Assembly (NCBI GenBank): GCA_008682415.1
Contig: VANK01000007.1
Span: 62,001-126,000 of the forward strand
Source: Acidobacteria bacterium AB60
GTDB taxonomy: Bacteria; Acidobacteriota; Terriglobia; Terriglobales; Acidobacteriaceae
Direction of reading: 5' to 3'
DNA length: 64,000 nt
Part shown: piece by piece, positions 1-64,000 of the stretch
Position numbering within the stretch: the first letter of the stretch is position 1
How the letters are laid out: each line of letters starts with the position of its first letter
Notes under the pieces: model-generated
What the model was told of the DNA's origin: nothing
Seen by the model: the letters and a program-made list of their open reading frames with translations, nothing else
Database searches by the model: none
Program-made: the position numbers and the translations under genes

Positions 1-1830
1 CATCGTCTCGAAGTAGCCCGGCATCGCGATCCCCACCGCCGCGTCCGGCTCGTCCCCCAGCGCCACCGGCCGCCCCTGGATATTGAAGGACACCGTGGCC
101 GAGTGGTTCCCCATCGGCAGCGGCCACCCCGCGGACACCGCCTCCACTCCGGGAATCGCCGCAACCCGCTTCAGCAACTGTTCGTAGGCCAGGTAATGCG
201 GATCGTGTCGTCCCGGCACAAACGGAACTCCTACCCGAAACGTCAGCAGGTGCTTCGCATCGAACCCCGGGTCCACCTGCAGAATCTTTACGAAGCTCCG
301 CATCAGCAGACCGGCGCCAATCAGCAGCACCATCCCAATCGCCGTCTGCGCCACCACCAGGCCGTCATGCAGCCGGTGCTGCGCCTTTCCGCCCGCCACG
401 CTCCGCGAGCCGTCGCGCAACGCCGCCGCCGGAGCGGAACGCGAGAGCCGCCACGCCGGAAACGCCCCGAACGAAAGCCCCGTCGCCAGCGACGCCAGAA
501 CAACAAACCCAAGCACGCGCACATCCATGCCCGCATCGCTGATGCGCGGCACCTCCACCGGCAGATACTTCAGCATCACCCGCAACAGGCCGTAGCCGAG
601 ACCCATCCCCGCCAGTCCGCCACACAGCGAAAGAAGCAGCGACTCCAGCAGCAGCTGCCGTATCAGCGACCCCCGCGATGCGCCGATCGCCGTGCGCAAC
701 GCAAACTCCGCGCTCCGCCGCGAACCCCGTGCCAGCAGCAGCCCCGCCACGTTCGCGCACACCAGCAGCAACACCAGGAACACCGCCCCGAACAGCAGCC
801 GGAGACCCCCGCGCGTGTCGCCCGTCAGGTGCTCAAGCTCCGGCTCCACCAGCGCCGAGGTGAGACGTTTGTTCGAGTCCGGATACCGTTGCGCCAGGTT
901 GCCCGCAATCACGCTCAGGTCGGCCTTCGCCTGCTCCACCGTCACTCCCGGCTTCAGCCGCCCAAGCACCCCCAGCGTGTCGTAGCCCCGCTGCTGCGTA
1001 GCCGGGCTCCGGCCATCCGCGTCATCGGCAATCGACTTCCACAAAACCGGTGCCGCGCCGTCCAGCGGAAACTGGAATCCCGCCGGCATCACCCCCGCCA
1101 CCGTGTAGTTGTCGCCGTCAATCCGTATCGGCTTGCCCACAACCTCTCGCGACGAACCAAACGCCTGCTGCCAAAACGCGTAACTCAGCATCACCGTATG
1201 ATTCCCGGCCTTCTCGTCCTCCCACCGGAAATCGCGTCCTAACAGCGGTGCGACCCGCAGCACATCGAAGAAGTTGGCGGACACCACCCGCGCCTCCAGG
1301 CGCTGCGACTCGCCCCGGATCTCCATCGTTACCGTGCCGTCCCGGTACGATGCCAGCCCCTCCAGCGTGTGATTGTCCGCGCGCCAGTCGAAGTAGTTCG
1401 GGTAGCTCAGGCTGTCCATCGCCGTTCCCGGCAGCGAGTGGTCCTGCTCGCTCGCCCATACCAGCCGGTCGGGCTCCGGGAAGGGAAGCGGGCTCAGCAG
1501 CACCGCGTTCACCAGGCTGAAGATCGCCGTCGTCGCGCCGATCCCAATCGCCAGGATCAGGATCGCGATCACGCTGAAACCCGGTGCCCGCAGCAACTGC
1601 CGCATCGCGTACCGCATATCCCGCAGCACCCGCTCGGCCTGCGACCATCCCCACGCCTCGTGCGTCTGCTCGCGAATCAGCGTCGTGTTTCCGAATGCGC
1701 GCAGCGCCGCATAGCGCGCCTCCTCCGCCGGAACTCCGCTCGCGCGCTGCTCCTCTTCCTCAAGCTCCAGGTCCGCCCGCAGCTCCCGCTCCAAATCCTC
1801 ATTTCGCTTCCTGCCCGGCCACCACCGCAT
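1..1830 (-). CDS. ABC transporter permease of the acidobacterial duplicated orphan permease (ADOP) type, C-terminus cut by window edge
   Basis: The reverse strand is open from an ATG at 1830 to the window edge, giving 610 residues. The N-terminal ~80 residues (MRWWPGRKRNEDLERELRAD, then a Glu-rich stretch and an ARYAALRAFGN-like segment) are the cytoplasmic lead-in typical of acidobacterial orphan permeases. A first membrane segment follows (LILAIGIGATTAIFSLVNAV), then a large periplasmic MacB-like region. The second half has a three-helix FtsX-type block (LLFGAVFLVLLLVCANVAGL, SRRSAEFALRTAIGASRGS), and a second periplasmic domain is beginning at the edge. The ATPase partner is absent, as usual for ADOP. 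The gene starts one base after the padR stop codon, so the two are cotranscribed. Natural substrate is unknown; a role in export or lipoprotein/peptide handling is inference from MacB. The missing part should hold the last periplasmic domain and three helices. Confidence 0.9.
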   Translation of the reverse strand, partial: MRWWPGRKRNEDLERELRADLELEEEEQRASGVPAEEARYAALRAFGNTTLIREQTHEAWGWSQAERVLRDMRYAMRQLLRAPGFSVIAILILAIGIGATTAIFSLVNAVLLSPLPFPEPDRLVWASEQDHSLPGTAMDSLSYPNYFDWRADNHTLEGLASYRDGTVTMEIRGESQRLEARVVSANFFDVLRVAPLLGRDFRWEDEKAGNHTVMLSYAFWQQAFGSSREVVGKPIRIDGDNYTVAGVMPAGFQFPLDGAAPVLWKSIADDADGRSPATQQRGYDTLGVLGRLKPGVTVEQAKADLSVIAGNLAQRYPDSNKRLTSALVEPELEHLTGDTRGGLRLLFGAVFLVLLLVCANVAGLLLARGSRRSAEFALRTAIGASRGSLIRQLLLESLLLSLCGGLAGMGLGYGLLRVMLKYLPVEVPRISDAGMDVRVLGFVVLASLATGLSFGAFPAWRLSRSAPAAALRDGSRSVAGGKAQHRLHDGLVVAQTAIGMVLLIGAGLLMRSFVKILQVDPGFDAKHLLTFRVGVPFVPGRHDPHYLAYEQLLKRVAAIPGVEAVSAGWPLPMGNHSATVSFNIQGRPVALGDEPDAAVGIAMPGYFETM

Positions 1831-1831
1831 C

Positions 1832-2200
1832 TCAGCTCTCCTCGGCCGCCGGCCACATCACACGCGCCACCGCCTCAGCCATCTGCTTCCACTGCGACTC
1901 CTCCACCACCAGCTGCTTCTTGCCCTTCTCCGTCAGCCGGTAGTACTTGAACTCCCGGTTGCGGTCCGGCGCCGTCTCCCACTTCGACGTCACCCAGCCC
2001 CGCTTCTCCAGCCGGTGCAGTGCCGGATACAGCGAGCCATGCTGCATCTGCAGAAAATCGTTGGTGGTCCGCTGAATGTGTTTGCCGATCTGGTGCCCAT
2101 GCGCCGGCCCATACAACAGCGTCCGCAAAATAAGCATGTCCAGCGTGCCTTGCAGCAGGCTGGACCGTTGCTGTTGCGTCTCTTTTTCCATGGAAGACAT
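1832..2200 (-). CDS. PadR-family transcriptional repressor
   Basis: A 122-residue protein with the PadR winged-helix signature: LLQGTLDMLILRTLLYGPAHGHQIGKHI opens helix 1-2, MQHGSLYPALHRLEKRGWV forms the recognition helix and wing, and KYYRLTEKGKKQL ends the wing. A C-terminal dimerisation helix follows. An upstream ATG at 2233 is in frame, and the frame also runs further back through the repeat array. A strong -35/-10 pair lies at 2251-2223, so transcription should begin near 2215 and only the ATGs at 2200 or 2191 are usable. 2200 is chosen because GAGGG precedes it. PadR repressors are usually autoregulatory and are paired with ADOP permeases throughout Acidobacteria. Here the permease follows after one base. 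Confidence 0.93.
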   Translation of the reverse strand: MSSMEKETQQQRSSLLQGTLDMLILRTLLYGPAHGHQIGKHIQRTTNDFLQMQHGSLYPALHRLEKRGWVTSKWETAPDRNREFKYYRLTEKGKKQLVVEESQWKQMAEAVARVMWPAAEES

Positions 2201-2222
2201 CCGACCCTCGCTCTTGGCAGTG

Positions 2223-2251
2223 ATAGTAGACATCCGACCATCAACTGTCAA
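2223..2251 (-). promoter_or_regulatory. Sigma-70-like promoter for padR-permease operon, with repeated motif as possible PadR site
   Basis: Reading the reverse strand, TTGACA (2251-2246) is followed by a 17-base spacer and TACTAT (2228-2223), a near-consensus sigma-70 pair. The sequence GGTCGGATGTCT occurs twice, once inside the spacer and once over the chosen padR start (about 2205-2194). A direct repeat over promoter and start is a plausible PadR operator, but that is inference. Confidence 0.7.
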
Positions 2252-2274
2252 GAACCCCGAACTAATTGATTCAG

Positions 2275-2885
2275 GCGGGCAGGGATGCCCCGTAGGCGCC
2301 AGGGATATGAGCCCCGCGCTTCTCATCGGGCAATGATCCCCGAATAACAACCGAAAGAGCGTTGAACGAACCACCTGCCCCGTAGGCGCAAAGGGTATTG
2401 GCCCCGCGCTTCTGATCGGGCAATGATCCCCGAATAACAACCGAAAGAGCGCGGAACGAAACGCCTGCCCCGCAGGGGCAAAGGGTATTAGCCCCGCGCT
2501 TCTGATCGGGCAATGATCCCCGAATAACAACCGAAAGAGCGCGGAACGAAACGCCTGCCCCGTAGGCGCAAAGGGTATTAGCCCCGCGCTTCTGATCGGA
2601 CAATGATCCCCGAATAACACCGAAAGAGCGCGGAACGAAACGCCTGCCCCGCAGGGGCAAAGGGTATTAGCCCCGCGCTTCAGCGTGGGGAAAAAGGCCC
2701 ACGATGTACACCCCGGAGTCCCGTAGGGACGGCACCCCGGGTCGGGCAATGATCCCCGAATAACACCGAAAGAGCGCGGAACGAAACGCCTGCCCCGCAG
2801 GGGCAAAGGGTATTAGCCCCGCGCTTCAGCGTGGGGAAAAAGGCCCACGATGTACCCCCCGGAGTCCCGTAGGGACGGCACCCCA
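2275..2885. repeat. Tandem repeat array with ~90-base period, short hairpins in each unit
   Basis: The unit begins CCTGCCCCG(T/C)AGG and recurs at about 2374, 2464, 2554, 2643 and 2789, with a diverged first unit near 2285. The period is 90, 90, 89, then 146 because the last units carry an extra segment (GCGTGGGGAAAAAGG, then GTCCCGTAGGGAC and GGCACCCC). Most units contain a TGCCCC-GYA-GGGGCA type hairpin. The reverse strand stays open across much of the array and would encode a repetitive, low-plausibility peptide. I treat it as non-coding repeat DNA between padR and the next gene. Confidence 0.9.
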
Positions 2886-2920
2886 TTGGTCACCGCGCAC
2901 GGGACAGTCCCAGCCCGCCC

Positions 2921-4063
2921 TCAGCCGCGCTTCACCAGCGTGTACGTGTTCACCCAGTTCACCTCCCACGTCTTCCCGCCGTCATCGGAAAAGGACTGCT
3001 CCGATTCCGCCGCGTTATCGCCAATCGGCCAGATGCGGAACCGCACCAGGATCGCTCGCCCGTTGTACGGCTCCTGATCGTAGAACTCCCCCCTTCCGTC
3101 CTTGAACTCCCCGACAATTGGCTGGCCGGTAGGCGTGTTCAGCATCCCCACGCCGCTCGTGGCGAAGTTCACGCTCCACTGGTGCGTCTCCGGATTGAAC
3201 AGCCGCAGGGCCAGCAATTCCAAATGTCCCGTCGGCCCATCCGCCTCCACCTCCGCAAGATTGGCCCGGCCCCCCCACACCTTGCTGTTCACCGTCGTCC
3301 CCTCCATCTCCGTCCAGGTCGTCGATCCCGTCAGCGGATGCTGCAGCCGCCGCATGTGGATCTTCCACGTGCCCAGATCCCAGTCAAAGTCGTGTTGCAC
3401 ACTCGTCTCCGCCGTGGTGTGCTGCTCCATCGCCTTGTCCGCACTCTCCCGCGTCAACTCGCCCTGAAAAGCCGCCGCCCACGTCTTCCCGCCGTCGCTC
3501 GAATACGACTCCTCGTAGCGATGCGCATCCGGCGTGATCCCCGACCACACCCCGCGCACCAGGATTGCCCTGCCGTGGAACGTGTCCTGCGAGTACAACT
3601 CTCCCCGCCCATCCTTGAACGAACCGATCAGCGGATTGCCCATGGTCCCCGACTGGCTGTTGGCGAACCACTGGGTCCACTGGTGCGCCTCTGGGTTATA
3701 CAGAAAAAGCGTCATCCCCTCCCAGTGTCCCTTCGGCCCGTCCGCCTCAATCTCCTCCAGCGCCGCGCGTCCGTCCCACACCTTCCGCACCGTGACCGTG
3801 CCGTTCAGCTCCATCGCTTCGCCCGATCCGGAAAAGGGATCCAGCACCCGCCGGATATGCGTATGCCAGACCCCGAAGTTGAAATCAAAATCGTGCCGCC
3901 CGTCGCGCGTCCGGTCGGCCTCCTGCAGCGCCGCCAGCGGCGTGGTCGAAGGGGCAGCCAGCGCCACCGGAATCCATGCAAACAAGGTCGCGGTCATGAG
4001 CAGCCCAAGGCCGCCTCCGCGCAGACCGCGAAAAGCACTTAGCGAGTTGTTAGCGTTCGTCAT
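2921..4063 (-). CDS. Secreted protein with two tandem DUF1579-like (lipocalin-like) domains
   Basis: From the ATG at 4063 the protein is 380 residues. It starts with a signal peptide (positively charged start, then GLGLLMTATLFAWIPVALA). Two homologous ~160-residue halves follow. Each opens HDFDFNFGVWHTHIRR or HDFDWDLGTWKIHMRR, and each carries KVWDGRA/KVWGGRA, ADGPxGHWE/ADGPTGHLE, (F/L)NPExHQW, a GxFKDGRGE motif, GRAILVR and SSDGGKTW/SDDGGKTWE. The pattern is an internally duplicated beta-barrel fold of the DUF1579 sort, seen in secreted acidobacterial proteins. Function is unknown. An upstream in-frame ATG at 4123 would overlap the divergent regulator at 4105, so the shorter start is preferred. 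Divergent arrangement with that regulator suggests, but does not prove, control by it. Confidence 0.8.
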   Translation of the reverse strand: MTNANNSLSAFRGLRGGGLGLLMTATLFAWIPVALAAPSTTPLAALQEADRTRDGRHDFDFNFGVWHTHIRRVLDPFSGSGEAMELNGTVTVRKVWDGRAALEEIEADGPKGHWEGMTLFLYNPEAHQWTQWFANSQSGTMGNPLIGSFKDGRGELYSQDTFHGRAILVRGVWSGITPDAHRYEESYSSDGGKTWAAAFQGELTRESADKAMEQHTTAETSVQHDFDWDLGTWKIHMRRLQHPLTGSTTWTEMEGTTVNSKVWGGRANLAEVEADGPTGHLELLALRLFNPETHQWSVNFATSGVGMLNTPTGQPIVGEFKDGRGEFYDQEPYNGRAILVRFRIWPIGDNAAESEQSFSDDGGKTWEVNWVNTYTLVKRG

Positions 4064-4104
4064 GCCCGCAGTGTAGGCTGAGAACACGTCGCCTTCGCCC
4101 ACGT

Positions 4105-5412
4105 ATGTCGCTCGATTTTTCAAAGGAAATTCAAAGCCCTGCCGAAACAGCCTTCCGCTTCGGCGCCTTCGAGCTATCGCCCCGCGACCGCCTGTTCAAA
4201 CGCGATGGCATCCCCGTCCCCCTCCAGCCCAAAGCCTTCGACGCGCTCCTCTGCCTCGTCCGCCGCGCCCGCCACCTCGTCAGCAAAAGGGAACTCACCA
4301 ACATCCTCTGGCCGCAGGTCCACGTCAGCGAAGCCAATCTCACCAACACCATCGTCAGCCTCCGCAAGGTCGTCGGCCGCGATGCCATCCGTACCATCTC
4401 CAAACACGGATACAGCTTCGAACTCCCCGTCTCCGGCGAACCAGGCGTCGCCCGCGCTACCTTCGAGCGCTTCATGCGCGCCCGGGAACTCACCGCCCAG
4501 CGCTCCCTCGAATCCATGACCCTGGCCCGCGACCTCTACTGGATCTGCCTCGCCGAAGACCCCGGCTTCGCCGCCGCCTGGGCCTGGCTCGGCCGATGCT
4601 GCTGGTTCCTGGGCAAATTCGGCTCCACCCCTTCCGCCAATCTCCAGCTCGCCCAGTCCGCTCTCCAGCGCGCCTTCATCCTCGATCCCGACCTCGCCGC
4701 CGCTCACCAGTTCTACACCTTCGTTGAGGTCGATACCGGCCGCGCGCCCGAAGCCATGCAGCGCCTGTTCGCCCGCCTCCAGCGCCACCCCGGCGAGCCC
4801 GAATCCCTCGCCGGCCTCGTCCAGGTTCTGCGCTTCTGCGGCCTCCTCCACGAGTCCATCCAGGCCCACAAGCAAGCTGCCTCCATGGATCCCGCCATCA
4901 CCACCAGCGTCGCCCACAGCCTCTTCCTCACCGGAGACTACGCCGGGGCCATCGGCAGCTACGGCGGCCGCGCCGCCTACTACCTCGATGCCGCCGCCTG
5001 GGCCGCCATGGGCAAACGCAAGCGCGCCCAAACCCTCCTCCGCGACCGCCTCAACGCCATCCCCCTCTCCCGCCTCATGACCGCGCTCATGAGCTCCCTC
5101 CTCGCTCTTCTCGAAGACAGACCCGACGAAGCCGTGCGCCTCATGCAAGCCTCCGATACCAGCTGCGATCCCGAGATCCAGCTCTACTTCGCGCGCCACT
5201 ACGCCCGGCTCGGCCTCCTCGACACCGCCGCCGCCGCGCTCCAGGCCGCCGCGCGCTCCGGCTTCACCTGCGCTCCCCTCACCCTCAAGTCAGACGTGTG
5301 GCTCGCCGCCCTGCACAAACACCCCGCCTTCCCCGCGCTCCTTCAAGACGCCGAATCCAGCTGCAGTCGCGCCCAGCGCCTCTTCCACACCTACAAATCC
5401 GTCGACCAGTAA
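4105..5412 (+). CDS. Winged-helix (OmpR/CadC-type) regulator with TPR-like C-terminal region
   Basis: 435 residues. Residues ~17-110 are a Trans_reg_C winged helix: FGAFELSPRDRLFKRDG, LQPKAFDALLCLVRRA, SKRELTNILWPQVHVSEANL, then ISKHGYSFELPV as the C-terminal hairpin. The rest is Ala/Leu-rich helical repeat resembling tetratricopeptide repeats (FAAAWAWLGRCCWFLGKFG, ALQRAFILDPDLAAAHQFY, LYFARHYARLGLLDTAAAAL). There is no membrane segment between the domains, unlike CadC, so it is probably a soluble one-component regulator. This architecture is common in Acidobacteria. It diverges from the DUF1579-like gene with only ~40 bases between start codons, so a shared regulatory region is likely. The signal sensed is unknown. 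Confidence 0.85.
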   Translation: MSLDFSKEIQSPAETAFRFGAFELSPRDRLFKRDGIPVPLQPKAFDALLCLVRRARHLVSKRELTNILWPQVHVSEANLTNTIVSLRKVVGRDAIRTISKHGYSFELPVSGEPGVARATFERFMRARELTAQRSLESMTLARDLYWICLAEDPGFAAAWAWLGRCCWFLGKFGSTPSANLQLAQSALQRAFILDPDLAAAHQFYTFVEVDTGRAPEAMQRLFARLQRHPGEPESLAGLVQVLRFCGLLHESIQAHKQAASMDPAITTSVAHSLFLTGDYAGAIGSYGGRAAYYLDAAAWAAMGKRKRAQTLLRDRLNAIPLSRLMTALMSSLLALLEDRPDEAVRLMQASDTSCDPEIQLYFARHYARLGLLDTAAAALQAAARSGFTCAPLTLKSDVWLAALHKHPAFPALLQDAESSCSRAQRLFHTYKSVDQ

Positions 5413-5540
5413 TGCACGCTCCGGTTTGAACCCAAATCCCATCGATGCTACGATCGAATCCATAACTACCCTCGCACCCAGTTCTCACGTCGCTGTTTGG
5501 AGGATGTTTGATCCCGCGCTGATCCAAAGGCTCCTCCGCA

Positions 5541-5948
5541 ATGACTGCTGTCCCTCCTAAACTAAAAGTCCTCGTCGTCGACAATGAGCGCCTGATTGCC
5601 GACTCCCTCGTCCTCATCCTCAAGCAGAACGGATGCGACGCCACCGCCGCCTACAGCGGAGAAGAGTCCGTCCGCCTCGCCGCCGCTCTCGCCCCCGACG
5701 TGCTGATCTCCGACGTCATCATGGGCGCCATGAATGGCATCGCCGCCGCCCTCACCATCCGCGCCGCCCATCCCGCGTGCGACATCCTCCTCGTCTCCGG
5801 GAACCACTCCACCGGCGCCCTCCTCGAGCAGGCCCGCGCCGCCGGCCATCACTTCGAGGCCCTCGCCAAGCCCGTCCATCCGCGCTGGCTCCTGCAGCGG
5901 CTGGGGCTCTCCCAAACCGGCATGCCCCTGGGCCCCGATCCCCTCTAA
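5541..5948 (+). CDS. Single-domain response regulator (receiver only)
   Basis: 135 residues forming one receiver domain: VLVVDNERLIADSL contains the acidic pocket (D14 with N15/E16), LISDVIMGAMNG the phosphoacceptor Asp, ILLVSGNHS the switch Ser region, and EALAKPVHP the conserved Lys-Pro. No output domain follows; the protein ends ~25 residues after the Lys-Pro. No histidine kinase is adjacent, so it is an orphan that may act by protein contact or phosphate transfer. Codon use is strongly C-ending like its neighbours. Confidence 0.88.
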   Translation: MTAVPPKLKVLVVDNERLIADSLVLILKQNGCDATAAYSGEESVRLAAALAPDVLISDVIMGAMNGIAAALTIRAAHPACDILLVSGNHSTGALLEQARAAGHHFEALAKPVHPRWLLQRLGLSQTGMPLGPDPL

Positions 5949-5987
5949 CCCCCCTGCCTCGCAAACCACCCCGGCTACACTGGTTCT

Positions 5988-6557
5988 ATGCACGACCGCG
6001 AACGCGCCAGGCGTGCTCTGGGCCCCGTCTCCATTGCCCCTCCCGACCCATCCTGGCCCCAACACTTCGCCCGCGAACGCGATCGCCTGAGGCCCTTCCT
6101 CGGTCCCCGCGCCGACCAGCTCCAGCACTACGGCAGCACCGCCGTCCCCGGCCTCTCCGCCAAACCCATCATCGACATGATGGGTCCCGTCGACTCCCTC
6201 GCCGAAGCCGACCTCCTCGGCCACAACCTCATCGCCGCGGGATACCACCCCATCGATGCAGGCTTTCTCAAGCGCCGGTTCTTCCGCAGAGGCGCCGAAC
6301 ACGCCCCTCTCGCCTGGCACCTCCACCTCGTCGTCGCCCCCGCCTGGCCCATCAAGAACGAACTGCTCCTGCGCGACTGGCTCATCCACCATCCCGCCGT
6401 CGCCCGCGCCTACCAAGCCCTCAAATTGCGCCTCGCCCAGACATGCGGGGACGACATGCCCCGCTACACCGACGGCAAAACCGCCTTCCTGCGCAGCGCC
6501 GTCAACGACGCCCGCCGCAGCCTTGGCCTCCCGCCGGAACAGGATTGGGACGAATAG
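5988..6557 (+). CDS. GrpB/UPF0157 family nucleotidyltransferase-fold protein
   Basis: 189 residues. Family hallmarks are visible: DPSWPQHFARERDRL near the start, YGSTAVPGLSAKPIIDMM at about 48-65 (the GSTAVPGL-(A/S)KPIID signature of the minimal nucleotidyltransferase fold), and a C-terminal helical LRDWLIHHPAVARAYQALK segment that often precedes a YTDGKTAF motif, present here. No substrate is established for this stand-alone family; members occur alone or fused to CoaE. It starts 39 bases after the receiver gene and may be cotranscribed. Confidence 0.9.
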   Translation: MHDRERARRALGPVSIAPPDPSWPQHFARERDRLRPFLGPRADQLQHYGSTAVPGLSAKPIIDMMGPVDSLAEADLLGHNLIAAGYHPIDAGFLKRRFFRRGAEHAPLAWHLHLVVAPAWPIKNELLLRDWLIHHPAVARAYQALKLRLAQTCGDDMPRYTDGKTAFLRSAVNDARRSLGLPPEQDWDE

Positions 6558-6666
6558 CTCCATCTCAGCCCCCCGTGCACCACCCGCCCAAACCTCAGAC
6601 GCCGCCAACCGGTATCCTGCATTCAGGCCCGGGCTCGCCCATCAGCCCGCGCCAGCGAGGTCCCCT

Positions 6667-7191
6667 ATGAGCACATCCCCCTCTGAAGCTCCTTCCGTCG
6701 AACCCTGGCTCCGCGGCACCTACGCCGACGTCCCCGCCGCCGGCCGCGCCGTCCTCCACGCCCTCGACCTCGCCGCCGAAGACATCCACCGCGCCGCCGC
6801 CGACCTCACCGACCTCGAGGCCCACGCCCGCCCCCTCGGCCTGCCCTCCCTCGCCTTCCACCTCCGCCACGTCGCCCGCTCCATCGACCGCATCCTCACC
6901 TACGCCGAAGGAAGCCAGCTCACACCCGATCAGCTCTCCGCCCTCAAGGCCGAGCAGACCGGCTCCGAACCCCTCGCCGACCTCCTCGCCGAACTCGACC
7001 GCTCCCTCGCCAACGCCGTCCCCCGCGTCCGCAGCCTCGCCTCCGCCGACCTCGAAACCTTCCGCGGCGTCGGCCGCAAGCAGCTCCCCACCAGCGCCGG
7101 CGGCGCCCTCATCCATGTCGCCGATCACACCCAGCGGCATACCGGTCAAATCGTCACTACCAGCAAGATTCTCAAAGCCCTTCGTAGCTAA
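6667..7191 (+). CDS. DinB-superfamily (DinB/YfiT four-helix bundle) protein
   Basis: 174 residues from ATG 6667. It has the DinB-like helical bundle layout with the three dispersed metal-ligand histidine positions: LAFHLRHVARSIDRIL in helix 2 and ALIHVADHTQRHTGQIVTT near the C-terminus, where HVADHTQRHxGQ is the hallmark. The family includes bacillithiol/mycothiol-type thiol transferases and many uncharacterised proteins; which applies here cannot be told. The frame is open far upstream across the GrpB gene in another frame, so the start was set by the domain boundary. A second, unrelated-looking DinB protein lies at 9315-9821. Confidence 0.82.
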   Translation: MSTSPSEAPSVEPWLRGTYADVPAAGRAVLHALDLAAEDIHRAAADLTDLEAHARPLGLPSLAFHLRHVARSIDRILTYAEGSQLTPDQLSALKAEQTGSEPLADLLAELDRSLANAVPRVRSLASADLETFRGVGRKQLPTSAGGALIHVADHTQRHTGQIVTTSKILKALRS

Positions 7192-7537
7192 ACCTGCCCA
7201 CCCCCGCCTTCGCCGCTGCATCCAAGCACGCGTCCGGGGTCGCCTGCCCGGAACGGCATATTAAAAATGGTTGCTTGTGGATCGAGCAGACATTCGGCGC
7301 GCGCGAGCCTGTTTTCCCTCTCCGGCGCCCCCCAGTCGCGGCAATCCTATACCAGAGAAACAACTTATCTTCTTTGCTCTAGCGCAAACTAAGCCTCAAA
7401 AATGAACAAATCTTCATTTGCGCCGCGCGCAACGCTCACAACTCCTTGCCGATGAGCCCCCATCCTAGCGCCCAGCAGTACCACATCGGGGGACAACACA
7501 AAACAAAAACAAAGCAATCAGTGATCAAGGAGACACA
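7192..7537 (+). other. Intergenic region, relatively AT-rich, upstream of the lipoprotein gene
   Basis: No convincing gene is seen on either strand. Composition shifts from very GC-rich to A/T-rich between about 7260 and 7430 and again over 7500-7537, ending with AAGGAG seven bases before the ATG at 7538. This suits a promoter and untranslated leader for that gene. A TGTGGATCG near 7275 resembles a DnaA box but is isolated. Confidence 0.5.
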
Positions 7538-8056
7538 ATGAGAGGTTCTCGCTTAGCAGCACTAACGCTAACTCTCGCGTCATGTGCCCTCACTCTTTCG
7601 GCCTGCTACGCCCAGACTCCCGACGAACAACCAGGCCAATCCCTCCCCATGCAAACCAACGTCGGCGCCGGCTTTAACTGCGGCCGCGTCAGCTCCCCTC
7701 TCTACTGCTACGGCATCCCCGTTACCGTCAATGGCGTCCCCGGAGGAACCTTCTGGATCGACACCTACCTCACCGGCTACAACGCCCAGACCGGTTTTAT
7801 CGTCTGGTACGGCGTAGCCGACCTCGCTGAGGCACACGTCACCAGCAACAGCTACGTCGGCTCCTCCAGCATGCCGTCCTCCATCACCGTCAACTTCTCC
7901 GGCGACACCAATGACGGCGACGGCGGCTCCTATACCGGCACCATGACGCTTAACTTCACCTACTACTACTCTTCCGGGGGTGGGGGAAGGGGAGGCGCCG
8001 GCGCCGGATACCGGTTCATCTGCACCGGCGGCACCGTCAACGTCACATACCGATAA
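7538..8056 (+). CDS. Small exported probable lipoprotein, unknown function
   Basis: 172 residues, with an AAGGAG ribosome site ideally spaced. The N-terminus has a basic start, a hydrophobic core and a TLSAC lipobox-like motif at about residues 18-22, predicting lipid attachment at Cys22. The mature part is Gly/Ser/Thr/Tyr-rich and beta-prone, with three further cysteines (FNCGRV, LYCYG and FICTGG). It ends in a GGGGRGGAGAGYRF stretch before a final beta segment. I do not recognise a family. Surface location is inferred from the signal alone. Confidence 0.7.
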   Translation: MRGSRLAALTLTLASCALTLSACYAQTPDEQPGQSLPMQTNVGAGFNCGRVSSPLYCYGIPVTVNGVPGGTFWIDTYLTGYNAQTGFIVWYGVADLAEAHVTSNSYVGSSSMPSSITVNFSGDTNDGDGGSYTGTMTLNFTYYYSSGGGGRGGAGAGYRFICTGGTVNVTYR

Positions 8057-8602
8057 AAACTACGGGCGAGCCGCCCCTGCCCTTCGCCATCGGCAAGCGG
8101 TTCGCCCGTTGTCCCCCGAGATCTGCCCTGAAAATTCCGCCTCAGAAAAGTCCGCTCCTCCACAGACCTGTCATCCCGCACCCTGAGCACAGCGAAGGGA
8201 GAGGGATCCGCAGTTGCTCTTGTCGTTGCTCTTTTCCTGCTCCCGGGTGCCGCACGGCGACATGGATGACTGCTGTTGTCCTATCCCAGCGTGTCGAACT
8301 CCCCAACGCTCTGCCGTGAAAATACTCCCATCTCAAAAAAAGTCCGCTCCTCCAGAGACCTGTCATCCCGCACCCTGAGCACAGCGAAGGGGGAGGGATC
8401 CGCAGTTGCTCTTGTCGTTGCTCTTTTCCTGCTCTCGGGCGCTGCACGTCGCCGTGGATGACTGCTGTTGTCCTATCCCAGCGTGTCGAACTCCTCCATC
8501 TCAAAAAAGTCCGCTCCTCCAGAGACCTGTCATCCCGCACCCTGTCGTTGCTCTTTTCCTGCTCTCGGGTGCCGCACGGCGCCGTGGATGACTGCTGTTG
8601 TG
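8057..8602. repeat. Three-unit tandem repeat downstream of ribA carrying copies of the ribA 3' end
   Basis: Units begin AAAAGTCCGCTCCTCC at about 8146, 8338 and 8505 (spacing ~192 and ~167). They continue through CATCCCGCACCCTGAGCACAG, CGTTGCTCTTTTCCTGCT and GGATGACTGCTGTTGT. The first two units end in a 21-base sequence identical to the last six codons plus stop of ribA (at 8281 and ~8472); the third runs directly into the real ribA end at 8603. The third unit lacks the middle segment. No coding potential is credible here. A further copy of part of the unit, inverted, lies near 38.37-38.43 kb. Confidence 0.9.
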
Positions 8603-9268
8603 CTATCCCAGCGTGTCGAACTCGCCCACGCTCTCGAAGATGTGACCCATCTTCTCCTGCTTGGTCTTGAGATACCGTTCGAACGTATCCTGCGGCTCCA
8701 CCTCCGCCGACACCCGCTCTGTCACCGCAATCCCCGCCGTCTGCAGCGCCGCCACCTTATCGGGATTGTTGGTCATCAGCCGCACCGCACTTACCCCCAG
8801 CAGCTTCAGCACCTCCGCCGGAAGCTCGTACGCGCGGCAGTCCGGCGCATACCCCAGCTCAACGTTGGCCTCAACCGTATCCAGGCCCTTGTCCTGCAGC
8901 TCGTAGGCCTTCAGCTTCGCCATCAGGCCGATCCCCCGGCCCTCCTGCTGCTCGTACAGCAGAATCCCCGCGCCCTCCGCCGCAATCCGGCTCAGCGCCA
9001 GCTCCAGCTGCAAACGGCAGTCGCAGCGCAGCGACCCAAACACGTCCCCCGTCAAACACTGCGAGTGAATCCGCACCAGCGGCGGCTGCCCGTGAATCTC
9101 TCCCATCACCAGGGCCACCAGGCCCTCCACCCGCTTGCCGCTCTGCTCCCCGTGCTCGCAGCACGGCCGCGGCGCCGGAAGCACGCCCTCGAATCCAAAG
9201 ATCCGGAACGCCCCCCAGCGCGTCGGAAACTCCGCCTCCGCAACCTTGTTCACGCTTTCAAATGCCAT
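8603..9268 (-). CDS. ribA: GTP cyclohydrolase II
   Basis: 221 residues. It converts GTP to diaminohydroxy-phosphoribosylaminopyrimidine, formate and pyrophosphate, the first committed step of riboflavin synthesis. The zinc ligands C71, C82 and C84 lie in HSQCLTGDVFGSLRCDCRLQ, and the catalytic/GTP-binding segment is ILLYEQQEGRGIGLMAKLKAY. NPDKVAAL and the short VSAEVEP tail region are also typical. It is a stand-alone enzyme with no DHBP synthase (RibB) domain. An N-terminal extension of ~50 residues precedes the core, with a CC pair at 36-37. No riboflavin genes are nearby, and the 46 bases to the next gene are too short for an FMN riboswitch. Confidence 0.94.
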   Translation of the reverse strand: MAFESVNKVAEAEFPTRWGAFRIFGFEGVLPAPRPCCEHGEQSGKRVEGLVALVMGEIHGQPPLVRIHSQCLTGDVFGSLRCDCRLQLELALSRIAAEGAGILLYEQQEGRGIGLMAKLKAYELQDKGLDTVEANVELGYAPDCRAYELPAEVLKLLGVSAVRLMTNNPDKVAALQTAGIAVTERVSAEVEPQDTFERYLKTKQEKMGHIFESVGEFDTLG

Positions 9269-9314
9269 GCTTCTATTCTACGGCGCATTCAATCGCGGCC
9301 GCTTTCCAGCGCGC

Positions 9315-9821
9315 TCAGGCCGTCCGCGCCCGCCACCGGTAATACGCAATCAGGTCCATCGATTGCGGCGGCGTCGCCCCCAGCTGCCGCAGCAGCGTCG
9401 TGATCTGCCCGCGGTGATACGTCGCGTGATTCACCACGTGCTGCACCATCTGCCACATCGGATCCGACTGATCGTTCCCGCGCATGTCCTTGTACGTCAA
9501 CGCGCGTTCCACCGCCTCCGGCCCCAGCCGCGCCAGTTGCGTCCGCATCTCCGCCTCCAGGTCCGCCCACTCCCGCCGCACCGCCTCCGCGTCCGCAAAC
9601 CGGTCCAGCTTCGGCATGCCCTGCGGCGTCTCTCCCTTCAGCCGCGACACCCAGATCTGCTCCCCTCCGCACACGTGCGCCAGCGTATCCCGCACCGAGC
9701 TGAAACTGCTCCCCATCGGCTGGACGAACTGCTCCGTCGTCAGCGCCGCAACCGCACCCAGCACCTGGTCCCGGGCCCAATAGTGATAGTCAATCAGCAG
9801 CAGAAGATCGTTATAGGTCAT
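9315..9821 (-). CDS. DinB family protein
   Basis: 168 residues. The bundle is clear: LLLLIDYHYWARDQVLGAV (first helix), SFSSVRDTLAHVCGGEQIWVSRL (first metal His), and MVQHVVNHATYHRGQITTLLRQLGA, the HxxxHRGQ motif. The C-terminus LDLIAYYRW-like segment is typical of DinB family metal-binding, putative thiol-transferase proteins. Function within the family is not predictable. It is transcribed toward ribA with 46 bases between, so the two may be cotranscribed. Confidence 0.9.
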   Translation of the reverse strand: MTYNDLLLLIDYHYWARDQVLGAVAALTTEQFVQPMGSSFSSVRDTLAHVCGGEQIWVSRLKGETPQGMPKLDRFADAEAVRREWADLEAEMRTQLARLGPEAVERALTYKDMRGNDQSDPMWQMVQHVVNHATYHRGQITTLLRQLGATPPQSMDLIAYYRWRARTA

Positions 9822-9889
9822 GCCGCCAGTCTAGATTCCCGCCGCCCCTCGCGCACCCCCCTTGTGACGAACCGGCCCCATCCACCCAT

Positions 9890-10870
9890 GCTGCGTTCCT
9901 GAACGAAGTGAAGGATCCGCGGTTGCCTTTGAGCCGTCAGTTGCATTTGAGCCGTCCCCGCACGACCGTGGGCGTCTCCGTTTCCGCACGACCGTGGGCG
10001 TCTCCGTTTCCGCACGACCGAGGGTGCCCCGTTCTACGCGGATTGGAAGATCCGCGTAGGGCGGGACAGCACGACCCCCACCCAGCCCTCTCCGTTCCCG
10101 CACGATCCCACCCCAACCATTCTCCGTTCTCCCACAACCCGCGGGTGCCCCGTTCTAGGCGCGTTTTTTGCGCCTAGGGCGGGACAGCACGAACCCCACC
10201 CCAGCCCTCTCCGCTCTCCCACGACCAGGGGTGCCCCATGTCTCCCGTTGTTGGAGACATGGGATACCTCGAACTCCACCCAGCCCTCTCCGTTCCCGCA
10301 CGATCCCACCCCAACCATTCTCCGTTCTCCCACAACCCGCGGGTGCCCCGTTCTAGGCGCGTCTTTTGCGCCTAAGGCGGGACAGCACGAACCCCACCCA
10401 GCCATCTCCGTTCCCGCACGACGCGCGGGTGCCCCGTTCTAGGCGCGTCTTTTGCGCCTAGGGCGGGATAGCACGAACCCCACCCAGCCCTAACCGTTCT
10501 CCCACGACCAGGGGTGCCCCATGTCTCCCGTTGTTGGAGACATGGGATACCACGAACCCCACCCAGCCATCTCCGTTCCCGCACGACCAGGGGTGCCCCA
10601 TGTCTCCCGCAGTTGGAGACATGGGATACCTCGAACTCCACCCAGCCCCCTCCGTTCCCGCACGATCCCACCCCAACCATTCTCCGTTCTCCCACGACCG
10701 CGGGTGCCCCGTTCTAGGCGCGTCTTTTGCGCCTAGGGCGGGACAGCACGAACCCCACCCCAGCCCTCTCCGCTCTCCCACGACCAGGGGTGCCCCATGT
10801 CTCCCGTCGTTGGAGACATGGGATAGCACGAACTCCCCCCAGCCCTCTCCGCTCTCTCCAACGCTCGCGT
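9890..10870. repeat. Array of nine hairpin repeats with shared flanks and three different stems
   Basis: Each unit reads GGGTGCCCC, hairpin, then GGG(A/C) and a C-rich spacer containing CACGAACCCCACCCAGCC and CCGTTCCCGCACGA. Stem type A is CTACGCGGAT/ATCCGCGTAG (10034-10059, once). Type B is CTAGGCGC/GCGCCTAG (10155-10177 and near 10353, 10435 and 10715). Type C is CCCATGTCTCC/GGAGACATGGG (10235-10263 and near 10520, 10600 and 10795). Arms are complementary within each type although the types differ in sequence. Spacing is 80-120 bases. The first ~140 bases carry a short CGACCGTGGGCGTCTCCGT direct repeat. Related inverted copies lie near 36.1, 43.2 and 55.1 kb. Confidence 0.92.
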
Positions 10871-10939
10871 GGAACTGTAAAGGGTGTAAAGGATGTCATG
10901 GAACTGACCCCCCGCTGTCGGAGACACGGCACGACCGTG

Positions 10940-11300
10940 GTCCCTCCAATCATAAAATGTACTACAAAAGTAGCATCAAATTACCACGAAAATTAGGCGA
11001 AAACAGTTAGAAACGTGATCTGCATCACCTTGGCGGAACCGCGCCGGGAGCTCGGCAGAAGGCCCGTGCAGCTGGGCCACTCGATGCTCAGAACCCGGCC
11101 TCTCAACCACCCCTCTACCTGATTCTCCCCTGACCCGCCCCGATCGCCTCTTCCCCTGCCGGATGACCCAGACGACTGATTCTGTCCGAAATCCTGTCAA
11201 GTCCCCCATCTGTGGAAAACGCTCGAAAGTACCTCAAAACACAACGAAAATAAATCTTCCGAAGATTGGGGATTAATTCGGCGAACCAGTCATACTGGTA
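10940..11300. other. Non-coding AT-rich interval with a CTAC-N4-GTAG palindrome
   Basis: After the hairpin array the sequence becomes A/T-rich (about 10945-11015 and 11215-11275), with a C-rich stretch at 11090-11165 between. CTACAAAAGTAG at about 10962-10973 is a 12-base palindrome of the type bound by BlaI/MecI-family repressors. A TGTGGAAAA at about 11211 resembles a DnaA box. No gene is seen on either strand. A replication-related or regulatory role is inference. Confidence 0.4.
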
Positions 11301-11311
11301 CCAGAGTCACA

Positions 11312-11344
11312 AGAGGCCCGCGTGCGCCACGCGGGCCTCTTTGC
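11312..11344 (+). terminator. Terminator-like perfect hairpin
   Basis: AGAGGCCCGCGT and ACGCGGGCCTCT form a perfect 12-base stem with a five-base loop, followed by TTTG. Read from the reverse strand, the Oar-like receptor gene ending at 11534 runs toward it, so it may terminate that transcript. On the plus strand it could end a small RNA from the AT-rich interval. The T tract is short on both strands. Confidence 0.55.
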
Positions 11345-11384
11345 GTTCATCACAGGCGAGGAAAGCAGGACAGGATGCCGCGCT

Positions 11385-11465
11385 TCACGAGTCGAAACTC
11401 GAGTCTCGCAACGCGAAACTTGGCTCGCGTCTCTCTCAACTCGAGTCTCGCAACTCGTGACTTAG
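11385..11465. repeat. Short degenerate direct repeats (CTCGAGTCTCGCAAC type)
   Basis: ACTCGAGTCTCGCAAC occurs twice (about 11397 and 11439), with degenerate intervening copies. The reverse complement motif GAGTTGCGAGTTGCGAG is tandemly repeated at 43048-43072 and again near 43370. It is low-complexity intergenic text with no coding sense. Confidence 0.7.
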
Positions 11466-11533
11466 ATCACATTCGACGCGCAATTTGCACGATTTTGCTC
11501 GTATGCGCTTCAATCGAAGGCAGTTCCTCGTTT

Positions 11534-14500
11534 TTATTTGCGCGCGCGCCAAAAACTTCGGCAAAAAAGTTGGCGGCTGAAGCGGACGGCCAATTGCACC
11601 ACCCGCGGGTCGGTGGTGGTGCTGGTGATCGACCCGAAGGCCGCCGACCCGAAGCTGCCATTGGGCTGCGCGAACGCCGGCGTGTTGAAGACGTTGAACA
11701 GCTCCGCCCGCAGTTCCAGGCCCGTTTCGTGGAACAGTACGGTGTGTTTCACGAGCGCCACGTCGAGGTCGCGGTAGGCGGGGCCGCGCACCGGGTTGCG
11801 CGACGCCGACCCCAGCGTGAACTGCGGCGCCGTCGCGAACGCCGCGGTGTTGAAGTAGCGCACCGGCGAGCGCTCCCCCGGAGGCAGGGAGGGGGTGCCC
11901 ACAAGGTTTGGCCGCTGGATCGAGAAGCCGGCGAAGGCGTTGAGGTTGGTGGCCTGCGTCACCGTGACCGGCATTCCCGACTGCAGCGAGGCGATCGCGT
12001 TGAGCTGCCAGCCGCCGAGGGCCGCGTCGGCGAATCCCGTCGAGGCGAAGCGATGGCCGTGGCCGGCGGGCAGGTCCCAGGTGCCGCTGAACGAGGTCAC
12101 GTTGGGCATATCGCCGCTCGACGAGTCCCGTTCCAGCCAGGGCCGGAACGTGTCGGCCGCGATCAGGCTGCTGGAATTGGGCGACGAGAGCACCGTGGTC
12201 GAAAACACGGCGGAGGCATCGTCGATCAGGTGCGAGTGGGTGTAGGCGAAGAGGAAGGAGACGCCGTGCGCCAGCCGCTGCTCCACCTTGGCCTCGAGCG
12301 CGTTGTAGTTGGTCTGCCCGCTGTTGTGGCGATAGGTGGCCACGTTCTGGAAACGGGGATAGGGCTTGAGCAGCTGGGCCTGGGTGATGGTCTTGCCGCC
12401 CAGGGAGCTGGAGGCGGGAATCTGCCCGTAGTAGGGATTGGGAACGCTCTTGAGCAGCGCCGGTCCCTGCGCCAGGTCCCCGGCAGTGAGCTGGTTCAGG
12501 TTGGAGTCGGGAATGCCGACGTGGACGATGTGCGACCCCACGTAGGCCACCTCCGCGGAGAGATTGCCGGTGATCGCGCGCTGCACCGCCAGGTTCCACT
12601 GCTGCGAGTAGCCCGAGCCCGCGTGGCGGTCGGCGGTGTAGACGCTCTGGCCGAGGCCGGCGTCGGGTGTGAGCGGAATGGGAGCGACCGAGGGGCCCTG
12701 GGAGAGCGCAAAGGCGGGGCGAAGGTTGTCCTGGGTCTTCTGCTGCACGCCCTGGATGAAGGGAAACTGGGGGGTGGTGAACGGGGTGGTGATGCCGGAC
12801 TGATCGATGAAGACGATGCCGAAGCCGGAGCGCACCACCGTTTTGGGATCGGCGAGGAACGCGAAGCCGACGCGGGGGGCGACGTTGTCGGCGTGCAACT
12901 CCCGGGCGCTGTGCGAGAAGCCATCCCGGCCGAGGTAGTCCAGTTTCTGGGTGGAGAGGTTGAAGACGGCGCCCTGGTCGGTCTTCTCGGTGGAAGGGAA
13001 GTGGAGCGTGTAGCGCGCGCCCAGGTTCAGGGTCAGGCGGGCATCCACGCGCCAGTCGTCTTCGGCGAAGAACTCGAAGATGTGATCGCGGGGGCGGATC
13101 TTGCTCTGCTGCAGGTCGATCTGGAAGGTGTCGACCTGGCCCAGCAGGAAGCTGGCGATCGGGTTGCCGCTGCTGGCGATGCCCTGCTGATTGGTGCCGG
13201 TGGTGGTGAACGCGAAGGAGCCGGTGGGATTGGGAGGAGCCACCGCGTTCAACTGGTACCAGCGCAGATCGAGGCCGAACTTGAGCTGATGCGCGCCGCG
13301 CGTCCAGGAGAGGTTGTCGACGGTCTGCCAGACCGCGGTCTGGTACTGGGAGAAGGTGCTGGCGGAGGGACCGAGCTGTTGAAAGCCGGAGAGGGTGAAG
13401 AGCGGCAGGGCGTTGTTGAAGGCCGCGTTGGTGGGAATGCCGGGGATGCCCAGGGCGGCGGAGGCGGTATCAGGGAGCGTCGCGCCCTCGATGGTGTTGC
13501 CGCGGCGGGTGTAACCGACGCGCAGGTCGGCGAGGAGGTGCGGCGTGAACAGGTGCGTCTCATGGAGAACGGCCTGCTGCCCCAGAACATGCGACAGGCC
13601 GGCGACTCCGCCGGTTCCGATGACCGCGCCGGTGATTACGCCGCTGCCTTCCGGAAGCGGCGTCACGGGCTGCTCTACTTCGGAATAGTAAGAGTAGCGG
13701 CCGAAGAATTTGTCGGCGGGGCTGGCTGATCCGTCGATGCGTAGATCGAACTGGTTCTGGTGGTCGGCGTCGTTGGCGGTGCGGGTGTAGTTGTTGGCCC
13801 TCGCGTTCCGATTGGTCGGGGCAGGGAATCGGGCGAGCAGGGCCTGCGCCGCGGGGTCGAAGGGAACATTGATGACGTCGTTGGGAAACTCCTTGCGCAC
13901 AGTAACGCCGTTCACCACGGTGGTGGTCGCCGGATCGTAGATATGGGAGACGCCGGTGAAGATGCCCTGGCGTTCCGGCAGGGTGGGAACGGTGGAGATG
14001 CGGGTGACGCCGATGAGCTGCTTCACTCCCTGGTAGGCGCCGAAGAAGAAGAGGCGCCGGGGGAATAGAGGTCCGCCGAGGGTGGCGCCGTAGAGGTTGC
14101 GGCGGTACTCCGGCTTTCTTCCCCCGGCCGCGGCAAAGTAGTTGCGGGCGTTCAGATCTTCGTTGCGAAAGAACTCGAACAGGGTTCCGTGAAAGGTATC
14201 GGACCCGGAGCGGGTGGCGACATTGACGACTCCCCCGTTGAAGCGCCCGAACTCCGCGGGAACGTTGTCGGACTCGACGGTGAAGGCCTGAATGTCGTCG
14301 AGGATGGGGAAGTAGACCACCTGGCCGGGTTCGGGCTGCAGCGCGGAGATGCCGTCGAAGAGGTATTCGTTGGTGCGCGGGCGTCCCCCGTTGATGCGCG
14401 GCAGAACGGTGCCGGGGGGCAGTTCGACGCCGGGGGCGAGGGTGGCGAGCTGCACAAAGTTGCGCGTATTGAGGGGCATCGCAATCACGGTCGGGCCGGG

Positions 14501-14908
14501 AATGTTGGTTTCGATGTTGCTGGTGTCGGACTGCAACAGGGGCGCATCCGCGGTGACCTTCACGATCTGCTGATTGCCCCCGACCTTCAGGCTGAGATCG
14601 ATCCGGACGGTTTGTCCGACGATGGCCTGGATCCCGGTCCGGCTGAGATGGGCGAAGCCGGAAGCGTCCACGTCGAGTTCATAGGCGCCGGGAGTGAGGT
14701 CGGGAAACGAGTAGTCCCCGGCGGCGGAGGTGACGGTGGCGATGCGGATGCCGGTGGAGGTCCGGGTCAGGTCGATCGTGGCTCCGGCCACGCCGAGGCC
14801 GCCGGGATCGAGCACGCGTCCGCGCAGGCCGGCTCCGATCTGCGCGGACGCGGCGGCGTTGGAGAGCAAGGCAAGGAAGAGTACAGACAGAAGACGCCTC
14901 AGAAGCAT
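11534..14908 (-). CDS. Oar-like TonB-dependent receptor with carboxypeptidase-regulatory N-terminal domain
   Basis: 1124 residues with a signal peptide (MLLRRLLSVLFLALLSNAAA). Residues ~25-110 are a carboxypeptidase-regulatory-like beta sandwich (LRGRVLDPGGLGVAGATIDL, GDYSFPDLTPGAYELDV). The plug region includes MPLNTRNFVQLATLAPGV, INGGRPRTNEYLFDG and AEFGRFNGGVVNVATRSGS, as in acidobacterial Oar proteins. A large 22-strand-type barrel follows (YSQQWNLAVQR, AEVAYVGSH, NYNALEAKVEQR). It is an outer-membrane protein for uptake of large ligands; substrate unknown. GGAGATGAG precedes the ATG. The end is odd: the terminal strand VVQLAVRFS would normally close the protein near an aromatic residue, but the frame continues through a T-run into FCRSFWRARK. 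A molybdate-domain regulator lies upstream on the same strand. Confidence 0.9.
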   Translation of the reverse strand: MLLRRLLSVLFLALLSNAAASAQIGAGLRGRVLDPGGLGVAGATIDLTRTSTGIRIATVTSAAGDYSFPDLTPGAYELDVDASGFAHLSRTGIQAIVGQTVRIDLSLKVGGNQQIVKVTADAPLLQSDTSNIETNIPGPTVIAMPLNTRNFVQLATLAPGVELPPGTVLPRINGGRPRTNEYLFDGISALQPEPGQVVYFPILDDIQAFTVESDNVPAEFGRFNGGVVNVATRSGSDTFHGTLFEFFRNEDLNARNYFAAAGGRKPEYRRNLYGATLGGPLFPRRLFFFGAYQGVKQLIGVTRISTVPTLPERQGIFTGVSHIYDPATTTVVNGVTVRKEFPNDVINVPFDPAAQALLARFPAPTNRNARANNYTRTANDADHQNQFDLRIDGSASPADKFFGRYSYYSEVEQPVTPLPEGSGVITGAVIGTGGVAGLSHVLGQQAVLHETHLFTPHLLADLRVGYTRRGNTIEGATLPDTASAALGIPGIPTNAAFNNALPLFTLSGFQQLGPSASTFSQYQTAVWQTVDNLSWTRGAHQLKFGLDLRWYQLNAVAPPNPTGSFAFTTTGTNQQGIASSGNPIASFLLGQVDTFQIDLQQSKIRPRDHIFEFFAEDDWRVDARLTLNLGARYTLHFPSTEKTDQGAVFNLSTQKLDYLGRDGFSHSARELHADNVAPRVGFAFLADPKTVVRSGFGIVFIDQSGITTPFTTPQFPFIQGVQQKTQDNLRPAFALSQGPSVAPIPLTPDAGLGQSVYTADRHAGSGYSQQWNLAVQRAITGNLSAEVAYVGSHIVHVGIPDSNLNQLTAGDLAQGPALLKSVPNPYYGQIPASSSLGGKTITQAQLLKPYPRFQNVATYRHNSGQTNYNALEAKVEQRLAHGVSFLFAYTHSHLIDDASAVFSTTVLSSPNSSSLIAADTFRPWLERDSSSGDMPNVTSFSGTWDLPAGHGHRFASTGFADAALGGWQLNAIASLQSGMPVTVTQATNLNAFAGFSIQRPNLVGTPSLPPGERSPVRYFNTAAFATAPQFTLGSASRNPVRGPAYRDLDVALVKHTVLFHETGLELRAELFNVFNTPAFAQPNGSFGSAAFGSITSTTTDPRVVQLAVRFSRQLFCRSFWRARK

Positions 14909-14998
14909 TTCTCATCTCCGCGAGAGATCAAGGGCGATGATTCGCCGGCTGGAAAGGGATGAATGCAGACGGGGAGCAAGGCGAGCGGGGGTCACCTG

Positions 14999-15018
14999 GC
15001 ATACATGAAATTATATGC
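14999..15018 (-). promoter_or_regulatory. Candidate operator/-10 region upstream of the Oar-like receptor
   Basis: GCATA and TATGC form the arms of a 20-base palindrome. On the reverse strand it contains a perfect TATAAT (15015-15010), placed ~100 bases before the receptor ATG. No good -35 is seen at 17-18 bases, which would fit an activated promoter. The neighbouring helix-turn-helix/Mop protein is the obvious candidate binder, but that is inference. Confidence 0.4.
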
Positions 15019-15061
15019 TTCGAGTCGTATGATTATCGATTTTTGCAGCGAACCGGCTATT

Positions 15062-15481
15062 TCAGTCGTAGAGTCGTTCGACCATGACGTCAGTTGACTT
15101 GATGAGGGCGGCGGCGGAGTCGCCCTTCTTGAGGTTCAGCTCGCGGGCGGCGGCGGCGGTGATGATGGCGGTGACCTGGGCGTCGGCGATCTTGAGGATG
15201 ACCTCGGCGAGGAGGCCCTCGATGCGCACGCTGACGACTTTTCCGGCGAGCTGATTGCGTCCGCTGACGCGGCGGAAGCGCTCGCGAGACTCCGGCTCGG
15301 GGCGGGAGCGGTCGGCTTCCAGGTAGGGGCGCAGGCCGGCGAGGGTGAGGCGGTGGTGGCCTCCCGGGGTGCGGACGGTCTTCAGCTTGCCGGTGAGGAT
15401 CCAGTGCTTGATGGTGGGGTAGCTGATCCCGAGCATGCGCGCGGCTTCGCGGGGCGTGAGGAGCTGGGGCGGCACGGTCAT
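15062..15481 (-). CDS. One-component regulator: MerR/excisionase-type helix-turn-helix plus Mop (TOBE) molybdate-binding domain
   Basis: 139 residues from ATG 15481. Residues ~8-50 are a MerR/excisionase-like DNA-binding domain (LTPREAARMLGISYPTIKHW, then GGHHRLTLAGLRPYLE). Residues ~72-135 match a Mop/TOBE domain: SGRNQLAGKVVSVRIEGLLA, VTAIITAAAARELNLKKGD and ALIKSTDVMV, the pattern that binds molybdate or tungstate in ModE and molbindins. The combination gives a compact metal-oxyanion-responsive regulator distinct from ModE. It stands 153 bases upstream of the Oar-like receptor on the same strand. Control of that receptor or of a distant molybdenum locus is plausible but unproven. The open frame extends upstream to 15658 through sequence without family similarity. 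Confidence 0.87.
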   Translation of the reverse strand: MTVPPQLLTPREAARMLGISYPTIKHWILTGKLKTVRTPGGHHRLTLAGLRPYLEADRSRPEPESRERFRRVSGRNQLAGKVVSVRIEGLLAEVILKIADAQVTAIITAAAARELNLKKGDSAAALIKSTDVMVERLYD

Positions 15482-15813
15482 GTCCTCACTTGTAGCACTC
15501 CGGGCGGGAGGTGGTGGCCGGGGCCGTCCACCCAGGCACCGCACCGAATCAACGGCTCCCGAGCAAAGGGAACTCTCCCGGCACGCGCAGACAGGGCTAG
15601 CCGCGCCGGGGCCTCCTTGCGCCGGGGCCGGCTCTCCTCCCCGTTTCGGGGGATTCATCCCCGGTGGGCAAGAGCGCTAAGCTAGACAAAACACCTCTGG
15701 TCACTGGGACATCGGGCCTGGCAGTTCAACAAATGGCCGTCGTGTGCCGATAAATCGAAATGCGGTCACCGGGCGACTCAACGCCCGTGTCCGTGCTGGG
15801 ACTATATCCATCT
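15482..15813 (+). other. Divergent intergenic region between the Mop-domain regulator and the TonB-YfiR-GGDEF/EAL operon
   Basis: No gene is seen. It must hold promoters for both directions. No consensus sigma-70 pair, riboswitch consensus or strong hairpin stands out. A GTG-rich stretch with GGGCGACTCAACGCCC (about 15773-15788) can form a short hairpin. Confidence 0.4.
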
Positions 15814-17835
15814 ATGAGGCCTATCTCGATCCGTGCTGCGTGTCTGCTGTTTGGGCTGATGACGGTGCTGTTTGCCGGACGTCTGGGCGCGCAGGAGGCC
15901 GTGGTTCCGGATCTGACCGGAATGAGCCTCGAGGATCTGTCGGCGGTGCATCTCTCGACGGCGTCGCGCCACCTGGAGGATCCGCGCAAGGCGCCGACGC
16001 CGGTGACCGTGATCACGCGGGAGGAGATTGCGCGTTACGGGTGGCGCACGCTGGGCGACATTCTGCGCAGCGTGACGGGGTTTTACACCGCCTACGACCG
16101 CACCTATACGTACGCGGGGGTGCGCGGGTTTCTGCAGAGCGGGGACTACAACGCGCGCATTCTGCTGCTGATTGATGGGCATCGCACCAACGACAACATT
16201 TACGACAGCGCGCTGATCGGCACCGAGTTTCCGCTGGATGTGGACCTGATCGACCGCGTGGAGGTGGCGCGCGGTCCGGGGTCGTCGCTGTTCGGGACCA
16301 ACGCCGAACTGGCGGTTGTAAACGTTTTTACGCGGCAGCCGGACCGGCGGACCGGCGCGGAGACGACGGCGGGCGGCGAGGCCTTCGCGGGCCGCACCAG
16401 CGAAGTGCGTGCGACGTTGCGCGCGGGCCGCTTCGCGGGGCTCTTTTCGGGGAGTCTCTTCCGCTCCAATGGGGCGCACCGGCTGTATTTCCCGGAGTAC
16501 GATGCGCCGGAGAGCAACAACGGGATCGCGACCAATCTGGATGGAGACCGGTACGATCATGCGTTCGGGATGGTCCGCAGCGGGCAGTTCCGGTTGGAGG
16601 GGCTGCTGGGGCGGCGCAGCAAGATTGTGCCCAACGCCTCGTACGCAACCATCTTTGGCGATTCCGCCAACCGCTCCATCGACACGGTTGGTTTTCTGGA
16701 CGCGAGCTTCAGTCACGACTTTTCTTCGCGCGCGCAGCTGGATGTGCGGGGGTACTACGACGCGTATCGGTTCTTCGGCTCGTATCCCTACGCGGAGGTG
16801 AATGGCGCGGCGCGAGCGGTACAGATCAACGATGCCGCATCGGACGTGCTGGGACTGGAGGCTGTGTGGGGGGAGAAGCTGGGCCAGCATCGCGTAGTGG
16901 GAGGATTTGCGGCGGAGCATAGCCTGCGGATCCATCAGCGCAACTACTACGTGGGCTCCGCGCCGTATCTGAACGACAACCGAACGCTGGATCACGATGC
17001 GTTCTTCGGGGAAGCGGAGCTGAATCCGTCGGCGCATTTCAGCTTCAACGCCGGGGGGCGGGTGGACTGGTACAACCTGTTCGGGACGAACCTGAGTCCG
17101 CGCCTGGCGGCGATGTATTTCCCCACCAAGGCGACTTCGCTGAAGTACATCTTCAGCCACGCGTTCCGCGCTCCCGATCCGTACGACGAGTTCTACGTGG
17201 ACCTGGTGGACAGCACGGCGAGCACGCGATCGATCGAGCCGGAGAGCATCAACACGCACACGGTGTTGCTGGAGCATGCCTTCAACCCGCGGCTGCACAT
17301 GGCGGCGGCGGGGTTTGCGAACGCGCTGAACGATGTGATCAAGGAACAGGTGGACGCGGAGGGGAACACGCACTTCGCCAACCAGGCAGGGGACACGGGC
17401 CGGGGCGCGGAGGTGGAGGTGGTTGCGGAGGACGCTTCGGGCTGGCGGGCGCGGTCGAGCTATACGTTTGCCAGCACGCGGCAGAAGCCGGGACATGCGC
17501 GGGTGATGAACTCGCCGGCCCACCTGGCGAAGTTCAACGGGGTGGCGTCGCTGGCGCGCGCGGGCTACGTGGGCGCGGAGCTGCTGTTCAACGGCCCGCA
17601 GTCGAACTACCTGGGGCAGCGGATCGGTTCTTCGTTTCTGGCGAATGCCACGCTGACGTCGCGGCCGATCGGCAACCGTTTCGAGATTTCGGCCAGCTGC
17701 TATAACGTGTTCGACCGGCGCTGGAGCACGCCGACGGGACCCGAGGTGACCGCGCCCGCGACGGTGCAGGACGGGCGCACGTGGCGTTTCCGGCTGACGT
17801 ATCACTACAGCCCGGAAAGAAAGTCCTCGCGATGA
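15814..17835 (+). CDS. TonB-dependent outer-membrane receptor, first gene of a c-di-GMP-linked operon
   Basis: 673 residues with a signal peptide (CLLFGLMTVLFAGRLGAQ). The plug starts DLTGMSLEDLSAVHLSTASR and includes VITREEIARYGWRTLGDIL, YAGVRGFLQSGDYNARILLL, IDGHRTNDNIYD and RVEVARGPGSSLFGTNAELA, then a 22-strand barrel ending FRLTYHYSPE. It is short and compact, of the cobalamin/colicin-receptor class rather than Oar-like. Its TGA overlaps the next gene's ATG (ATGA), so the receptor, YfiR-like and GGDEF-EAL proteins are made together. In this arrangement the receptor may act as a sensor or supply the ligand that relieves periplasmic control; that is inference. Confidence 0.9.
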   Translation: MRPISIRAACLLFGLMTVLFAGRLGAQEAVVPDLTGMSLEDLSAVHLSTASRHLEDPRKAPTPVTVITREEIARYGWRTLGDILRSVTGFYTAYDRTYTYAGVRGFLQSGDYNARILLLIDGHRTNDNIYDSALIGTEFPLDVDLIDRVEVARGPGSSLFGTNAELAVVNVFTRQPDRRTGAETTAGGEAFAGRTSEVRATLRAGRFAGLFSGSLFRSNGAHRLYFPEYDAPESNNGIATNLDGDRYDHAFGMVRSGQFRLEGLLGRRSKIVPNASYATIFGDSANRSIDTVGFLDASFSHDFSSRAQLDVRGYYDAYRFFGSYPYAEVNGAARAVQINDAASDVLGLEAVWGEKLGQHRVVGGFAAEHSLRIHQRNYYVGSAPYLNDNRTLDHDAFFGEAELNPSAHFSFNAGGRVDWYNLFGTNLSPRLAAMYFPTKATSLKYIFSHAFRAPDPYDEFYVDLVDSTASTRSIEPESINTHTVLLEHAFNPRLHMAAAGFANALNDVIKEQVDAEGNTHFANQAGDTGRGAEVEVVAEDASGWRARSSYTFASTRQKPGHARVMNSPAHLAKFNGVASLARAGYVGAELLFNGPQSNYLGQRIGSSFLANATLTSRPIGNRFEISASCYNVFDRRWSTPTGPEVTAPATVQDGRTWRFRLTYHYSPERKSSR

Positions 17836-18404
17836 GCCGGGCGCCGCAGGAGGACCGCCCCGCGATACGCTCTCGGTGGCGTGCGGTGGCGTTGTGGTTG
17901 GCGGTGCTTCTGCCGCTGCTTCCGTGCCGCCTGCCGGGACAGCAGGACGAACGCGCGGTGCGCGCTGCCTTCGTCTTCAACTTGACGAAATATGTTTCGT
18001 GGCCAGGGGAGCATCGCCGGCTTGTGATCGGGGTGGTGGGCGACGGCGAGATGGGCGCGGTCCTCAAGCAGGTGTTGGACGGGAAGCTCAGCGAGGGGCG
18101 GCGGATCGCGGTGGTGCAGCACGCGGTGGATGCGGAGTTGAACGAGTGCGATCTGCTTTACGTGAATAACGTGTCGCCCGCGCAGCTGCGTTCGATCCTG
18201 GCGCGCGCGGGCAAGCGTGCGGTGCTGACGGTGGGCGACAGCGACCGATTTGTGCGGGCCGGGGGGATGGTGGGGCTGATCCGGTCGGGCGATCAGATTG
18301 AGATCGAGGTAAACCTGCAGGAGCTGCGCAGCAGGCAGCTCAACATGAGCTCGCGATTGCTGAACCTGGCGACGGTGGTTTCGCCGGCGGAGGGCGGGCG
18401 ATGA
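17832..18404 (+). CDS. YfiR-like (DUF4154) periplasmic regulator
   Basis: 190 residues beginning at the ATGA overlap with the receptor gene. A membrane/signal segment (AVALWLAVLLPLLPCRLPGQ) is followed by the DUF4154 core: VRAAFVFNLTKYVSWPG, LVIGVVGDGEMGAVL, CDLLYVNNVSPAQL, VLTVGDSDRFVRAGGMVGLI and IEIEVNLQELRSRQLNMSSRLLNLA, the classic family ending. YfiR of Pseudomonas represses the diguanylate cyclase YfiN/TpbB in the periplasm. Here the protein sits between a TonB receptor and a membrane GGDEF-EAL enzyme and probably modulates the latter. The stop overlaps the next start (ATGA again). Confidence 0.92.
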   Translation: MSRAPQEDRPAIRSRWRAVALWLAVLLPLLPCRLPGQQDERAVRAAFVFNLTKYVSWPGEHRRLVIGVVGDGEMGAVLKQVLDGKLSEGRRIAVVQHAVDAELNECDLLYVNNVSPAQLRSILARAGKRAVLTVGDSDRFVRAGGMVGLIRSGDQIEIEVNLQELRSRQLNMSSRLLNLATVVSPAEGGR

Positions 18405-20503
18405 GATTGAGCCGTCCCAACAGCTTGCGCGCGCACATCGTGATGGTGGCGGTGTTGGCCAGCGGCCTGGCGGTGGCGCTGTTTACGGCGGCGATTACGT
18501 ATGTGAACACGCGCAGCGCGATTGCCGAGCTGGACAGCCGGATGGCCACGCTGGCGGATGTGATCGGGCAGAACTCGACGGCGGCTCTGGACTTCAACGA
18601 CAAGGAAGCCGCGGGAGAGGTGCTGAGCGCGCTGCGGCGCGAGGTGCCGGTGGTGTCGGCGTGCCTGTATGACGGGCGGGCGGCGTTGTTCTCGGCGTAT
18701 CTGCGGGACGCGCGGTCGCCGGCGTGCGCGGCGCATGCCTGGGGGGAACTGGAGCCGGGCAGTGGGCACCGGCGGGTGGTGCGCCCGGTGGCGCGGGCCG
18801 GGGATGTGACGGGGTCGATCGAAGTGACGGCCGATACGGCGGATCTGCAGCGGCGGAATCGGCGCATGCTGAGTATCGCGCTGGGGCTGGCGGCGCTGTC
18901 GCTCACGCTGGCGGGGCTCTGCGGGACGTGGCTGCAACGGGGCATCTCCGGGCCGGTGGTGCAGCTGGCGGCGGCCATGCAGCGGGTGACCAAACACGGG
19001 AGCCTGGATGCGCAGGTGAATGTGGAGGGGGCGGAGGAGATCGCGCATCTGGCGGCGGGCTTCAATCGCATGATCCTGGAACTGGAGCGGCGCAACCAGG
19101 TGGCGCGGCTGGCGGAGTCGCGGTTGCTGGAGCAGGCGAGGACGGATTCGCTGACGGGGCTTCCCAACCGCCGCCACCTGGCGCAGATTCTGGAGGAGGA
19201 GCTGGAGCGGTCGCGGCGGGAGAAGTGGATGATCGGGCTGCTCTACATCGACCTGGACGGGTTCAAGCTGGTGAACGACAGCCTGGGGCACGCGGCCGGG
19301 GATCAGCTGCTGTGCGAGGTGGCCAAGCGGCTGCGATCGCGCGTGCGCACGGTGGACACGCTGGCGCGGGTGGGCGGCGACGAGTTCACCATCATTCTGG
19401 TGGGGCTGGAGAACGAGTCGGACGCCATGGTGGCGGCCAGCGGGATCATCCAGAGCATGTCGCGGCCGTTTCTGATCGAGGGCAAGGAGATCACGGTCGG
19501 CGCGAGCATTGGGATCAGTACGCGGCGGCCGGCGGGCGTGGGCGACCTGGATCTGTTCAAGCAGGCGGACAGCGCCATGTATGCGGCGAAGCGCACGGGA
19601 AAGAATCGCGCCGTGCACTTCAGCCCGGAGATGGGCCATATGGCGCGGGAGCGGTTGACGCTGGAGATCGACCTGCGCGGGGCAATCGGGCGAGGCGAGA
19701 TTTATGTGGAGTACCAGCCGGAGTGGAGCGCGGCGACGGGGCGGCTGGTGCGGTTCGAGGCGCTGGCGCGCTGGCGTCATCCGCAGCTCGGCAATGTGTC
19801 TCCGGAGAACTTCATTCCCGTGGCCGAGGAGAGCGGGCTGATTCACGCGCTGGGGCGCTTCGTGATGGAGAAGGCGTGCCGGGAATGCGTGGAGTGGCAG
19901 AAGGTCTCGCCTCATCCGATTGAGGTGGCGGTGAATGTGTCGTCGCTGCAGTTCAATGCCGAGGGTTTTCTGCCCGAGGTGGAGGAGATTTTGCAATCGA
20001 GCGGGCTGCGGCCGGAGTTGCTGCAGATCGAGCTGACCGAGTCGGTTATGATCGGCTCGCTGAGCCAGTCGACGGAGAAGATGAAGCACCTGCGCTCGCG
20101 GGGAGTGAGCCTGGCGGTGGATGACTTTGGCACGGGCTACTCCTGCCTGGGCTATCTGCCGGCTTTGCCGTTCACCGCGCTGAAGATCGACCGCACCTTC
20201 GTGCGCCGGCTGCAACTGGGGCCGGAGGTGGCCACCATGATTCGCTCGCTGATCGAGCTGGCCAAGAAGATGGGCCTGCGCGTGGTGGTGGAAGGAATCG
20301 AAGACGCGGCCCAGATGAAGGCGGTGCTGGAGATGGGCGCCGATGAGCTGCAGGGGTATCTGCTTGGTCTTCCTTCGAGCGCGCCGCGCGCGGACTTCGC
20401 GGCGGGTATCGCGGGGCGTTCGCGGTCGATGAGCGAAGCTGCTCGCGCACCGGAACGGGCGCCGATCCTGGATGCGGGAGCGAACTTTCTTCCCATCACG
20501 TGA
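18401..20503 (+). CDS. Membrane-bound GGDEF-EAL c-di-GMP enzyme with CHASE8-like sensor and HAMP
   Basis: 700 residues. TM1 lies at ~10-36, a periplasmic sensor of the YfiN/CHASE8 type at ~37-150 (STAALDFNDKEAAGEVLSAL), TM2 at ~156-178 and HAMP at ~180-232. In the GGDEF domain (~245-410), an intact GGDEF motif lies at 325-329 and an RxxD inhibitory site at 316-319. In the EAL domain (~415-670), EAL is at 453-455 with NVSSLQF, QIELTES, DDFGTGYS, KIDRTFV, VVEGIED and LQGYLLGLP, so both catalytic cores look complete. Net activity, cyclase or phosphodiesterase, cannot be predicted. The CHASE8-like sensor is the known YfiR target, fitting the upstream gene. Confidence 0.93.
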   Translation: MRLSRPNSLRAHIVMVAVLASGLAVALFTAAITYVNTRSAIAELDSRMATLADVIGQNSTAALDFNDKEAAGEVLSALRREVPVVSACLYDGRAALFSAYLRDARSPACAAHAWGELEPGSGHRRVVRPVARAGDVTGSIEVTADTADLQRRNRRMLSIALGLAALSLTLAGLCGTWLQRGISGPVVQLAAAMQRVTKHGSLDAQVNVEGAEEIAHLAAGFNRMILELERRNQVARLAESRLLEQARTDSLTGLPNRRHLAQILEEELERSRREKWMIGLLYIDLDGFKLVNDSLGHAAGDQLLCEVAKRLRSRVRTVDTLARVGGDEFTIILVGLENESDAMVAASGIIQSMSRPFLIEGKEITVGASIGISTRRPAGVGDLDLFKQADSAMYAAKRTGKNRAVHFSPEMGHMARERLTLEIDLRGAIGRGEIYVEYQPEWSAATGRLVRFEALARWRHPQLGNVSPENFIPVAEESGLIHALGRFVMEKACRECVEWQKVSPHPIEVAVNVSSLQFNAEGFLPEVEEILQSSGLRPELLQIELTESVMIGSLSQSTEKMKHLRSRGVSLAVDDFGTGYSCLGYLPALPFTALKIDRTFVRRLQLGPEVATMIRSLIELAKKMGLRVVVEGIEDAAQMKAVLEMGADELQGYLLGLPSSAPRADFAAGIAGRSRSMSEAARAPERAPILDAGANFLPIT

Positions 20504-20547
20504 TCGCCGTCTCGTGATCGGCGCATGCACGGCAGAGATGCGTCCGT

Positions 20548-21009
20548 TCAGGGCGCCTCGCGGAAGAGCATTTCGTTGTTTGACTCGAATCCGAGTTGGG
20601 TATAAAGAGGACGGCCGGCATCGGAGGCGTGCAGGGAGATGGTGCGGATGCCGCGGCGGCGGCATTCCTGCATCGCGGTTTCGACCAGTTGCCGCGCCAG
20701 CCCGCGGCGGCGGTACGCGGCCTCCACGAAGACGTTCAGGAGGTATCCGCGCAGCTCTCCCACCGGATCGAAGGGATGGGGCGGCCAGTCGAGGAGCAGC
20801 AATCCGGTGGAGGCGACGGGCGCGTTCTCATCGGTGATGATCCAGCCCAGGTACCGCTCGCGTTCCATCATGCGCTTTAGCCAGGGTTCAAAGTTGCGGC
20901 GCATCTGCAGGAGAGGCGGCTCCGGTATTCCCATGGCAAGGAACATGGCCTGGCGGTGGGAGGCGATGAGCGGGACATCCTGAAGCACAGCGGGCCGGGT
21001 AAGCAGCAT
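20548..21009 (-). CDS. GNAT-family N-acetyltransferase
   Basis: 153 residues from ATG 21009; an upstream in-frame start would extend into the divergent tilS start. GNAT core: LLTRPAVLQDVPLIASHR at the N-terminus, LGWIITDENAPVASTGLLLL (strand 2-4), GYLLNVFVEAAYRRRGLARQLVETAM with the acetyl-CoA loop RRRGLA, and RTISLHASDAGRPLYTQLGFE at the C-terminus. Substrate is unknown. It diverges from tilS with ~40 bases between starts. Confidence 0.9.
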   Translation of the reverse strand: MLLTRPAVLQDVPLIASHRQAMFLAMGIPEPPLLQMRRNFEPWLKRMMERERYLGWIITDENAPVASTGLLLLDWPPHPFDPVGELRGYLLNVFVEAAYRRRGLARQLVETAMQECRRRGIRTISLHASDAGRPLYTQLGFESNNEMLFREAP

Positions 21010-21050
21010 AGCGTGAGTGTAACGGGGAGCACGAGCCGTATGATCGATCC

Positions 21051-22418
21051 GTGCCCGACGCAAAGCAGCCTGTACTTCATCTCGACGAGAGCGGCCTTAG
21101 GCCCGGCTTGCGGCTGGCCGTGGGCGTCTCGGGCGGGGCCGATTCGGTCGCGCTTATCCGCGCCCTGGCCGAGCGGAGAAGGGAACTGGGGCTGGTGCTC
21201 AGTGTCGTTCATCTTCACCACGGGCTGCGCGGAGATGAGGCGGATGCGGACCTGGAGTTTGTGCGCACGCTGGCCGGCGACCTGGGTCTCTCCTTCCAGT
21301 CCGAGCGGGTAGAAACCGCGGCGTCGGCGGCTGCTGATCCGGCAACGGGCAAAGCCGCGGAGACGATCGAGGAGGCGGCGCGTCGTTTGCGCTATCAATG
21401 GTTTCGGCGGCTCATGGCGGGGGGCGCGGCAGAAGCGGTCGCAACCGCCCACACCCGGGATGATCAGGCGGAGACGGTGCTGGCGAAGTTCCTGCGGGGA
21501 GCCTGGACGGAGGGGCTGAGCGGTATCCATCCGGTGATCGAGTTTCCCGAGGGGCGCATCCTGCGGCTGCTGCTCAGGACCACGCGGGCGGAGATCGAGG
21601 CTTACCTGACGGGACTGGGGCAGGGCTGGCGCGAGGATTCGTCGAACCGGCACCTGACTTTTACGCGGAACCGGATCCGGCATGAGCTGCTGCCGCAGTT
21701 GGAGAGCTGGAATCCGCGGCTGCGCGAGCACCTTGCCCAAATGGCGGAGCTGGCCCGGGACGAGGAGTCGTGGTGGACCGAAGAGACCGCGCGCGCCGCG
21801 GCGCCGGTAGTCCTGCCCGGGCGGCCGGTTCGCGGCGGCGGGCGCGCGGCCGCTGAGGGGTTGGCTCTGGACATCGGCCGGCTCACCGGGCTGGGGCCGG
21901 CCTTGCAACGGAGAGTTCTCCGCTATGCTGCTGAGCAGCTAGGGTTTGCTTTGAATTTCGAGGCGACGGAGGGGCTGCGCGCGCTGGCGCTCTCAGGACG
22001 CGCCAGCCAGAGGATCGAGCTGGCGGGCGGTCTCCGCGGCGAACGGACCCATCGCGAGCTACGGCTCTCGGCGCAGTCGTCCGCGGCGGAGGGCGGCAAC
22101 GCTGCCGAGGTGACGTTCCCCGTTCCCGGGGAGGTGAGCGCGCCGGAGCTGGGCATCCATCTCCGCATTGAGGCGGCGGTCGGCACCACCGCCACGCTTC
22201 GTCCGTGGAGGGCGGGGGACAGGGTGCACCTGCGCCACTCGAGCGGGCCGCGGAAGGTGAAAGAGGTGCTGGAACGCATGAAGGTGAGCGGGACGGCCCG
22301 ATCCGCCTGGCCGGTGGTGGAGATGGACGGGCGGATCGTCTGGATGCAGGGCGTGGCGGTCGAGCCCGGGCCGGAGGCCCAGGTGACGGTGCTGCCGGGG
22401 AGAGCCGCTCCGGGGTGA
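21051..22418 (+). CDS. tilS: tRNA(Ile)-lysidine synthase
   Basis: 455 residues with a GTG start at 21051. It lysidinylates C34 of tRNA-Ile(CAU) so that it reads AUA. The N-type ATP pyrophosphatase loop SGGADS is at residues 27-32, followed by VVHLHHGLRGDEADAD, ATAHTRDDQAETVLAKFLRG and SNRHLTFTRNRIRHELLPQL, all hallmarks of TilS. The C-terminal TilS domain has RPWRAGDRVHL and KVKEVLERMKV with VAVEPG near the end. Length is normal. It is followed after ~330 bases by ftsH, a common tilS-ftsH order in bacteria, though without hpt between them here. Confidence 0.95.
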   Translation: MPDAKQPVLHLDESGLRPGLRLAVGVSGGADSVALIRALAERRRELGLVLSVVHLHHGLRGDEADADLEFVRTLAGDLGLSFQSERVETAASAAADPATGKAAETIEEAARRLRYQWFRRLMAGGAAEAVATAHTRDDQAETVLAKFLRGAWTEGLSGIHPVIEFPEGRILRLLLRTTRAEIEAYLTGLGQGWREDSSNRHLTFTRNRIRHELLPQLESWNPRLREHLAQMAELARDEESWWTEETARAAAPVVLPGRPVRGGGRAAAEGLALDIGRLTGLGPALQRRVLRYAAEQLGFALNFEATEGLRALALSGRASQRIELAGGLRGERTHRELRLSAQSSAAEGGNAAEVTFPVPGEVSAPELGIHLRIEAAVGTTATLRPWRAGDRVHLRHSSGPRKVKEVLERMKVSGTARSAWPVVEMDGRIVWMQGVAVEPGPEAQVTVLPGRAAPG

Positions 22419-22561
22419 GCGAGCCGCCGGTTCGAGCAGGGGCGACCTGGTCTTGCGGGCGGGTTCCCAGGAAGTGTTATTTACCGGAAGTGGTGTGATG
22501 GCAAGGGAATACGATCAGGACTAAGGTCACGGACAGGGGCGCAATTTCTGTTGCAGCCCGA

Positions 22562-22590
22562 TTCAAGTTTTGCATTTCTGGGAGTACAAT
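22562..22590 (+). promoter_or_regulatory. Candidate ftsH promoter
   Basis: TTCAAG (22562-22567), a 17-base spacer and TACAAT (22585-22590) lie in the AT-rich part of the 330-base tilS-ftsH gap. The -10 matches five of six consensus bases; the -35 is weak. The leader to the chosen start would be ~150 bases. No heat-shock-type element was recognised. Confidence 0.45.
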
Positions 22591-22748
22591 TTGAACTACT
22601 GCTCATCCGGGCGGTTCGCTTGACTTGTCCCCCCTCGCGGACCCGTGAACATTTGTGACGTGTGGGGGCCTATAAGCGTCTTATGGATGACGGAGGCGGA
22701 TCCCGAGGTCCCTTAGCGGACTTCCCCGCCGGGAAAAGAGGAGTCCTG

Positions 22749-24668
<1,920 letters not shown>

Positions 24669-24692
24669 TCCGCCACAACCATCTGTAACCAA

Positions 24693-24723
24693 AGGGCCGC
24701 TCGAAAGGGCGGCCCTCTTTTTT
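24693..24723 (+). terminator. Rho-independent terminator of ftsH
   Basis: AGGGCCGC (24693-24700) pairs with GCGGCCCT (24709-24716), followed by CTTTTTT. It lies 25 bases after the ftsH stop. The same stem arms recur in the terminator at 28777. Confidence 0.88.
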
Positions 24724-24873
24724 CGCGGGCGACTCGAAAACCACTTTCAATCGTACGCATGTGGCTCGCGCTTCGGAGGACAACTCACCAAAGTCTGCCC
24801 GCCTCTTAGCAGTCGTAAGACCCTCCCCTAAAGACCAGGGATACAGAAAACTTACACATCTCAGGAGTAGCCA

Positions 24874-26682
24874 ATGGCGACCTTCCCTCGTTCTGCGGCC
24901 TTGAGCCTCGCGGCTCTGGCCCTCGCCCCCTTGTGCCTCGCGCAGACCCCGGTAAACTTCTCCGTCACCGCAAGCACCTCCGGCCGCGCTCCGGGCAATA
25001 TCTACTCCGTCGATCTCAACAACGACGGCATTACCGACCTGGTGCAAGACACCGAGGAGACTCCGTCCGGCTTCTCCGTGAGTCTCGGCAACGGCGATGG
25101 CACGTTTCGTGCGCCGGTCTTCTATACGCTGCCCTCCAAAACCGGTCCCAACCCCATCGCCACTGGCGATTTCAACAATGACGGCAAGGTAGACATCGCC
25201 GTCGCCATCGCCGGCACCAACCAGATTCTTGTCTATCTGGGCAATGGCAATGGCACCCTGCAGGCGCCGAAGACATCCACCATCGCCCTGCCTTCCGGAT
25301 ACATCTTCAACCTCTTCAGTGCGGCCGCGTCCGACTTTAATGGAGATGGCAAGGTTGACTTCGTGGCCAACGCCGGCAACACCTCCGGATCCGCGCTGTT
25401 TGTCATTCAGGGAGACGGCGCCGGCGGGTTCACCACACCGCATGTTGTGCTCGCCGATAACGCGCAGCAGGTGGTCGTCGGCGACTTCGATGGCGACGGC
25501 AAGGCCGACATCGCCACGACTACCGTCACTAACGATGCCGGCGGCTTCCTCGCCTCCACAACCGTCCACGCCCTCTACGGCAACGGCGCCTTCGGCTTCA
25601 CTGACACCACGCCCTATATCAACAACAACGGCAGTCTCTTCTACGTCAGCTCCGGCGATCTCAACAGCGATGGCATGACCGACCTGTTCGGCACCGATGG
25701 CAACTCGCGCGTCGCCGTGTTGTACGGGTCCGCAGGCCGAACCTTCAGCAGCTACTTCCTACCCCTGCCCGTTGGCTCCCTCAACAGCAACTCCGGCGCC
25801 TTCACCCCCCTGCTCACCATGGCCGACTACAACGGGGACGGTCGCATGGACATCGCCGCCTTCAACTCTGTGCCCAACAGCGGATCCACCACAACCTACA
25901 ACATCGCCTTCTTCCTCGCCACCGGAAGCGGCAACGGACAGTTCACCAGCCAGACGATTCCGCTCTCCACTAACACCCAGCTCTACACTCCTACCGTCTC
26001 AGGCCTGTTCAGCCGTCACCTGACGCCTGACGTGGCGCTCAGCACCAATTCCAGCGCCACGTCCAGCACCCTTCTCACCGCCGTCAACCGCGCCTCCTCC
26101 GGCTACTTCGGCCCCTGCTACTATCCCAGCACCGGCCAGGGCTTCAACGTTTGCGTTCCGTTCTACTTCAACAATGCTAATTTCACCGTCGACGCCGCCG
26201 TTAACTCCTACGGCAAGCTGCGCAAGATCGAGCTCTGGATCGACGGCAAAAAGATAAGCGAGCAGCATCACGTGTGGGACCAGCATGGCTACTTCGCGTA
26301 TAGCGGCACCCTCAACCCCGGCGCGCACAAGGCGACTCTCTTCGCTGTCGACGTCGACAACCGCTTGCAGCGATACGACACTTCATTCGTCAGTCAGGGC
26401 GGGCCCTGCACCGTGCCATCCTCGCCAGGCGTGAACGTCTGCAACCCCGTCAACAACGGCACAACGACCTCTCCGGTCCTGATTCAGGCTGCCTCCAACA
26501 TCACCGGAACCCTCGCCCGCATGGAAGTATGGATCGACGGCGTCAAGGTCTATACCGAGACCACCAGCACATCCCTCGGCATCCAGCAAGCCCTACCCGC
26601 GGGCAAGCACCAGATTGGCGTATACGCGGTGAACACCGCTGGAACCAAGTGGCTTGGCCTCGTCAACACCACCGTGCAGTGA
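24874..26682 (+). CDS. Secreted FG-GAP/VCBS repeat protein with C-terminal Ig-like domains (copy 1)
   Basis: 602 residues with a signal peptide (LSLAALALAPLCLAQ). The N-terminal ~380 residues are a beta-propeller of FG-GAP repeats with Ca-binding-type loops: DLNNDGITDL, DFNNDGKVDIA, DFNGDGKVDF, DFDGDGKADIA, DLNSDGMTDL and DYNGDGRMDIA. The C-terminal ~200 residues hold two related Ig-like modules, each with CxxPSxxxGxNVCxP and LRKIELWIDGKKI/LARMEVWIDGVKV. It is an extracellular or cell-surface adhesion or binding protein by analogy; ligand unknown. A terminator-like hairpin (26706-26733) separates it from a close paralogue that follows immediately. Confidence 0.87.
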   Translation: MATFPRSAALSLAALALAPLCLAQTPVNFSVTASTSGRAPGNIYSVDLNNDGITDLVQDTEETPSGFSVSLGNGDGTFRAPVFYTLPSKTGPNPIATGDFNNDGKVDIAVAIAGTNQILVYLGNGNGTLQAPKTSTIALPSGYIFNLFSAAASDFNGDGKVDFVANAGNTSGSALFVIQGDGAGGFTTPHVVLADNAQQVVVGDFDGDGKADIATTTVTNDAGGFLASTTVHALYGNGAFGFTDTTPYINNNGSLFYVSSGDLNSDGMTDLFGTDGNSRVAVLYGSAGRTFSSYFLPLPVGSLNSNSGAFTPLLTMADYNGDGRMDIAAFNSVPNSGSTTTYNIAFFLATGSGNGQFTSQTIPLSTNTQLYTPTVSGLFSRHLTPDVALSTNSSATSSTLLTAVNRASSGYFGPCYYPSTGQGFNVCVPFYFNNANFTVDAAVNSYGKLRKIELWIDGKKISEQHHVWDQHGYFAYSGTLNPGAHKATLFAVDVDNRLQRYDTSFVSQGGPCTVPSSPGVNVCNPVNNGTTTSPVLIQAASNITGTLARMEVWIDGVKVYTETTSTSLGIQQALPAGKHQIGVYAVNTAGTKWLGLVNTTVQ

Positions 26683-26705
26683 GCGAAGCGAGTCAAACTC
26701 ATCAC

Positions 26706-26733
26706 GCAGGCCGGGCATCATCGCCCGGCCTGC
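26706..26733 (+). terminator. Strong hairpin between the two FG-GAP genes
   Basis: GCAGGCCGGGC (26706-26716) pairs perfectly with GCCCGGCCTGC (26723-26733) around a six-base loop. There is no T tract, so it may terminate poorly or protect the upstream mRNA. Confidence 0.6.
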
Positions 26734-26869
26734 GGCTGAGAGGCATTTTCATGGATACACCTTCCCATCCGAAACAACTTGGCTCTTTCGTCGTGCCTCT
26801 TACCTACCAGCAAGATCCCGCCCTCTAGATCCGGGACTACACATACAAGGTCGAGTCTAGGAGTACCCA

Positions 26870-28735
26870 ATGGCGTTTTTTCCCCGCTCTACGGCTTTGA
26901 GCCTCGCGGCTCTGGCCTCCGCATCCGTCTGTCTCGCGCTGAATCCCGCCAGTTTCAAGAGCGTCACCACCATCGCCGGAGAAACGGCTGCCAGCGTGTA
27001 TGCGGTCGATCTGAATAACGACGGCATCACCGACCTTCTTCAGGACACCGGCCAGTCGCCTCCGGGATTCACGGTGAGCCTGGGCAAGGGAGACGGCACG
27101 TTCAAGCCGCCGGTGCTCTACTCCGTTCCGTCGACAAGTCTCATCGGCACCCAGCCCATGGCCACGGGCGACTTCAATCACGATGGCAAGATCGACATCG
27201 CGGCCGTGTTCGGCACGCAGATCGCCATTTGGTTCGGCAATGGCGACGGCACGTTTCAGTCGCCCAAGATCACCAACGTCGCGCTGCCCTCCGGTTTCAC
27301 GTTCTCTGAAGGCACGCTGCAGGCGGCCGACTTCAACGGCGACGGCAAGCTCGATCTCGCTGGCTGGATCACCAACTTCACCGGCAACGGCTCGGTGCCC
27401 AGCACCACCGCCGTCTACGTCTTCCGGGGGGATGGAGCCGGAGGATTCTCCAATCCGCGCCAGGTGCTCTCCGGCCCTGGGTTCCAGCCCGGCTTTCAGA
27501 CGCTCATTGGAGACTTCGATGCCGACGGAAAGGCCGACATCGCCGCGACGTACTTTGTCCTGGACAGCGAGGGTGCTACCGCCAGCACCACGGTCCACGT
27601 CCTCTACGGCAACGATGATTTCACCTTTCAGGACACCACGCCGTACATTGCGAACGGCGGTCTGAACCTGGGCGCCGGCGACTTGAATGGCGATGGGCTT
27701 ACCGATCTGTTCGGCATCTATGGATACGCGCCGAACCAGCAACTGGCCACCTTCTACGGCACCACGTCGCGCACCTTCAACGATTACTTCATGAACACCA
27801 ACGCGACCTACGGGCTCGGCACGGCGAGTGACGGCACCAACTACAACTCGCAGCTCGTGATGGGCGACTTCAACGGCGACGGGCGCATGGACCTTGCCGC
27901 CATGTCGGTGGACACCACCAACTACGCCAACGACGATGTCATCATCTTCCTGGCGCAGTCCAGCCCGGGCATCTTCAGTTCGCAGGCCTTTCAACTCGGC
28001 ACCACCTACATCGATCAGAGTGCCGTTGTTCCGGGACTATTCGGCGGCAGCTTTCTCAAGCCAGATCTGGCGTTCAGCCAGAGTCCCAACTACGCCTCGC
28101 CGCCGCAGAATCAGCCGTCGTATCTCGTCTCCGAGGTGAACCAGGCCAGCACCGGCTGGTTCGGCCCCTGCTACTATCCGCGTACCGGGCAGGGATTCAA
28201 CGTGTGCGCGGCAGGAACGGTGAGCGGCTCCACGGCTACGTTCAATGCCGCGGTCAACTCCTTCGGCTCGCTGCGCAAGATCGAGTTGTGGGTCGACGGC
28301 AAGAAGCTCAGCGAGCAGTACCACACCTGGGACCGCCACGGGTACTTCAACTACGCGTCGACGTTTGCGCCCGGGGCCCACTCCGGCACGTTCTTCGCCG
28401 CGGACGTGGACAACCGCCTGCAGCGTTACGACTTTACCTTCACGGTGGGCGGCGCCTCGTGCTCGGCGCCGTCAACGCCCGGGGTGAACATCTGCACGCC
28501 AGTGAACAACAGCACCGTGAGTTCGCCGGTCTCGGTGCTGGCGTCCGCCAACATCACGGGGACGCTCGCGCGCATGGAGTTGTGGATCGACGGGGTGAAG
28601 TTCTACACCGAGACCAACAGCACCACGCTGAGCATCTCGTATCCGCTGGGCGCGGGCAAGCACCAGTTCGGCGTCTACGCGGTGAACACGGCGGGCACCA
28701 AGTGGCTGGGCCTCTCCTACGCAACGGTGCCGTAG
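26870..28735 (+). CDS. Secreted FG-GAP/VCBS repeat protein with C-terminal Ig-like domains (copy 2)
   Basis: 621 residues and paralogous to the preceding gene along its whole length: same signal type (TALSLAALASASVCLA), same propeller loops (DLNNDGITDL, DFNHDGKIDIA, DFNGDGKLDLA, DFDADGKADIA, DLNGDGLTDL, DFNGDGRMDLA), and the same shared motif GWFGPCYYPRTGQGFNVC (GYFGPCYYPSTGQGFNVC in copy 1). Both end NTAGTKWLGL. A tandem duplication is the simplest origin. Base use is less C-ending than copy 1, so the copies have diverged or moved. A bidirectional terminator follows at 28777. Confidence 0.87.
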   Translation: MAFFPRSTALSLAALASASVCLALNPASFKSVTTIAGETAASVYAVDLNNDGITDLLQDTGQSPPGFTVSLGKGDGTFKPPVLYSVPSTSLIGTQPMATGDFNHDGKIDIAAVFGTQIAIWFGNGDGTFQSPKITNVALPSGFTFSEGTLQAADFNGDGKLDLAGWITNFTGNGSVPSTTAVYVFRGDGAGGFSNPRQVLSGPGFQPGFQTLIGDFDADGKADIAATYFVLDSEGATASTTVHVLYGNDDFTFQDTTPYIANGGLNLGAGDLNGDGLTDLFGIYGYAPNQQLATFYGTTSRTFNDYFMNTNATYGLGTASDGTNYNSQLVMGDFNGDGRMDLAAMSVDTTNYANDDVIIFLAQSSPGIFSSQAFQLGTTYIDQSAVVPGLFGGSFLKPDLAFSQSPNYASPPQNQPSYLVSEVNQASTGWFGPCYYPRTGQGFNVCAAGTVSGSTATFNAAVNSFGSLRKIELWVDGKKLSEQYHTWDRHGYFNYASTFAPGAHSGTFFAADVDNRLQRYDFTFTVGGASCSAPSTPGVNICTPVNNSTVSSPVSVLASANITGTLARMELWIDGVKFYTETNSTTLSISYPLGAGKHQFGVYAVNTAGTKWLGLSYATVP

Positions 28736-28776
28736 GGCGCAACGGTGCCGTAGCGCTTTGCTACGCGGAAAGAAGA

Positions 28777-28811
28777 AGGGCCGCCCGGATTCGGAGCGGC
28801 CCTCGTCTTTT
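28777..28811. terminator. Terminator between convergent FG-GAP and GH2 genes
   Basis: AGGGCCGC (28777-28784) pairs with GCGGCCCT (28796-28803), followed by CGTCTTTT on the plus strand; the reverse strand ends in CTTCTTTC. It probably serves both converging genes. Confidence 0.8.
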
Positions 28812-28827
28812 CCCCATCTTTCGTTCC

Positions 28828-31812
28828 TCACGCCGTAACACGCTCCAGCACCAGCGGCGGCGCCGTGCGGCCAAACCACGACATGTCGATGGAGGGATCG
28901 GATCCATCCGGAGCCGGTCCGATCGCGGGAGCATTCGGGTCTGGCTCGGGCGCCTTGCGCCTCGCCCAACCCAGATTCACCTCTCGCTTCAGCACCATGC
29001 GATCGCCCCGTGCGGTTCCTTCGAAGGTACTGTTGCCTGCCTTGAACGACACATTGTCGCCGTCGATCTTGCCATCGATGACGGGCGACGGCACATCCAT
29101 GCCGCCAGTGAAGTTGCTGCCCGCGCCTTCTACAGTTCCGGTCAACGTGCCGCCCTCCTGCTGCAAGGTGAACACCAGGCTGGCTCCACTGATGACCGAG
29201 AGCGATTCATCATCCTCCGCGGCATGCGCGCGGGCCGGTCGCCACAGCCCGGTCAACCCGCTGCCCTGCGGCGCCGTCCTCGCCCACACCGGAACCTGCG
29301 GCCGCAGCTCGGTCTGCTTTGCGTCGATGGTCGCGGTGGCCGGCGCCAATCCCATCGAGCTGACTTCGACGGTGATCTTCCCGGCCTGTTTGGCGGATTG
29401 CACCAGGCCCATGCAAAGGCCGCCGAAGGCCTTGCGCTTGTCGCCTTTGTCCGGCGCCTGGTCGGTAGGGTCGCCGTTGCCGGTGCCGACGAGTTTGCCG
29501 CTGCCGCTCACGCGGAAGGTGACCTCGTTGTCGGTCACCGGAACCAGCCGCCCCTGCGCATCCTGCACCTCCACAGCGAACATGGCTACTTCTTCGCCGT
29601 CGGCCTTCACCTCCTGGCGGTCGGGCCGGAGCACCAGCTTGGTTGCGCCGCCGGTCGTCTCGCGTTTGGTGGTCATCACCTGCTTGCCGCCCTTGAAGCC
29701 TCGCGCCTCAATGGCTCCCGGCGCATACGGCACCACCCAGGCCACGTGCTGGTCTTTCGCAACCTCCTTGGCGCCCTGGCTCTTGCCGTTCACCAGCAGC
29801 TCCACCTTGTCCAGGTTGGAGAAGACCCACACGGCGATCGTCTTCCCCTCGTATCCAGGCCAATTCCAGTGCGGAAACAGGTGCAGCACCGGCTTGTTCG
29901 TCCACCACGACTGGTAATAGAAGAACGAGTCCTTGGGGAACCCGCAGGTGTCGATGATGCCGTACTGGGAGCTGATGTTCGGCCATCCGTTCGGCGAGGG
30001 CTCGCCGCGGTAGTCGAATCCCGTCCACACAAAGCCGCCGGAGTTCCACGGCCGCGCGTCGGTGAAGCGCCACCATCCCTCGGCGGAGGCCCGGCCGGTG
30101 GTGGTGTAGGGGTCGTACGAGCTTACGAATCCCTTGTCGCGATCGGTGATGTAGATGCCGCGCGTTCCCACCGCGCTCACCGTCTCGGTGCCCATCACCG
30201 GCTTCTCGGGATTTTTGTTGTGGAACTCCTCTGACTGCGGGTCCATGTAGTTGTACCCCGCGACGTCGCCGACGGCGAGCCCGCCCGTGCCGATGGCTCC
30301 GGTGGGCGCGAGCGAGACGGGCCGCGAACCGTCGTGCTGCATGGCCACGCGCTTCATCGCCTTCAGGATCAGCACGCCCTTGGGCGTGTTGGCCTGTCCT
30401 TCCTCGTTGCCCATGGAGTACATGAAGACGCTGGGATGATTGCGGTCGCGTCGCACCAGGTTCTCGAACTGGCTCAGTCCCTCGGGATTCGACGACATCA
30501 TGCGCGTCTCATCGAAGACCAGCATGCCCATCTGGTCACAGGCATCCAGCAGCTCGGGCGTGGGCGGATTGTGGGAGGTTCGCAGCGAGTTGCAGCCCAT
30601 CTCCTGCAGCTTGGCTACGCGATAGTACTGCACGGAGTCGGGCAGGGCCGCGCCCAATCCGGCGTGATCCTGGTGGTTGCAGGTTCCCTTCAGCTTTACA
30701 GGCGCGCCGTTGAGCAGCAGTCCCTTCTCGGCGTCGAACTTCGCGGTGCGGATGCCGAAGGGCGTCTCGTACCGATCCACGACAGCGCCGTCCACCTGGA
30801 CCTCGGTGACCAGTTTGTAGAGATTGCGGTCTTCCAGAGACCAGAGCTTCGGCGAGGAGACCGTGACCTCCTGCCGGTAGCTATGCTCCTCGCCTGCGTC
30901 GATGGACGAAGGCGCGGTGATGTCCTTGGCCACCGGGGTTCCCTCAGGATTGAGGAGCGTGGAGACCACGCGGGTATTCTTCGGGTTCTCATCGTCGTTG
31001 CAGACTTCGGTGAGAAGCGATAGCTTTGCCTGGCCGCCGCTGGCCTCGAGAGTGCCGGCGTGCGTCCCCCACTTCTTCACGTGCACCGGATGCGTCTTGA
31101 CGAGCCATACGTGGCGATAGATGCCAGCGCCTTCATAGAACCATCCGTCCGACTCGGTCGCGTTTACGCGGACCAGCAGCACGTTGCGCTGCCCGGGCGT
31201 GGCGAAGGCCGTGACGTCGAAGCTGAAGGGGTCGTATCCGCCGAAGTGCCGGCCGAGGTAGAAGCCGTTGAACACCACCATGGCTTCGCGATATGCGCCG
31301 TCGAACTCGATGGAGAGCCGCTTGCCGGCGTCCTCTGCCGAGAGTTCGAAGACCCGCCGATACCAGCCCACGCTGGTCTCCGGATACTTGCGGCCCAGGG
31401 GATAGAAGCCCTTGCTCTGCAGGCTGGGATCGTTGGTGAAGGGCAGCTCGATGGCCCAGTCGTGGGGCAGATCCACGGGCTTCCAGGCGCTGTCGTCGAA
31501 GGCGATCCCGCCGGCCGGCATGAAGTTTCCGGTCTTCTGAAAGTTGCCGGTGGCGGCGGTGCCAAAGCCGAAGTCCTTCAGCGGGTCGCTCGCGTGTCCC
31601 AGGTGGAAGCGCCAGCCGAAGTCGAGGAGCAGGCGCTCGCGCCCGGCGCCCGGAGTGGGTGAGGTGAGCGCGCCCTCCACGCTGAGAGGACCGGTGACGG
31701 GCGCCGTCACGGCGTCCACTGCGTGATGCATCGGCTGCATGCCATGCGCTGCTACGGCGGCCGGCGCCAGCAGGCTGCTCTTCAATACGTCGCGGCGTGA
31801 AAACCTTTTCAT
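28828..31812 (-). CDS. Glycoside hydrolase family 2 (beta-galactosidase-like), Tat-exported
   Basis: 994 residues from ATG 31812. A Tat signal with SRRDVLK at 5-11 is followed by a hydrophobic AAVAAHG region. GH2 layout: sugar-binding domain (WRFHLGH, SAWKPVDLPHDW, VGWYRRVFELS, FDGAYREAMVVFNG), Ig-like domain, then TIM barrel with KLKGTCNHQDHAG and NSLRTSHNPPTPELLDACDQMG. SMGNEEG holds the acid/base E470, and VMGTETVSA the likely nucleophile E543. Further beta domains include a DUF4982-like region and a C-terminal ~120-residue module (LTGTVEGAG, STFEGTARGDRMVLKR) as in other acidobacterial secreted glycosidases. Substrate is not certain: beta-galactoside, glucuronide and mannoside are all possible in GH2. 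It lies 111 bases downstream of a TonB receptor on the same strand. Confidence 0.9.
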   Translation of the reverse strand: MKRFSRRDVLKSSLLAPAAVAAHGMQPMHHAVDAVTAPVTGPLSVEGALTSPTPGAGRERLLLDFGWRFHLGHASDPLKDFGFGTAATGNFQKTGNFMPAGGIAFDDSAWKPVDLPHDWAIELPFTNDPSLQSKGFYPLGRKYPETSVGWYRRVFELSAEDAGKRLSIEFDGAYREAMVVFNGFYLGRHFGGYDPFSFDVTAFATPGQRNVLLVRVNATESDGWFYEGAGIYRHVWLVKTHPVHVKKWGTHAGTLEASGGQAKLSLLTEVCNDDENPKNTRVVSTLLNPEGTPVAKDITAPSSIDAGEEHSYRQEVTVSSPKLWSLEDRNLYKLVTEVQVDGAVVDRYETPFGIRTAKFDAEKGLLLNGAPVKLKGTCNHQDHAGLGAALPDSVQYYRVAKLQEMGCNSLRTSHNPPTPELLDACDQMGMLVFDETRMMSSNPEGLSQFENLVRRDRNHPSVFMYSMGNEEGQANTPKGVLILKAMKRVAMQHDGSRPVSLAPTGAIGTGGLAVGDVAGYNYMDPQSEEFHNKNPEKPVMGTETVSAVGTRGIYITDRDKGFVSSYDPYTTTGRASAEGWWRFTDARPWNSGGFVWTGFDYRGEPSPNGWPNISSQYGIIDTCGFPKDSFFYYQSWWTNKPVLHLFPHWNWPGYEGKTIAVWVFSNLDKVELLVNGKSQGAKEVAKDQHVAWVVPYAPGAIEARGFKGGKQVMTTKRETTGGATKLVLRPDRQEVKADGEEVAMFAVEVQDAQGRLVPVTDNEVTFRVSGSGKLVGTGNGDPTDQAPDKGDKRKAFGGLCMGLVQSAKQAGKITVEVSSMGLAPATATIDAKQTELRPQVPVWARTAPQGSGLTGLWRPARAHAAEDDESLSVISGASLVFTLQQEGGTLTGTVEGAGSNFTGGMDVPSPVIDGKIDGDNVSFKAGNSTFEGTARGDRMVLKREVNLGWARRKAPEPDPNAPAIGPAPDGSDPSIDMSWFGRTAPPLVLERVTA

Positions 31813-31923
31813 TTCGTCTCCTGCAAGCAAACTTCAAGAACGGCTCAGAGCCGGTGATTTCCCGCTCTTTGTAATGCGACCGAAGTATAGTTCAGGCCAG
31901 CCCGGATGGCACAACCGGTTCTC

Positions 31924-34272
31924 TCAAAAGCGCCTCTCCCAGCGGAGCATCACTGACCGGCCCGGGGCGATGGCATTGCCAGAGAACAGGCCGCCGAAGT
32001 CGAGCACGTTCAGGCGGCCATTCAGGTTTTCGGCGTCCACGTGCAGGGTGCTGAGCACGCGATCGTGGCGGAACACATCGGCGCTCAGCGAGGCGCTCAC
32101 GGCCAGGTTGGGACGGACGCGGCCGCGCTCGAAGTTGAGCCGGCTCACGACTGCGGGACCGTACTGCGCCAGGGCCTCCGCCTCGGTACCGCCGTAGTCG
32201 AAGGGTAGTCCGGAGCCATAGCCAGCCCCGCCTCCCACGCGCAAGCGGCCCGAGAGCCGCGTTTCCCAGCGCGTGGCGAGCGTGTTGCGCTGGTCCTGGG
32301 TGGCAGGAAAGTGACCGCTCAACTCCGAAGCGGCGCTCTGCGCATCGCTGCCCAGGAAGAGCCCGCCGGTGACCGGGAACCACTCCGTGGAGACCATGTA
32401 GGAGTAGCTCACGAAGCCGGTGACCGGACCGATGTTCGCCAGCTGCAGCTTGCCTTCGGCGCCATAGACCACGCTCTTGTTGAATGCGATCGGGTAGCTG
32501 AGGCCGGTGTTCAACAACTGATCGTCGTCGGCGGCGTTGCGGGCCATGCGCCGGTAGATCGTTCCATCGATACGCACTCGATTCGCCAGCCCCTTGGTGG
32601 CGCCCAGCTCAAAGTCGTCGCCGCTCGATGGCTGAACCGGCAGACGAAGGAAGTCGCGATTGACGCTGTCGACCTGCGCGGAGCTGGAGAGCAGGATGTT
32701 GTCGAACGAGGGCGTCTGGAAGACGCGATCATAGGCCGCGTGCAGCACCAGGTCCTGGCCCTTGAAGGCGCGGCCCACGGCGAGGCGTGGGCTGACGGCC
32801 TGGCGGTTGAGCAGAAGCTGGTAGTGATCCCAGCGCACGCCGAGGCTGAAGGTCCACTCGCGCAGGCGGACGGCGTCTTCCACGAATGCCGACTGTTCCA
32901 GGTCGGGGCGCGCGTCGGTGAAGCTGAGGGACGGCCGGGTTCCGGGATCGAATCGCGTGGGATCGGTGAGGAGGTAGCGGAAGTTCTCGTGGAGGAATGC
33001 GGCGTCGGACTCGACGCCGGCCTTCCACTCGTGGCGGCCGCGGTGCAGGGACCAGGTTCCCTTGAAGTAGCCCTCGGTGAAGTGATTGTGCAGGAAGGCA
33101 GCGATGGGCGTTGGATGGGTGTTCGAGTTGAGGTCGCGAGAGGTCCTGCGCACCATCCCGGAGAGGACGAGCAGGCTGTCAGGCGAAAGAATGCGCTGGT
33201 AGCGCGCGGTGCCGAGGGTCTCGGCGTTCGCGCCATCCTGGCGCTGGCCGGCCTGCTGCTGCAGGAATTCGTTGGGAATGAGGAAGTGGGACAGCTCGTG
33301 CCGGAATTCGGCGGTCAGCCGGTCGCTGCTATCGAGGTCCCGCTCGTACACGGCGGCGAAGTCTCCGGTGGTGCCGGAGTTGGTGTAGTTCTGCGGCACG
33401 ACGGGATTGAGGTAATGATCGGTGCGGGACCCGGAGGCGGAAGCGGAGAGGGAGTCTTTCTTGCGGGTCTCCTGCAGCCGCCCGAAGCCGGCCATGGTGT
33501 CGTAGCTTCCGCCAGAGGCGACGATCTCGCCGTGCAGGCCGGGATCGGTCTGGCGGCGGGTATTCAGCTCGACGACGCCGCCCATCTTGCGGCCGTACTC
33601 GGCCGGGAAGCCGGCGGTGTAGATGCTCATGGATTCGAGGTCATCGGCTTCGATCTCCGGCCCAAAGCTGGGGGAGCGGTTATCCATCAGCGGGATGCCG
33701 TCGATGACGAACTGCGTGTCGTACTCGGAGCCGCGCGGATGAAGGACGGCGTTGCCCTCGTAGAGCCAGCCGGGCTGGGAGACGACCAGGTCCTGGACCG
33801 ATCGCCCGGGGAGAGAGGAGAGGCGTTCGCCGATCTGCTCCGGGCCGATCTGGCTGGGCACCGAGGCGCTGTCGAGGTCGACGAGGGTGTTCTGGCCGTT
33901 GACTTTGATCTCGCTGGTGACTCCGGCGACGCCCAGCTGGACCGTGCGGAGCTCGGGGATGCTGGAGTGCACATCGAGCGCGACGTGAAAGACGGCGAAG
34001 CCGGGGCGTGCGACGGTGGCCTGGTAGAGGCCGAAGGGAAGCGCGGCGAAGGTGAGGTGGCCGGTGGCATCGGTCTCGACGGAGCGGTGAAAGTGGCTGG
34101 CCCGGGAATCGAGCTCGATCTTGGCCTGAAGTCCGGCGCCGGCGGGATCGACGACGGCGAGGCGTAGTTCTCCGCGGTTGGCCTGCGCGAAGGCGGCGGC
34201 CTGGAACCAGGCAGCGGCCTGCAGGCAGGCGGCCAGACCCGCGACCTTCAACGCTGCGGAGAGGGACCTCAC
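31924..34272 (-). CDS. TonB-dependent receptor with carboxypeptidase-like N-terminal domain, partner of the GH2 enzyme
   Basis: 782 residues with a GTG start at 34272 and a signal peptide (LKVAGLAACLQAAAWFQAAAFA). A short carboxypeptidase-regulatory domain (ELRLAVVDPAGAGLQAKIEL, GHLTFAALPFGLYQATVARPGFA) is followed by a plug (RSVQDLVVSQPGWLYEG, QFVIDGIPLMDNRSPSF, FPAEYGRKMGGVVELNTRRQ) and a ~24-strand barrel ending RSVMLRWERRF with the expected terminal Phe. It is much smaller than the Oar-like receptor at 11.5 kb. The GH2 gene follows, so uptake and hydrolysis of the same glycan is a reasonable inference. The sequence before the start has no canonical spacing to a ribosome site. Confidence 0.9.
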   Translation of the reverse strand: MRSLSAALKVAGLAACLQAAAWFQAAAFAQANRGELRLAVVDPAGAGLQAKIELDSRASHFHRSVETDATGHLTFAALPFGLYQATVARPGFAVFHVALDVHSSIPELRTVQLGVAGVTSEIKVNGQNTLVDLDSASVPSQIGPEQIGERLSSLPGRSVQDLVVSQPGWLYEGNAVLHPRGSEYDTQFVIDGIPLMDNRSPSFGPEIEADDLESMSIYTAGFPAEYGRKMGGVVELNTRRQTDPGLHGEIVASGGSYDTMAGFGRLQETRKKDSLSASASGSRTDHYLNPVVPQNYTNSGTTGDFAAVYERDLDSSDRLTAEFRHELSHFLIPNEFLQQQAGQRQDGANAETLGTARYQRILSPDSLLVLSGMVRRTSRDLNSNTHPTPIAAFLHNHFTEGYFKGTWSLHRGRHEWKAGVESDAAFLHENFRYLLTDPTRFDPGTRPSLSFTDARPDLEQSAFVEDAVRLREWTFSLGVRWDHYQLLLNRQAVSPRLAVGRAFKGQDLVLHAAYDRVFQTPSFDNILLSSSAQVDSVNRDFLRLPVQPSSGDDFELGATKGLANRVRIDGTIYRRMARNAADDDQLLNTGLSYPIAFNKSVVYGAEGKLQLANIGPVTGFVSYSYMVSTEWFPVTGGLFLGSDAQSAASELSGHFPATQDQRNTLATRWETRLSGRLRVGGGAGYGSGLPFDYGGTEAEALAQYGPAVVSRLNFERGRVRPNLAVSASLSADVFRHDRVLSTLHVDAENLNGRLNVLDFGGLFSGNAIAPGRSVMLRWERRF

Positions 34273-34345
34273 CTCTCATTTTTAGCGCAACGGCGGATCG
34301 GAGCCAAAGAAAACAGGGAAGAGGGAGCAGGGAACAGGGAAGGCG

Positions 34346-35167
34346 TTAGTCGCTTGGTGAGGGGGTTTGGAGGGAGCGGAGGAAGCGGCGGTCTTCGTCG
34401 GTCAGGGCGGCGCGGGCGAGGAGGTCGGGGCGGTTGGCGAGGGTTTTGCGGAGTTGCTGCTCGCGTCGCCAGCGGCGGATCTGCTGGTGGTCGCCGTTGA
34501 GGAGGGTCTCCGGGACCTGGAGGCCGGCAAACTCCGCGGGGCGGGTGTAGTGGGGGTAGTCGAGCAGGCCGCCGGAGCCGTGCTGGGAGCGGGGCACGCC
34601 CTCCTGGTCGGTGGTGATAGCGGCGTCGGGGGCGCCGAAGCTTTCAAATTCTCCCGACGCCTCGTTGCCTAACACGCCGGGAATGAGGCGCATGACGGCG
34701 TCGAGTATGACGGCGGCGGGCAGCTCGCCGCCGCTCAAGACGTAGTCGCCGATGGAGAGCTCTCGGTCGCAATAGAGCTGGTTGATGCGCTCGTCGACGC
34801 CTTCGTAGCGTCCGCAGAGGAGGACGACGCGGTCGAGTTGGGCGAGTTCGCGGGCGGTGCTCTGGGTGAAGGGCCGGCCCTGCGCGGAGGTGAGGACGAC
34901 GCTGATCGGGGGTTCCGGGCTCCGCTCGGCGCGGGGAAGGACGTCGAGGGCGGCCAGCGCTTCGGCGAGCGGTTCGGGCTTGAGGACCATGCCTTCGCCG
35001 CCGCCGAAGGGGCGGTCGTCGACGGTGCGGTGCCGGTCGTGGGTGAAGTGGCGCAGATCGTGTACCCCGATGGTCACCCGCCCTTCGGCCTGGGCGCGGC
35101 GCACGATGCCGTGCTCGAAGAAGCCCGCGAAGAGGCCGGGGAAGAGGGTGAGGATGTCGAAGCGCAT
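34346..35167 (-). CDS. trmD: tRNA (guanine-N1)-methyltransferase
   Basis: 273 residues from ATG 35167; an ATG nine bases upstream is the alternative. It methylates G37 in tRNAs reading CNN codons, preventing +1 frameshifts. Hallmarks are MRFDILTLFPGLF, HDRHRTVDDRPFGGGEGMVLKPEPL, LLCGRYEGVDERI and the deep trefoil knot DYVLSGGELPAAVILDAVMRL, with VPETLLNGDHQQIRRWRRE in the C-terminal domain. It stands alone, without the rpsP, rimM and rplS genes it accompanies in most bacteria. Length is slightly above normal through a longer C-terminus. Confidence 0.95.
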   Translation of the reverse strand: MRFDILTLFPGLFAGFFEHGIVRRAQAEGRVTIGVHDLRHFTHDRHRTVDDRPFGGGEGMVLKPEPLAEALAALDVLPRAERSPEPPISVVLTSAQGRPFTQSTARELAQLDRVVLLCGRYEGVDERINQLYCDRELSIGDYVLSGGELPAAVILDAVMRLIPGVLGNEASGEFESFGAPDAAITTDQEGVPRSQHGSGGLLDYPHYTRPAEFAGLQVPETLLNGDHQQIRRWRREQQLRKTLANRPDLLARAALTDEDRRFLRSLQTPSPSD

Positions 35168-35268
35168 CGCCTCCATGATAAGTGTGCGGCCACGGCGTCG
35201 CAGGACGCGGGGTTAGGATGATGGTTGTCTGGAGCCGCGAGGGACGAGTGGCGTGAATGGAGGAAGCG

Positions 35269-35667
35269 ATGAAAGGCGGACGGTTTGCGGCGGGTGTCCT
35301 GGCGCTGAGCCTGAGCGGGGCGATGCCGGGCGGCGCATTTCCGCGGGAGACGGGGCCGGAGCGGGTGGTACGGATCGCAGAGCTGGAGATCGATCCGGCT
35401 CGCGTGGAGGAGTACCAGCGTTGCCTTCGCGAGGAGATCGAGGCGTCGATTCGAGCCGAGCCCGGTGTGTTGAAGCTATATGCCGTTGCCGTGAAGGGGC
35501 ACCCCGAGCAGGTTCGGCTCTTCGAGATGTACGCCAGCGCCGAGGCGTACCAGGCGCATCTGCGATCGCCCCACTTCCTGAAGTACAAGGAGCAGACGGC
35601 AGGGATGGTGAAGTCGCTGCGGCTTTTGGAGACGGAGCCCATTCTGCTGGGCTCGAAGCCGGATTGA
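35269..35667 (+). CDS. Exported antibiotic-biosynthesis-monooxygenase (ABM) fold protein
   Basis: 132 residues from ATG 35269, chosen because GGAGG lies five bases upstream. The N-terminus (FAAGVLALSLSGAMPGGAFP) looks like a signal peptide. The mature part is a single ABM/dimeric ferredoxin-like domain: VVRIAELEIDPARVEEYQRCL, IEASIRAEPGVLKLYAVAVK, QVRLFEMYASAEAYQAHLRSPHFLKYK. Relatives include quinol monooxygenase YgiN-type proteins. Substrate is unknown, and export of such a fold is uncommon but recurring in Gram-negative bacteria. Confidence 0.85.
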   Translation: MKGGRFAAGVLALSLSGAMPGGAFPRETGPERVVRIAELEIDPARVEEYQRCLREEIEASIRAEPGVLKLYAVAVKGHPEQVRLFEMYASAEAYQAHLRSPHFLKYKEQTAGMVKSLRLLETEPILLGSKPD

Positions 35668-35843
35668 GCGACCCGTCCTTTCGTCTCGCTGGCGGGCCTC
35701 GAGACGGGGCTTCAGAAGCGCAGGCAATCTGCCGATAGAGGAGGGGACCGTGACGAGGCAGCCGGCTGCGCTCGAAGTAGCCGGCCGCAGGATCCCCCGC
35801 CTGTGCCAGTGCCCCGGTCAGCGGCAGAAAGGGGCGGCGAGGT

Positions 35844-36038
35844 ATGGGGTCATTTCGCTGCAAGAGCTGTTGGAGTCCGCAGGTCCTGTTTACGCCGGGG
35901 GGCGTCACCTGCAATGTGTGCGGGGGGCAGGAGATCGAAACACCGGGCGAGGACGAGGCGGTCTGGATACCGGACCAGGCGGGGCAGATTATCGAGCTGG
36001 CCCGGATGTTCTCGTTAGCCGACCCGCGCAGCGCCTGA
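35844..36038 (+). CDS. Possible small zinc-ribbon protein
   Basis: 64 residues with paired CxxC motifs (FRCKSCW and VTCNVCGGQEI) spaced 16 residues, the geometry of a zinc ribbon. A tail rich in acidic and hydrophobic residues follows (VWIPDQAGQIIELARMF). Upstream GGCGAGG is an acceptable ribosome site. Longer alternative frames here lack any motif. It lies ~180 bases after the ABM gene on the same strand. Function is unknown; it could be chance, but the two knuckles argue for a real gene. Confidence 0.45.
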   Translation: MGSFRCKSCWSPQVLFTPGGVTCNVCGGQEIETPGEDEAVWIPDQAGQIIELARMFSLADPRSA

Positions 36039-36082
36039 GCGCGGTGCGCTGACCGGAAGAGCGGCGCTCGAGGAATGGCCAG

Positions 36083-36585
36083 GTGGGGTTCGCGGTATCC
36101 CATGTCTCCAACATCGGGAGACATGGGGCACCCTCGGTCGTGCGAGAGCGCAGAGAAGCTGAGGGAGAGTCGTGCTGTCCCACCCTAGGCGCAAAAGGCG
36201 CGCCTAGAATGGGGCATCCGCATTCGAAAGAGCAAAATCAAGAACAACTGCGGGTTCTTCGACTGCGCCGGTGCGGTGCACCGGCTTCGCTCAGAATGAC
36301 AGGTTGTTGGGGTGGGCGCTGCGCTCAGGAACAACCGCAGATCCTTCGCTGTGCTCAGGAACAACTGCGGGTTCTTCGACTGCGCCGGTGCGGTGCACCG
36401 GCTTCGCTCAGAATGACAGGGTTGTTGGGGTGGGCGCTGCGCTCAGGAACAACCGCAGGTCCTTCGCTGCGCTCAGGAAAAACTGCGGGTTCTTCGACTG
36501 CGCCGGTGCGGTGCACCGGCTTCGCTCAGAATGACAGGGTTGTTGGGTGGGGCCTGCGCTCAGGAACATACGGGTTCTTCGCTGT
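36083..36585. repeat. Mixed repeat cluster: inverted hairpin units plus tandem CTGCGGGTTCTTCG repeats
   Basis: 36099-36127 holds the ATGTCTCC-type hairpin and 36185-36207 the CTAGGCGC-type hairpin, both followed by GGGGCA(C/T)CC. This is the reverse orientation of the 9.9-10.9 kb array. From ~36240 to 36560 a unit containing AACTGCGGGTTCTTCGACTG, GGTGCGGTGCACCGG and CTTCGCTCAGAATGACAGG is repeated three times, with partial copies between. GGTGCGGTGCACCGG is self-complementary. No gene is credible here. Confidence 0.88.
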
Positions 36586-36588
36586 GGG

Positions 36589-37365
36589 TCAGGAGATCTG
36601 GATGGCGGTGGAGAAGGGGCGGCGCCAGCGGGGTTCCAGGCGGGCGTCGGGGTTGCGGCGGCCGAGGGCGAGGACGAGGGCGATGACGTCTCCGCGTTGG
36701 AGGCCGAGGAGGCGCGCGAGCTTGCGGGGGTTGAAGCCTTCCATGGGGCAGGAGTCGAGGCCGCGGGCGGAGGCGGCGAGGAGGGCGGTTTGCGCGGCGA
36801 AGAGGGCGTTGCGCGCGGCCCAGTTGCGGATGCCCTGCGGACCAAGGGGGAGCAGGGTGAGCGATGGGAAGAGAGCGGTGAGGAGAAGGTAGAGCGGCGT
36901 CCAGAGGAAGCTGGGCGCGAGGCGGAGGAAGGTTGCGGCGGCCTTGCATTGTTTGCAGTGATAGGCACGGGACTGGGGGGAGAGTTCGGGCGAGCTGTCG
37001 AGGGAATCGCGGAAGAGCGCGAGGGTGTCGCGGGCGAAGCGGGGAGCGGCGACGAAGACCAGCAGGGCGGAGGCGGAGCGGGCGGCGCGCTGGTTGCGGC
37101 ATGCGGCGGCAGCGGCGTGGAGGACGGCCGGGTCGCGGAGCCAGTGGATGACGTAGGGCTGGGAGTTGTTGCTGGAGGGGGCGAGCAGCGCTTCGCGCAG
37201 GACGGCTTCAACGTCGGCGTCAGGGAGGGGGGCGGCGTCGAAGTGGCGGACGGCGCGACGGGAGCGGTTGATGTGCTGGAAGGCGCTCCAGGCGGAGTCG
37301 GAACAAGGAGGGTGGGAGGCGAGGGGAGGGGCAAGGGCGGCGGCGCTGGTCGGCATGGTTTCCAT
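36589..37365 (-). CDS. Nitroreductase-family FMN oxidoreductase
   Basis: 258 residues. Nitroreductase landmarks are INRSRRAVRHFDAAPLPD at the N-terminus (FMN phosphate-binding Arg cluster), LLAPSSNNSQPYVIHW (FMN-contacting Ser/Asn), and NALFAAQTALLAASARGLDSCPMEGFNPRKL, the conserved helix and loop. An insertion at ~125-160 contains AYHCKQCKA, a CxxC pair unusual for the family, and a hydrophobic LYLLLTALFPSLTLLPLG segment. It uses NAD(P)H to reduce nitro-compounds or quinones; real substrate unknown. It diverges from a TetR repressor and a putative operator abuts its start codon, so repression by that protein is likely. ATG 37356 is an alternative start. Confidence 0.88.
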   Translation of the reverse strand: METMPTSAAALAPPLASHPPCSDSAWSAFQHINRSRRAVRHFDAAPLPDADVEAVLREALLAPSSNNSQPYVIHWLRDPAVLHAAAAACRNQRAARSASALLVFVAAPRFARDTLALFRDSLDSSPELSPQSRAYHCKQCKAAATFLRLAPSFLWTPLYLLLTALFPSLTLLPLGPQGIRNWAARNALFAAQTALLAASARGLDSCPMEGFNPRKLARLLGLQRGDVIALVLALGRRNPDARLEPRWRRPFSTAIQIS

Positions 37366-37368
37366 AAT

Positions 37369-37380
37369 GTAAGCTTTTAC
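37369..37380. promoter_or_regulatory. Candidate TetR operator in the nitroreductase/tetR divergent region
   Basis: GTAA-GCTT-TTAC is an inverted repeat immediately upstream of the nitroreductase ATG, in the only AT-rich part of the 49-base divergent gap. Adjacent TTTGTCTAC extends a weaker dyad. The position would let one repressor control both genes. Confidence 0.45.
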
Positions 37381-37414
37381 TTAGTTTGTCTACTTGCATT
37401 GGAGAGGTGCGCCG

Positions 37415-38029
37415 GTGGGGGGGAAGCGAGCGCTGAAGCCGCGCAAAGCGCCGCGCCAGGAGCGGGCGCAGGAGACGGTGGACGCGATTCTGGAGGCGGG
37501 TGCTTACATTCTGGTGCGGGATGGGTGGGAGAAGTTCACGACCAATCGAGTGGCGGAGCGCGCGGGGGTGAACATTGCGTCGCTGTACCAGTACTTCCCC
37601 AACAAGGAGGCTATTGCGGCGGAGCTGCAGAGGCGGCATATCGCGAAGGGGCGGAGCGCGTATCCGGAGATGAGGGAGCGGCTGCGGTCTCAGGCGGATC
37701 TGCGCGGGGCGCTGAGGATCCTGGTGGAGGGGGCGATTGCGGAGCACCGGGTGAATCCGCGATTGCACCGGGTGTTTGCAGAGGAGCTGCCGCGGGCGTC
37801 GCGGCGGGTGCATGGGGAGCGCGACGAGCAGGTGATGGAACGGCTGGCGGAGATCGTGGAGCCGTATGGGATCGATGTGCCGGACCGGGAGATTGCGTTG
37901 TTTCTGTTTCGGGTGGTGGGGCATGCGGCGATTCACGAAGCGGCGAGCGAGCGGCCGGAGTTGCTGGAGAATCCGGTGTTTGCGGAGGAGCTGGTGACGT
38001 TGTTTGAGAGGTATTTGGTGAGGGAATAG
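37415..38029 (+). CDS. TetR/AcrR-family transcriptional repressor
   Basis: 204 residues from a GTG at 37415, with GGAGAG nine bases upstream; a TTG at 37394 is possible but would lack a site. N-terminal helix-turn-helix: RQERAQETVDAILEAGAYIL, FTTNRVAERAGVNIASLYQYFPNKEAIAAEL. The C-terminal ligand domain matches the TetR_C 'AcrR 33' type in outline (VEGAIAEHRVNPRLHRVFAEELP, EIALFLFRVVGHAAIHEA). It probably represses the divergent nitroreductase gene and itself. Confidence 0.92.
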   Translation: MGGKRALKPRKAPRQERAQETVDAILEAGAYILVRDGWEKFTTNRVAERAGVNIASLYQYFPNKEAIAAELQRRHIAKGRSAYPEMRERLRSQADLRGALRILVEGAIAEHRVNPRLHRVFAEELPRASRRVHGERDEQVMERLAEIVEPYGIDVPDREIALFLFRVVGHAAIHEAASERPELLENPVFAEELVTLFERYLVRE

Positions 38030-38430
38030 GGAACAGGGAACAGGGCCGAGGGACGAGAAGATAGGGCCAAGGGCCAAGTACCAAGGGCCGAGGGGCGAGA
38101 AGATAGGGCCAAGGGCCAAGTACCAAGGGGCGAGAAACAAAGACGGGTCGAGACGGGGGACCTGTCTGGGCCGGCCTGCTGGGTCGAGGGACGAGAAGAT
38201 AGGGCCAAGGGCCAAGTACCAAGGGCCGAGGGGCGAGAAGATAGGGCCAAGGGCCAAGTACCAAGCGGCGAGAAACAAAGACGGGTCGAGACGGGGGACC
38301 TGTCTGGGCCGGCCTGCTGGGTCGAGGGTGCGTACTTGACTCCGGGCGAGTAACTGCCAACTCGGACATGATCAAAAGCAACTGCGGATCCCTCCCCCTT
38401 CGCTGTGCTCAGGGTGCGGATGACACCTCT
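38030..38430. repeat. Low-complexity tandem repeats (GGGCCAAGTACCAAGGG type) and an inverted copy of the 8.1 kb repeat
   Basis: GAAGATAGGGCCAAGGGCC followed by AAGTACCAAG recurs four times between 38058 and 38265. A longer unit of ~120 bases ending AAACAAAGACGGGTCGAGACG and CCTGTCTGGGCCGGCCTGCTG is present twice (ending ~38185 and ~38325). GGAACAGGGAACAGGG starts the region. From ~38372 to 38440 the sequence is the reverse complement of part of the 8.1-8.6 kb unit (CTGCGGATCCCTCCCCCTTC, CAGGGTGCGGATGACA). Nothing here is credibly coding. Confidence 0.88.
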
Positions 38431-38597
38431 CGGGAGGAGCGGGCTTCAGGGCGGATCCTTCGCTGCGTTCAGGAAGACTGTGCGTTGTGGTGGGCCGCTG
38501 GCGAACTGCTGCCGATGGGGGAGTTTGGAACGTGAAGTTTCCCGTGGAAGTCTGGAAGGTCACGTTTTCCGGGGTGGCTGGCGGGGCGGGATCGTCC

Positions 38598-38603
38598 TAT
38601 AAT
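38598..38603 (+). promoter_or_regulatory. Candidate -10 box upstream of the DUF4157 gene
   Basis: A perfect TATAAT 63 bases before the ATG, in otherwise GC-rich DNA. The position 17 bases upstream (TGGCTG) is a poor -35, so confidence is limited. Confidence 0.35.
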
Positions 38604-38665
38604 CGGGTACCTCTCCCGGCGGGTTAGAGCGGGGAGGCTGGGCGGCGCGGCGCGGGAGCGAGACG

Positions 38666-40348
38666 ATGACGCAGCGATTGTTGGCCAAGGCGAAGGCGGG
38701 CGTTGCTCCGCTGGGCGGTTCCGGCAAGGGCCTGGCGGAGCACCGCAACGGGCATGCGGGACAGGAACGAGCCGGAGGGAACAGCGAAGCTTCTCTGAAG
38801 CAGCAGGCGACGGGCGAGAGGGGCGGTGGCCTTTCAGCGATTGCGGGATTGCGGCCGAGCCGGATTCCTGCGTATCCAATGGAGGAGGGGCGTGGGGCGG
38901 GGGAGGCGCTTGATCCAGCGGTGCGGGCGCGGTATGAGGGCAATCTGGGCAGGAGCCTGGCGGACGTTCGGGTGCATACGGATGCGGCGGCGGCGCGGTC
39001 GGCGGAGAGCCTGGGCGCGCAGGCGTATACGGTGGGCCGGGAGATTGTGTTTGGCGCGGGACGGTTTCGTCCGGGATCGGCGGATGGTGAGCGGCTGCTG
39101 GCGCACGAGCTGGCGCATGTGGCGCAGCAGTCGTCGCATCAGGCGGGGGGAGCGGGATTGACGGTGAGTCGTCCCGGAGATGCGGCGGAGCGGGCGGCGG
39201 ATGTGGCGGCGGGAATGCTGTTGCGGGGGCAGAGGGCGGAGGTTGCGCCGCAGCCGGTGGCGATTGCGCGGCAGGCAGTTGGGGAGACGGGGCCGGGCGC
39301 GGAGCCGCTGGTGCTGATTCGTCAGTGGCTGGAGGCGCACCAGTTTGCTCCTCCAGCGGAGCAGACGCGCGAGGGAGAGCAGCACGTGCTGCTGAATGGC
39401 GAAGAGATGCCCGTGACGCAGGCGGTGCGGCTGGCGACGGAGGCGACGCATCAGCCGGCGGATACGGTGCGCGGGGTGATTACGAACATGCTGGCGCCGC
39501 GGATGCCGCGCAGTTTGACGGGGGCACCGTTTGTGGGGCCGGGGAACAATGTGCCGGGGCTGCCGCTGATGCCGCGCAGCTATGAGGACAATGTCGCGCT
39601 GGGGAAGGCGTCGGAGCTGGACACGATCGATCACTGGCTGGACGAGCATGGGTTTGCGCCGCCGGAGATTCGCGATCCGGTGGGGGACCGAGTGGTGCTG
39701 GACGGGCAGGATACGACGATGGAGCGGGTGGCAGACCGGGCGCTGGCGATCCTGGGGCAGTATCCGTATCTGCATCGGCAGGAGGTGCTGGTGCATCTGC
39801 GGCAGAAGTATGTAGCCGCGCGGGGCGGGCCGACGACGCAGGTGGTGTTTGGATACACGCTGGTGCCGAAGGCACTGCAGTACACGACCGCGCCGGCGGA
39901 TCCGATGAACCCGACGCGGACGCAGCACCAGTTTTCGTTCACGATTACGCGGGCCCATCACGCGAGTGATTCGCCGGGGCTGGAGAGCTCGTTCCAAGGA
40001 AGCGTGACGCTGGACGATACGGGCAACCTGGTGAATGTGCAGGCGGGCGGGCAGGAGGCGGTGGTGGTGCCGCTGCTGCGCGGGTGGATCCAGGTGAGCG
40101 GGCTGGTGCAGGTGATGGCGGCGGCGAACTGGAGCCGGACGGTGAGCGGGACGGCGGCGGTGAACGGGTCGATCCAGGTGGCTGGGGGCGCGCAGATCCT
40201 GGTGACGCCCAACTTCCGGGAAGGGCCGTTGAGTTTCCTGAACGGGCACGTGCAGGTGGGGGTGCAGGCGCTGGGCGGTTATACGACCGGTGGAGCGGGC
40301 AGTGCGTGGGGAGGAAATGTGGGCGGAGTGATCAACGTTCCGTTCTGA
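38666..40348 (+). CDS. DUF4157 (eCIS-core) metallopeptidase-like protein with duplicated middle domain
   Basis: 560 residues, no signal peptide. Residues ~78-155 are a DUF4157 domain: LDPAVRARYEGNLGRSLADVRVHTDAAAARSAESLGAQAY in pieces, then ERLLAHELAHVAQQ with the zinc-type HELAH at 147-151. A disordered Gly/Ala-rich leader (1-75) precedes it. Residues ~218-277 and ~320-384 are two homologous ~65-residue modules (IRQWLEAHQFAPP with HVLLNGEEM, and IDHWLDEHGFAPP with RVVLDGQDT). The last ~170 residues are beta-rich and end VGGVINVPF, resembling an outer-membrane barrel terminus. DUF4157 is common in proteins associated with extracellular contractile injection systems, but no such locus is present here. 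Function is unknown. Confidence 0.85.
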   Translation: MTQRLLAKAKAGVAPLGGSGKGLAEHRNGHAGQERAGGNSEASLKQQATGERGGGLSAIAGLRPSRIPAYPMEEGRGAGEALDPAVRARYEGNLGRSLADVRVHTDAAAARSAESLGAQAYTVGREIVFGAGRFRPGSADGERLLAHELAHVAQQSSHQAGGAGLTVSRPGDAAERAADVAAGMLLRGQRAEVAPQPVAIARQAVGETGPGAEPLVLIRQWLEAHQFAPPAEQTREGEQHVLLNGEEMPVTQAVRLATEATHQPADTVRGVITNMLAPRMPRSLTGAPFVGPGNNVPGLPLMPRSYEDNVALGKASELDTIDHWLDEHGFAPPEIRDPVGDRVVLDGQDTTMERVADRALAILGQYPYLHRQEVLVHLRQKYVAARGGPTTQVVFGYTLVPKALQYTTAPADPMNPTRTQHQFSFTITRAHHASDSPGLESSFQGSVTLDDTGNLVNVQAGGQEAVVVPLLRGWIQVSGLVQVMAAANWSRTVSGTAAVNGSIQVAGGAQILVTPNFREGPLSFLNGHVQVGVQALGGYTTGGAGSAWGGNVGGVINVPF

Positions 40349-40382
40349 GACTGCTCCAGGACTATGGAATGCGGCGGGAGGG

Positions 40383-41423
40383 TCAGGCGCAGGGCTGGCG
40401 GTGGGCAACCTCGATGATGTTGGCGATCTCGGCGAGGCGCTGGTAGGAGTCGAGGCGGTCCTGCTGCCGGTAGCAGTCGGTGACGGCGATGACTTCGTTG
40501 GCGCCGGTGTCGCGGAGCAGCTTTTCGAGGCCGGCGCGGACGGTGTCATCGGAGCCGACGATGGCTGCGCCGAGTCGGCTCATGACGGCGACCCGCTCGC
40601 CTTCGGTCCAGAGGCCATCCATGGAGTCGACGGGGGGCAGGAGTTCGACGGGCTGATTGCGGATGAGGCGGAGGAAGCGCTGCTGCGGGGTGGTGAAGAG
40701 GCGGCGGGCTTCGGCGTCGGTGGCGGCGGCGATGATGGCGACGCCGACCATGAAGTAAGGAGCGGCGAGGACGCTGCTGGGGCGGAACTGGTCGTGGTAG
40801 AGGTCGGCGGCGGCGTAGAGGTACTCAGGCGCGAAGTGGGCGGCGAAGGCGAAGGGCAGGCCGAGGCGCGCGGCGAGCTGAGCGCTGTAGATGCTTGAGC
40901 CGAGCAGGGTGATGGGGACGTTGCTGTTCTGGCCGGGGATGGCTTTGACGACCTGGGTGGGGCGTTCCGGGCCGAGGTAGGTGCGGAGTTCTTCGAGGAG
41001 GGCGGGGAAGTCGTCGCCGGTCTGGCCGTGGTCGCGGCGGAGGGCGCGCATGGTGGCGAAGTCGCCGCCGGGAGCGCGGCCCAGGCCGAGGTCGATGCGG
41101 CCGGGATAGAGGGCCTCAAGCGTGCCGAACTGCTCGGCGATGACGAGCGGGGCGTGGTTGGGGAGCATGACGCCGCCGCTGCCCACGCGAATGCGGCGAG
41201 TATGTCCGGCAATGTGGCCGATGAGCACGGAGGTGGCGGAGCAGGCGAGGCCGCCGATGGAGTGGTGCTCGGCGAGCCAGAAGCGCTTGTATCCCCACTG
41301 CTCGGCGTGCTGAGCAAGATCGACTGAGCGCGCGATGGCGGAGCCGGGGTCTTCACCCGGGCGCATGGCCACCAGGTCCAGCATGGAAACCGCCAACCGA
41401 TCTCTCGTCGCGCGATCTGTCAT
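40383..41423 (-). CDS. LLM-class (luciferase-like) flavin-dependent oxidoreductase
   Basis: 346 residues, single TIM-barrel of the bacterial luciferase superfamily: [81 protein letters not shown] and [16 protein letters not shown]. These match the YhbW/MsnO8-like subgroup that uses reduced FMN. No flavin reductase is adjacent and the substrate is unknown. It ends just after the convergent DUF4157 gene. Confidence 0.92.
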
Positions 41424-41514
41424 ACCCCCTTAGATTCATCTCAAGCGAAAGCGATGCCGAAGGTGGGGCGTTTGCGGTTGTATGCTCGATGCCAGGCGGC
41501 GTACGCGGAGCGGA

Positions 41515-42027
41515 ATGATGGCGCAATTGAGGGCAGTAGCTGGGGATATTACCAGGCGGGACGTGGATGCGATTGTGAATGCGGCGAACACATCGCTGCT
41601 GGGCGGGGGCGGGGTGGATGGGGCCATTCATCGCGCGGCGGGGCCAGAGTTGCTGGAGGCCTGCCGCAAGCTGCACGGCTGCGCGACGGGAGACGCGAAG
41701 GCGACGGCGGGGTTTCGTTTGCCGGCGAAGTGGGTGTTTCACGCGGTGGGGCCGGTGTGGCACGGAGGCGGCCACAACGAGGATGAGCTGCTGGCCTCGT
41801 GCTACCGGCGGTGCCTGGAACTGGCACGGGAACATGCGGTGCGGTCGATTGCGTTTCCCGCGATCAGCACGGGAGTGTATTCGTTTCCGCTGGAGCGGGC
41901 GACGAAGATCGCCATCCAAACGGTGCGGGCGCACATCGAAGACAGCGGAGTGGAGCGAGTGGAGTTCGTGTGCTTCAACAGCGATGCGCTGCTGGTGTAC
42001 GAGCGGCTGCTGACAGCAGGTTCTTGA
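41515..42027 (+). CDS. Macro-domain O-acetyl-ADP-ribose deacetylase
   Basis: 170 residues from ATG 41515 (GCGGAG upstream). Macro-domain motifs are clear: [37 protein letters not shown] (in pieces: [19 protein letters not shown]), [22 protein letters not shown] and [18 protein letters not shown], the phosphate loop. The YmdB type hydrolyses O-acetyl-ADP-ribose and can remove ADP-ribose from proteins. It lies 16 bases upstream of an aldo/keto reductase and is probably cotranscribed with it. Confidence 0.93.
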
Positions 42028-42043
42028 ACAATCGGGAGAGTGC

Positions 42044-43045
42044 ATGGAGTACGTGAATCTGGGCAAGACGGGAATGAAGGTGTCGCGCATCTGCCTGGGA
42101 TGCATGACGTATGGCGCGCCAGTGACGGGCGAGGCGGCGAAGGGCGGGCGGCATGCGTGGGCCTTGAACGAAGAGCAGAGCCAGCCGTTTCTGGAGCAGG
42201 CGCTGGAGCTGGGGATCAACTTCTGGGATACGGCGAATGTGTATTCCAGCGGCGAGAGCGAGCGGGTGATCGGCAAGTTTTTGAAGAACAACACGCGCCG
42301 CGAGGCGATGGTGATCGCGACCAAGGCGCACGGGGTGATGCGGGAAGAGCCGAACGGGCGCGGGCTGTCGCGGAAGGCGATTCTGTTCGAACTGGAGGAG
42401 AGCCTGCGGCGGCTGGAGACCGATTACGTGGATCTGTACCAGATTCACCGGTGGGACTATGAGACGCCGATCGAGGAGACGCTGGAGGCGCTGCACGATG
42501 CGGTGAAGGCGGGCAAGGTGCGGTATATCGGGGCGTCGTCGATGTACTCGTGGCAGTTTGCGAAGTCGCTGTACCTTGCGGACCTGCGGAACTGGACGCG
42601 GTTTGTGACGATGCAGAACCATTACAACCTGCTGTATCGCGAGGAGGAGCGGGAGATGGTGGGGCTGTGCCTGGACCAGGGCATCGGGATGCTGCCGTGG
42701 AGTCCGCTGGCGCGGGGACGGCTGGCGCGGCCGTGGCAGTCCGAGAACACGAAGCGGTTTGAGACGGACCGGTTCGGGACGTCGATGTACTCGCGAACGG
42801 AGGAGGACGACCGCCGGGTGGTGGACACGGTGGAGGCGATCGCGAAGAAGCGCGGGGTCGCGATGGCGCAGGTGGCGCTGTCGTGGATGCTGGGGAAGCC
42901 GGTGGTGACGGCGCCGATTGTGGGCGCGACCAAGGCGCATCATCTGGAGGACGCGGTGGCGGCTCTGTCATTGAAGCTGAGTGACGAGGAGATCCAGGCG
43001 CTGGAGGAGCGGTACGCGCCGCATCCAGTGCTGGGGTTCAATTAG
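42044..43045 (+). CDS. Aldo/keto reductase
   Basis: 333 residues. Tetrad pattern: NFWDTANVYSSGESERVIG (Asp and Tyr), VIATKAHG (Lys) and LYQIHRWD (His). The NADPH site is YIGASSMYSWQF and TAPIVGATKAHHLEDAVAAL, and the start MEYVNLGKTGMKVSRICLGCM is typical of AKR family 11/YajO-like members. GGAGAG precedes the start. Substrate is unknown. It follows the macro-domain gene closely. Confidence 0.93.
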   Translation: MEYVNLGKTGMKVSRICLGCMTYGAPVTGEAAKGGRHAWALNEEQSQPFLEQALELGINFWDTANVYSSGESERVIGKFLKNNTRREAMVIATKAHGVMREEPNGRGLSRKAILFELEESLRRLETDYVDLYQIHRWDYETPIEETLEALHDAVKAGKVRYIGASSMYSWQFAKSLYLADLRNWTRFVTMQNHYNLLYREEEREMVGLCLDQGIGMLPWSPLARGRLARPWQSENTKRFETDRFGTSMYSRTEEDDRRVVDTVEAIAKKRGVAMAQVALSWMLGKPVVTAPIVGATKAHHLEDAVAALSLKLSDEEIQALEERYAPHPVLGFN

Positions 43046-43416
43046 TTGCGAGTTGCGAGTTGCGAGTTGCGCGATGGACTATGCCTGGCAGCGTCCAATG
43101 CACGGACGAGGAGACCCGGGGTCTGGAGTTCTTTTCGCTACTCCTTGTGACCGCAGCGTAAAGGCATGGAGAACGCAGGGTGGAGGTATCCCATGTCTCC
43201 AAAATCGGGAGACATGGGGCACCCACGGTCGTGCCTGGTCGAGCGCCTGAGAGCCTGGAGAATGCAGCGCTGAGGTATCCCATGTCTCCAAAATCGGGAG
43301 ACATGGGGCACCCACGGTCGTGCCTGGTCGAGTGTGTAAAGGCCTGGAGAACGCAGGGCTGAGTCGCGAGTTGCGAGAGACGAGAGGCGAGACACCAGAC
43401 ACGAGACACGAGAGGC
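43046..43416. repeat. Repeat cluster: GAGTTGC tandem, two inverted hairpin units, GAGAC/GAGGC text
   Basis: GAGTTGCGAGTTGCGAGTTG follows the reductase stop directly. Two hairpin units (CCCATGTCTCC stems at 43190 and 43279, period 89) are flanked by GGCACCCACGGTCGTGCCTGG and GGAGAACGCAGGG. They are in the orientation of the 36.1 kb copies and opposite to the 9.9-10.9 kb array. The last 50 bases are degenerate GAGACACGAGAGGC text reaching the permease stop codon. Confidence 0.9.
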
Positions 43417-46158
43417 CTATTCGTAACGGAGGGCGGTTACGGGATCGACGCGGATTGCCTTGAGGGCTGGGCCCAGACTTGCGGTGAGGGAGACGACGGT
43501 GAGGAAGACGAGGATGCCGAGGAAGGTGAGGGGGTCGTAGAAGCTCACGCCGTAGAGGAAGTCGATGGAGCCGGGGAAGGCGAGGGTGTGGTGCAGGAGG
43601 AGGGAGAGGCCGGCTCCGCCGGCGAGTCCGAGTGCTGCGCCGAAGAGCACGGGGCGCAGGCCTTCCACGGCGATGTTGTGCAGGATGCGGCCGGGGGTTG
43701 CGCCGAGGGCGATGCGCACCCCGATCTCCTGGGTTCGCTGGCTGACCACGTAAGCCATGACCCCGTAGATGCCGATGCCGGCGAGGGAGAGCGCGAGCAG
43801 CGCGAGGATGGCTGCGAGGGATGCCAGGGCGCGGGCCAGCGTGCGTTGCGGCGCGAGGAGCATGGAGTCCACGTTCCACAGCGAGATGCTGGCGAGCAAG
43901 TTTCGATCGTAGCTGCGCAGGCCGCCCCACAGGCCGGCGAGTGCGGTGGCCGGGTCGCCGCGCAGGTTGAGGAAGATGGGATAGAGCTGCGCCGGGTCGG
44001 CGGCGAGGTAGACGCGGGCGGGATCGATGCGGGTGAGGTTGGCGAAGCGGACGTCTCTGACGATACCGATGACTTCGTAGTCGGTGCGTTTGCCGTCGAA
44101 GCGCAGATCGAGCTGGAAGTGCTTGCCCAGCGCGGATTCGCCGGGCCAGAAGAGGCGGGCGGTGGAGGCGCTGATGATGGCGAGGGGCGCCCCGGTGGAG
44201 GATTCCCGGAGAGTGAGGTTTCTGCCGAGGAGGAGATCGATGCCGAGGGTGTTGAGGTACGTGTCTGAGGCGTAACCAGCGAGGGTGCGGGCGTCGATGA
44301 TGCCCTGCAGGGCGCCGGGGTGCTTGAGGAAGATGTGGGGAGTCCAGGTGCCCATCATGGGTGCGGTGCCGTAGGAGACACTGGCCACCTCGGGCACGGT
44401 CTGGAGCCACTCGGCGAGATGGTGAAAGGCGGCTGTGGCCTTGGCGGGATCGTCGCCGAAGTCGGCGCGCAGCAGGTAGAGGTGCTGGGTGGGGAAGCCG
44501 GGATCGGCGGACTGGGAGCGGGCGAGGCCGCGCAGGAGCAGGCCGGCGCTGCTGAGCAACAGCATGGAGACGGCAACCTGGCCGCAGATGAGCAGTCCGC
44601 GGAGCCGCGAGCGATCGACGCCGCGCCCGAAGGAGGTGCTTTCGTCTTTGAGCGAGGTGTTGAGATCGGGGCGGGTGAACTGGAGGGCCGGGGAGAGGCC
44701 GAAGATAAGGCCGGTGGCGAGGGAGAGGGCGAGCGCGTAGGTGAGGACGCGCGCATCGGGATTGAGGTTGAGGCTGAGGACGAAGTCGCTGCCGAGCTGA
44801 TGCACCAGGATCTGGTTGAGGGCGATCCAGAGGAGGCGGGCGGCAAGGATGGCGAGGGCGAGTCCGGCGACGCCGCCGGCCAGGGCCAGCAGCATGCTTT
44901 CGGTGAGGAGATGGCGGATGACGCGAGCGCGGCCGGCGCCCAGCGCGAGGCGGACGCTGATCTCCTTTTGCCGCGCGGCGCCGCGCGCGACCAGCATGTT
45001 GGTGACGTTGGCGCAGGCCACCAGCAGGACCAGCGCGAAGAGCACCATGACGGCGCCCACGCCGGCGCGGAAGCGGGGGTCGTTGGTGTTGCCGAAGAAG
45101 GAGGTTCGTTCCAGCACGACGGAGAGGGTGCGATCGTGGCTGAGGTAGGTGGAGGCGAATCGCCGGACGAGGGAGTCGGTTTGCGCCTCCGCCTGTTTGA
45201 CCGAGAGGTCGGGCCGGAGGCGGGAGAGGAACTGGAACTGAAAGTCGTCGGGTTTGTGGAGCCAGTCTTGCCCGGGGACGAGCTGGGCCTGCATGGAGAG
45301 CGGCACCCAGAAGTCGGGCACCTGGGGATTGATGCTGGTTCCGGTGAACTCCGGCGGCGCGATGCCGATGACGGTGAACGGCGTTGTGCCGATGCGCACG
45401 ATGCTGCCGAGCACCTGCGGGTCGGCACGATAGCGCCGCTGCCAGAAGGCGTGACTGAGAACGAGGACGGGATTGCCGCCGGGGATCTGATCTTCACCGG
45501 GGGCAAAGACGCGGCCGGTGGCGGCGGTGATTCCGAGGGCGGCGAAGTAGTTGCCGGAGACGAGCTGGGCCTGAGCGGGGCGGAGGCTCTCCGCTGCGGA
45601 GCTGGCGGGGGCCACGAGGACCCGCACGGGCCAGCTGGCGGCGACCACGCTCTGAAAGACGTTTTGATGATCGCGGAGGCTGAGGTACTCGGGGAAGGAG
45701 AAGGCGTATTGAATCTCGCCGATGGAGCCGCTGGCGAGGGTTCTGCGGAGGCGCATGACGCTGGCGGCGTCGGCAACCGGGAGTTGTTTGAGCGCGACGG
45801 CGTTGTAGGCGGTGAAGAGGGTGGTGTTGACGCCCACGCCGAGGGCGATGGTGGCAGCGGCGACCAGCGTGAATCCGGGGTTGTGCAGGAGCGCGCGGGC
45901 GGCGTGGCGAAGATCCTGGAGTGCGTGTTCGAGAACTACGAGGGAGCGTTCGTCGCGATGGGCCTGCTTGGCCTGCTCTACGCCTCCATAGGCGCGCCGG
46001 GCCGCCAGGCGGGCCTGTTCGGCGGACAGGCCGCGCTGCTCGAGGTCGTCGGCCAGGAGAGCCAGGTGCGCGTTGACCTCGCGAGCGAGCTCCGCTTCGG
46101 CGCGGTGGTGGCGGAACAGGTTGGCCAGTTGAAAGAAGAGTCTTCGAAGGCGGATCAT
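43417..46158 (-). CDS. ABC transporter permease of the acidobacterial orphan (ADOP) type, complete
   Basis: 913 residues from ATG 46158 (GGGAG upstream). The N-terminal ~85 residues are the ADOP lead-in (RHHRAEAELAREVNAHLALL, LAARRAYGGVEQAKQAHRDE). The first FtsX/MacB half has TM FTLVAAATIALGVGVNTTLF, a periplasmic MacB_PCD domain, and a three-TM block with LLVACANVTNMLVARGAARQ and RLALGAGRARVIRHLLTES. The second half repeats this, with LICGQVAVSMLLLSSAGLLL, periplasmic domain, and a final LSLAGIGIYGVMAYVVSQRTQEIGVRIALGA block ending KAIRVDPVTALRYE. No ATPase and no PadR gene is adjacent, unlike the copy at the left edge. Substrate is unknown. Confidence 0.93.
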   Translation of the reverse strand: MIRLRRLFFQLANLFRHHRAEAELAREVNAHLALLADDLEQRGLSAEQARLAARRAYGGVEQAKQAHRDERSLVVLEHALQDLRHAARALLHNPGFTLVAAATIALGVGVNTTLFTAYNAVALKQLPVADAASVMRLRRTLASGSIGEIQYAFSFPEYLSLRDHQNVFQSVVAASWPVRVLVAPASSAAESLRPAQAQLVSGNYFAALGITAATGRVFAPGEDQIPGGNPVLVLSHAFWQRRYRADPQVLGSIVRIGTTPFTVIGIAPPEFTGTSINPQVPDFWVPLSMQAQLVPGQDWLHKPDDFQFQFLSRLRPDLSVKQAEAQTDSLVRRFASTYLSHDRTLSVVLERTSFFGNTNDPRFRAGVGAVMVLFALVLLVACANVTNMLVARGAARQKEISVRLALGAGRARVIRHLLTESMLLALAGGVAGLALAILAARLLWIALNQILVHQLGSDFVLSLNLNPDARVLTYALALSLATGLIFGLSPALQFTRPDLNTSLKDESTSFGRGVDRSRLRGLLICGQVAVSMLLLSSAGLLLRGLARSQSADPGFPTQHLYLLRADFGDDPAKATAAFHHLAEWLQTVPEVASVSYGTAPMMGTWTPHIFLKHPGALQGIIDARTLAGYASDTYLNTLGIDLLLGRNLTLRESSTGAPLAIISASTARLFWPGESALGKHFQLDLRFDGKRTDYEVIGIVRDVRFANLTRIDPARVYLAADPAQLYPIFLNLRGDPATALAGLWGGLRSYDRNLLASISLWNVDSMLLAPQRTLARALASLAAILALLALSLAGIGIYGVMAYVVSQRTQEIGVRIALGATPGRILHNIAVEGLRPVLFGAALGLAGGAGLSLLLHHTLAFPGSIDFLYGVSFYDPLTFLGILVFLTVVSLTASLGPALKAIRVDPVTALRYE

Positions 46159-46337
46159 GGCGATTGCTCCCGGCGGCCGGCGCGGGAATGCTTGCGGCCG
46201 GCGCGGCAAGTTGCTTCACTTGGATTTCTAGTGGATACGGGAATCACTGGGAAGTCAAGTGGAATGGGACGAACGGCGGGCACACCGGTTCGTAGACAAA
46301 TGCTTGCCTGGTGAACGGGGTGATGAGAGAGTGGGGC

Positions 46338-47345
46338 ATGGCACGCACGAACGACTCTCTCCTGCGCGGCGGCGGCTTCCGTCTGCTGATTGTTCTTGGT
46401 TCTGTTCTGATGGTGTGGGCAGGGCATGCCTGGGCCGCGGCCGAGGCGGCGGAGGGCAGGATCAACGATCTGAAGATCACGATTCTCTCCACCATGCTGG
46501 TGAGCACGCGGAATGGAACGGGGGAGTGGGGATTTTCCGCGCTGGTGGAGGCGGATGGGCATCGGATTCTGGTGGACACGGGCGGGGCGCCGGAGACGGT
46601 GCTGAAGAATGCGGAGAAGCTCGGGGTGGATCTTTCCAACGTGCAGGACGTGATTCTCACTCACAATCATGCCGATCACACCAGCGGGCTGATGACGCTG
46701 CGGCAGGCGATGCGCAAGCGCAATCCGGTGGCGCTGTCGCGCGCGTTTGTGGGGCCGGGGATCTTCTGGAGCCGGCCTACGAAGGATGGGGAAGAGAACG
46801 CGATGGTGGCGATCCGGCCGGCGTATGAAGCGACTGGCGGCAAGTTCGTGGAGGTGGCGGGTTGGCAGCAGATCTTTCCCGGAGCGTGGCTGACGGGGCC
46901 GATCACGCGCAAGTATCCGGAGAAGAACTGGAGTGCGCTGGGCAAGGTGGTGACGCCGGCGGGCACGGTGGAGGACACGATTCCCGAGGATCTGTCGCTG
47001 GTGTTGAATACGACGCGGGGGCTGGTGGTGGTGACGGGATGCGGGCATGCGGGGATCGTGAATATCCTGACGCAGACGGCGGGAAAGTTCACGGATCAAC
47101 CGGTGTTTGGCGTGGTGGGAGGGATTCATCTGTTCCGCCAGACGGATGCGCAACTGGATTGGACCAGCGACGAGATGAAGTCATTCCGCGTGCAGAATGT
47201 GCTGGGCGCGCACTGCACGGGCATTGAGGCTGTGTATCATCTGCGGCAGAGGATGGGACTGCCGCGCAAGGCGGTGCTGGTGGGCAGCGTGGGGGCGGAG
47301 TTCACGCTGAAGGATGGCATTGTTCCGGGGCAGCTTGAGCAGTGA
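46338..47345 (+). CDS. Exported metallo-beta-lactamase-fold hydrolase
   Basis: 335 residues from ATG 46338 (two in-frame starts lie within 27 bases upstream). The N-terminus has a signal peptide or anchor (RLLIVLGSVLMVWAGHAWAA). MBL motifs: RILVDTGG, VILTHNHADHTSG (HxHxDH), VVVTGCGHAGIVNI and FGVVGGIHL, then the late LGAHCTG His. The GCGHAGIVN motif places it with MBL proteins resembling archaeal/bacterial dihydropteroate-synthase-related MBL and YycJ-unlike hydrolases. Substrate is unknown. It diverges from the permease, with ~180 bases between. Confidence 0.87.
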   Translation: MARTNDSLLRGGGFRLLIVLGSVLMVWAGHAWAAAEAAEGRINDLKITILSTMLVSTRNGTGEWGFSALVEADGHRILVDTGGAPETVLKNAEKLGVDLSNVQDVILTHNHADHTSGLMTLRQAMRKRNPVALSRAFVGPGIFWSRPTKDGEENAMVAIRPAYEATGGKFVEVAGWQQIFPGAWLTGPITRKYPEKNWSALGKVVTPAGTVEDTIPEDLSLVLNTTRGLVVVTGCGHAGIVNILTQTAGKFTDQPVFGVVGGIHLFRQTDAQLDWTSDEMKSFRVQNVLGAHCTGIEAVYHLRQRMGLPRKAVLVGSVGAEFTLKDGIVPGQLEQ

Positions 47346-47666
47346 GCCACGAGCGATCTTCGGCGCAGGCAGACAAGGGTGCGCAGACAACTTAGCTCGA
47401 AGGGGAGCATCCAACGAATCGGCCTGCACGAAGGGCTTATCGATCTTCCCGCAAGCGTGTTCCATAGAACTTCAATCCATCGTAAAGATGCCGCAGTCTC
47501 CTCACGTTCGTAGCGGCCGGTGCGGTTTCGGCAACTGAGATAGAAGAGAATCTCCGCCTGGGCAGCGCTCCTCCGGCCTTTGCACGCAGATACAGCACGA
47601 TTCTAGCTTCGGGTATGTCTGTGCCCGGGCTGTGGCGCCGGTGTGCGCGTTTTCCTGGAGGTCCTG
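47346..47666 (+). other. Intergenic region without recognisable gene
   Basis: 321 bases between the MBL and propeller-lipoprotein genes. No repeat family, strong hairpin or credible frame is seen. The last bases hold the GGAGG ribosome site of the next gene; a promoter must lie here but no consensus stands out. Confidence 0.5.
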
Positions 47667-49565
47667 ATGCGTTTCCCTTATCTGGCAAGTGTTTCTCTCA
47701 GCGTTTGCGCCGGGTTGGTGTTTAGCGGATGCAGCAGCACAAGTATCTCGGGTTCCGGCGGGGCGAGCGCGGCAGCGCCTTCGGTGGTGGCGGTGGGCGT
47801 GCAGAACAATGGCGTGGCTCCCAATCGTTGGCAGTATGTGCAGTTCAACGAGGCGATGGATGCATCGACGATCAACGCGCAGACGTTTGTGGTGACGGAT
47901 TCGGGCGGCAAGGGGGTTGCGGGCAAGGTGACCTATTATCCCGATCTGGAGGTTGCGGGGTTTGAGCCCTCGCCGGCATTGCAGGAGAACGCCAGCTATA
48001 TGGCGACGATCACGACTGGCGTGGCCAGCATGCAGGGCGCGCACCTGGCGGCGGCGTACAGCTACAACTTCACCACGCGCGCGGCGGCGGATACGTCGCC
48101 GCTGTATGTGGCGACCGTAACGCCGGCGCCAAATGCAACGTGCGTGAGCGCGACGACGGCGATCACCATCACCTTCAGCGAGGGCGTGGACGTGAGCACC
48201 CTGACGGCTGCGAACATCGCGATTACGGGGCCGGGGGGCGCCGCGATTCCCGCCAAGATCACCTACAACATTGCCACGGCGCTGGCGACGGTGACGCCTA
48301 CCGCGGCGCTGCCTTCGGGGATGATCACGGTGACGGTGAAGAATGTGGCCGATGCGGCGGGGGTGGCCATGAAGGCGGTGTACGGGTGGAGCTTCGATAC
48401 GAGTTGTAGTTCGGGGTCGGCTGTGGCGTACGTGTATGTTTCGGGTGGGGCCGGCAACAGCGCCGCTGCGAGTACCATCACGGCGTTCGCCGCGGATGCG
48501 AACGGGCAGCTTGCGCCGGTTCCCGGATCGCCTTTCAGTGATAATGTCGGTTCGATCGCGGTAAATGGCAAATATCTGGTGGGATCGGCGCCCGGGCCGT
48601 ATATCAACAGCTACGCGATTGGGATGGATGGGTCGCTTACGACGGCTTCGCAGTTCAATTATGGTTCGGACCTGGGCTACCAGGCAAACAACGGCACGGT
48701 CTGCAGCGGCGTCGGGAGACTGGTGTTCGACCCCAGCGGGCAATCGCTCTATGGCGCGGTGGGCAACCTGCAGTGCGCGAACAACAACGCGATTGCTTCG
48801 TTCGCGATGGATTCGTCGACCGGCAGCCTGAGCTACCTGGGAAACGACAACGTGGGGTATGACTCGGCCACGGACATTGCGGTGCTGGGGAATGACGCGT
48901 TCGCGTACGGGGCACTCAACGATGCATGCATGTATGGCGGGATCTCGTCGTTTGCGCGCGCGAGTAATGGGCTGCTGACCGGGTTCCTGACGGTGACCGC
49001 GCCCACGCTGGGGCCGACAGCGCCTCCGGGAGCGGCGAGCGCGGGCGTGTCGCAGCCGATCTACCGGGCGGGTCTTACCGCGACGGATAACACCAATCAC
49101 GTGGCGATGGTGGAGTATCCGTGCTTCTCGGTCAACGGCAAGATCCCGGATCAGTTGCAACTGGCGACGTATTCGGCGGATGCGAGCGGGCATTTGGCGA
49201 CGAGCGACACGTACGCGACCATGCCGGCGACGGCGGTGACGGCGCCGCAGCAACTGGCGATCTCTCCGGACGGCACACTGCTGGCGGTTGCGGGGACGCA
49301 GGGAGTGCAGGTCTTCCATTTCAACGGCGCCAGCCCGATCACCAGCTTCACGGGGTTGCTGGCGACCGACAGTATCGGCGCGGTTGCGTGGGACCGCCAC
49401 AATCACCTGTATGCGATCACGTCGAATGTGTATGCGGCCAACACGCCGGTCAGCAATCCGAACAAGCTGTACGTTTTCGGGGTGACGAACAGCGGGGCCA
49501 CGGCGGCGCCGGGTTCTCCGTACGCAGTCACCTTCCCGGGAAGCATCGCAGTGCAGTCCAAGTAG
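47667..49565 (+). CDS. Lipoprotein with two Ig-like (Big_5/SbsA-like) domains and a lactonase-type beta-propeller
   Basis: 632 residues from ATG 47667, chosen because GGAGG lies five bases upstream. Signal peptide with lipobox LVFSGC. Residues ~35-125 and ~135-235 are SbsA-type Ig domains (VQFNEAMDASTINAQTFVVTD; ITFSEGVDVSTLTAANIAIT). The rest is a beta-propeller of lactonase/YVTN type (YVYVSGGAGNSAAASTITAF, GRLVFDPSGQSLYGAVG, PQQLAISPDGTLLAVAG, AVAWDRHNHLYAITSN). It is a surface-exposed protein; enzymatic activity cannot be inferred. Such Ig-propeller lipoproteins are abundant in Acidobacteria. Confidence 0.87.
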   Translation: MRFPYLASVSLSVCAGLVFSGCSSTSISGSGGASAAAPSVVAVGVQNNGVAPNRWQYVQFNEAMDASTINAQTFVVTDSGGKGVAGKVTYYPDLEVAGFEPSPALQENASYMATITTGVASMQGAHLAAAYSYNFTTRAAADTSPLYVATVTPAPNATCVSATTAITITFSEGVDVSTLTAANIAITGPGGAAIPAKITYNIATALATVTPTAALPSGMITVTVKNVADAAGVAMKAVYGWSFDTSCSSGSAVAYVYVSGGAGNSAAASTITAFAADANGQLAPVPGSPFSDNVGSIAVNGKYLVGSAPGPYINSYAIGMDGSLTTASQFNYGSDLGYQANNGTVCSGVGRLVFDPSGQSLYGAVGNLQCANNNAIASFAMDSSTGSLSYLGNDNVGYDSATDIAVLGNDAFAYGALNDACMYGGISSFARASNGLLTGFLTVTAPTLGPTAPPGAASAGVSQPIYRAGLTATDNTNHVAMVEYPCFSVNGKIPDQLQLATYSADASGHLATSDTYATMPATAVTAPQQLAISPDGTLLAVAGTQGVQVFHFNGASPITSFTGLLATDSIGAVAWDRHNHLYAITSNVYAANTPVSNPNKLYVFGVTNSGATAAPGSPYAVTFPGSIAVQSK

Positions 49566-49581
49566 ACGCGGTGCGAAGAGG

Positions 49582-49620
49582 GGCGGGCTGCTTCAGGCGA
49601 GGCGGCCCGCCTTTCTGTTT
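49582..49620 (+). terminator. Possible terminator after the propeller lipoprotein
   Basis: GGCGGGC (49582-49588) pairs with GCCCGCC (49605-49611) around a 16-base loop, followed by TTTCTGTTT. The loop is long and the tract interrupted. Confidence 0.5.
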
Positions 49621-49802
49621 CCAGCAGGGAGAATGCGCGCGGCGGTGATGGGGGCGATGGCGGCTTGTTCAAGCCGCCGCTGTAGCGGGGCGGTTTGCGC
49701 GGCGCAGAGAAATAACTCAGAACAACCTTGCGTGCCAGGTTGCCCATCTCATGTTGCGAGATTGATAGCGACCCCTGTGCGGTTCGAGATAAGGAGAAAC
49801 AA

Positions 49803-50384
49803 ATGCAGATGGAAGCTTTTCAACGTGCAAGCCTTGTGGTTTCGAGCGTGGTTCTGGCCGGGGCAATGACGATTGCCGGCTGTCATCAGAATAGTTCGCA
49901 TCCCGATGAGAAGGGTGCGGTGACGAATTCTCTGAATTCCAACCAGCTGAGCAACGTGAGCGTATCGCAGGACCGGGACAAGGGCGTGATGACGCTGACC
50001 GGCGACGTGGACACGGCGGACAAGAAGGCGCAGGCGGAGACGGTGGCGAAGCAGGCCGCGCCCGACTACACGATTGCGAACGAGATTGGCGTGCGTCCTC
50101 CGCAGGAAGCGAACGCGGGAACCGTAGCGTCGGATCTGGACAAGGGCATCGAAGAGAACTTCAAGGCCAAGATCAAGGCGAACAAGGCGCTCGACGATCA
50201 GAGCATTCGCGCCAGCGCGAAGAACGGCACGCTTGAGCTGAAGGGCTCGGTGAAGACCGCGGAGCAGAAGAAGGAAGCCGCGATGCTGGCGAAGAAGACG
50301 CCGAACGTGCAGCAGGTGGTGAATGAGCTGGAAGTGAATCCGAAGAAGCACTCGACGGCGAGCGACCAGGAGAACGCGCGGTAA
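49803..50384 (+). CDS. Lipoprotein with two BON domains
   Basis: 193 residues from ATG 49803 (AAGGAG upstream). The N-terminal signal ends in AGAMTIAGC, a lipobox. Two BON-type alpha/beta modules follow: AVTNSLNSNQLSNVSVSQDRDKGVMTLTGDVDTADKKAQAE and IKANKALDDQSIRASAKNGTLELKGSVKTAEQKKEAAMLAKK are each recognisable by VTLTGxVDTxxxK and ANEIxV/VNELEV endings (segments quoted in part). BON proteins such as OsmY and DolP bind membranes and respond to envelope or osmotic stress. Lys-rich second half. A hairpin terminator follows. Confidence 0.88.
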   Translation: MQMEAFQRASLVVSSVVLAGAMTIAGCHQNSSHPDEKGAVTNSLNSNQLSNVSVSQDRDKGVMTLTGDVDTADKKAQAETVAKQAAPDYTIANEIGVRPPQEANAGTVASDLDKGIEENFKAKIKANKALDDQSIRASAKNGTLELKGSVKTAEQKKEAAMLAKKTPNVQQVVNELEVNPKKHSTASDQENAR

Positions 50385-50389
50385 AAACA

Positions 50390-50596
50390 GTGCACAGTGG
50401 TCAGTGATCACTCTGCTAGTAAGGAACTCCCATCTGGATGACGTGGAAGGCGTCCCCGGGTGGGAGTTCTTATTTTGGGAGTTCTGTCTACCGTGAGACT
50501 TTATTCTTTTCAATATCTCAGTTCTGGCTACTGATCTTTTAGGACTGATCTCTGATCTCCGATCACTGACCACTCTTCACTGTCCACTGATCACTG
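50390..50596. repeat. CAGTGATC/GATCACTG low-complexity inverted repeats
   Basis: CAGTGCACAGTGGTCAGTGATCAC (split: CAGTGCACAGTG and GTCAGTGATCAC) at 50390-50412 is answered by GATCACTGACC at ~50561, with further GATCACTG/ACTGTCCACTG text to 50596. The two blocks flank the BON terminator hairpin. This is degenerate 'CAGTGATCAGTGG'-type intergenic text; no gene is seen. Confidence 0.75.
50424..50475 (+). terminator. Terminator of the BON-domain gene
   Basis: GAACTCCCA (50424-50432) pairs with TGGGAGTTC (50461-50469), with an inner GGATGACG/CGTCCC stem, followed by TTATTTT. A second GGGAGTTCTG copy follows at ~50477. Confidence 0.75.
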
Positions 50597-51604
50597 TCAC
50601 GCTACGGTCATGACGAGCTTGCCGAAGTGGCTGGCTTCTTCGAGGCGGGAGAGCACCTGGCGCGCCTGGCTCCAGGGGAAGTCTTCGCCGACGGGGCGGA
50701 GCTGGGTGAGGGTGATGGCGCGGTTCATATCGAGGAAGTCCTGGCGCGAGCCGACGTAGATGCCGCGGATGCGGGCTTGCTTGTGCAGGATGGCGGGCAT
50801 GGGGATCTGTTCGCCGGAATTGGCGCCGGTGAGCACGCCGACCTGGGCGATGGTGCCGCCCATGCGCAGGGAGCGGAGGGAGCGGGGGAGGGTGCCGACG
50901 CCGCCGACTTCAATGATGAGGTCGGCGCCTTCGCCGGTCTGATCCATGACCCAGCGGTCCCACTCGGGGACCTCGTTGTAGTTGAGCCCGGCGTCGAGGC
51001 CGAGCTCGTAGGCGCGGTGCAGCTTGTCGTGGCTGCCGGAGATGCCCAGCACCTTGGCGCCGCGGAGGCGGGCGAACTGCAGGGCGAAGACGGAGACGCC
51101 GCCGGTGCCCTGGATGAGCACGGTGGCGCCGGGCTTGAGGTCGGCGGCGGCGAGGGCGTTCCAGGCCGTGACCGCAGCACAGGGAAGGGTGGCGGCCTCC
51201 TGGTAGCTCATGTGATCGGGGACGGCGACGACGCCGGTCTCGTTGAGGACGACGTACTCGGCGAGCATGCCGTCAATGTCGCCGCCCAGGGCGCCGCGCA
51301 CTTTCTCCGGGGTTGGGGGGCCATCGAGCCAGTTTTGCATGAAGATGCCGGCGACGCGATCGCCGCGCCGCCACAGGGTGACGCCGGGACCGACGGCGAC
51401 GACCTCGCCGGCTCCGTCGGAGCAGGGGATGCGGGGGAGGCGGAGCTTGGGGTTGTAGAGCCCCTTGACCATCATGAGGTCACGAAAATTCCATGAAATT
51501 GCGTGTACGCGGACGACCACCTGCCCGGGGCCCGGTTCCGGATCGGGACGCTCTGTAAATTCCAAAGAATCAACGCCGAACGACGAAATCTGCCAAACGT
51601 GCAT
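50597..51604 (-). CDS. Zinc-independent medium-chain NAD(P)-dependent alcohol dehydrogenase/quinone oxidoreductase
   Basis: 335 residues. MDR layout: N-terminal GroES-like domain (GQVVVRVHAISWNFRDLMMVKG, IPCSDGAGEVVAVGPGVTLW, GDRVAG), then Rossmann domain with ATVLIQGTGGVSVFALQFARLRGAKV. The usual catalytic Cys/His zinc ligands are replaced (SWNFRDL; IPCSDGAG), and the four structural-zinc cysteines are absent, so it resembles NADPH:quinone reductase-like members. Substrate is unknown. It stands alone on its strand. Confidence 0.9.
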   Translation of the reverse strand: MHVWQISSFGVDSLEFTERPDPEPGPGQVVVRVHAISWNFRDLMMVKGLYNPKLRLPRIPCSDGAGEVVAVGPGVTLWRRGDRVAGIFMQNWLDGPPTPEKVRGALGGDIDGMLAEYVVLNETGVVAVPDHMSYQEAATLPCAAVTAWNALAAADLKPGATVLIQGTGGVSVFALQFARLRGAKVLGISGSHDKLHRAYELGLDAGLNYNEVPEWDRWVMDQTGEGADLIIEVGGVGTLPRSLRSLRMGGTIAQVGVLTGANSGEQIPMPAILHKQARIRGIYVGSRQDFLDMNRAITLTQLRPVGEDFPWSQARQVLSRLEEASHFGKLVMTVA

Positions 51605-51705
51605 GCAATCTCCTTGGGCCTAGACTAGATCATTGCGCTGGGTACTCAGAGGCGAGAACCCGCTTTGCGGGATGCATTTATCCAAAACCTTCGTAAAATG
51701 AAGAT

Positions 51706-51972
51706 ATGGCCCGAGGTTGGGAAAGTAAATCCGTGGAGGACCAGATGGCGACGGCACAAACGAGTGCAAAGCCGTACCCAGGGAATAGCTTCGATTCGAA
51801 TAGTTCCAAGAGAGCCGCCGAGCAGGCTCGCGGACAGCGCGAGCGGCAGAAGCAGGCGCTTTCGCTGCAGAAGGAGAATATCCTTTCGCAGCGAACCTCA
51901 AGCCCTGCGCGACGCGCGGCGTTGGAGTCCGCGCTGGCGCAGATTGAAGCGCAGCTTGCGGAATTAGGCTGA
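51706..51972 (+). CDS. Small conserved acidobacterial-type protein (MARGWESK family), unknown function
   Basis: 88 residues. It begins MARGWESKSVEDQM, a start I recognise from uncharacterised acidobacterial proteins, then a low-complexity middle and a charged coiled-coil-like helix (KRAAEQARGQRERQKQALSLQKENIL). The end RRAALESALAQIEAQLAELG is a regular amphipathic helix. Possible role is protein-protein or RNA contact, but nothing is known. GGAGG-like sequence is weak before the ATG. A perfect terminator follows six bases after the stop. Confidence 0.75.
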   Translation: MARGWESKSVEDQMATAQTSAKPYPGNSFDSNSSKRAAEQARGQRERQKQALSLQKENILSQRTSSPARRAALESALAQIEAQLAELG

Positions 51973-51977
51973 TCGAG

Positions 51978-51998
51978 CCCGCCTTCGGCGGGTTTTTT
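51978..51998 (+). terminator. Rho-independent terminator
   Basis: CCCGCC (51978-51983), TTC loop, GGCGGG (51987-51992), then TTTTTT. It lies directly behind the 88-residue gene and supports that gene being transcribed. Confidence 0.93.
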
Positions 51999-52062
51999 AG
52001 TGTTCGGAAGGGCCGGATCGCCGCTGGAAGAGAGGCTGCGACCCGGAGCGGCTTCCTGTTTT

Positions 52063-52836
52063 TCACTGGCTGTCGCGGTGGAAGAGCAGGGAGTTGGCCT
52101 GCTGCACCGGGGTGAGGAGCACGCGGGCGATGTTGACGTGGGCGGGCCGTCCGGCGGTCCACACGATGACCTCGGCGATATCTTCCGGGGTGAGGGGCTT
52201 GACGCCTTTGTAGACCTTGGCGGCGCGTTCCTCGTCGCCGTGGAAGCGGACCAGGCTGAAGTCGGTCTGCACCATGCCGGGATCGACGCTGGTGACGCGG
52301 ATGGGTGTGCCGAGAACGTCCTGGCGCAGCCCGTCGTTGATGGAGCGCTCGGCGGCCTTGGTTGCGCAGTAGACGGCGCCGTTGGGATAGGTGAGTTCGC
52401 CGGCGGTTGAGCCCAGGTTGATGATGTGGCCGCGGCCGCGGACGACCATGCCGGGCACCACCGCGCGGGTGACGTAGAGGAGGCCTTTGACGTTGGTGTC
52501 GATCATCTCCTCCCAATCCTGAATATTGCCGAGGTAGAGCTTGTCGAGGCCGCGGCTGAGGCCGGCGTTATTGACCAGGATCTCGATCTCGGCCCACTCC
52601 GCGGGCAGGCTGTCGATGGCGTTCTGGACGGCGCGGTGGTCGCGCACATCGAGGTCGATGGAGTGGATGGCGGCGGCGCCGCGTTCCAGCGCGGCGGAGG
52701 CGACCTCCGCGAGTTTACCGGCGCGGCGCGCGGCGAGCAGGAGGCGGGCGCCCTCGGCGGCGAATGCAAGCGCAGTGGCGGCGCCGATGCCGGCGCTGGC
52801 TCCGGTGATAAAGACGACTTTGCCTTGAAGACTCAT
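52063..52836 (-). CDS. Short-chain dehydrogenase/reductase (YdfG-like)
   Basis: 257 residues. Classical SDR: VVFITGASAGIGAATALAFAAEG (nucleotide loop TGxxxGIG), LDVRDHRAV, ILVNNAGLSRG (NNAG), HIINLGSTAGELTYPNGAVYCATKAA (Ser, YxxxK), and VDPGMVQTDFSLVRFHGD, the motif characteristic of YdfG/serine-3-dehydrogenase-like members. NADP preference is suggested by AARRAGKL. The next gene on the same strand is 88 bases upstream. Confidence 0.93.
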   Translation of the reverse strand: MSLQGKVVFITGASAGIGAATALAFAAEGARLLLAARRAGKLAEVASAALERGAAAIHSIDLDVRDHRAVQNAIDSLPAEWAEIEILVNNAGLSRGLDKLYLGNIQDWEEMIDTNVKGLLYVTRAVVPGMVVRGRGHIINLGSTAGELTYPNGAVYCATKAAERSINDGLRQDVLGTPIRVTSVDPGMVQTDFSLVRFHGDEERAAKVYKGVKPLTPEDIAEVIVWTAGRPAHVNIARVLLTPVQQANSLLFHRDSQ

Positions 52837-52923
52837 GGGATTATCCTAGCGAACCGGCAGAGAGGCTTTGGTGACGGCTAATACCCTTTAGTGGAGTTGG
52901 CGGAGTTAGCGGAGTCGGCGGGG

Positions 52924-53811
52924 TTAGCTGCGATGCGATTGGGCGCGGCGCTGCGCCATCTCGTATTGGCCGACGGCCCAGTCGGTGCTGCCGAGGCCCT
53001 GGCGTTTGGCTTCGTCGAAGATCTGGGCGAGGTTGTCGGCGAGGCTGAGCCGCGTGCCGCCGGACGCGGCCGCTTCGCGAAAGAGGCGCAGGTCTTTAGC
53101 GCCGAGGTCGATGGTGGCGCCCGGCGTCTCGGGCGGATGCAGCATGACGTTGGCGTAAGACGCGTAGAAGGGCGACTGGAAGAGCGCGCTGTTGACGGCG
53201 TCGAGAAAGACCTGGGGATCGATGCCCTGCGACTGCGCGTAGACGAACGACTCGCCCAGGGAATGGATCATGGCGCTGATGAGGAAGTTGCCGCCGAGCT
53301 TGAGGGCGTGGGCCTGCCTGGGTTCCGTGCCCACCACGGAGATGCCGCGGGACATGGGCTCGAGCAGGGGACGGGCGCGTTCGACGTGCTCCTGCGGTCC
53401 GGCGGCGACGATCCAAAGCTTGCCGGCCTCCGCGACGCTGGGGCGGCCGAAGACGGGCGCTGCGATGAAGGGAATGCCGCACCGGGCGTGCTCGCGCGTG
53501 AGGCGCTCGGAGAGGGCCACGCTAATGGTGCTGCAGGCGATGTGCAGGGTGGAGGGCGTGAGCGCGTCCATGAGGCCGTTGGAGCCGAAGAGCACTTCTT
53601 CGTGCGCGTGATCGTCGAAGAGCATGGTGATGACGGCATCGGCGCCCAGCTCCGCTTCGGCGGGGGTGGCCGCGGCGATGGCGCCTTCGCGCAGCAGCGG
53701 CTCGGTGCGCCCTTCGGTGCGATTCCACACGGACAGTTCGTGTCCGGCGGCGATGAGGCGATGCGCCATGGCGGCGCCCATTTTGCCCAGGCCCAGAAAG
53801 CCAATTCTCAT
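52924..53811 (-). CDS. 3-hydroxyisobutyrate dehydrogenase-family NAD(P)-dependent reductase
   Basis: 295 residues from ATG 53811; the open frame continues upstream without similarity. N-terminal Rossmann fold MRIGFLGLGKMGAAMAHRLIAAGHELSVWNRTEG, quoted in part, has GLGxMG. Next come DAVITMLFDDHAHEEVLFG, the substrate loop CSTISVALSERL, FIAAPVFGRPSVAEAGKLWIVAAG and the catalytic Lys in ALKLGGNFLISAMIHSLGE, then an all-helical C-terminal domain with LGAKDLRLFREAA. Relatives include glyoxylate/succinic-semialdehyde reductases and tartronate semialdehyde reductase. It diverges from the HipA-like gene with 60 bases between starts. Confidence 0.93.
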   Translation of the reverse strand: MRIGFLGLGKMGAAMAHRLIAAGHELSVWNRTEGRTEPLLREGAIAAATPAEAELGADAVITMLFDDHAHEEVLFGSNGLMDALTPSTLHIACSTISVALSERLTREHARCGIPFIAAPVFGRPSVAEAGKLWIVAAGPQEHVERARPLLEPMSRGISVVGTEPRQAHALKLGGNFLISAMIHSLGESFVYAQSQGIDPQVFLDAVNSALFQSPFYASYANVMLHPPETPGATIDLGAKDLRLFREAAASGGTRLSLADNLAQIFDEAKRQGLGSTDWAVGQYEMAQRRAQSHRS

Positions 53812-53871
53812 TGTGTCTCCGTCTCGTTGCGTGCGGCGGGCCGGGAGCCGGCCCGTTACACTGATTCTTCG

Positions 53872-54654
53872 ATGCTGCGATCGGTTCAGGCAATACGCTA
53901 TGTTCTCCCATTGCGAGAGGGCGGCTCGCTGCCCGCGATTGTGGAAGCGGACGACCTGGGGATGTACGTGGTGAAGTTCCGCGGCGCGGGGCAGGGGATT
54001 CTGGCGCTGATTGCGGAGCTGATTGCCGGGGAGATCGGGCGGGCAATGGGGCTGCGGGTTCCGGAGATCGTGTTTGTGGAGTTCGATCCGGCGCTGGGCC
54101 GCAACGAGCCAGACGCGGAGATCCGTCACCTGCTGCGGGCCAGCGTGGGGCTCAACCTCGGGCTCGACTACCTGCCAGGGTCGGTGATGTTCGACGCAGC
54201 GGCGCGCGATACCGCGCCGCCCGATGAGGCTTCGATGCTGGTGTGGTTCGACGCGTTCACGCAGAATGTGGACCGCACGCCACGCAACGCCAACCTGCTG
54301 GTGTGGCATCGCAAGCTGTATCCCATCGATCACGGCGCGGCGTTGTTCTTCCACCACGATTGGGAGACGATGCCCTCCAAGGCCCGCTCGTCCTTCCCGC
54401 AGATCGAAAAGCATGTGCTGCTGCGCTGGGCCACGCAGATCGAGCAGGCAGGCGCGACGGCGCGCGCGAAGCTGAGGGATGGGGTGATCGAGGACATTGT
54501 CGCGCAGGTTCCGGAGGAGTGGCTGGAGTCGATTCCGGGCGAAGTGCCTGCGGCCGGGCGCCGCCTGGCTTATGTGGATTTCTTTCGGCGCCGGCTGGAT
54601 GCGGCACACGTGTTTGAACAGGAGGCGATACATGCCCGCAGCCGCCTCGTTTGA
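53872..54654 (+). CDS. HipA-like kinase-fold protein (HipA_2 type)
   Basis: 260 residues. It has a compact HipA-like kinase core: VVKFRGAGQG with the ATP Lys at ~35, IAGEIGRAMGLRVPEIVFVEFD, then WFDAFTQNVDRTPRNANLLVWHRKLYPIDHGAALFF. D134 and N139 occupy the catalytic-loop positions and D153 the metal-binding position. The HipA N-terminal lobe and HipB antitoxin are missing, so it is not a classic toxin-antitoxin pair. It overlaps the following DUF3037 gene by 23 bases, a recurring pairing. The target of phosphorylation, if any, is unknown. Confidence 0.85.
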   Translation: MLRSVQAIRYVLPLREGGSLPAIVEADDLGMYVVKFRGAGQGILALIAELIAGEIGRAMGLRVPEIVFVEFDPALGRNEPDAEIRHLLRASVGLNLGLDYLPGSVMFDAAARDTAPPDEASMLVWFDAFTQNVDRTPRNANLLVWHRKLYPIDHGAALFFHHDWETMPSKARSSFPQIEKHVLLRWATQIEQAGATARAKLRDGVIEDIVAQVPEEWLESIPGEVPAAGRRLAYVDFFRRRLDAAHVFEQEAIHARSRLV

Positions 54655-55015
54655 TTACGCGCTGATGCGCGTGGTGCCGCGGGTGGAGCGGCAGGAGTTC
54701 ATCAATGCCGGGGTGGTGGTGTACTGCCCGGAGCGGCAGTTCCTGGGGGCGCGGATCCGGCTTAATCGCGAGCGGCTGACTGCGCTGTGGCCGGAGGTGG
54801 ATGTGCCCCTGGTGGAGCAGCACCTGGCGGCGATTGAACGGATCTGCGCGGGGGATCCGGAGGCGGGTGCGATTGCGCAGATGTCGCTGCGGGAGCGCTT
54901 CCACTGGCTTACGTCGCCGCGCAGCACCATCGTGCAGCCTTCGCCGGTGCACACCGGCGTGTGTCACGAGACGGATGGGCTGCTGGATCGGCTGGAGAAG
55001 CAGTTTCTGACCTGA
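54632..55015 (+). CDS. DUF3037 protein, partner of HipA-like kinase
   Basis: 127 residues; GGAGG seven bases before ATG 54632 lies inside the upstream gene, and the reading frames overlap by 23 bases, so translation is coupled. DUF3037 pattern: FDYALMRVVPRVERQEFINAGVVVYCPERQFLGARI (quoted in part), then LVEQHLAAIERICAGD and FHWLTSPRSTIVQPSPVHTGVCHETDGLLDRLEKQFL. The HipA-like kinase and DUF3037 are repeatedly adjacent in bacteria, suggesting a functional pair. DUF3037 has no known activity; it might be an inhibitor, substrate or adaptor. Confidence 0.88.
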   Translation: MPAAASFDYALMRVVPRVERQEFINAGVVVYCPERQFLGARIRLNRERLTALWPEVDVPLVEQHLAAIERICAGDPEAGAIAQMSLRERFHWLTSPRSTIVQPSPVHTGVCHETDGLLDRLEKQFLT

Positions 55016-55030
55016 TTCCGTGTGTGTAGG

Positions 55031-55140
55031 AGTACTACTTTTGTAGTTGGACAGTCGGCTGCGCTCCCGCCCTAACAAGTTAGGACGGGGCACCCCGATG
55101 TGTCCTAACAAAGTTGGGACGGGGCACCCCGATGCGCCCC
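55031..55140. repeat. CTAC-N4-GTAG palindrome and two short-stem members of the hairpin repeat family
   Basis: CTACTTTTGTAG (55035-55046) matches the palindrome type at 10.96 kb. CCTAAC/GTTAGG (55071-55084) and GTCCTAAC/GTTGGGAC (55102-55120) are hairpins, the second with one G-T wobble, each followed by GGGGCACCCC. Orientation equals the 36 and 43 kb copies. The region lies between convergent genes. Confidence 0.8.
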
Positions 55141-55177
55141 ACCCTCGCTGTGCGGGAACGGCCTTAAGACTCTTGTG

Positions 55178-55840
55178 CTACTGCGGGGTGACGAGCTGGT
55201 GGGCGATGGCGAACAGGGCCAGCTCCAGGCGCGTGGAGACGCCGGTCTTGTCGAAGATATTGGAGAGGTGCCGCTTGACCGTCTCTTCGCTCAGGCCGAA
55301 CTGCTTGGCGATGTCGCGGTTGCTGCAGCCCTCCACGATGGAGCCGACGACCTCCAGCTCGCGGGGGGTGAGGCCGAAGGTCTTGCGCTGGGGCACGGCC
55401 GCCTGCTGCATCAGCTCGTGCAGCGCGGAGACCAGGTTGACCACGCGCTTTCCGCCGATCCAGTAGTCGCCCGCCATGACGGTCTTGATGGCGGTCTGCA
55501 GGTGTCCGGCGATGGCATCCTTGAGCACGATGCCGCGCGCGCCGATGTGCAGGGCCTCAATGATCTGCTGAGTGGTGATGGTGGAGGTGAGCAGCAAGAT
55601 CTTGACGGTGGGCGAGCCGTTCATGATGGCGCGCATGGCTTCCAGGCCGGGCAGGCGGGGCATCTGCAGATCGAGAAGCAGGATGTCCGGCTGCGATTCC
55701 AGCGTGAGGGTGATGGCTTCGTCGCCGTCGGAGGCTTCGTCGATGACTTCAAAGCCCTCGGTGTCATTGAGCATGTTGCGGACACCGATGCGCACTACCG
55801 GATGGTCGTCTGCCAGTACGATTCTTATGGGTCGTTCCAC
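55178..55840 (-). CDS. NarL/FixJ-family response regulator
   Basis: 220 residues with a GTG start. Receiver domain: IRIVLADDHPVVRIGV (acidic D11-D12), ILLLDLQMPRLPG (phosphoacceptor D57), LLLTST and GIVLKDA (K107). The C-terminal LuxR-type helix-turn-helix reads LTPRELEVVGSIVEGCSNRDIAKQFGLSEETVKRHLSNIFDKTGV (quoted as one motif region, ~156-200; key residues E, I, G, L, S, T, V, K). No kinase is adjacent; the cognate sensor is elsewhere. Transcribed in the same direction as the RR-HPt and ftsK genes upstream, but with ~60 bases between. Confidence 0.93.
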   Translation of the reverse strand: MERPIRIVLADDHPVVRIGVRNMLNDTEGFEVIDEASDGDEAITLTLESQPDILLLDLQMPRLPGLEAMRAIMNGSPTVKILLLTSTITTQQIIEALHIGARGIVLKDAIAGHLQTAIKTVMAGDYWIGGKRVVNLVSALHELMQQAAVPQRKTFGLTPRELEVVGSIVEGCSNRDIAKQFGLSEETVKRHLSNIFDKTGVSTRLELALFAIAHQLVTPQ

Positions 55841-55902
55841 GGGATAGTTGGTCCTCCAAGACCGGAGCGGCGCTGGTGGCGCCGCGTACCTCGATATAAG
55901 TC

Positions 55903-56646
55903 CTAATCCTTGGGGGAGAGCTCCGCCTCAAGCATACGCTTCAGGTTCTCGGTAGCCTCCCTCAAATACGGAAGCAGCGAACGGCTGTACTCTAAATCGT
56001 CACCCCTGCTCTCAAGCAACTGTCCTACCCGGGCGGCCTGGGCCGCGCCGGCCATGCCGCATCCTCCCTTGATGGCATGGGCCAGGCGTTTGACCTCGGC
56101 TGCGTCTCTCTGCTGGATGGCGGCGGCGATCAGACCGTGCCGCTTGTGGAGATCGGCGATCACGGCTTCAAAGAGCTCGCGGACGCGGGACTCGCGCATG
56201 GCGCTGCGCAGCTCGGCGAGCTTGATGCGATCGACCACGGGAGCGTCCTGGACGGGGGAGGGCTCGGGCTTTTTGGGGAGGCCGGCCTGCAGAGCGCGCT
56301 GCAGTTCTTCGGGGCCGAAGGGCTTGAGCAGGAATCCGTCAGTCTGGACCAGGAGGTCGGGATGGGGCTGGCTGGCGCTGATGGCATAGACCAGGGCCGC
56401 GGTGTGGGCGCGGAGGGCGCGTACGAGCGGGAGTCCGCTCAGGCCCGGCATCTGGGTGTCCATCAGGATGACGCCGGGGGCGGATGCGGGATCTTCGAGA
56501 AGCGCCAGCGACTCCTCGCCGCTCTCGGCGGTATGCACGCTGAAGCCGCCCAGGGTGAGCATGGTGGCCATGACCTCGCGGCTCACCATGTCGTCATCGA
56601 TGAGGAGGACGGCGGGAAGCTGGCGATCGTGGTCGGGCCGGAGCAT
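55903..56646 (-). CDS. Response regulator fused to HPt phosphotransfer domain
   Basis: 247 residues from ATG 56646. The N-terminal receiver has VLLIDDDMVSREVM, GVILMDTQMPGLSG (phosphoacceptor D63), VYAISAS and FLLKPFGPEEL (K108). After a Pro-rich linker (~122-138) the C-terminal HPt four-helix bundle carries VKRLAHAIKGGCGMAGA with the phosphohistidine H190. No DNA-binding output is present, so it works as a phosphorelay element. Such a protein normally belongs with a hybrid kinase, not seen here. Located between ftsK and the NarL-type regulator, all on the same strand. Confidence 0.9.
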   Translation of the reverse strand: MLRPDHDRQLPAVLLIDDDMVSREVMATMLTLGGFSVHTAESGEESLALLEDPASAPGVILMDTQMPGLSGLPLVRALRAHTAALVYAISASQPHPDLLVQTDGFLLKPFGPEELQRALQAGLPKKPEPSPVQDAPVVDRIKLAELRSAMRESRVRELFEAVIADLHKRHGLIAAAIQQRDAAEVKRLAHAIKGGCGMAGAAQAARVGQLLESRGDDLEYSRSLLPYLREATENLKRMLEAELSPKD

Positions 56647-56713
56647 GGCTCTAGTGTCGCACCTTCGCTCAGAAAGGCACGATTCTACCGCACGGCGAGG
56701 ATGAGGCGTCGAG

Positions 56714-59395
56714 CTATTCGTTGGCGGCGATCTCGTGGAGCCACCCCGGGGCCTTGAGCAGCTCGCGGGGGCGGGAGCCGTCGGCGGGGCCGACGAGCCC
56801 GTCGCGCTCCATGAGGTCGATGAGGTGAGCGGCGCGGCCGTAGCCGATGCGCAGGCGGCGCTGCAGCAGGGAGGTGGAGGCTTTGCCGAACTCGAAGACG
56901 AGGCGGACGGCATCGTCGAACATGGGGTCGTTCTCGTCCTCCTCGCCGCCGGAGCCCTCGATGGCGGCGCGCTCGTCCTTGGGAGATTCGAGGAAGCCCT
57001 CAACGTACTCGGCCTGGCCCTGGTCCTTCCAGAAGGTGACGATCGCGGCGGTCTCCTTCTCGCTGACGTAGGGGGCGTGGAGGCGCATGAGGCGGCTGGT
57101 GCCGGGGGGCAGGAAGAGCATGTCGCCGCGGCCCAGGAGAGCTTCGGCACCGTTGGTGTCGATGATGGTGCGGGAGTCGACCTTGGTGGCGAGACGGAAG
57201 CTGATGCGGGTGGGGACGTTGGCCTTGATGAGGCCGGTGATGACGTCGACGCTGGGGCGCTGGGTGGCGAGGACGAGGTGGATGCCGACGGCGCGCGCCA
57301 TCTGGGCGAGGCGAGTGATGGACTCTTCCACGTTGGCGCGGTCGAGCATCATGAGGTCGGCGAGCTCGTCGATGATGATGACGATGTAGGGCAGCGGCTC
57401 CTCCTGCTGGCCGTCGTCGAAGAGGGAGGGCATGACGCCCTCGAAGAGCTTGTTGTACTGGTCGATGTTGCGGACGCTGCGGCTGGCCAGCAGCTTGAGG
57501 CGGCGTTCCATCTCGCGGACGGCGTTGCGGAGGGCGTTGGCGGCCAGCTTGGGCTCAGTGATGATGGGGGTGAAGAGGTGCGGGACGCCCTCGTACATGC
57601 CCAGTTCCACGCGCTTGGGATCGACCAGGATGAGGCGCACCTGGGCCGGCGTGGTGCGGAAGAGCAGGCTCATGATCATGGCGTTGATGGCCACGGATTT
57701 GCCGGATCCGGTGGAACCGGCGATGAGCACGTGAGGCATGGAGGCGAGGTCGGCGGTGACGATGCGGCCGTTGATGTCTTTGCCCATGGCCAGGGTGAGC
57801 CGCGACTTGGCCTTGGCGAAGGGCTCGGACTCGATGACGTCGCGCAGGTGAATGGTCTCGCGCTCGTGGTTGGGCACCTGGATGCCCACGGTGCTTTTGC
57901 CGGCCATGCGCTCGATGAGGATGCTCTCGGCGCGCATGGCGAGGCAGAGGTCGTCGGCCAGGCCGGTGACACGGGAGTACTTGACGCCGGCTTCCGGCTT
58001 GAACTCGTAGGTGGTGACCATGGGGCCGGGGTTGATCTGCACGACCTGGCCGCGGACATCGAACTCGCTGCATTTTTCTACCAGGACCTTGGCTTCTTCG
58101 CGGAGGGCCTCTTCGCGCACGGCCTGCGGGCCCCCGCCGGAGTGCAGCAGGGTGCTGGGAGGTAGCTTGAAGCCGCTTACATTTTTGGGCGCGACGGTCA
58201 CGTGGCGCATGTCGGCGTCGGCGCGCTCGTGGATAGCGATCTCGCCTGACGCCTGGGGAGGCGGCTGGGGCGGAAGTTGCTGCTGTACGGGCTGGGGTGC
58301 TCGAACGGGCTCGGGGCGAGGCGGAGCGGGAGCGGGTTTGGCCGGCGGCATCTCCGCCCAGGGATCGGCAATGGGGCGCAGGAGCGCGGGCGGCGCGGCG
58401 GAAGCAGCGGGCATGGCCTCCGCACGCGGAGCGATGGGGGTGACGGGAATGGGTGGCGCCGGCGTGGGTGCGACTGGAGCCGCGTTGACGGGAGCGGCGG
58501 CTGACTGCTGGTCGCGCTCCCAGATGCTGGCGCGGCGGGCCGGCTGCGTTACGGGTATCTGCGGCTCGGCCGCTTGCTGGGCGGCCCGCTGGAACGCGGG
58601 AATCTCGTCGACGGGATCGACCTCGATCTTCTTGCCGCGGCGGCCAAACAGGGCAGCCAGGCGGCTGGGCGGCTGGACGCGCGCGACTGGTTCGGCCACC
58701 TCCGCTCCCAGGGCTCCGGAGAAGATGCGCTGCTCGGGGCCGGGCTCGGGGATCTCACGTTCGGCGCGGCGATCGGCGCGGGCATCGCGCCAGTTGCTCC
58801 AGCGGTCGTGCCAGGACTGCAGCAGAATCCAGCGGTCTTCCAGGCTCTCCCAGAGCATGCGCAGGTTGACAGCGAGGGCGAAGTAGATTCCCGCCAGGGC
58901 CAGCACGCTGGAGACGATCCAGGCGCCGGGGACGTTGAGGTAGGCGACCAGGACATCCGACACGACGCGGCCGACCACGCCCTCCACCGGCACGGCGTGG
59001 AGCCAGCGCCAGTGCCACGGCACCAGTCCAAAGACGGCGGGAAGAAACGTAAGAGAGAAGGCGGTGCCGAGCGCGCGCAGCCAGGCGACGCCGGCGTAGC
59101 GGGAGCGCATCCAGCCCCAGGCTACGAGTCCCGTCAGCACGGGCACGAAGAAGGCGCTGATGCCCAGCACCTGCAGGAAGAGGTCGCTGAGGTAGGCGCC
59201 GAAGGGTCCCACCCAGTTGGCGACCGCGGGGACGCTTCCCGGGTCGATGGAGGTGTTCAGCGAGGGATCGGTGACGTGGTAGGTGGCGATGGCGAGGAAG
59301 AGCAGCAGAGAGAGAAGCGCCAGCACTACTCCCAGAAACATATTGAGGGGCCGGTTCCGCGTAGGCGCCAGGGCAATTTGAATAGGCTTGATCAT
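56714..59395 (-). CDS. ftsK: DNA translocase FtsK/SpoIIIE
   Basis: 893 residues. The N-terminal ~190 residues hold four membrane segments (VVLALLSLLLFLAIATY, VLGISAFFVPVLTGLVAW, LRALGTAFSLTFLPAVFGL, AWIVSSVLALAGIYFALAV). A Pro/Ala-rich linker lies at ~215-390, followed by the motor: Walker A AGSTGSGKSVAINAM (560-567), IIIDELADLMM as Walker B, and TQRPSVDVITGLIKANVPTRI. The gamma winged helix at the C-terminus (TSLLQRRLRIGYGRAAHLIDLMERDGLV, split) recognises polar chromosome sequences. It pumps DNA at the division septum and activates XerCD at dif. The divisome anchoring N-terminus is short relative to E. coli FtsK. Confidence 0.95.
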   Translation of the reverse strand: MIKPIQIALAPTRNRPLNMFLGVVLALLSLLLFLAIATYHVTDPSLNTSIDPGSVPAVANWVGPFGAYLSDLFLQVLGISAFFVPVLTGLVAWGWMRSRYAGVAWLRALGTAFSLTFLPAVFGLVPWHWRWLHAVPVEGVVGRVVSDVLVAYLNVPGAWIVSSVLALAGIYFALAVNLRMLWESLEDRWILLQSWHDRWSNWRDARADRRAEREIPEPGPEQRIFSGALGAEVAEPVARVQPPSRLAALFGRRGKKIEVDPVDEIPAFQRAAQQAAEPQIPVTQPARRASIWERDQQSAAAPVNAAPVAPTPAPPIPVTPIAPRAEAMPAASAAPPALLRPIADPWAEMPPAKPAPAPPRPEPVRAPQPVQQQLPPQPPPQASGEIAIHERADADMRHVTVAPKNVSGFKLPPSTLLHSGGGPQAVREEALREEAKVLVEKCSEFDVRGQVVQINPGPMVTTYEFKPEAGVKYSRVTGLADDLCLAMRAESILIERMAGKSTVGIQVPNHERETIHLRDVIESEPFAKAKSRLTLAMGKDINGRIVTADLASMPHVLIAGSTGSGKSVAINAMIMSLLFRTTPAQVRLILVDPKRVELGMYEGVPHLFTPIITEPKLAANALRNAVREMERRLKLLASRSVRNIDQYNKLFEGVMPSLFDDGQQEEPLPYIVIIIDELADLMMLDRANVEESITRLAQMARAVGIHLVLATQRPSVDVITGLIKANVPTRISFRLATKVDSRTIIDTNGAEALLGRGDMLFLPPGTSRLMRLHAPYVSEKETAAIVTFWKDQGQAEYVEGFLESPKDERAAIEGSGGEEDENDPMFDDAVRLVFEFGKASTSLLQRRLRIGYGRAAHLIDLMERDGLVGPADGSRPRELLKAPGWLHEIAANE

Positions 59396-59616
59396 CGGGA
59401 GTGCCGCCTCCGCTCCTTTACTCCGCGAACGAGGACCAGTGCGCGAAGGCCCCCAGGCTGGCCGCGCCGCAAGCCTGTTGCGTCGAGCTTTCGAGGGCGG
59501 ACGAAGAGTCCCAGAGCAGTCTCTATTATCGGGGGAGGGAAGGCGAAACCGGGGCGAACAAAAGCGGGGGGAACCTCAAGTCCAACCCCCGCCGGTAACC
59601 ACTCTGGAGCCGGTCC

Positions 59617-60498
59617 CTAGCCTGCCACAATGCGCCCGCCCCAAATGAGCAGCGCGATGCCGAGCAGGATGCGGTAGACGGCGAAGATGGTGAAGCCGCG
59701 TTTGCGCACCCAGGCCAGAAACCACTCCACCACGCCGAAGGCGACGATGAAGGAGACGACGAAGCCGATGGCCAGCACGATCCAGCGTTCGCTGGTCATG
59801 GTGACGTGGGCCGCGGCCTGGCCAGCTGCCTGTGCTGCCTTGCTGGGATGAATCTCCTTGAGCAGGTCGTAGCCTGTGGCTGCCAGCATGGTGGGAATGG
59901 AGAGCAGGAAGCTGAACTCGAGAGCGGTGGGGCGGTCCATGCCTACCAGCTGCCCGGCCGCGATGGTGGACATGGAACGGGAGGTGCCGGGGAAGATGGC
60001 GGAGAGCGACTGGCAGAGGCCGATCCAGACGGATTGGCCGAGTCCGATCTCCTCCACGTGGGTGGTGGTCGGCTCATAGCGTGTTGACCACGCATCGATG
60101 GCCCACATGATGATGCCGCCCAGCAGCAGCGCAATGGCGATCACGGTGAGGCTGCCCAGGTTGCGGTCGCTCCACTTCTTGAGCAGCAGGGCGGGAACGG
60201 AGGTGCAGATAAACGCGAGGATCGTGAGCGAGAGTGGATGGGTGAGGAGGTTGCGGTCGCGGCGTTCTCCCTGCGGGAAGGTACGCAGAAACTCGAGGAT
60301 GCGGCCCAGGTAAAGCAGCAGCAGCGCGAGGATGGCCCCAGCCTGAATGACGATGGTGTACATCTTCCAGTACGCGTCATCCATGGGGAGTTTTAGCAGA
60401 GCCTCGGCGATGCGTAAATGAGCGGTGGAACTGACGGGAAGAAACTCCGTCAGGCCTTCCACAATGCCCAACAAGACAGACAGGATGTAGACGTTCAA
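59617..60498 (-). CDS. uppP: Undecaprenyl-diphosphatase
   Basis: 293 residues with a TTG start at 60498 preceded by GGAGG. It dephosphorylates undecaprenyl pyrophosphate to recycle the cell-wall lipid carrier, in the inner membrane. Motifs: IVEGLTEFLPVSSTAHLRIA (catalytic Glu and Ser region) and AIFPGTSRSMSTIAAGQLVGM (PGxSRSxxT). Eight hydrophobic segments are visible. A central insertion (WAIDAWSTRYEPTTTHVEE) is longer than in E. coli. UppP confers bacitracin tolerance. It lies 220 bases upstream of ftsK on the same strand. Confidence 0.95.
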   Translation of the reverse strand: MNVYILSVLLGIVEGLTEFLPVSSTAHLRIAEALLKLPMDDAYWKMYTIVIQAGAILALLLLYLGRILEFLRTFPQGERRDRNLLTHPLSLTILAFICTSVPALLLKKWSDRNLGSLTVIAIALLLGGIIMWAIDAWSTRYEPTTTHVEEIGLGQSVWIGLCQSLSAIFPGTSRSMSTIAAGQLVGMDRPTALEFSFLLSIPTMLAATGYDLLKEIHPSKAAQAAGQAAAHVTMTSERWIVLAIGFVVSFIVAFGVVEWFLAWVRKRGFTIFAVYRILLGIALLIWGGRIVAG

Positions 60499-60660
60499 AG
60501 AGCCTCCGGTGCGGCTGAAACGCTTACGCCGAGCGTGCCCCCGCCACTTTGTTCAAGGGTCTGCTTCGATGATAAAGCCAGGCAAGCACCGGGGAAGAAG
60601 GAGAGTTGAACTTCAGCCAAACGAATTGGCGATGGGTCTATCGCCGGTCAACACCGGCCG

Positions 60661-61710
60661 TTATTGCCGGTCGATCCCGTAGACCGGAATGCCCTGATCC
60701 AATTTGAACACAAGGGCGGCGGCCCGCGCCGTGTAGTCCGATTGCGCGAACTTGTCTTTGAGCCGGCTGAGCAATTCGTGGGCCCGCCCTTTGGGACCCT
60801 CGCCCTTTTTATCGTTCTCGTCGGCGTGGTACATGTCCACCAGCACGGCGTTGCGATACACCGCCTCATAGAGCGCCTTCGCGGTGCGCGGGCCATCGGG
60901 GTGCTCGGAGGCGTACTTCTCGTACAGGTCGGCCTCCTTCTCCGGGCACTTTGGCTGCCCCTGCCAGTCGCCGCACAGCTTGTTGTCGATGAGGTCAAAG
61001 GCCGCCATGTCCGCCTGCCTGGTATGCGGATAGAACTTGATCACCTTCTTCATCTCGTCTTCATCCATGCCCTCGCGCATGTAGGCCTTTTGTTCTTTCG
61101 CGGAGGGCCGAGTGGCCTGGTCGGCCTTCTGAATCTGCCACTGGATATCGGCCGCCCGCCAAGCCGCCTCCGGGGCAAGCTGCGAGTTGGGGTACATCTC
61201 CACGACGCGGCGATACATGAGCCGCGCCGTCTGCGCCGCGTTCGCGGGACCGCGCGGGTCGCTGGCCAGCGCCTCCTGGTTGGCGGCCTCGCCCATGATC
61301 ACCTGGTCGCCATCGGCGGTCGTCTCCATCACCACGCCGCGCGCCTCTATCCACCCGGAGATGGGCGGCGGGACATTGTCGCTGCCGATCTCCGGCGTGT
61401 CGCGCTCGCTGCTTACCTCCTGAATGTCGGTGTTAGCGAATATTCGCAACCAGGCGCCGCTTTTGTCGGCGATGACCATCTCGCGCCCGGGCTGCACCCG
61501 GCCGACTTTCTGCGCCTCCGGGTTTGGCGAGACGTAGAGCCACGTCACCCGCAGCGCGGTTCCGCGCGGTCCCGCTATTGGCTTCTGGATATTGTCGGTC
61601 TTTGGCTTCTTTTGCGCGGCGAGCGGGAGGCCGGCACACAACAGCGCCAGGCTCACGGCCACGGCGCGGGATCGGAAGGCGAATCCTCGGGGCATCATCA
61701 ACGGCATCAT
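60661..61710 (-). CDS. Exported TPR-like protein with SH3-type N-terminal domain
   Basis: 349 residues. Signal peptide: RSRAVAVSLALLCAGLPLAAQ. Residues ~50-125 look like a bacterial SH3 domain (LRVTWLYVSPNPEAQKVGRVQPGREMVIADKSGAWLRIF). Residues ~150-340 are TPR/BamD-like helices (AQTARLMYRRVVEMYPNSQLAPEAAWRAADIQWQIQ, KVIKFYPHTRQADMAAFDLID, CPEKEADLYEKYASEHPDGPRTAKALYEAVYR, quoted partly). The combination suggests a periplasmic scaffold bound to the envelope; exact function is unknown. It lies ~160 bases upstream of uppP and ~50 bases downstream of the dehydratase gene. Confidence 0.8.
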   Translation of the reverse strand: MMPLMMPRGFAFRSRAVAVSLALLCAGLPLAAQKKPKTDNIQKPIAGPRGTALRVTWLYVSPNPEAQKVGRVQPGREMVIADKSGAWLRIFANTDIQEVSSERDTPEIGSDNVPPPISGWIEARGVVMETTADGDQVIMGEAANQEALASDPRGPANAAQTARLMYRRVVEMYPNSQLAPEAAWRAADIQWQIQKADQATRPSAKEQKAYMREGMDEDEMKKVIKFYPHTRQADMAAFDLIDNKLCGDWQGQPKCPEKEADLYEKYASEHPDGPRTAKALYEAVYRNAVLVDMYHADENDKKGEGPKGRAHELLSRLKDKFAQSDYTARAAALVFKLDQGIPVYGIDRQ

Positions 61711-61762
61711 AGTTCAAACGACGGCGCCCCGGGGTTTCAGTGAGCACGACGGCCACGCGGGC

Positions 61763-62749
61763 CTAGGCGGTTTCGGTCAGCACTTCGGCCAGCATCCGCG
61801 GATCCACGTTGCCCCCGCTCACGATGGCCGCCGCCTTGCGATACGGCGGGAGCTGGTGGGCGTGGAAGAGCAGCGCCGCCGTGGTGACCGCACCGCTGGG
61901 CTCCGGCACCAGGCGGGTAGTGGCCACAATGGCGCGCATGGCGGCGCGGATCTCCGCTTCGCTCAGCGTGAGAATGCCGTCCACATAGGCGCGGATGTGC
62001 GCGAAGTTGCGTTCGCCCACGCTCTGGGTGCGCAGCCCGTCGGCGATGGTGCGGCTGGTCAGCTCCGCCGGCCAGGTCACGAGCGTGCCGGTGCGAAAGC
62101 TCTCCGCAGCATCCCCGGCCAGCTCCGGCTCGATGCCGAAGACCTTGGCCTCGGGCCTGAGCAGTTTCACCGCCGCGGCGGTGCCGCTCAGCAGGCCGCC
62201 GCCCGAAACGGGGGAGAGCACGAGGTCCACGTCAGGCAGCGCTTCGACGACCTCCAGCGCACAGGTGGCCTGGCCGGCGATGATCTTCTCGTCGTCGTAC
62301 GGCGGCACCACGACGTAGCCGTGCTGGCGGACCAGCTCCTCGGCCTTGGCGAGCCGCTCGCTCGAGGCAACGCCGACGTCGACGATCTCCGCGCCCAGCG
62401 CCAGCGTGGCCGCGCGCTTGATGGCGGGGGCGTTGGACGGCATTACGATGACCGCTTTTGCGCCCACCGCGCGCGCCGCATAGGCGACGCCCTGGGCGTG
62501 ATTGCCGCTGGAGTAGGTGATGACGCCGCGGCCGATCTCCTCGCGCGAAAGCTGCAGGATCTTGTTGGCGGCGCCGCGCAGCTTGAAGCTGCCGATGGGC
62601 TGCAGGCTCTCGGCTTTGAGAAAGACCTGGCCGGCCACACCGTCAAACGGCGCGCGGATCAGGGGCGTTTTCACGGTCACGCCGGCGATGCGTTCGGCGG
62701 CGGCACGGATGGTGTCGAGAGAAACTAGCTGTTCTGTCGCGGTGGTCAT
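61763..62749 (-). CDS. PLP-dependent threonine/serine dehydratase
   Basis: 328 residues. Fold type II: ESLQPIGSFKLRGAANKI with the Schiff-base K56, VITYSSGNHAQGVAYAARAVG (SSGNHAQG), and SPVSGGGLLSG as the PLP phosphate-binding loop. It deaminates threonine to 2-oxobutyrate or serine to pyruvate. No ACT domain is present, so it resembles catabolic or serine racemase-like dehydratases rather than biosynthetic IlvA. It could also be a serine racemase; racemase and dehydratase cannot be told apart here. Stand-alone. Confidence 0.92.
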   Translation of the reverse strand: MTTATEQLVSLDTIRAAAERIAGVTVKTPLIRAPFDGVAGQVFLKAESLQPIGSFKLRGAANKILQLSREEIGRGVITYSSGNHAQGVAYAARAVGAKAVIVMPSNAPAIKRAATLALGAEIVDVGVASSERLAKAEELVRQHGYVVVPPYDDEKIIAGQATCALEVVEALPDVDLVLSPVSGGGLLSGTAAAVKLLRPEAKVFGIEPELAGDAAESFRTGTLVTWPAELTSRTIADGLRTQSVGERNFAHIRAYVDGILTLSEAEIRAAMRAIVATTRLVPEPSGAVTTAALLFHAHQLPPYRKAAAIVSGGNVDPRMLAEVLTETA

Positions 62750-62805
62750 GGCCTATTCCATTATCTGTTGATCGGCTCACCCAGAGCGATACCTGAACGT
62801 GTCAA

Positions 62806-63318
62806 TTACGGCAGATACTGCGCCGGAACCGGCTCGTTTGGCTTCTCCGCCTGCCAGACGATCTCGATGATGTGCCACTGCTTGCCGTCAAACACTGCCT
62901 GGATGCTGTTGATGCCGCGGTCGGTGGTCTTGCCGGCAGGCGAATCGACGGTGGTAGTGTAGGTGCTCCAGAGGTGCGCCAAATGCGCCCAGGACTCGGT
63001 CTTTACCTTGACCTGGTGCTCTTCCAACGCACTGGAGCCACGCTTCGCGACTAGGTCGATCCAGTCCTGCACGGAGAGAACGCGCGGTGTGGCGGTGCCG
63101 TCGGCGGCAATGCGGATGGGGATCAGCCGCGCGTCGGGGGTAAAGAGCGCGCGAAAGCAGGTGCGGTCCTGGTTGCCGGGACCGCTGACCGCGGCGTCGA
63201 TGGCTTTGATCAGGTCGTCTACGGTCGGGGTCGCGGGGCAGGCAGGCGCGGACTGCGCGACCATTGGCGATGCAAACATCGCTGCGGCGAGAACCAGGGC
63301 GGCGGTCATTCGAGGCAT
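62806..63318 (-). CDS. Exported SnoaL/NTF2-like protein
   Basis: 170 residues with a signal peptide (AALVLAAAMFASPMVAQSA). The mature part matches an NTF2-like alpha/beta barrel: TVDDLIKAIDAAVSGPG, FRALFTPDARLIPIRI, VLSVQDWIDLVAKRGSSAL, ESWAHLAHLWSTYTTTVDSPAGKT and NSIQAVFDGKQWHIIEIVWQAE (a typical strand end). Two Cys (27 and 54) may form a disulfide after export. Catalytic role is unknown. The dehydratase gene lies 56 bases downstream on the same strand. Confidence 0.85.
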   Translation of the reverse strand: MPRMTAALVLAAAMFASPMVAQSAPACPATPTVDDLIKAIDAAVSGPGNQDRTCFRALFTPDARLIPIRIAADGTATPRVLSVQDWIDLVAKRGSSALEEHQVKVKTESWAHLAHLWSTYTTTVDSPAGKTTDRGINSIQAVFDGKQWHIIEIVWQAEKPNEPVPAQYLP

Positions 63319-63421
63319 GCAGGGATTCTAGCGGAGCAAATCAGGCCGGGGGCAGCTCTACGCGTCAGGGCTGATCGCGCCAATGGATGAACAACCCGTA
63401 TCTCCGATGCAGCTTTTGAGT

Positions 63422-64000
63422 TTAGATCTCCAGAATCACCGGCATGATCAGCGGTCGCCGGCCGGTGCTCTTCTGGATCAGGCGCTTCAACTCGACCCGC
63501 ACCTTCTCCTTCACCATGCCGTAGTCGGTCTTCTGCTCCTCGTTCAGGCCGTCCAGCGTCTTCAGCACCGCCTCGCGCGCCTGCTCGGTGATATCGGCGC
63601 CGCCAAAGCCGCGCATCACCACCTCCGGCGCCCGCTCCACCGTGCCCGTCCGCTTGTTGATGGCCAGCACCGCCAGCACGATTCCGTCCTCGCTCAGGAT
63701 GCGGCGATCGCGGATCACCAGGTCCTCCACCACATCGATCGAGGAGCCGGAGTCGATCAGCACCCGTCCGGCCGTGATCTTTTCGGTCTTGCGCGCGTCG
63801 TCTTTGTCGAGCTCCAGCACGTCGCCGTCTTCAATGACGATGGCGTGCTCCACCGCGCCGGTCTCCATGGCCACCTGCGCGTGACGCCGCAGGTAGCGGT
63901 AGTCGCCGTGCACCGGGATGAAGAACTTGGGCCGCACCAGGTTGATGAGCAGACGCATCTCCTCCTGGCTGCCGTGCCCGCTCACGTGAATCAGCCCGTG
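63422..64000 (-). CDS. rnj: Ribonuclease J, C-terminal part (N-terminus beyond window)
   Basis: 193 residues are visible, open to the window edge (the codon at 64000 reads His). HGLIHVSGHGSQEEMRLLIN is the conserved beta-CASP segment containing the motif C His, followed by VRPKFFIPVHGDYRYLRRHAQVA (motif near the metal site), and the C-terminal domain GRVLIDSGSSIDVVEDLVIRDRR, LAVLAINKRTGTVE and KEKVRVELKRLIQKSTGRRPLIMPVILEI. RNase J has 5'-3' exo- and endonuclease activity in mRNA decay and rRNA maturation. The missing N-terminus should hold the HxHxDH motif. Confidence 0.92.
   Translation of the reverse strand, partial: HGLIHVSGHGSQEEMRLLINLVRPKFFIPVHGDYRYLRRHAQVAMETGAVEHAIVIEDGDVLELDKDDARKTEKITAGRVLIDSGSSIDVVEDLVIRDRRILSEDGIVLAVLAINKRTGTVERAPEVVMRGFGGADITEQAREAVLKTLDGLNEEQKTDYGMVKEKVRVELKRLIQKSTGRRPLIMPVILEI

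Follow-up and report, generated by a model that had tools for sequence, protein, structure and literature searches.

The hairpins clustered near 10 kb in the stretch of the Acidobacteria bacterium AB60 draft genome shown above are very probably REP elements that belong to an acidobacterial lineage of REP-associated tyrosine transposases (RAYTs), carry a non-canonical foot, and have been locally amplified into tandem arrays. REP elements are very short non-coding sequences, carried as passengers and presumably copied by a small transposase, the gene for which is itself flanked by like hairpins. The window analyzed here is the whole 64,000-nt stretch (positions 62,001 to 126,000 of contig VANK01000007.1), and all feature coordinates are given as window positions (Table 1). 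Nine GGGTGCCCC hairpins lie on the plus strand and six further hairpins on the minus strand, and all 15 are intergenic, though a rough ORF caller assigns about 86% of the window to coding sequence. The initial annotation had reported nine hairpins in about 1 kb and further members at 36.1, 43.2, and 55.1 kb, the last with the CCTAAC type, and every one of these was located. The cluster had been drawn as starting at 9890, which is too early: the hairpins begin at 10022, and the short tandem repeats ahead of them contain none.

Table 1. Hairpins, arrays, and neighboring genes in the 64,000-nt window
Feature	Details	Position	Strand
Tandem repeats	18-bp then 26-bp units, without hairpins; 26-bp unit resembles array spacer	9922..10024	+
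REP hairpin	CTA class, stem CCCGTTCTACGCGGATT	10022..10066	+
REP hairpin	CTA class, stem CCCGTTCTAGGCGCG	10143..10184	+
REP hairpin	ATG class, stem CCCATGTCTCC	10229..10264	+
REP hairpin	CTA class, one C-A mismatch	10341..10382	+
REP hairpin	CTA class	10427..10468	+
REP hairpin	ATG class	10512..10547	+
REP hairpin	ATG class	10591..10626	+
REP hairpin	CTA class	10702..10743	+
REP hairpin	ATG class	10788..10823	+
Tandem array	hairpin + homologous spacer, periods 79, ~85-86, 198 bp	10078..10850	+
REP hairpin	CTA class, foot GGATGC	36178..36219	-
REP hairpin	ATG class	36098..36133	-
REP hairpin	ATG class	43278..43313	-
REP hairpin	ATG class	43189..43224	-
Degenerate REP hairpin	CCTAAC type, one C-A mismatch, without closing GGG	55102..55129	-
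REP hairpin	CCTAAC type; stem identical to hairpins flanking contig C4 RAYT	55065..55095	-
DinB-family gene	PF05163, left neighbor of array	9315..9821	-
Outer-membrane beta-barrel protein gene	PF25183, right neighbor of array	11534..14908	-

Each unit comprises a foot, GGGTGC, a stem running from CCC to GGG, and a closing A, and the stem is uninterrupted over 11-17 bp in eight of the nine array hairpins when G-T pairs are counted. Because the stem starts at CCC, the CTAGGCGC, CTACGCGGAT, and CCTAAC stems emerge as relatives that have CCC[AG]T[TC]CTA/TAGGG[CT]GGG in common. The array therefore contains two stem classes, CCC[AG]T[TC]CTA... (the CTA class, with variable tips GGCGC, CGCGGAT, or AC) and CCCATGTCTCC (the ATG class), and the earlier description of three unrelated stems stands for CCCATGTCTCC alone, the other two being built on a common 9-bp base. 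Elements of both classes end in ...GGGA; the GGG(A/C) formerly placed after the stem resulted from cutting the stem short. The boundaries of the unit were examined in 22 dispersed copies from three relatives (G001, G008, and G020), with only those positions scored that the search had left free: G stands at -5 in all 22 copies and at -6 in 18, A stands at +1 in all 22, and information outside the unit is at most 0.6 bits, except for 0.66 at +6 and 0.86 at +9. These limits of conservation set the ATG-class unit at about 36 nt.

When eight units (six from the window and two adjacent to RAYT genes) were folded as single-stranded DNA and compared with 200 shuffles each, six of them, five from the window and that of contig C13, folded better than every shuffle (z -4.1 to -6.0), and two short CCTAAC units folded more weakly (z -2.1, equaled by nine shuffles, and z -2.9, by one). 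In the best predicted fold of the two CTA units tried, GTGC pairs with GCAC past a 3-nt ACA bulge, and the ATG units have GGT paired to ACC beyond an internal loop. Complementarity was assessed in copies chosen with one pair left free (a purine on one side, a pyrimidine on the other). Among 200 such copies from relatives the free pair is A-T in 125, G-C in 72, G-T in two, and A-C in one, so that 197 are A-T or G-C, and the adjacent, wholly free pair is complementary in 196; in the genome itself the corresponding counts are 35 of 36 and 36 of 36. Fisher values for these counts are not independent-sample probabilities, because the copies are related to one another. The two arms thus do not vary independently, and a conserved flank around a swapped yet complementary stem, the pattern first remarked in the window, is genus-wide, in these copies as in the RAYT loci described below. 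Support for the accompanying proposal, that the fold matters, extends as far as complementarity within one strand, which the base-pair counts suggest has been maintained.

No RAYT gene lies in the window, as originally stated, and the five Y1 transposase genes of the genome are all on other contigs (C13, C4, C28, C22, and C27). Y1_Tnp is the sole domain found in their proteins, which lack an HTH. The C13 and C4 proteins exceed the cut-off of the REP-associated tyrosine transposase family NF047646 (116.7 and 100.4 vs 80 bits); the RAYT proteins have HVH and Tyr motifs, and the best PDB match is E. coli TnpA(REP) (4er8, E 4.3e-10). These two of the five Y1 genes are flanked by hairpins of the window family, in direct and not inverted orientation. 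The C13 gene is accompanied by CCTTGCGA stems, one upstream (foot CGTGG, at the contig start) and seven downstream, and the C4 gene by CCTAAC stems like those at 55.1 kb, two upstream (one of them imperfect) and two downstream. The C28 and C22 proteins are also above the REP-associated tyrosine transposase cut-off, and neither gene has a window-family hairpin within 1.5 kb on either side. The C27 protein is nearer to IS200, falls just under the IS200 family cut-off, and is encoded amid a different repeat.

This second repeat, TGCCCCGTAGG.GC...GCCCCGCGCTTC, occurs in at least two copies at window 2282-2420 and in several around the IS200-like Y1 gene of C27 (L011), and may represent a distinct hairpin family that has a transposase of its own. 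The RAYT on C4 may be inactive, because it has P in place of H at a near-invariant position and H at a position that is mostly Q, and because its frame (L015:1336-2049, minus strand) enters REP hairpins at both ends, its C-terminus diverging from the conserved one where REP sequence starts. Beyond the five Y1 genes, no further RAYT of this group, intact or decayed, was found in the genome at E values up to 10.

The linkage of hairpin and transposase extends to relatives. The C13 protein has a match at E 1e-15 in 57 of 80 genomes, its own included. In a set of 101 RAYT loci of the genus (100 from the C13 search, C13 among them, plus C4), TGCCCC hairpins occur on both sides within 300 bp at 71, as inverted pairs at 65; at the remaining 30 a hairpin is missing on at least one side within 300 bp, in some cases owing to contig ends. 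A count of every TGCCCC within 200 bp of the RAYT genes, folding or not, places the motif on the expected strand in 110 vs 6 instances upstream and in 97 vs 18 downstream. A stem of 10 bp or longer accompanies 86 of the 110 and 80 of the 97 (0.25 expected each in shuffles). More than 600 bp from RAYT genes such stems accompany 25 of 98 TGCCCC motifs, as a dispersed repeat would give. Loci from named records, which partly lie on contigs identical to those of the 101-locus set, have an inverted TGCCCC hairpin pair at 50 of 80, and no hairpin in two among the 24 listed. The foot GGGTGC is present on at least one side of RAYTs in Acidicapsa, Acidobacterium, Granulicella, Edaphobacter, Silvibacterium, and Ca. 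Angelobacter, the GG foot being favored among these loci because the query was built from GG-foot RAYTs. The initial annotation had likened the family to no known kind and had seen no RAYT-type transposase in the window; a search for a linked one in the genome and its relatives finds RAYT genes flanked by the hairpins in both, and the family is thereby placed with REP elements and their RAYTs.

What varies between RAYT lineages is chiefly the stem. The foot is mostly GG, CC, or CT followed by nTGC-CCC (GG[GCT]TGC, CCGTGC, or CTGTGC), and the acidobacterial hairpins do not match the canonical GT[AG]G foot. When 93 intact RAYTs are arranged in a tree calculated with the motif columns left out, stem class (the five bases after CCC) changes 23 times vs 61.7 in 100 shuffles (minimum 56) and the foot 7 times vs 20.3, a clustering that is inflated by near-copies among the RAYTs. 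The stem changes with RAYT lineage, and the foot is kept. We compared the foot with residue 101, the position aligned through 4er8 with H101 of E. coli TnpA(REP) (numbering from PMC6006769), in the 86 of 93 intact RAYTs that have a usable hairpin on the expected strand, the upstream one being preferred. All 65 rows with a GG foot have F at this position, GG occurs in none of the 19 rows with another residue, and two rows with F have the foot AG or CG. Beyond GG, the residue is H, once R, where the foot is CC, and S, R, A, or G where it is CT or GT; the two feet of an inverted pair differ in three of 65 pairs. Independent changes of foot and residue amount to one pair on supported branches and two on all branches, so few that no test can reach significance, and the apparent tracking of the foot by the residue aligned with H101 is a lead, not proof.

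Selection at the level of RNA offers another way to account for maintained complementarity. According to this explanation, which we consider unlikely, the hairpins are transcribed, end transcription or protect mRNA 3' ends, and are selected for RNA folding. G-T pairs do occur in the stems, and the locations of dispersed copies in relatives, as judged with a rough gene caller, are congenial to it: 16 of 22 are outside called ORFs (vs 20% of random positions) and six inside, and the 16 intergenic copies lie between tandem genes in 11 cases, convergent genes in five, and divergent genes in none. A hairpin on each side of RAYT genes, mostly mirrored, would however be unexpected for such elements, which also leave the foot and its tie to the RAYT motif unexplained, and window 9800-11000 has no match in Rfam. 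An RNA-level side role may exist beside mobility.

The abundance of the hairpins fits a mobile REP family in general, and the distribution of individual stems is uneven. Strict copies number 201 in the 6.65-Mb genome (33 contigs), many of them in arrays, and the reversed pattern used as a control finds none, which excludes chance. The commonest stem, ATGTCTCC, has 158 copies; elsewhere it has 26, 23, and 7 copies in three relatives and is absent from the other 394 of the 398 family genomes searched, and one copy was found with a stricter pattern in a genome outside that sample (G065). The CTA class has 100 copies and is present in 36 of 79 genus genomes, AB60 included. No RAYT lies beside ATGTCTCC in the loci examined from other genomes, in 30 loci around this stem, or in the array loci of AB60, where only the C13 and C4 genes occur, each with its own stems; the nearest approach is CCCATGTCTCG, downstream of a Terracidiphilus RAYT (L107/L155). 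The relative with 23 ATGTCTCC copies (G020, 92% complete) has no RAYT of this group at E 1e-15, and represents either an orphan REP population or a missing contig. Further copies of TTCATCGC average 4.8 in genomes where the cognate RAYT was found vs 1.5 in those where it was not (p 0.0013), and those of CGGTCCCT 7.9 vs 3.4 (p 0.054, weak), a modest association in values uncorrected for kinship. As to a vacant site for the window cluster, its DinB neighbor is present in five of 78 relatives (E 1e-30, 60-71% identity) and no TGCCCC hairpin occurs in those five loci, the flanks of which are too different for an insertion to be called.

The abundance of a stem with no RAYT beside it bears on a refinement of the REP/RAYT reading, a real possibility though not the outcome we would expect, in which any RAYT that reads the GGGTGC foot serves several unrelated stems in trans. 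The ATGTCTCC and CTA stems have the foot, the closing A, and the array spacer in common, and of the two RAYTs of this group in AB60 only that on C4 has the F101 motif that goes with the GGGTGC foot of the window. E. coli TnpA(REP) tolerates swapped upper stems (PMC8266576), which is probably why the acidobacterial stems can drift. Stem class nevertheless tracks RAYT lineage, so the stem may matter too; the C4 enzyme may be inactive; and loss of a cognate RAYT would explain the orphan ATGTCTCC stem equally well. More speculative still, and in our judgment rather doubtful, is a Terriglobia-wide super-family of GGGTGC REPs, separate from the GTAG and CGTC ones, in which a loop in the H101 region of the RAYT would read the foot and leave the stem free. 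If this were true, a single RAYT would carry several unrelated stems in trans, and orphan stems like ATGTCTCC could reach 158 copies.

The clustering of the hairpins in the window has a local cause. The array hairpins are not nine independent insertions; together with spacers that are homologous to one another, they form a direct tandem array of 79- and ~85-bp units. In arrays sampled from the genome, 90 neighboring hairpin pairs less than 400 bp apart most often have a spacing of 46 nt. The spacer CACGAACCCCACCCAGCC...CCGTTCCCGCACGACC is recognizably alike after an ATG or a CTA stem in most arrays, only its first bases being retained in the CCTTGCGA array of C13. A common spacer after either stem gave rise to the earlier impression of interchangeable stems in constant flanks; recombination between arrays and insertion beside an existing unit are both possible sources of two stems in one spacer frame. 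Under a loose pattern, CAC[GA]A stands on both sides of 72 of 116 units, and in the window array spacers are joined without a hairpin after CACGA at 10105, 10303, and 10665. Excision of hairpins between CACGA repeats was considered and set aside, since by the rule of our script only five of 71 spacer ends are so joined (three in the window, which are alike, and two elsewhere, which continue differently), probably few events copied by duplication. By extrapolation from the guide rule of PMC8266576, such excision would fit a GTGC guide choosing GA or GC.

Several contig ends (C1, C2, C4, C9, and C13) fall inside REP arrays or no more than a few hundred bases away; the array on C9 reaches 85058 of 85098, and C13 starts inside a hairpin. 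The arrays may therefore break the assembly and exceed the length shown. Separately, window 8136-8634 contains a 50-nt and a 92-nt unit, each present in three direct copies that are 84-93% alike and lack inverted repeats, with starts 192 and then 167 or 130 bp apart.

Could the window cluster be a satellite, produced by tandem-repeat expansion with no part played by a transposase in its origin? Homologous spacers in direct arrays with periods of 79, 86, and 198 bp, and the contig ends in or near arrays, would be expected in that case. Expansion accounts for the array and not for the family, however: in three relatives the unit occurs as dispersed singletons in unrelated surroundings, and hairpins with its foot adjoin RAYT genes, which makes a pure satellite very improbable. 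Under the REP/RAYT explanation, the non-autonomous unit of about 36-45 nt (foot GGGTGC, G+C-rich stem-loop, closing GGGA) would have been dispersed by an acidobacterial lineage of Y1/HUH RAYTs, the genes for which retain REPs next to them. The RAYT would recognize the foot of the single-stranded, folded hairpin together with its base, so that upper stems could diverge provided that both arms change together, new stems arising with new RAYT lineages. Slippage or unequal recombination in AB60 would then have multiplied single units with adjoining spacer into direct arrays, from which the 1-kb cluster with its two stem classes in one spacer frame results.

REP identity accounts for a repeat with arrays at several contig ends of a draft genome, and its interest extends to recognition. 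With about 100 related RAYTs and the hairpins that go with them, a single genus provides a natural experiment in how a transposase recognizes single-stranded DNA; with foot and enzyme motif appearing to change together and stems separately, REP recognition, which has been studied in three proteobacterial models (PMC8266576), could be tested by swapping one residue or one foot.

In a text search, which does not reach figures and supplements, GGTGCCCC gave no match in the acidobacterial literature; combined with palindromes and transposases, its only match, known from its listing, concerns Sulfolobus small RNAs. Among the matches listed for GGGTGCCCC, all are unrelated by title. Of known systems, CRISPR arrays combine identical repeats with unique spacers, unlike the mutually homologous spacers of the window array. 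Solibacter usitatus carries a class 3 TnpA(Y1) with about 600 hairpins (PMC6006769); this system is likewise acidobacterial, with high-copy hairpins near the TnpA(Y1) genes, and differs in its CnGA foot and Y----Q signature, where the present system has an nTGC foot and mostly Y-x-HRNP. The TIRYTs (TIRtrons) include an Acidobacteria group of T. saanensis, K. versatilis, A. capsulatum, and G. mallensis (PMC3733652), similar in phylum and in having Y1 genes with terminal inverted repeats, some of them genome-repeated. The published TIR consensus, GGGG[AT][CG]A[CG], is not matched by GGGGCACC, however, and 20 of 26 published TIRYTs belong to subclass 2.1, with an HTH domain (PMC6006769) that the AB60 RAYTs lack; compared by the text of PMC3733652 and not by the sequences in its figures, that group and the present system are possibly the same lineage.

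The closest resemblance is to the REP/RAYT systems (REPtrons) best studied in Proteobacteria. These have the canonical foot GT[AG]G (PMC6006769), which the acidobacterial foot is not, and REPs inverted around the RAYT gene (PMC2817692), unlike the direct flanks of the two AB60 RAYTs; most acidobacterial RAYTs also have F at the E. coli H101 position. In BIMEs and REPINs, REPs alternate in inverted orientation, whereas all nine hairpins of the window array are on the plus strand. E. coli TnpA(REP) is reported to accept a loop and upper stem replaced by their complements and to be sensitive to changes in GTAG, in the bulge, and at two bases of the lower stem, and a second enzyme is sensitive also to changes in the loop and to an imperfect stem (PMC8266576). 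The systems agree in having short, mostly intergenic, high-copy palindromes with bulged or perfect stems, a Y1/HUH transposase gene between palindromes (inverted at 65 of the 101 acidobacterial loci), tandem clusters carrying flanking DNA (described in PMC3733652), and palindromes that diverge with the RAYT.
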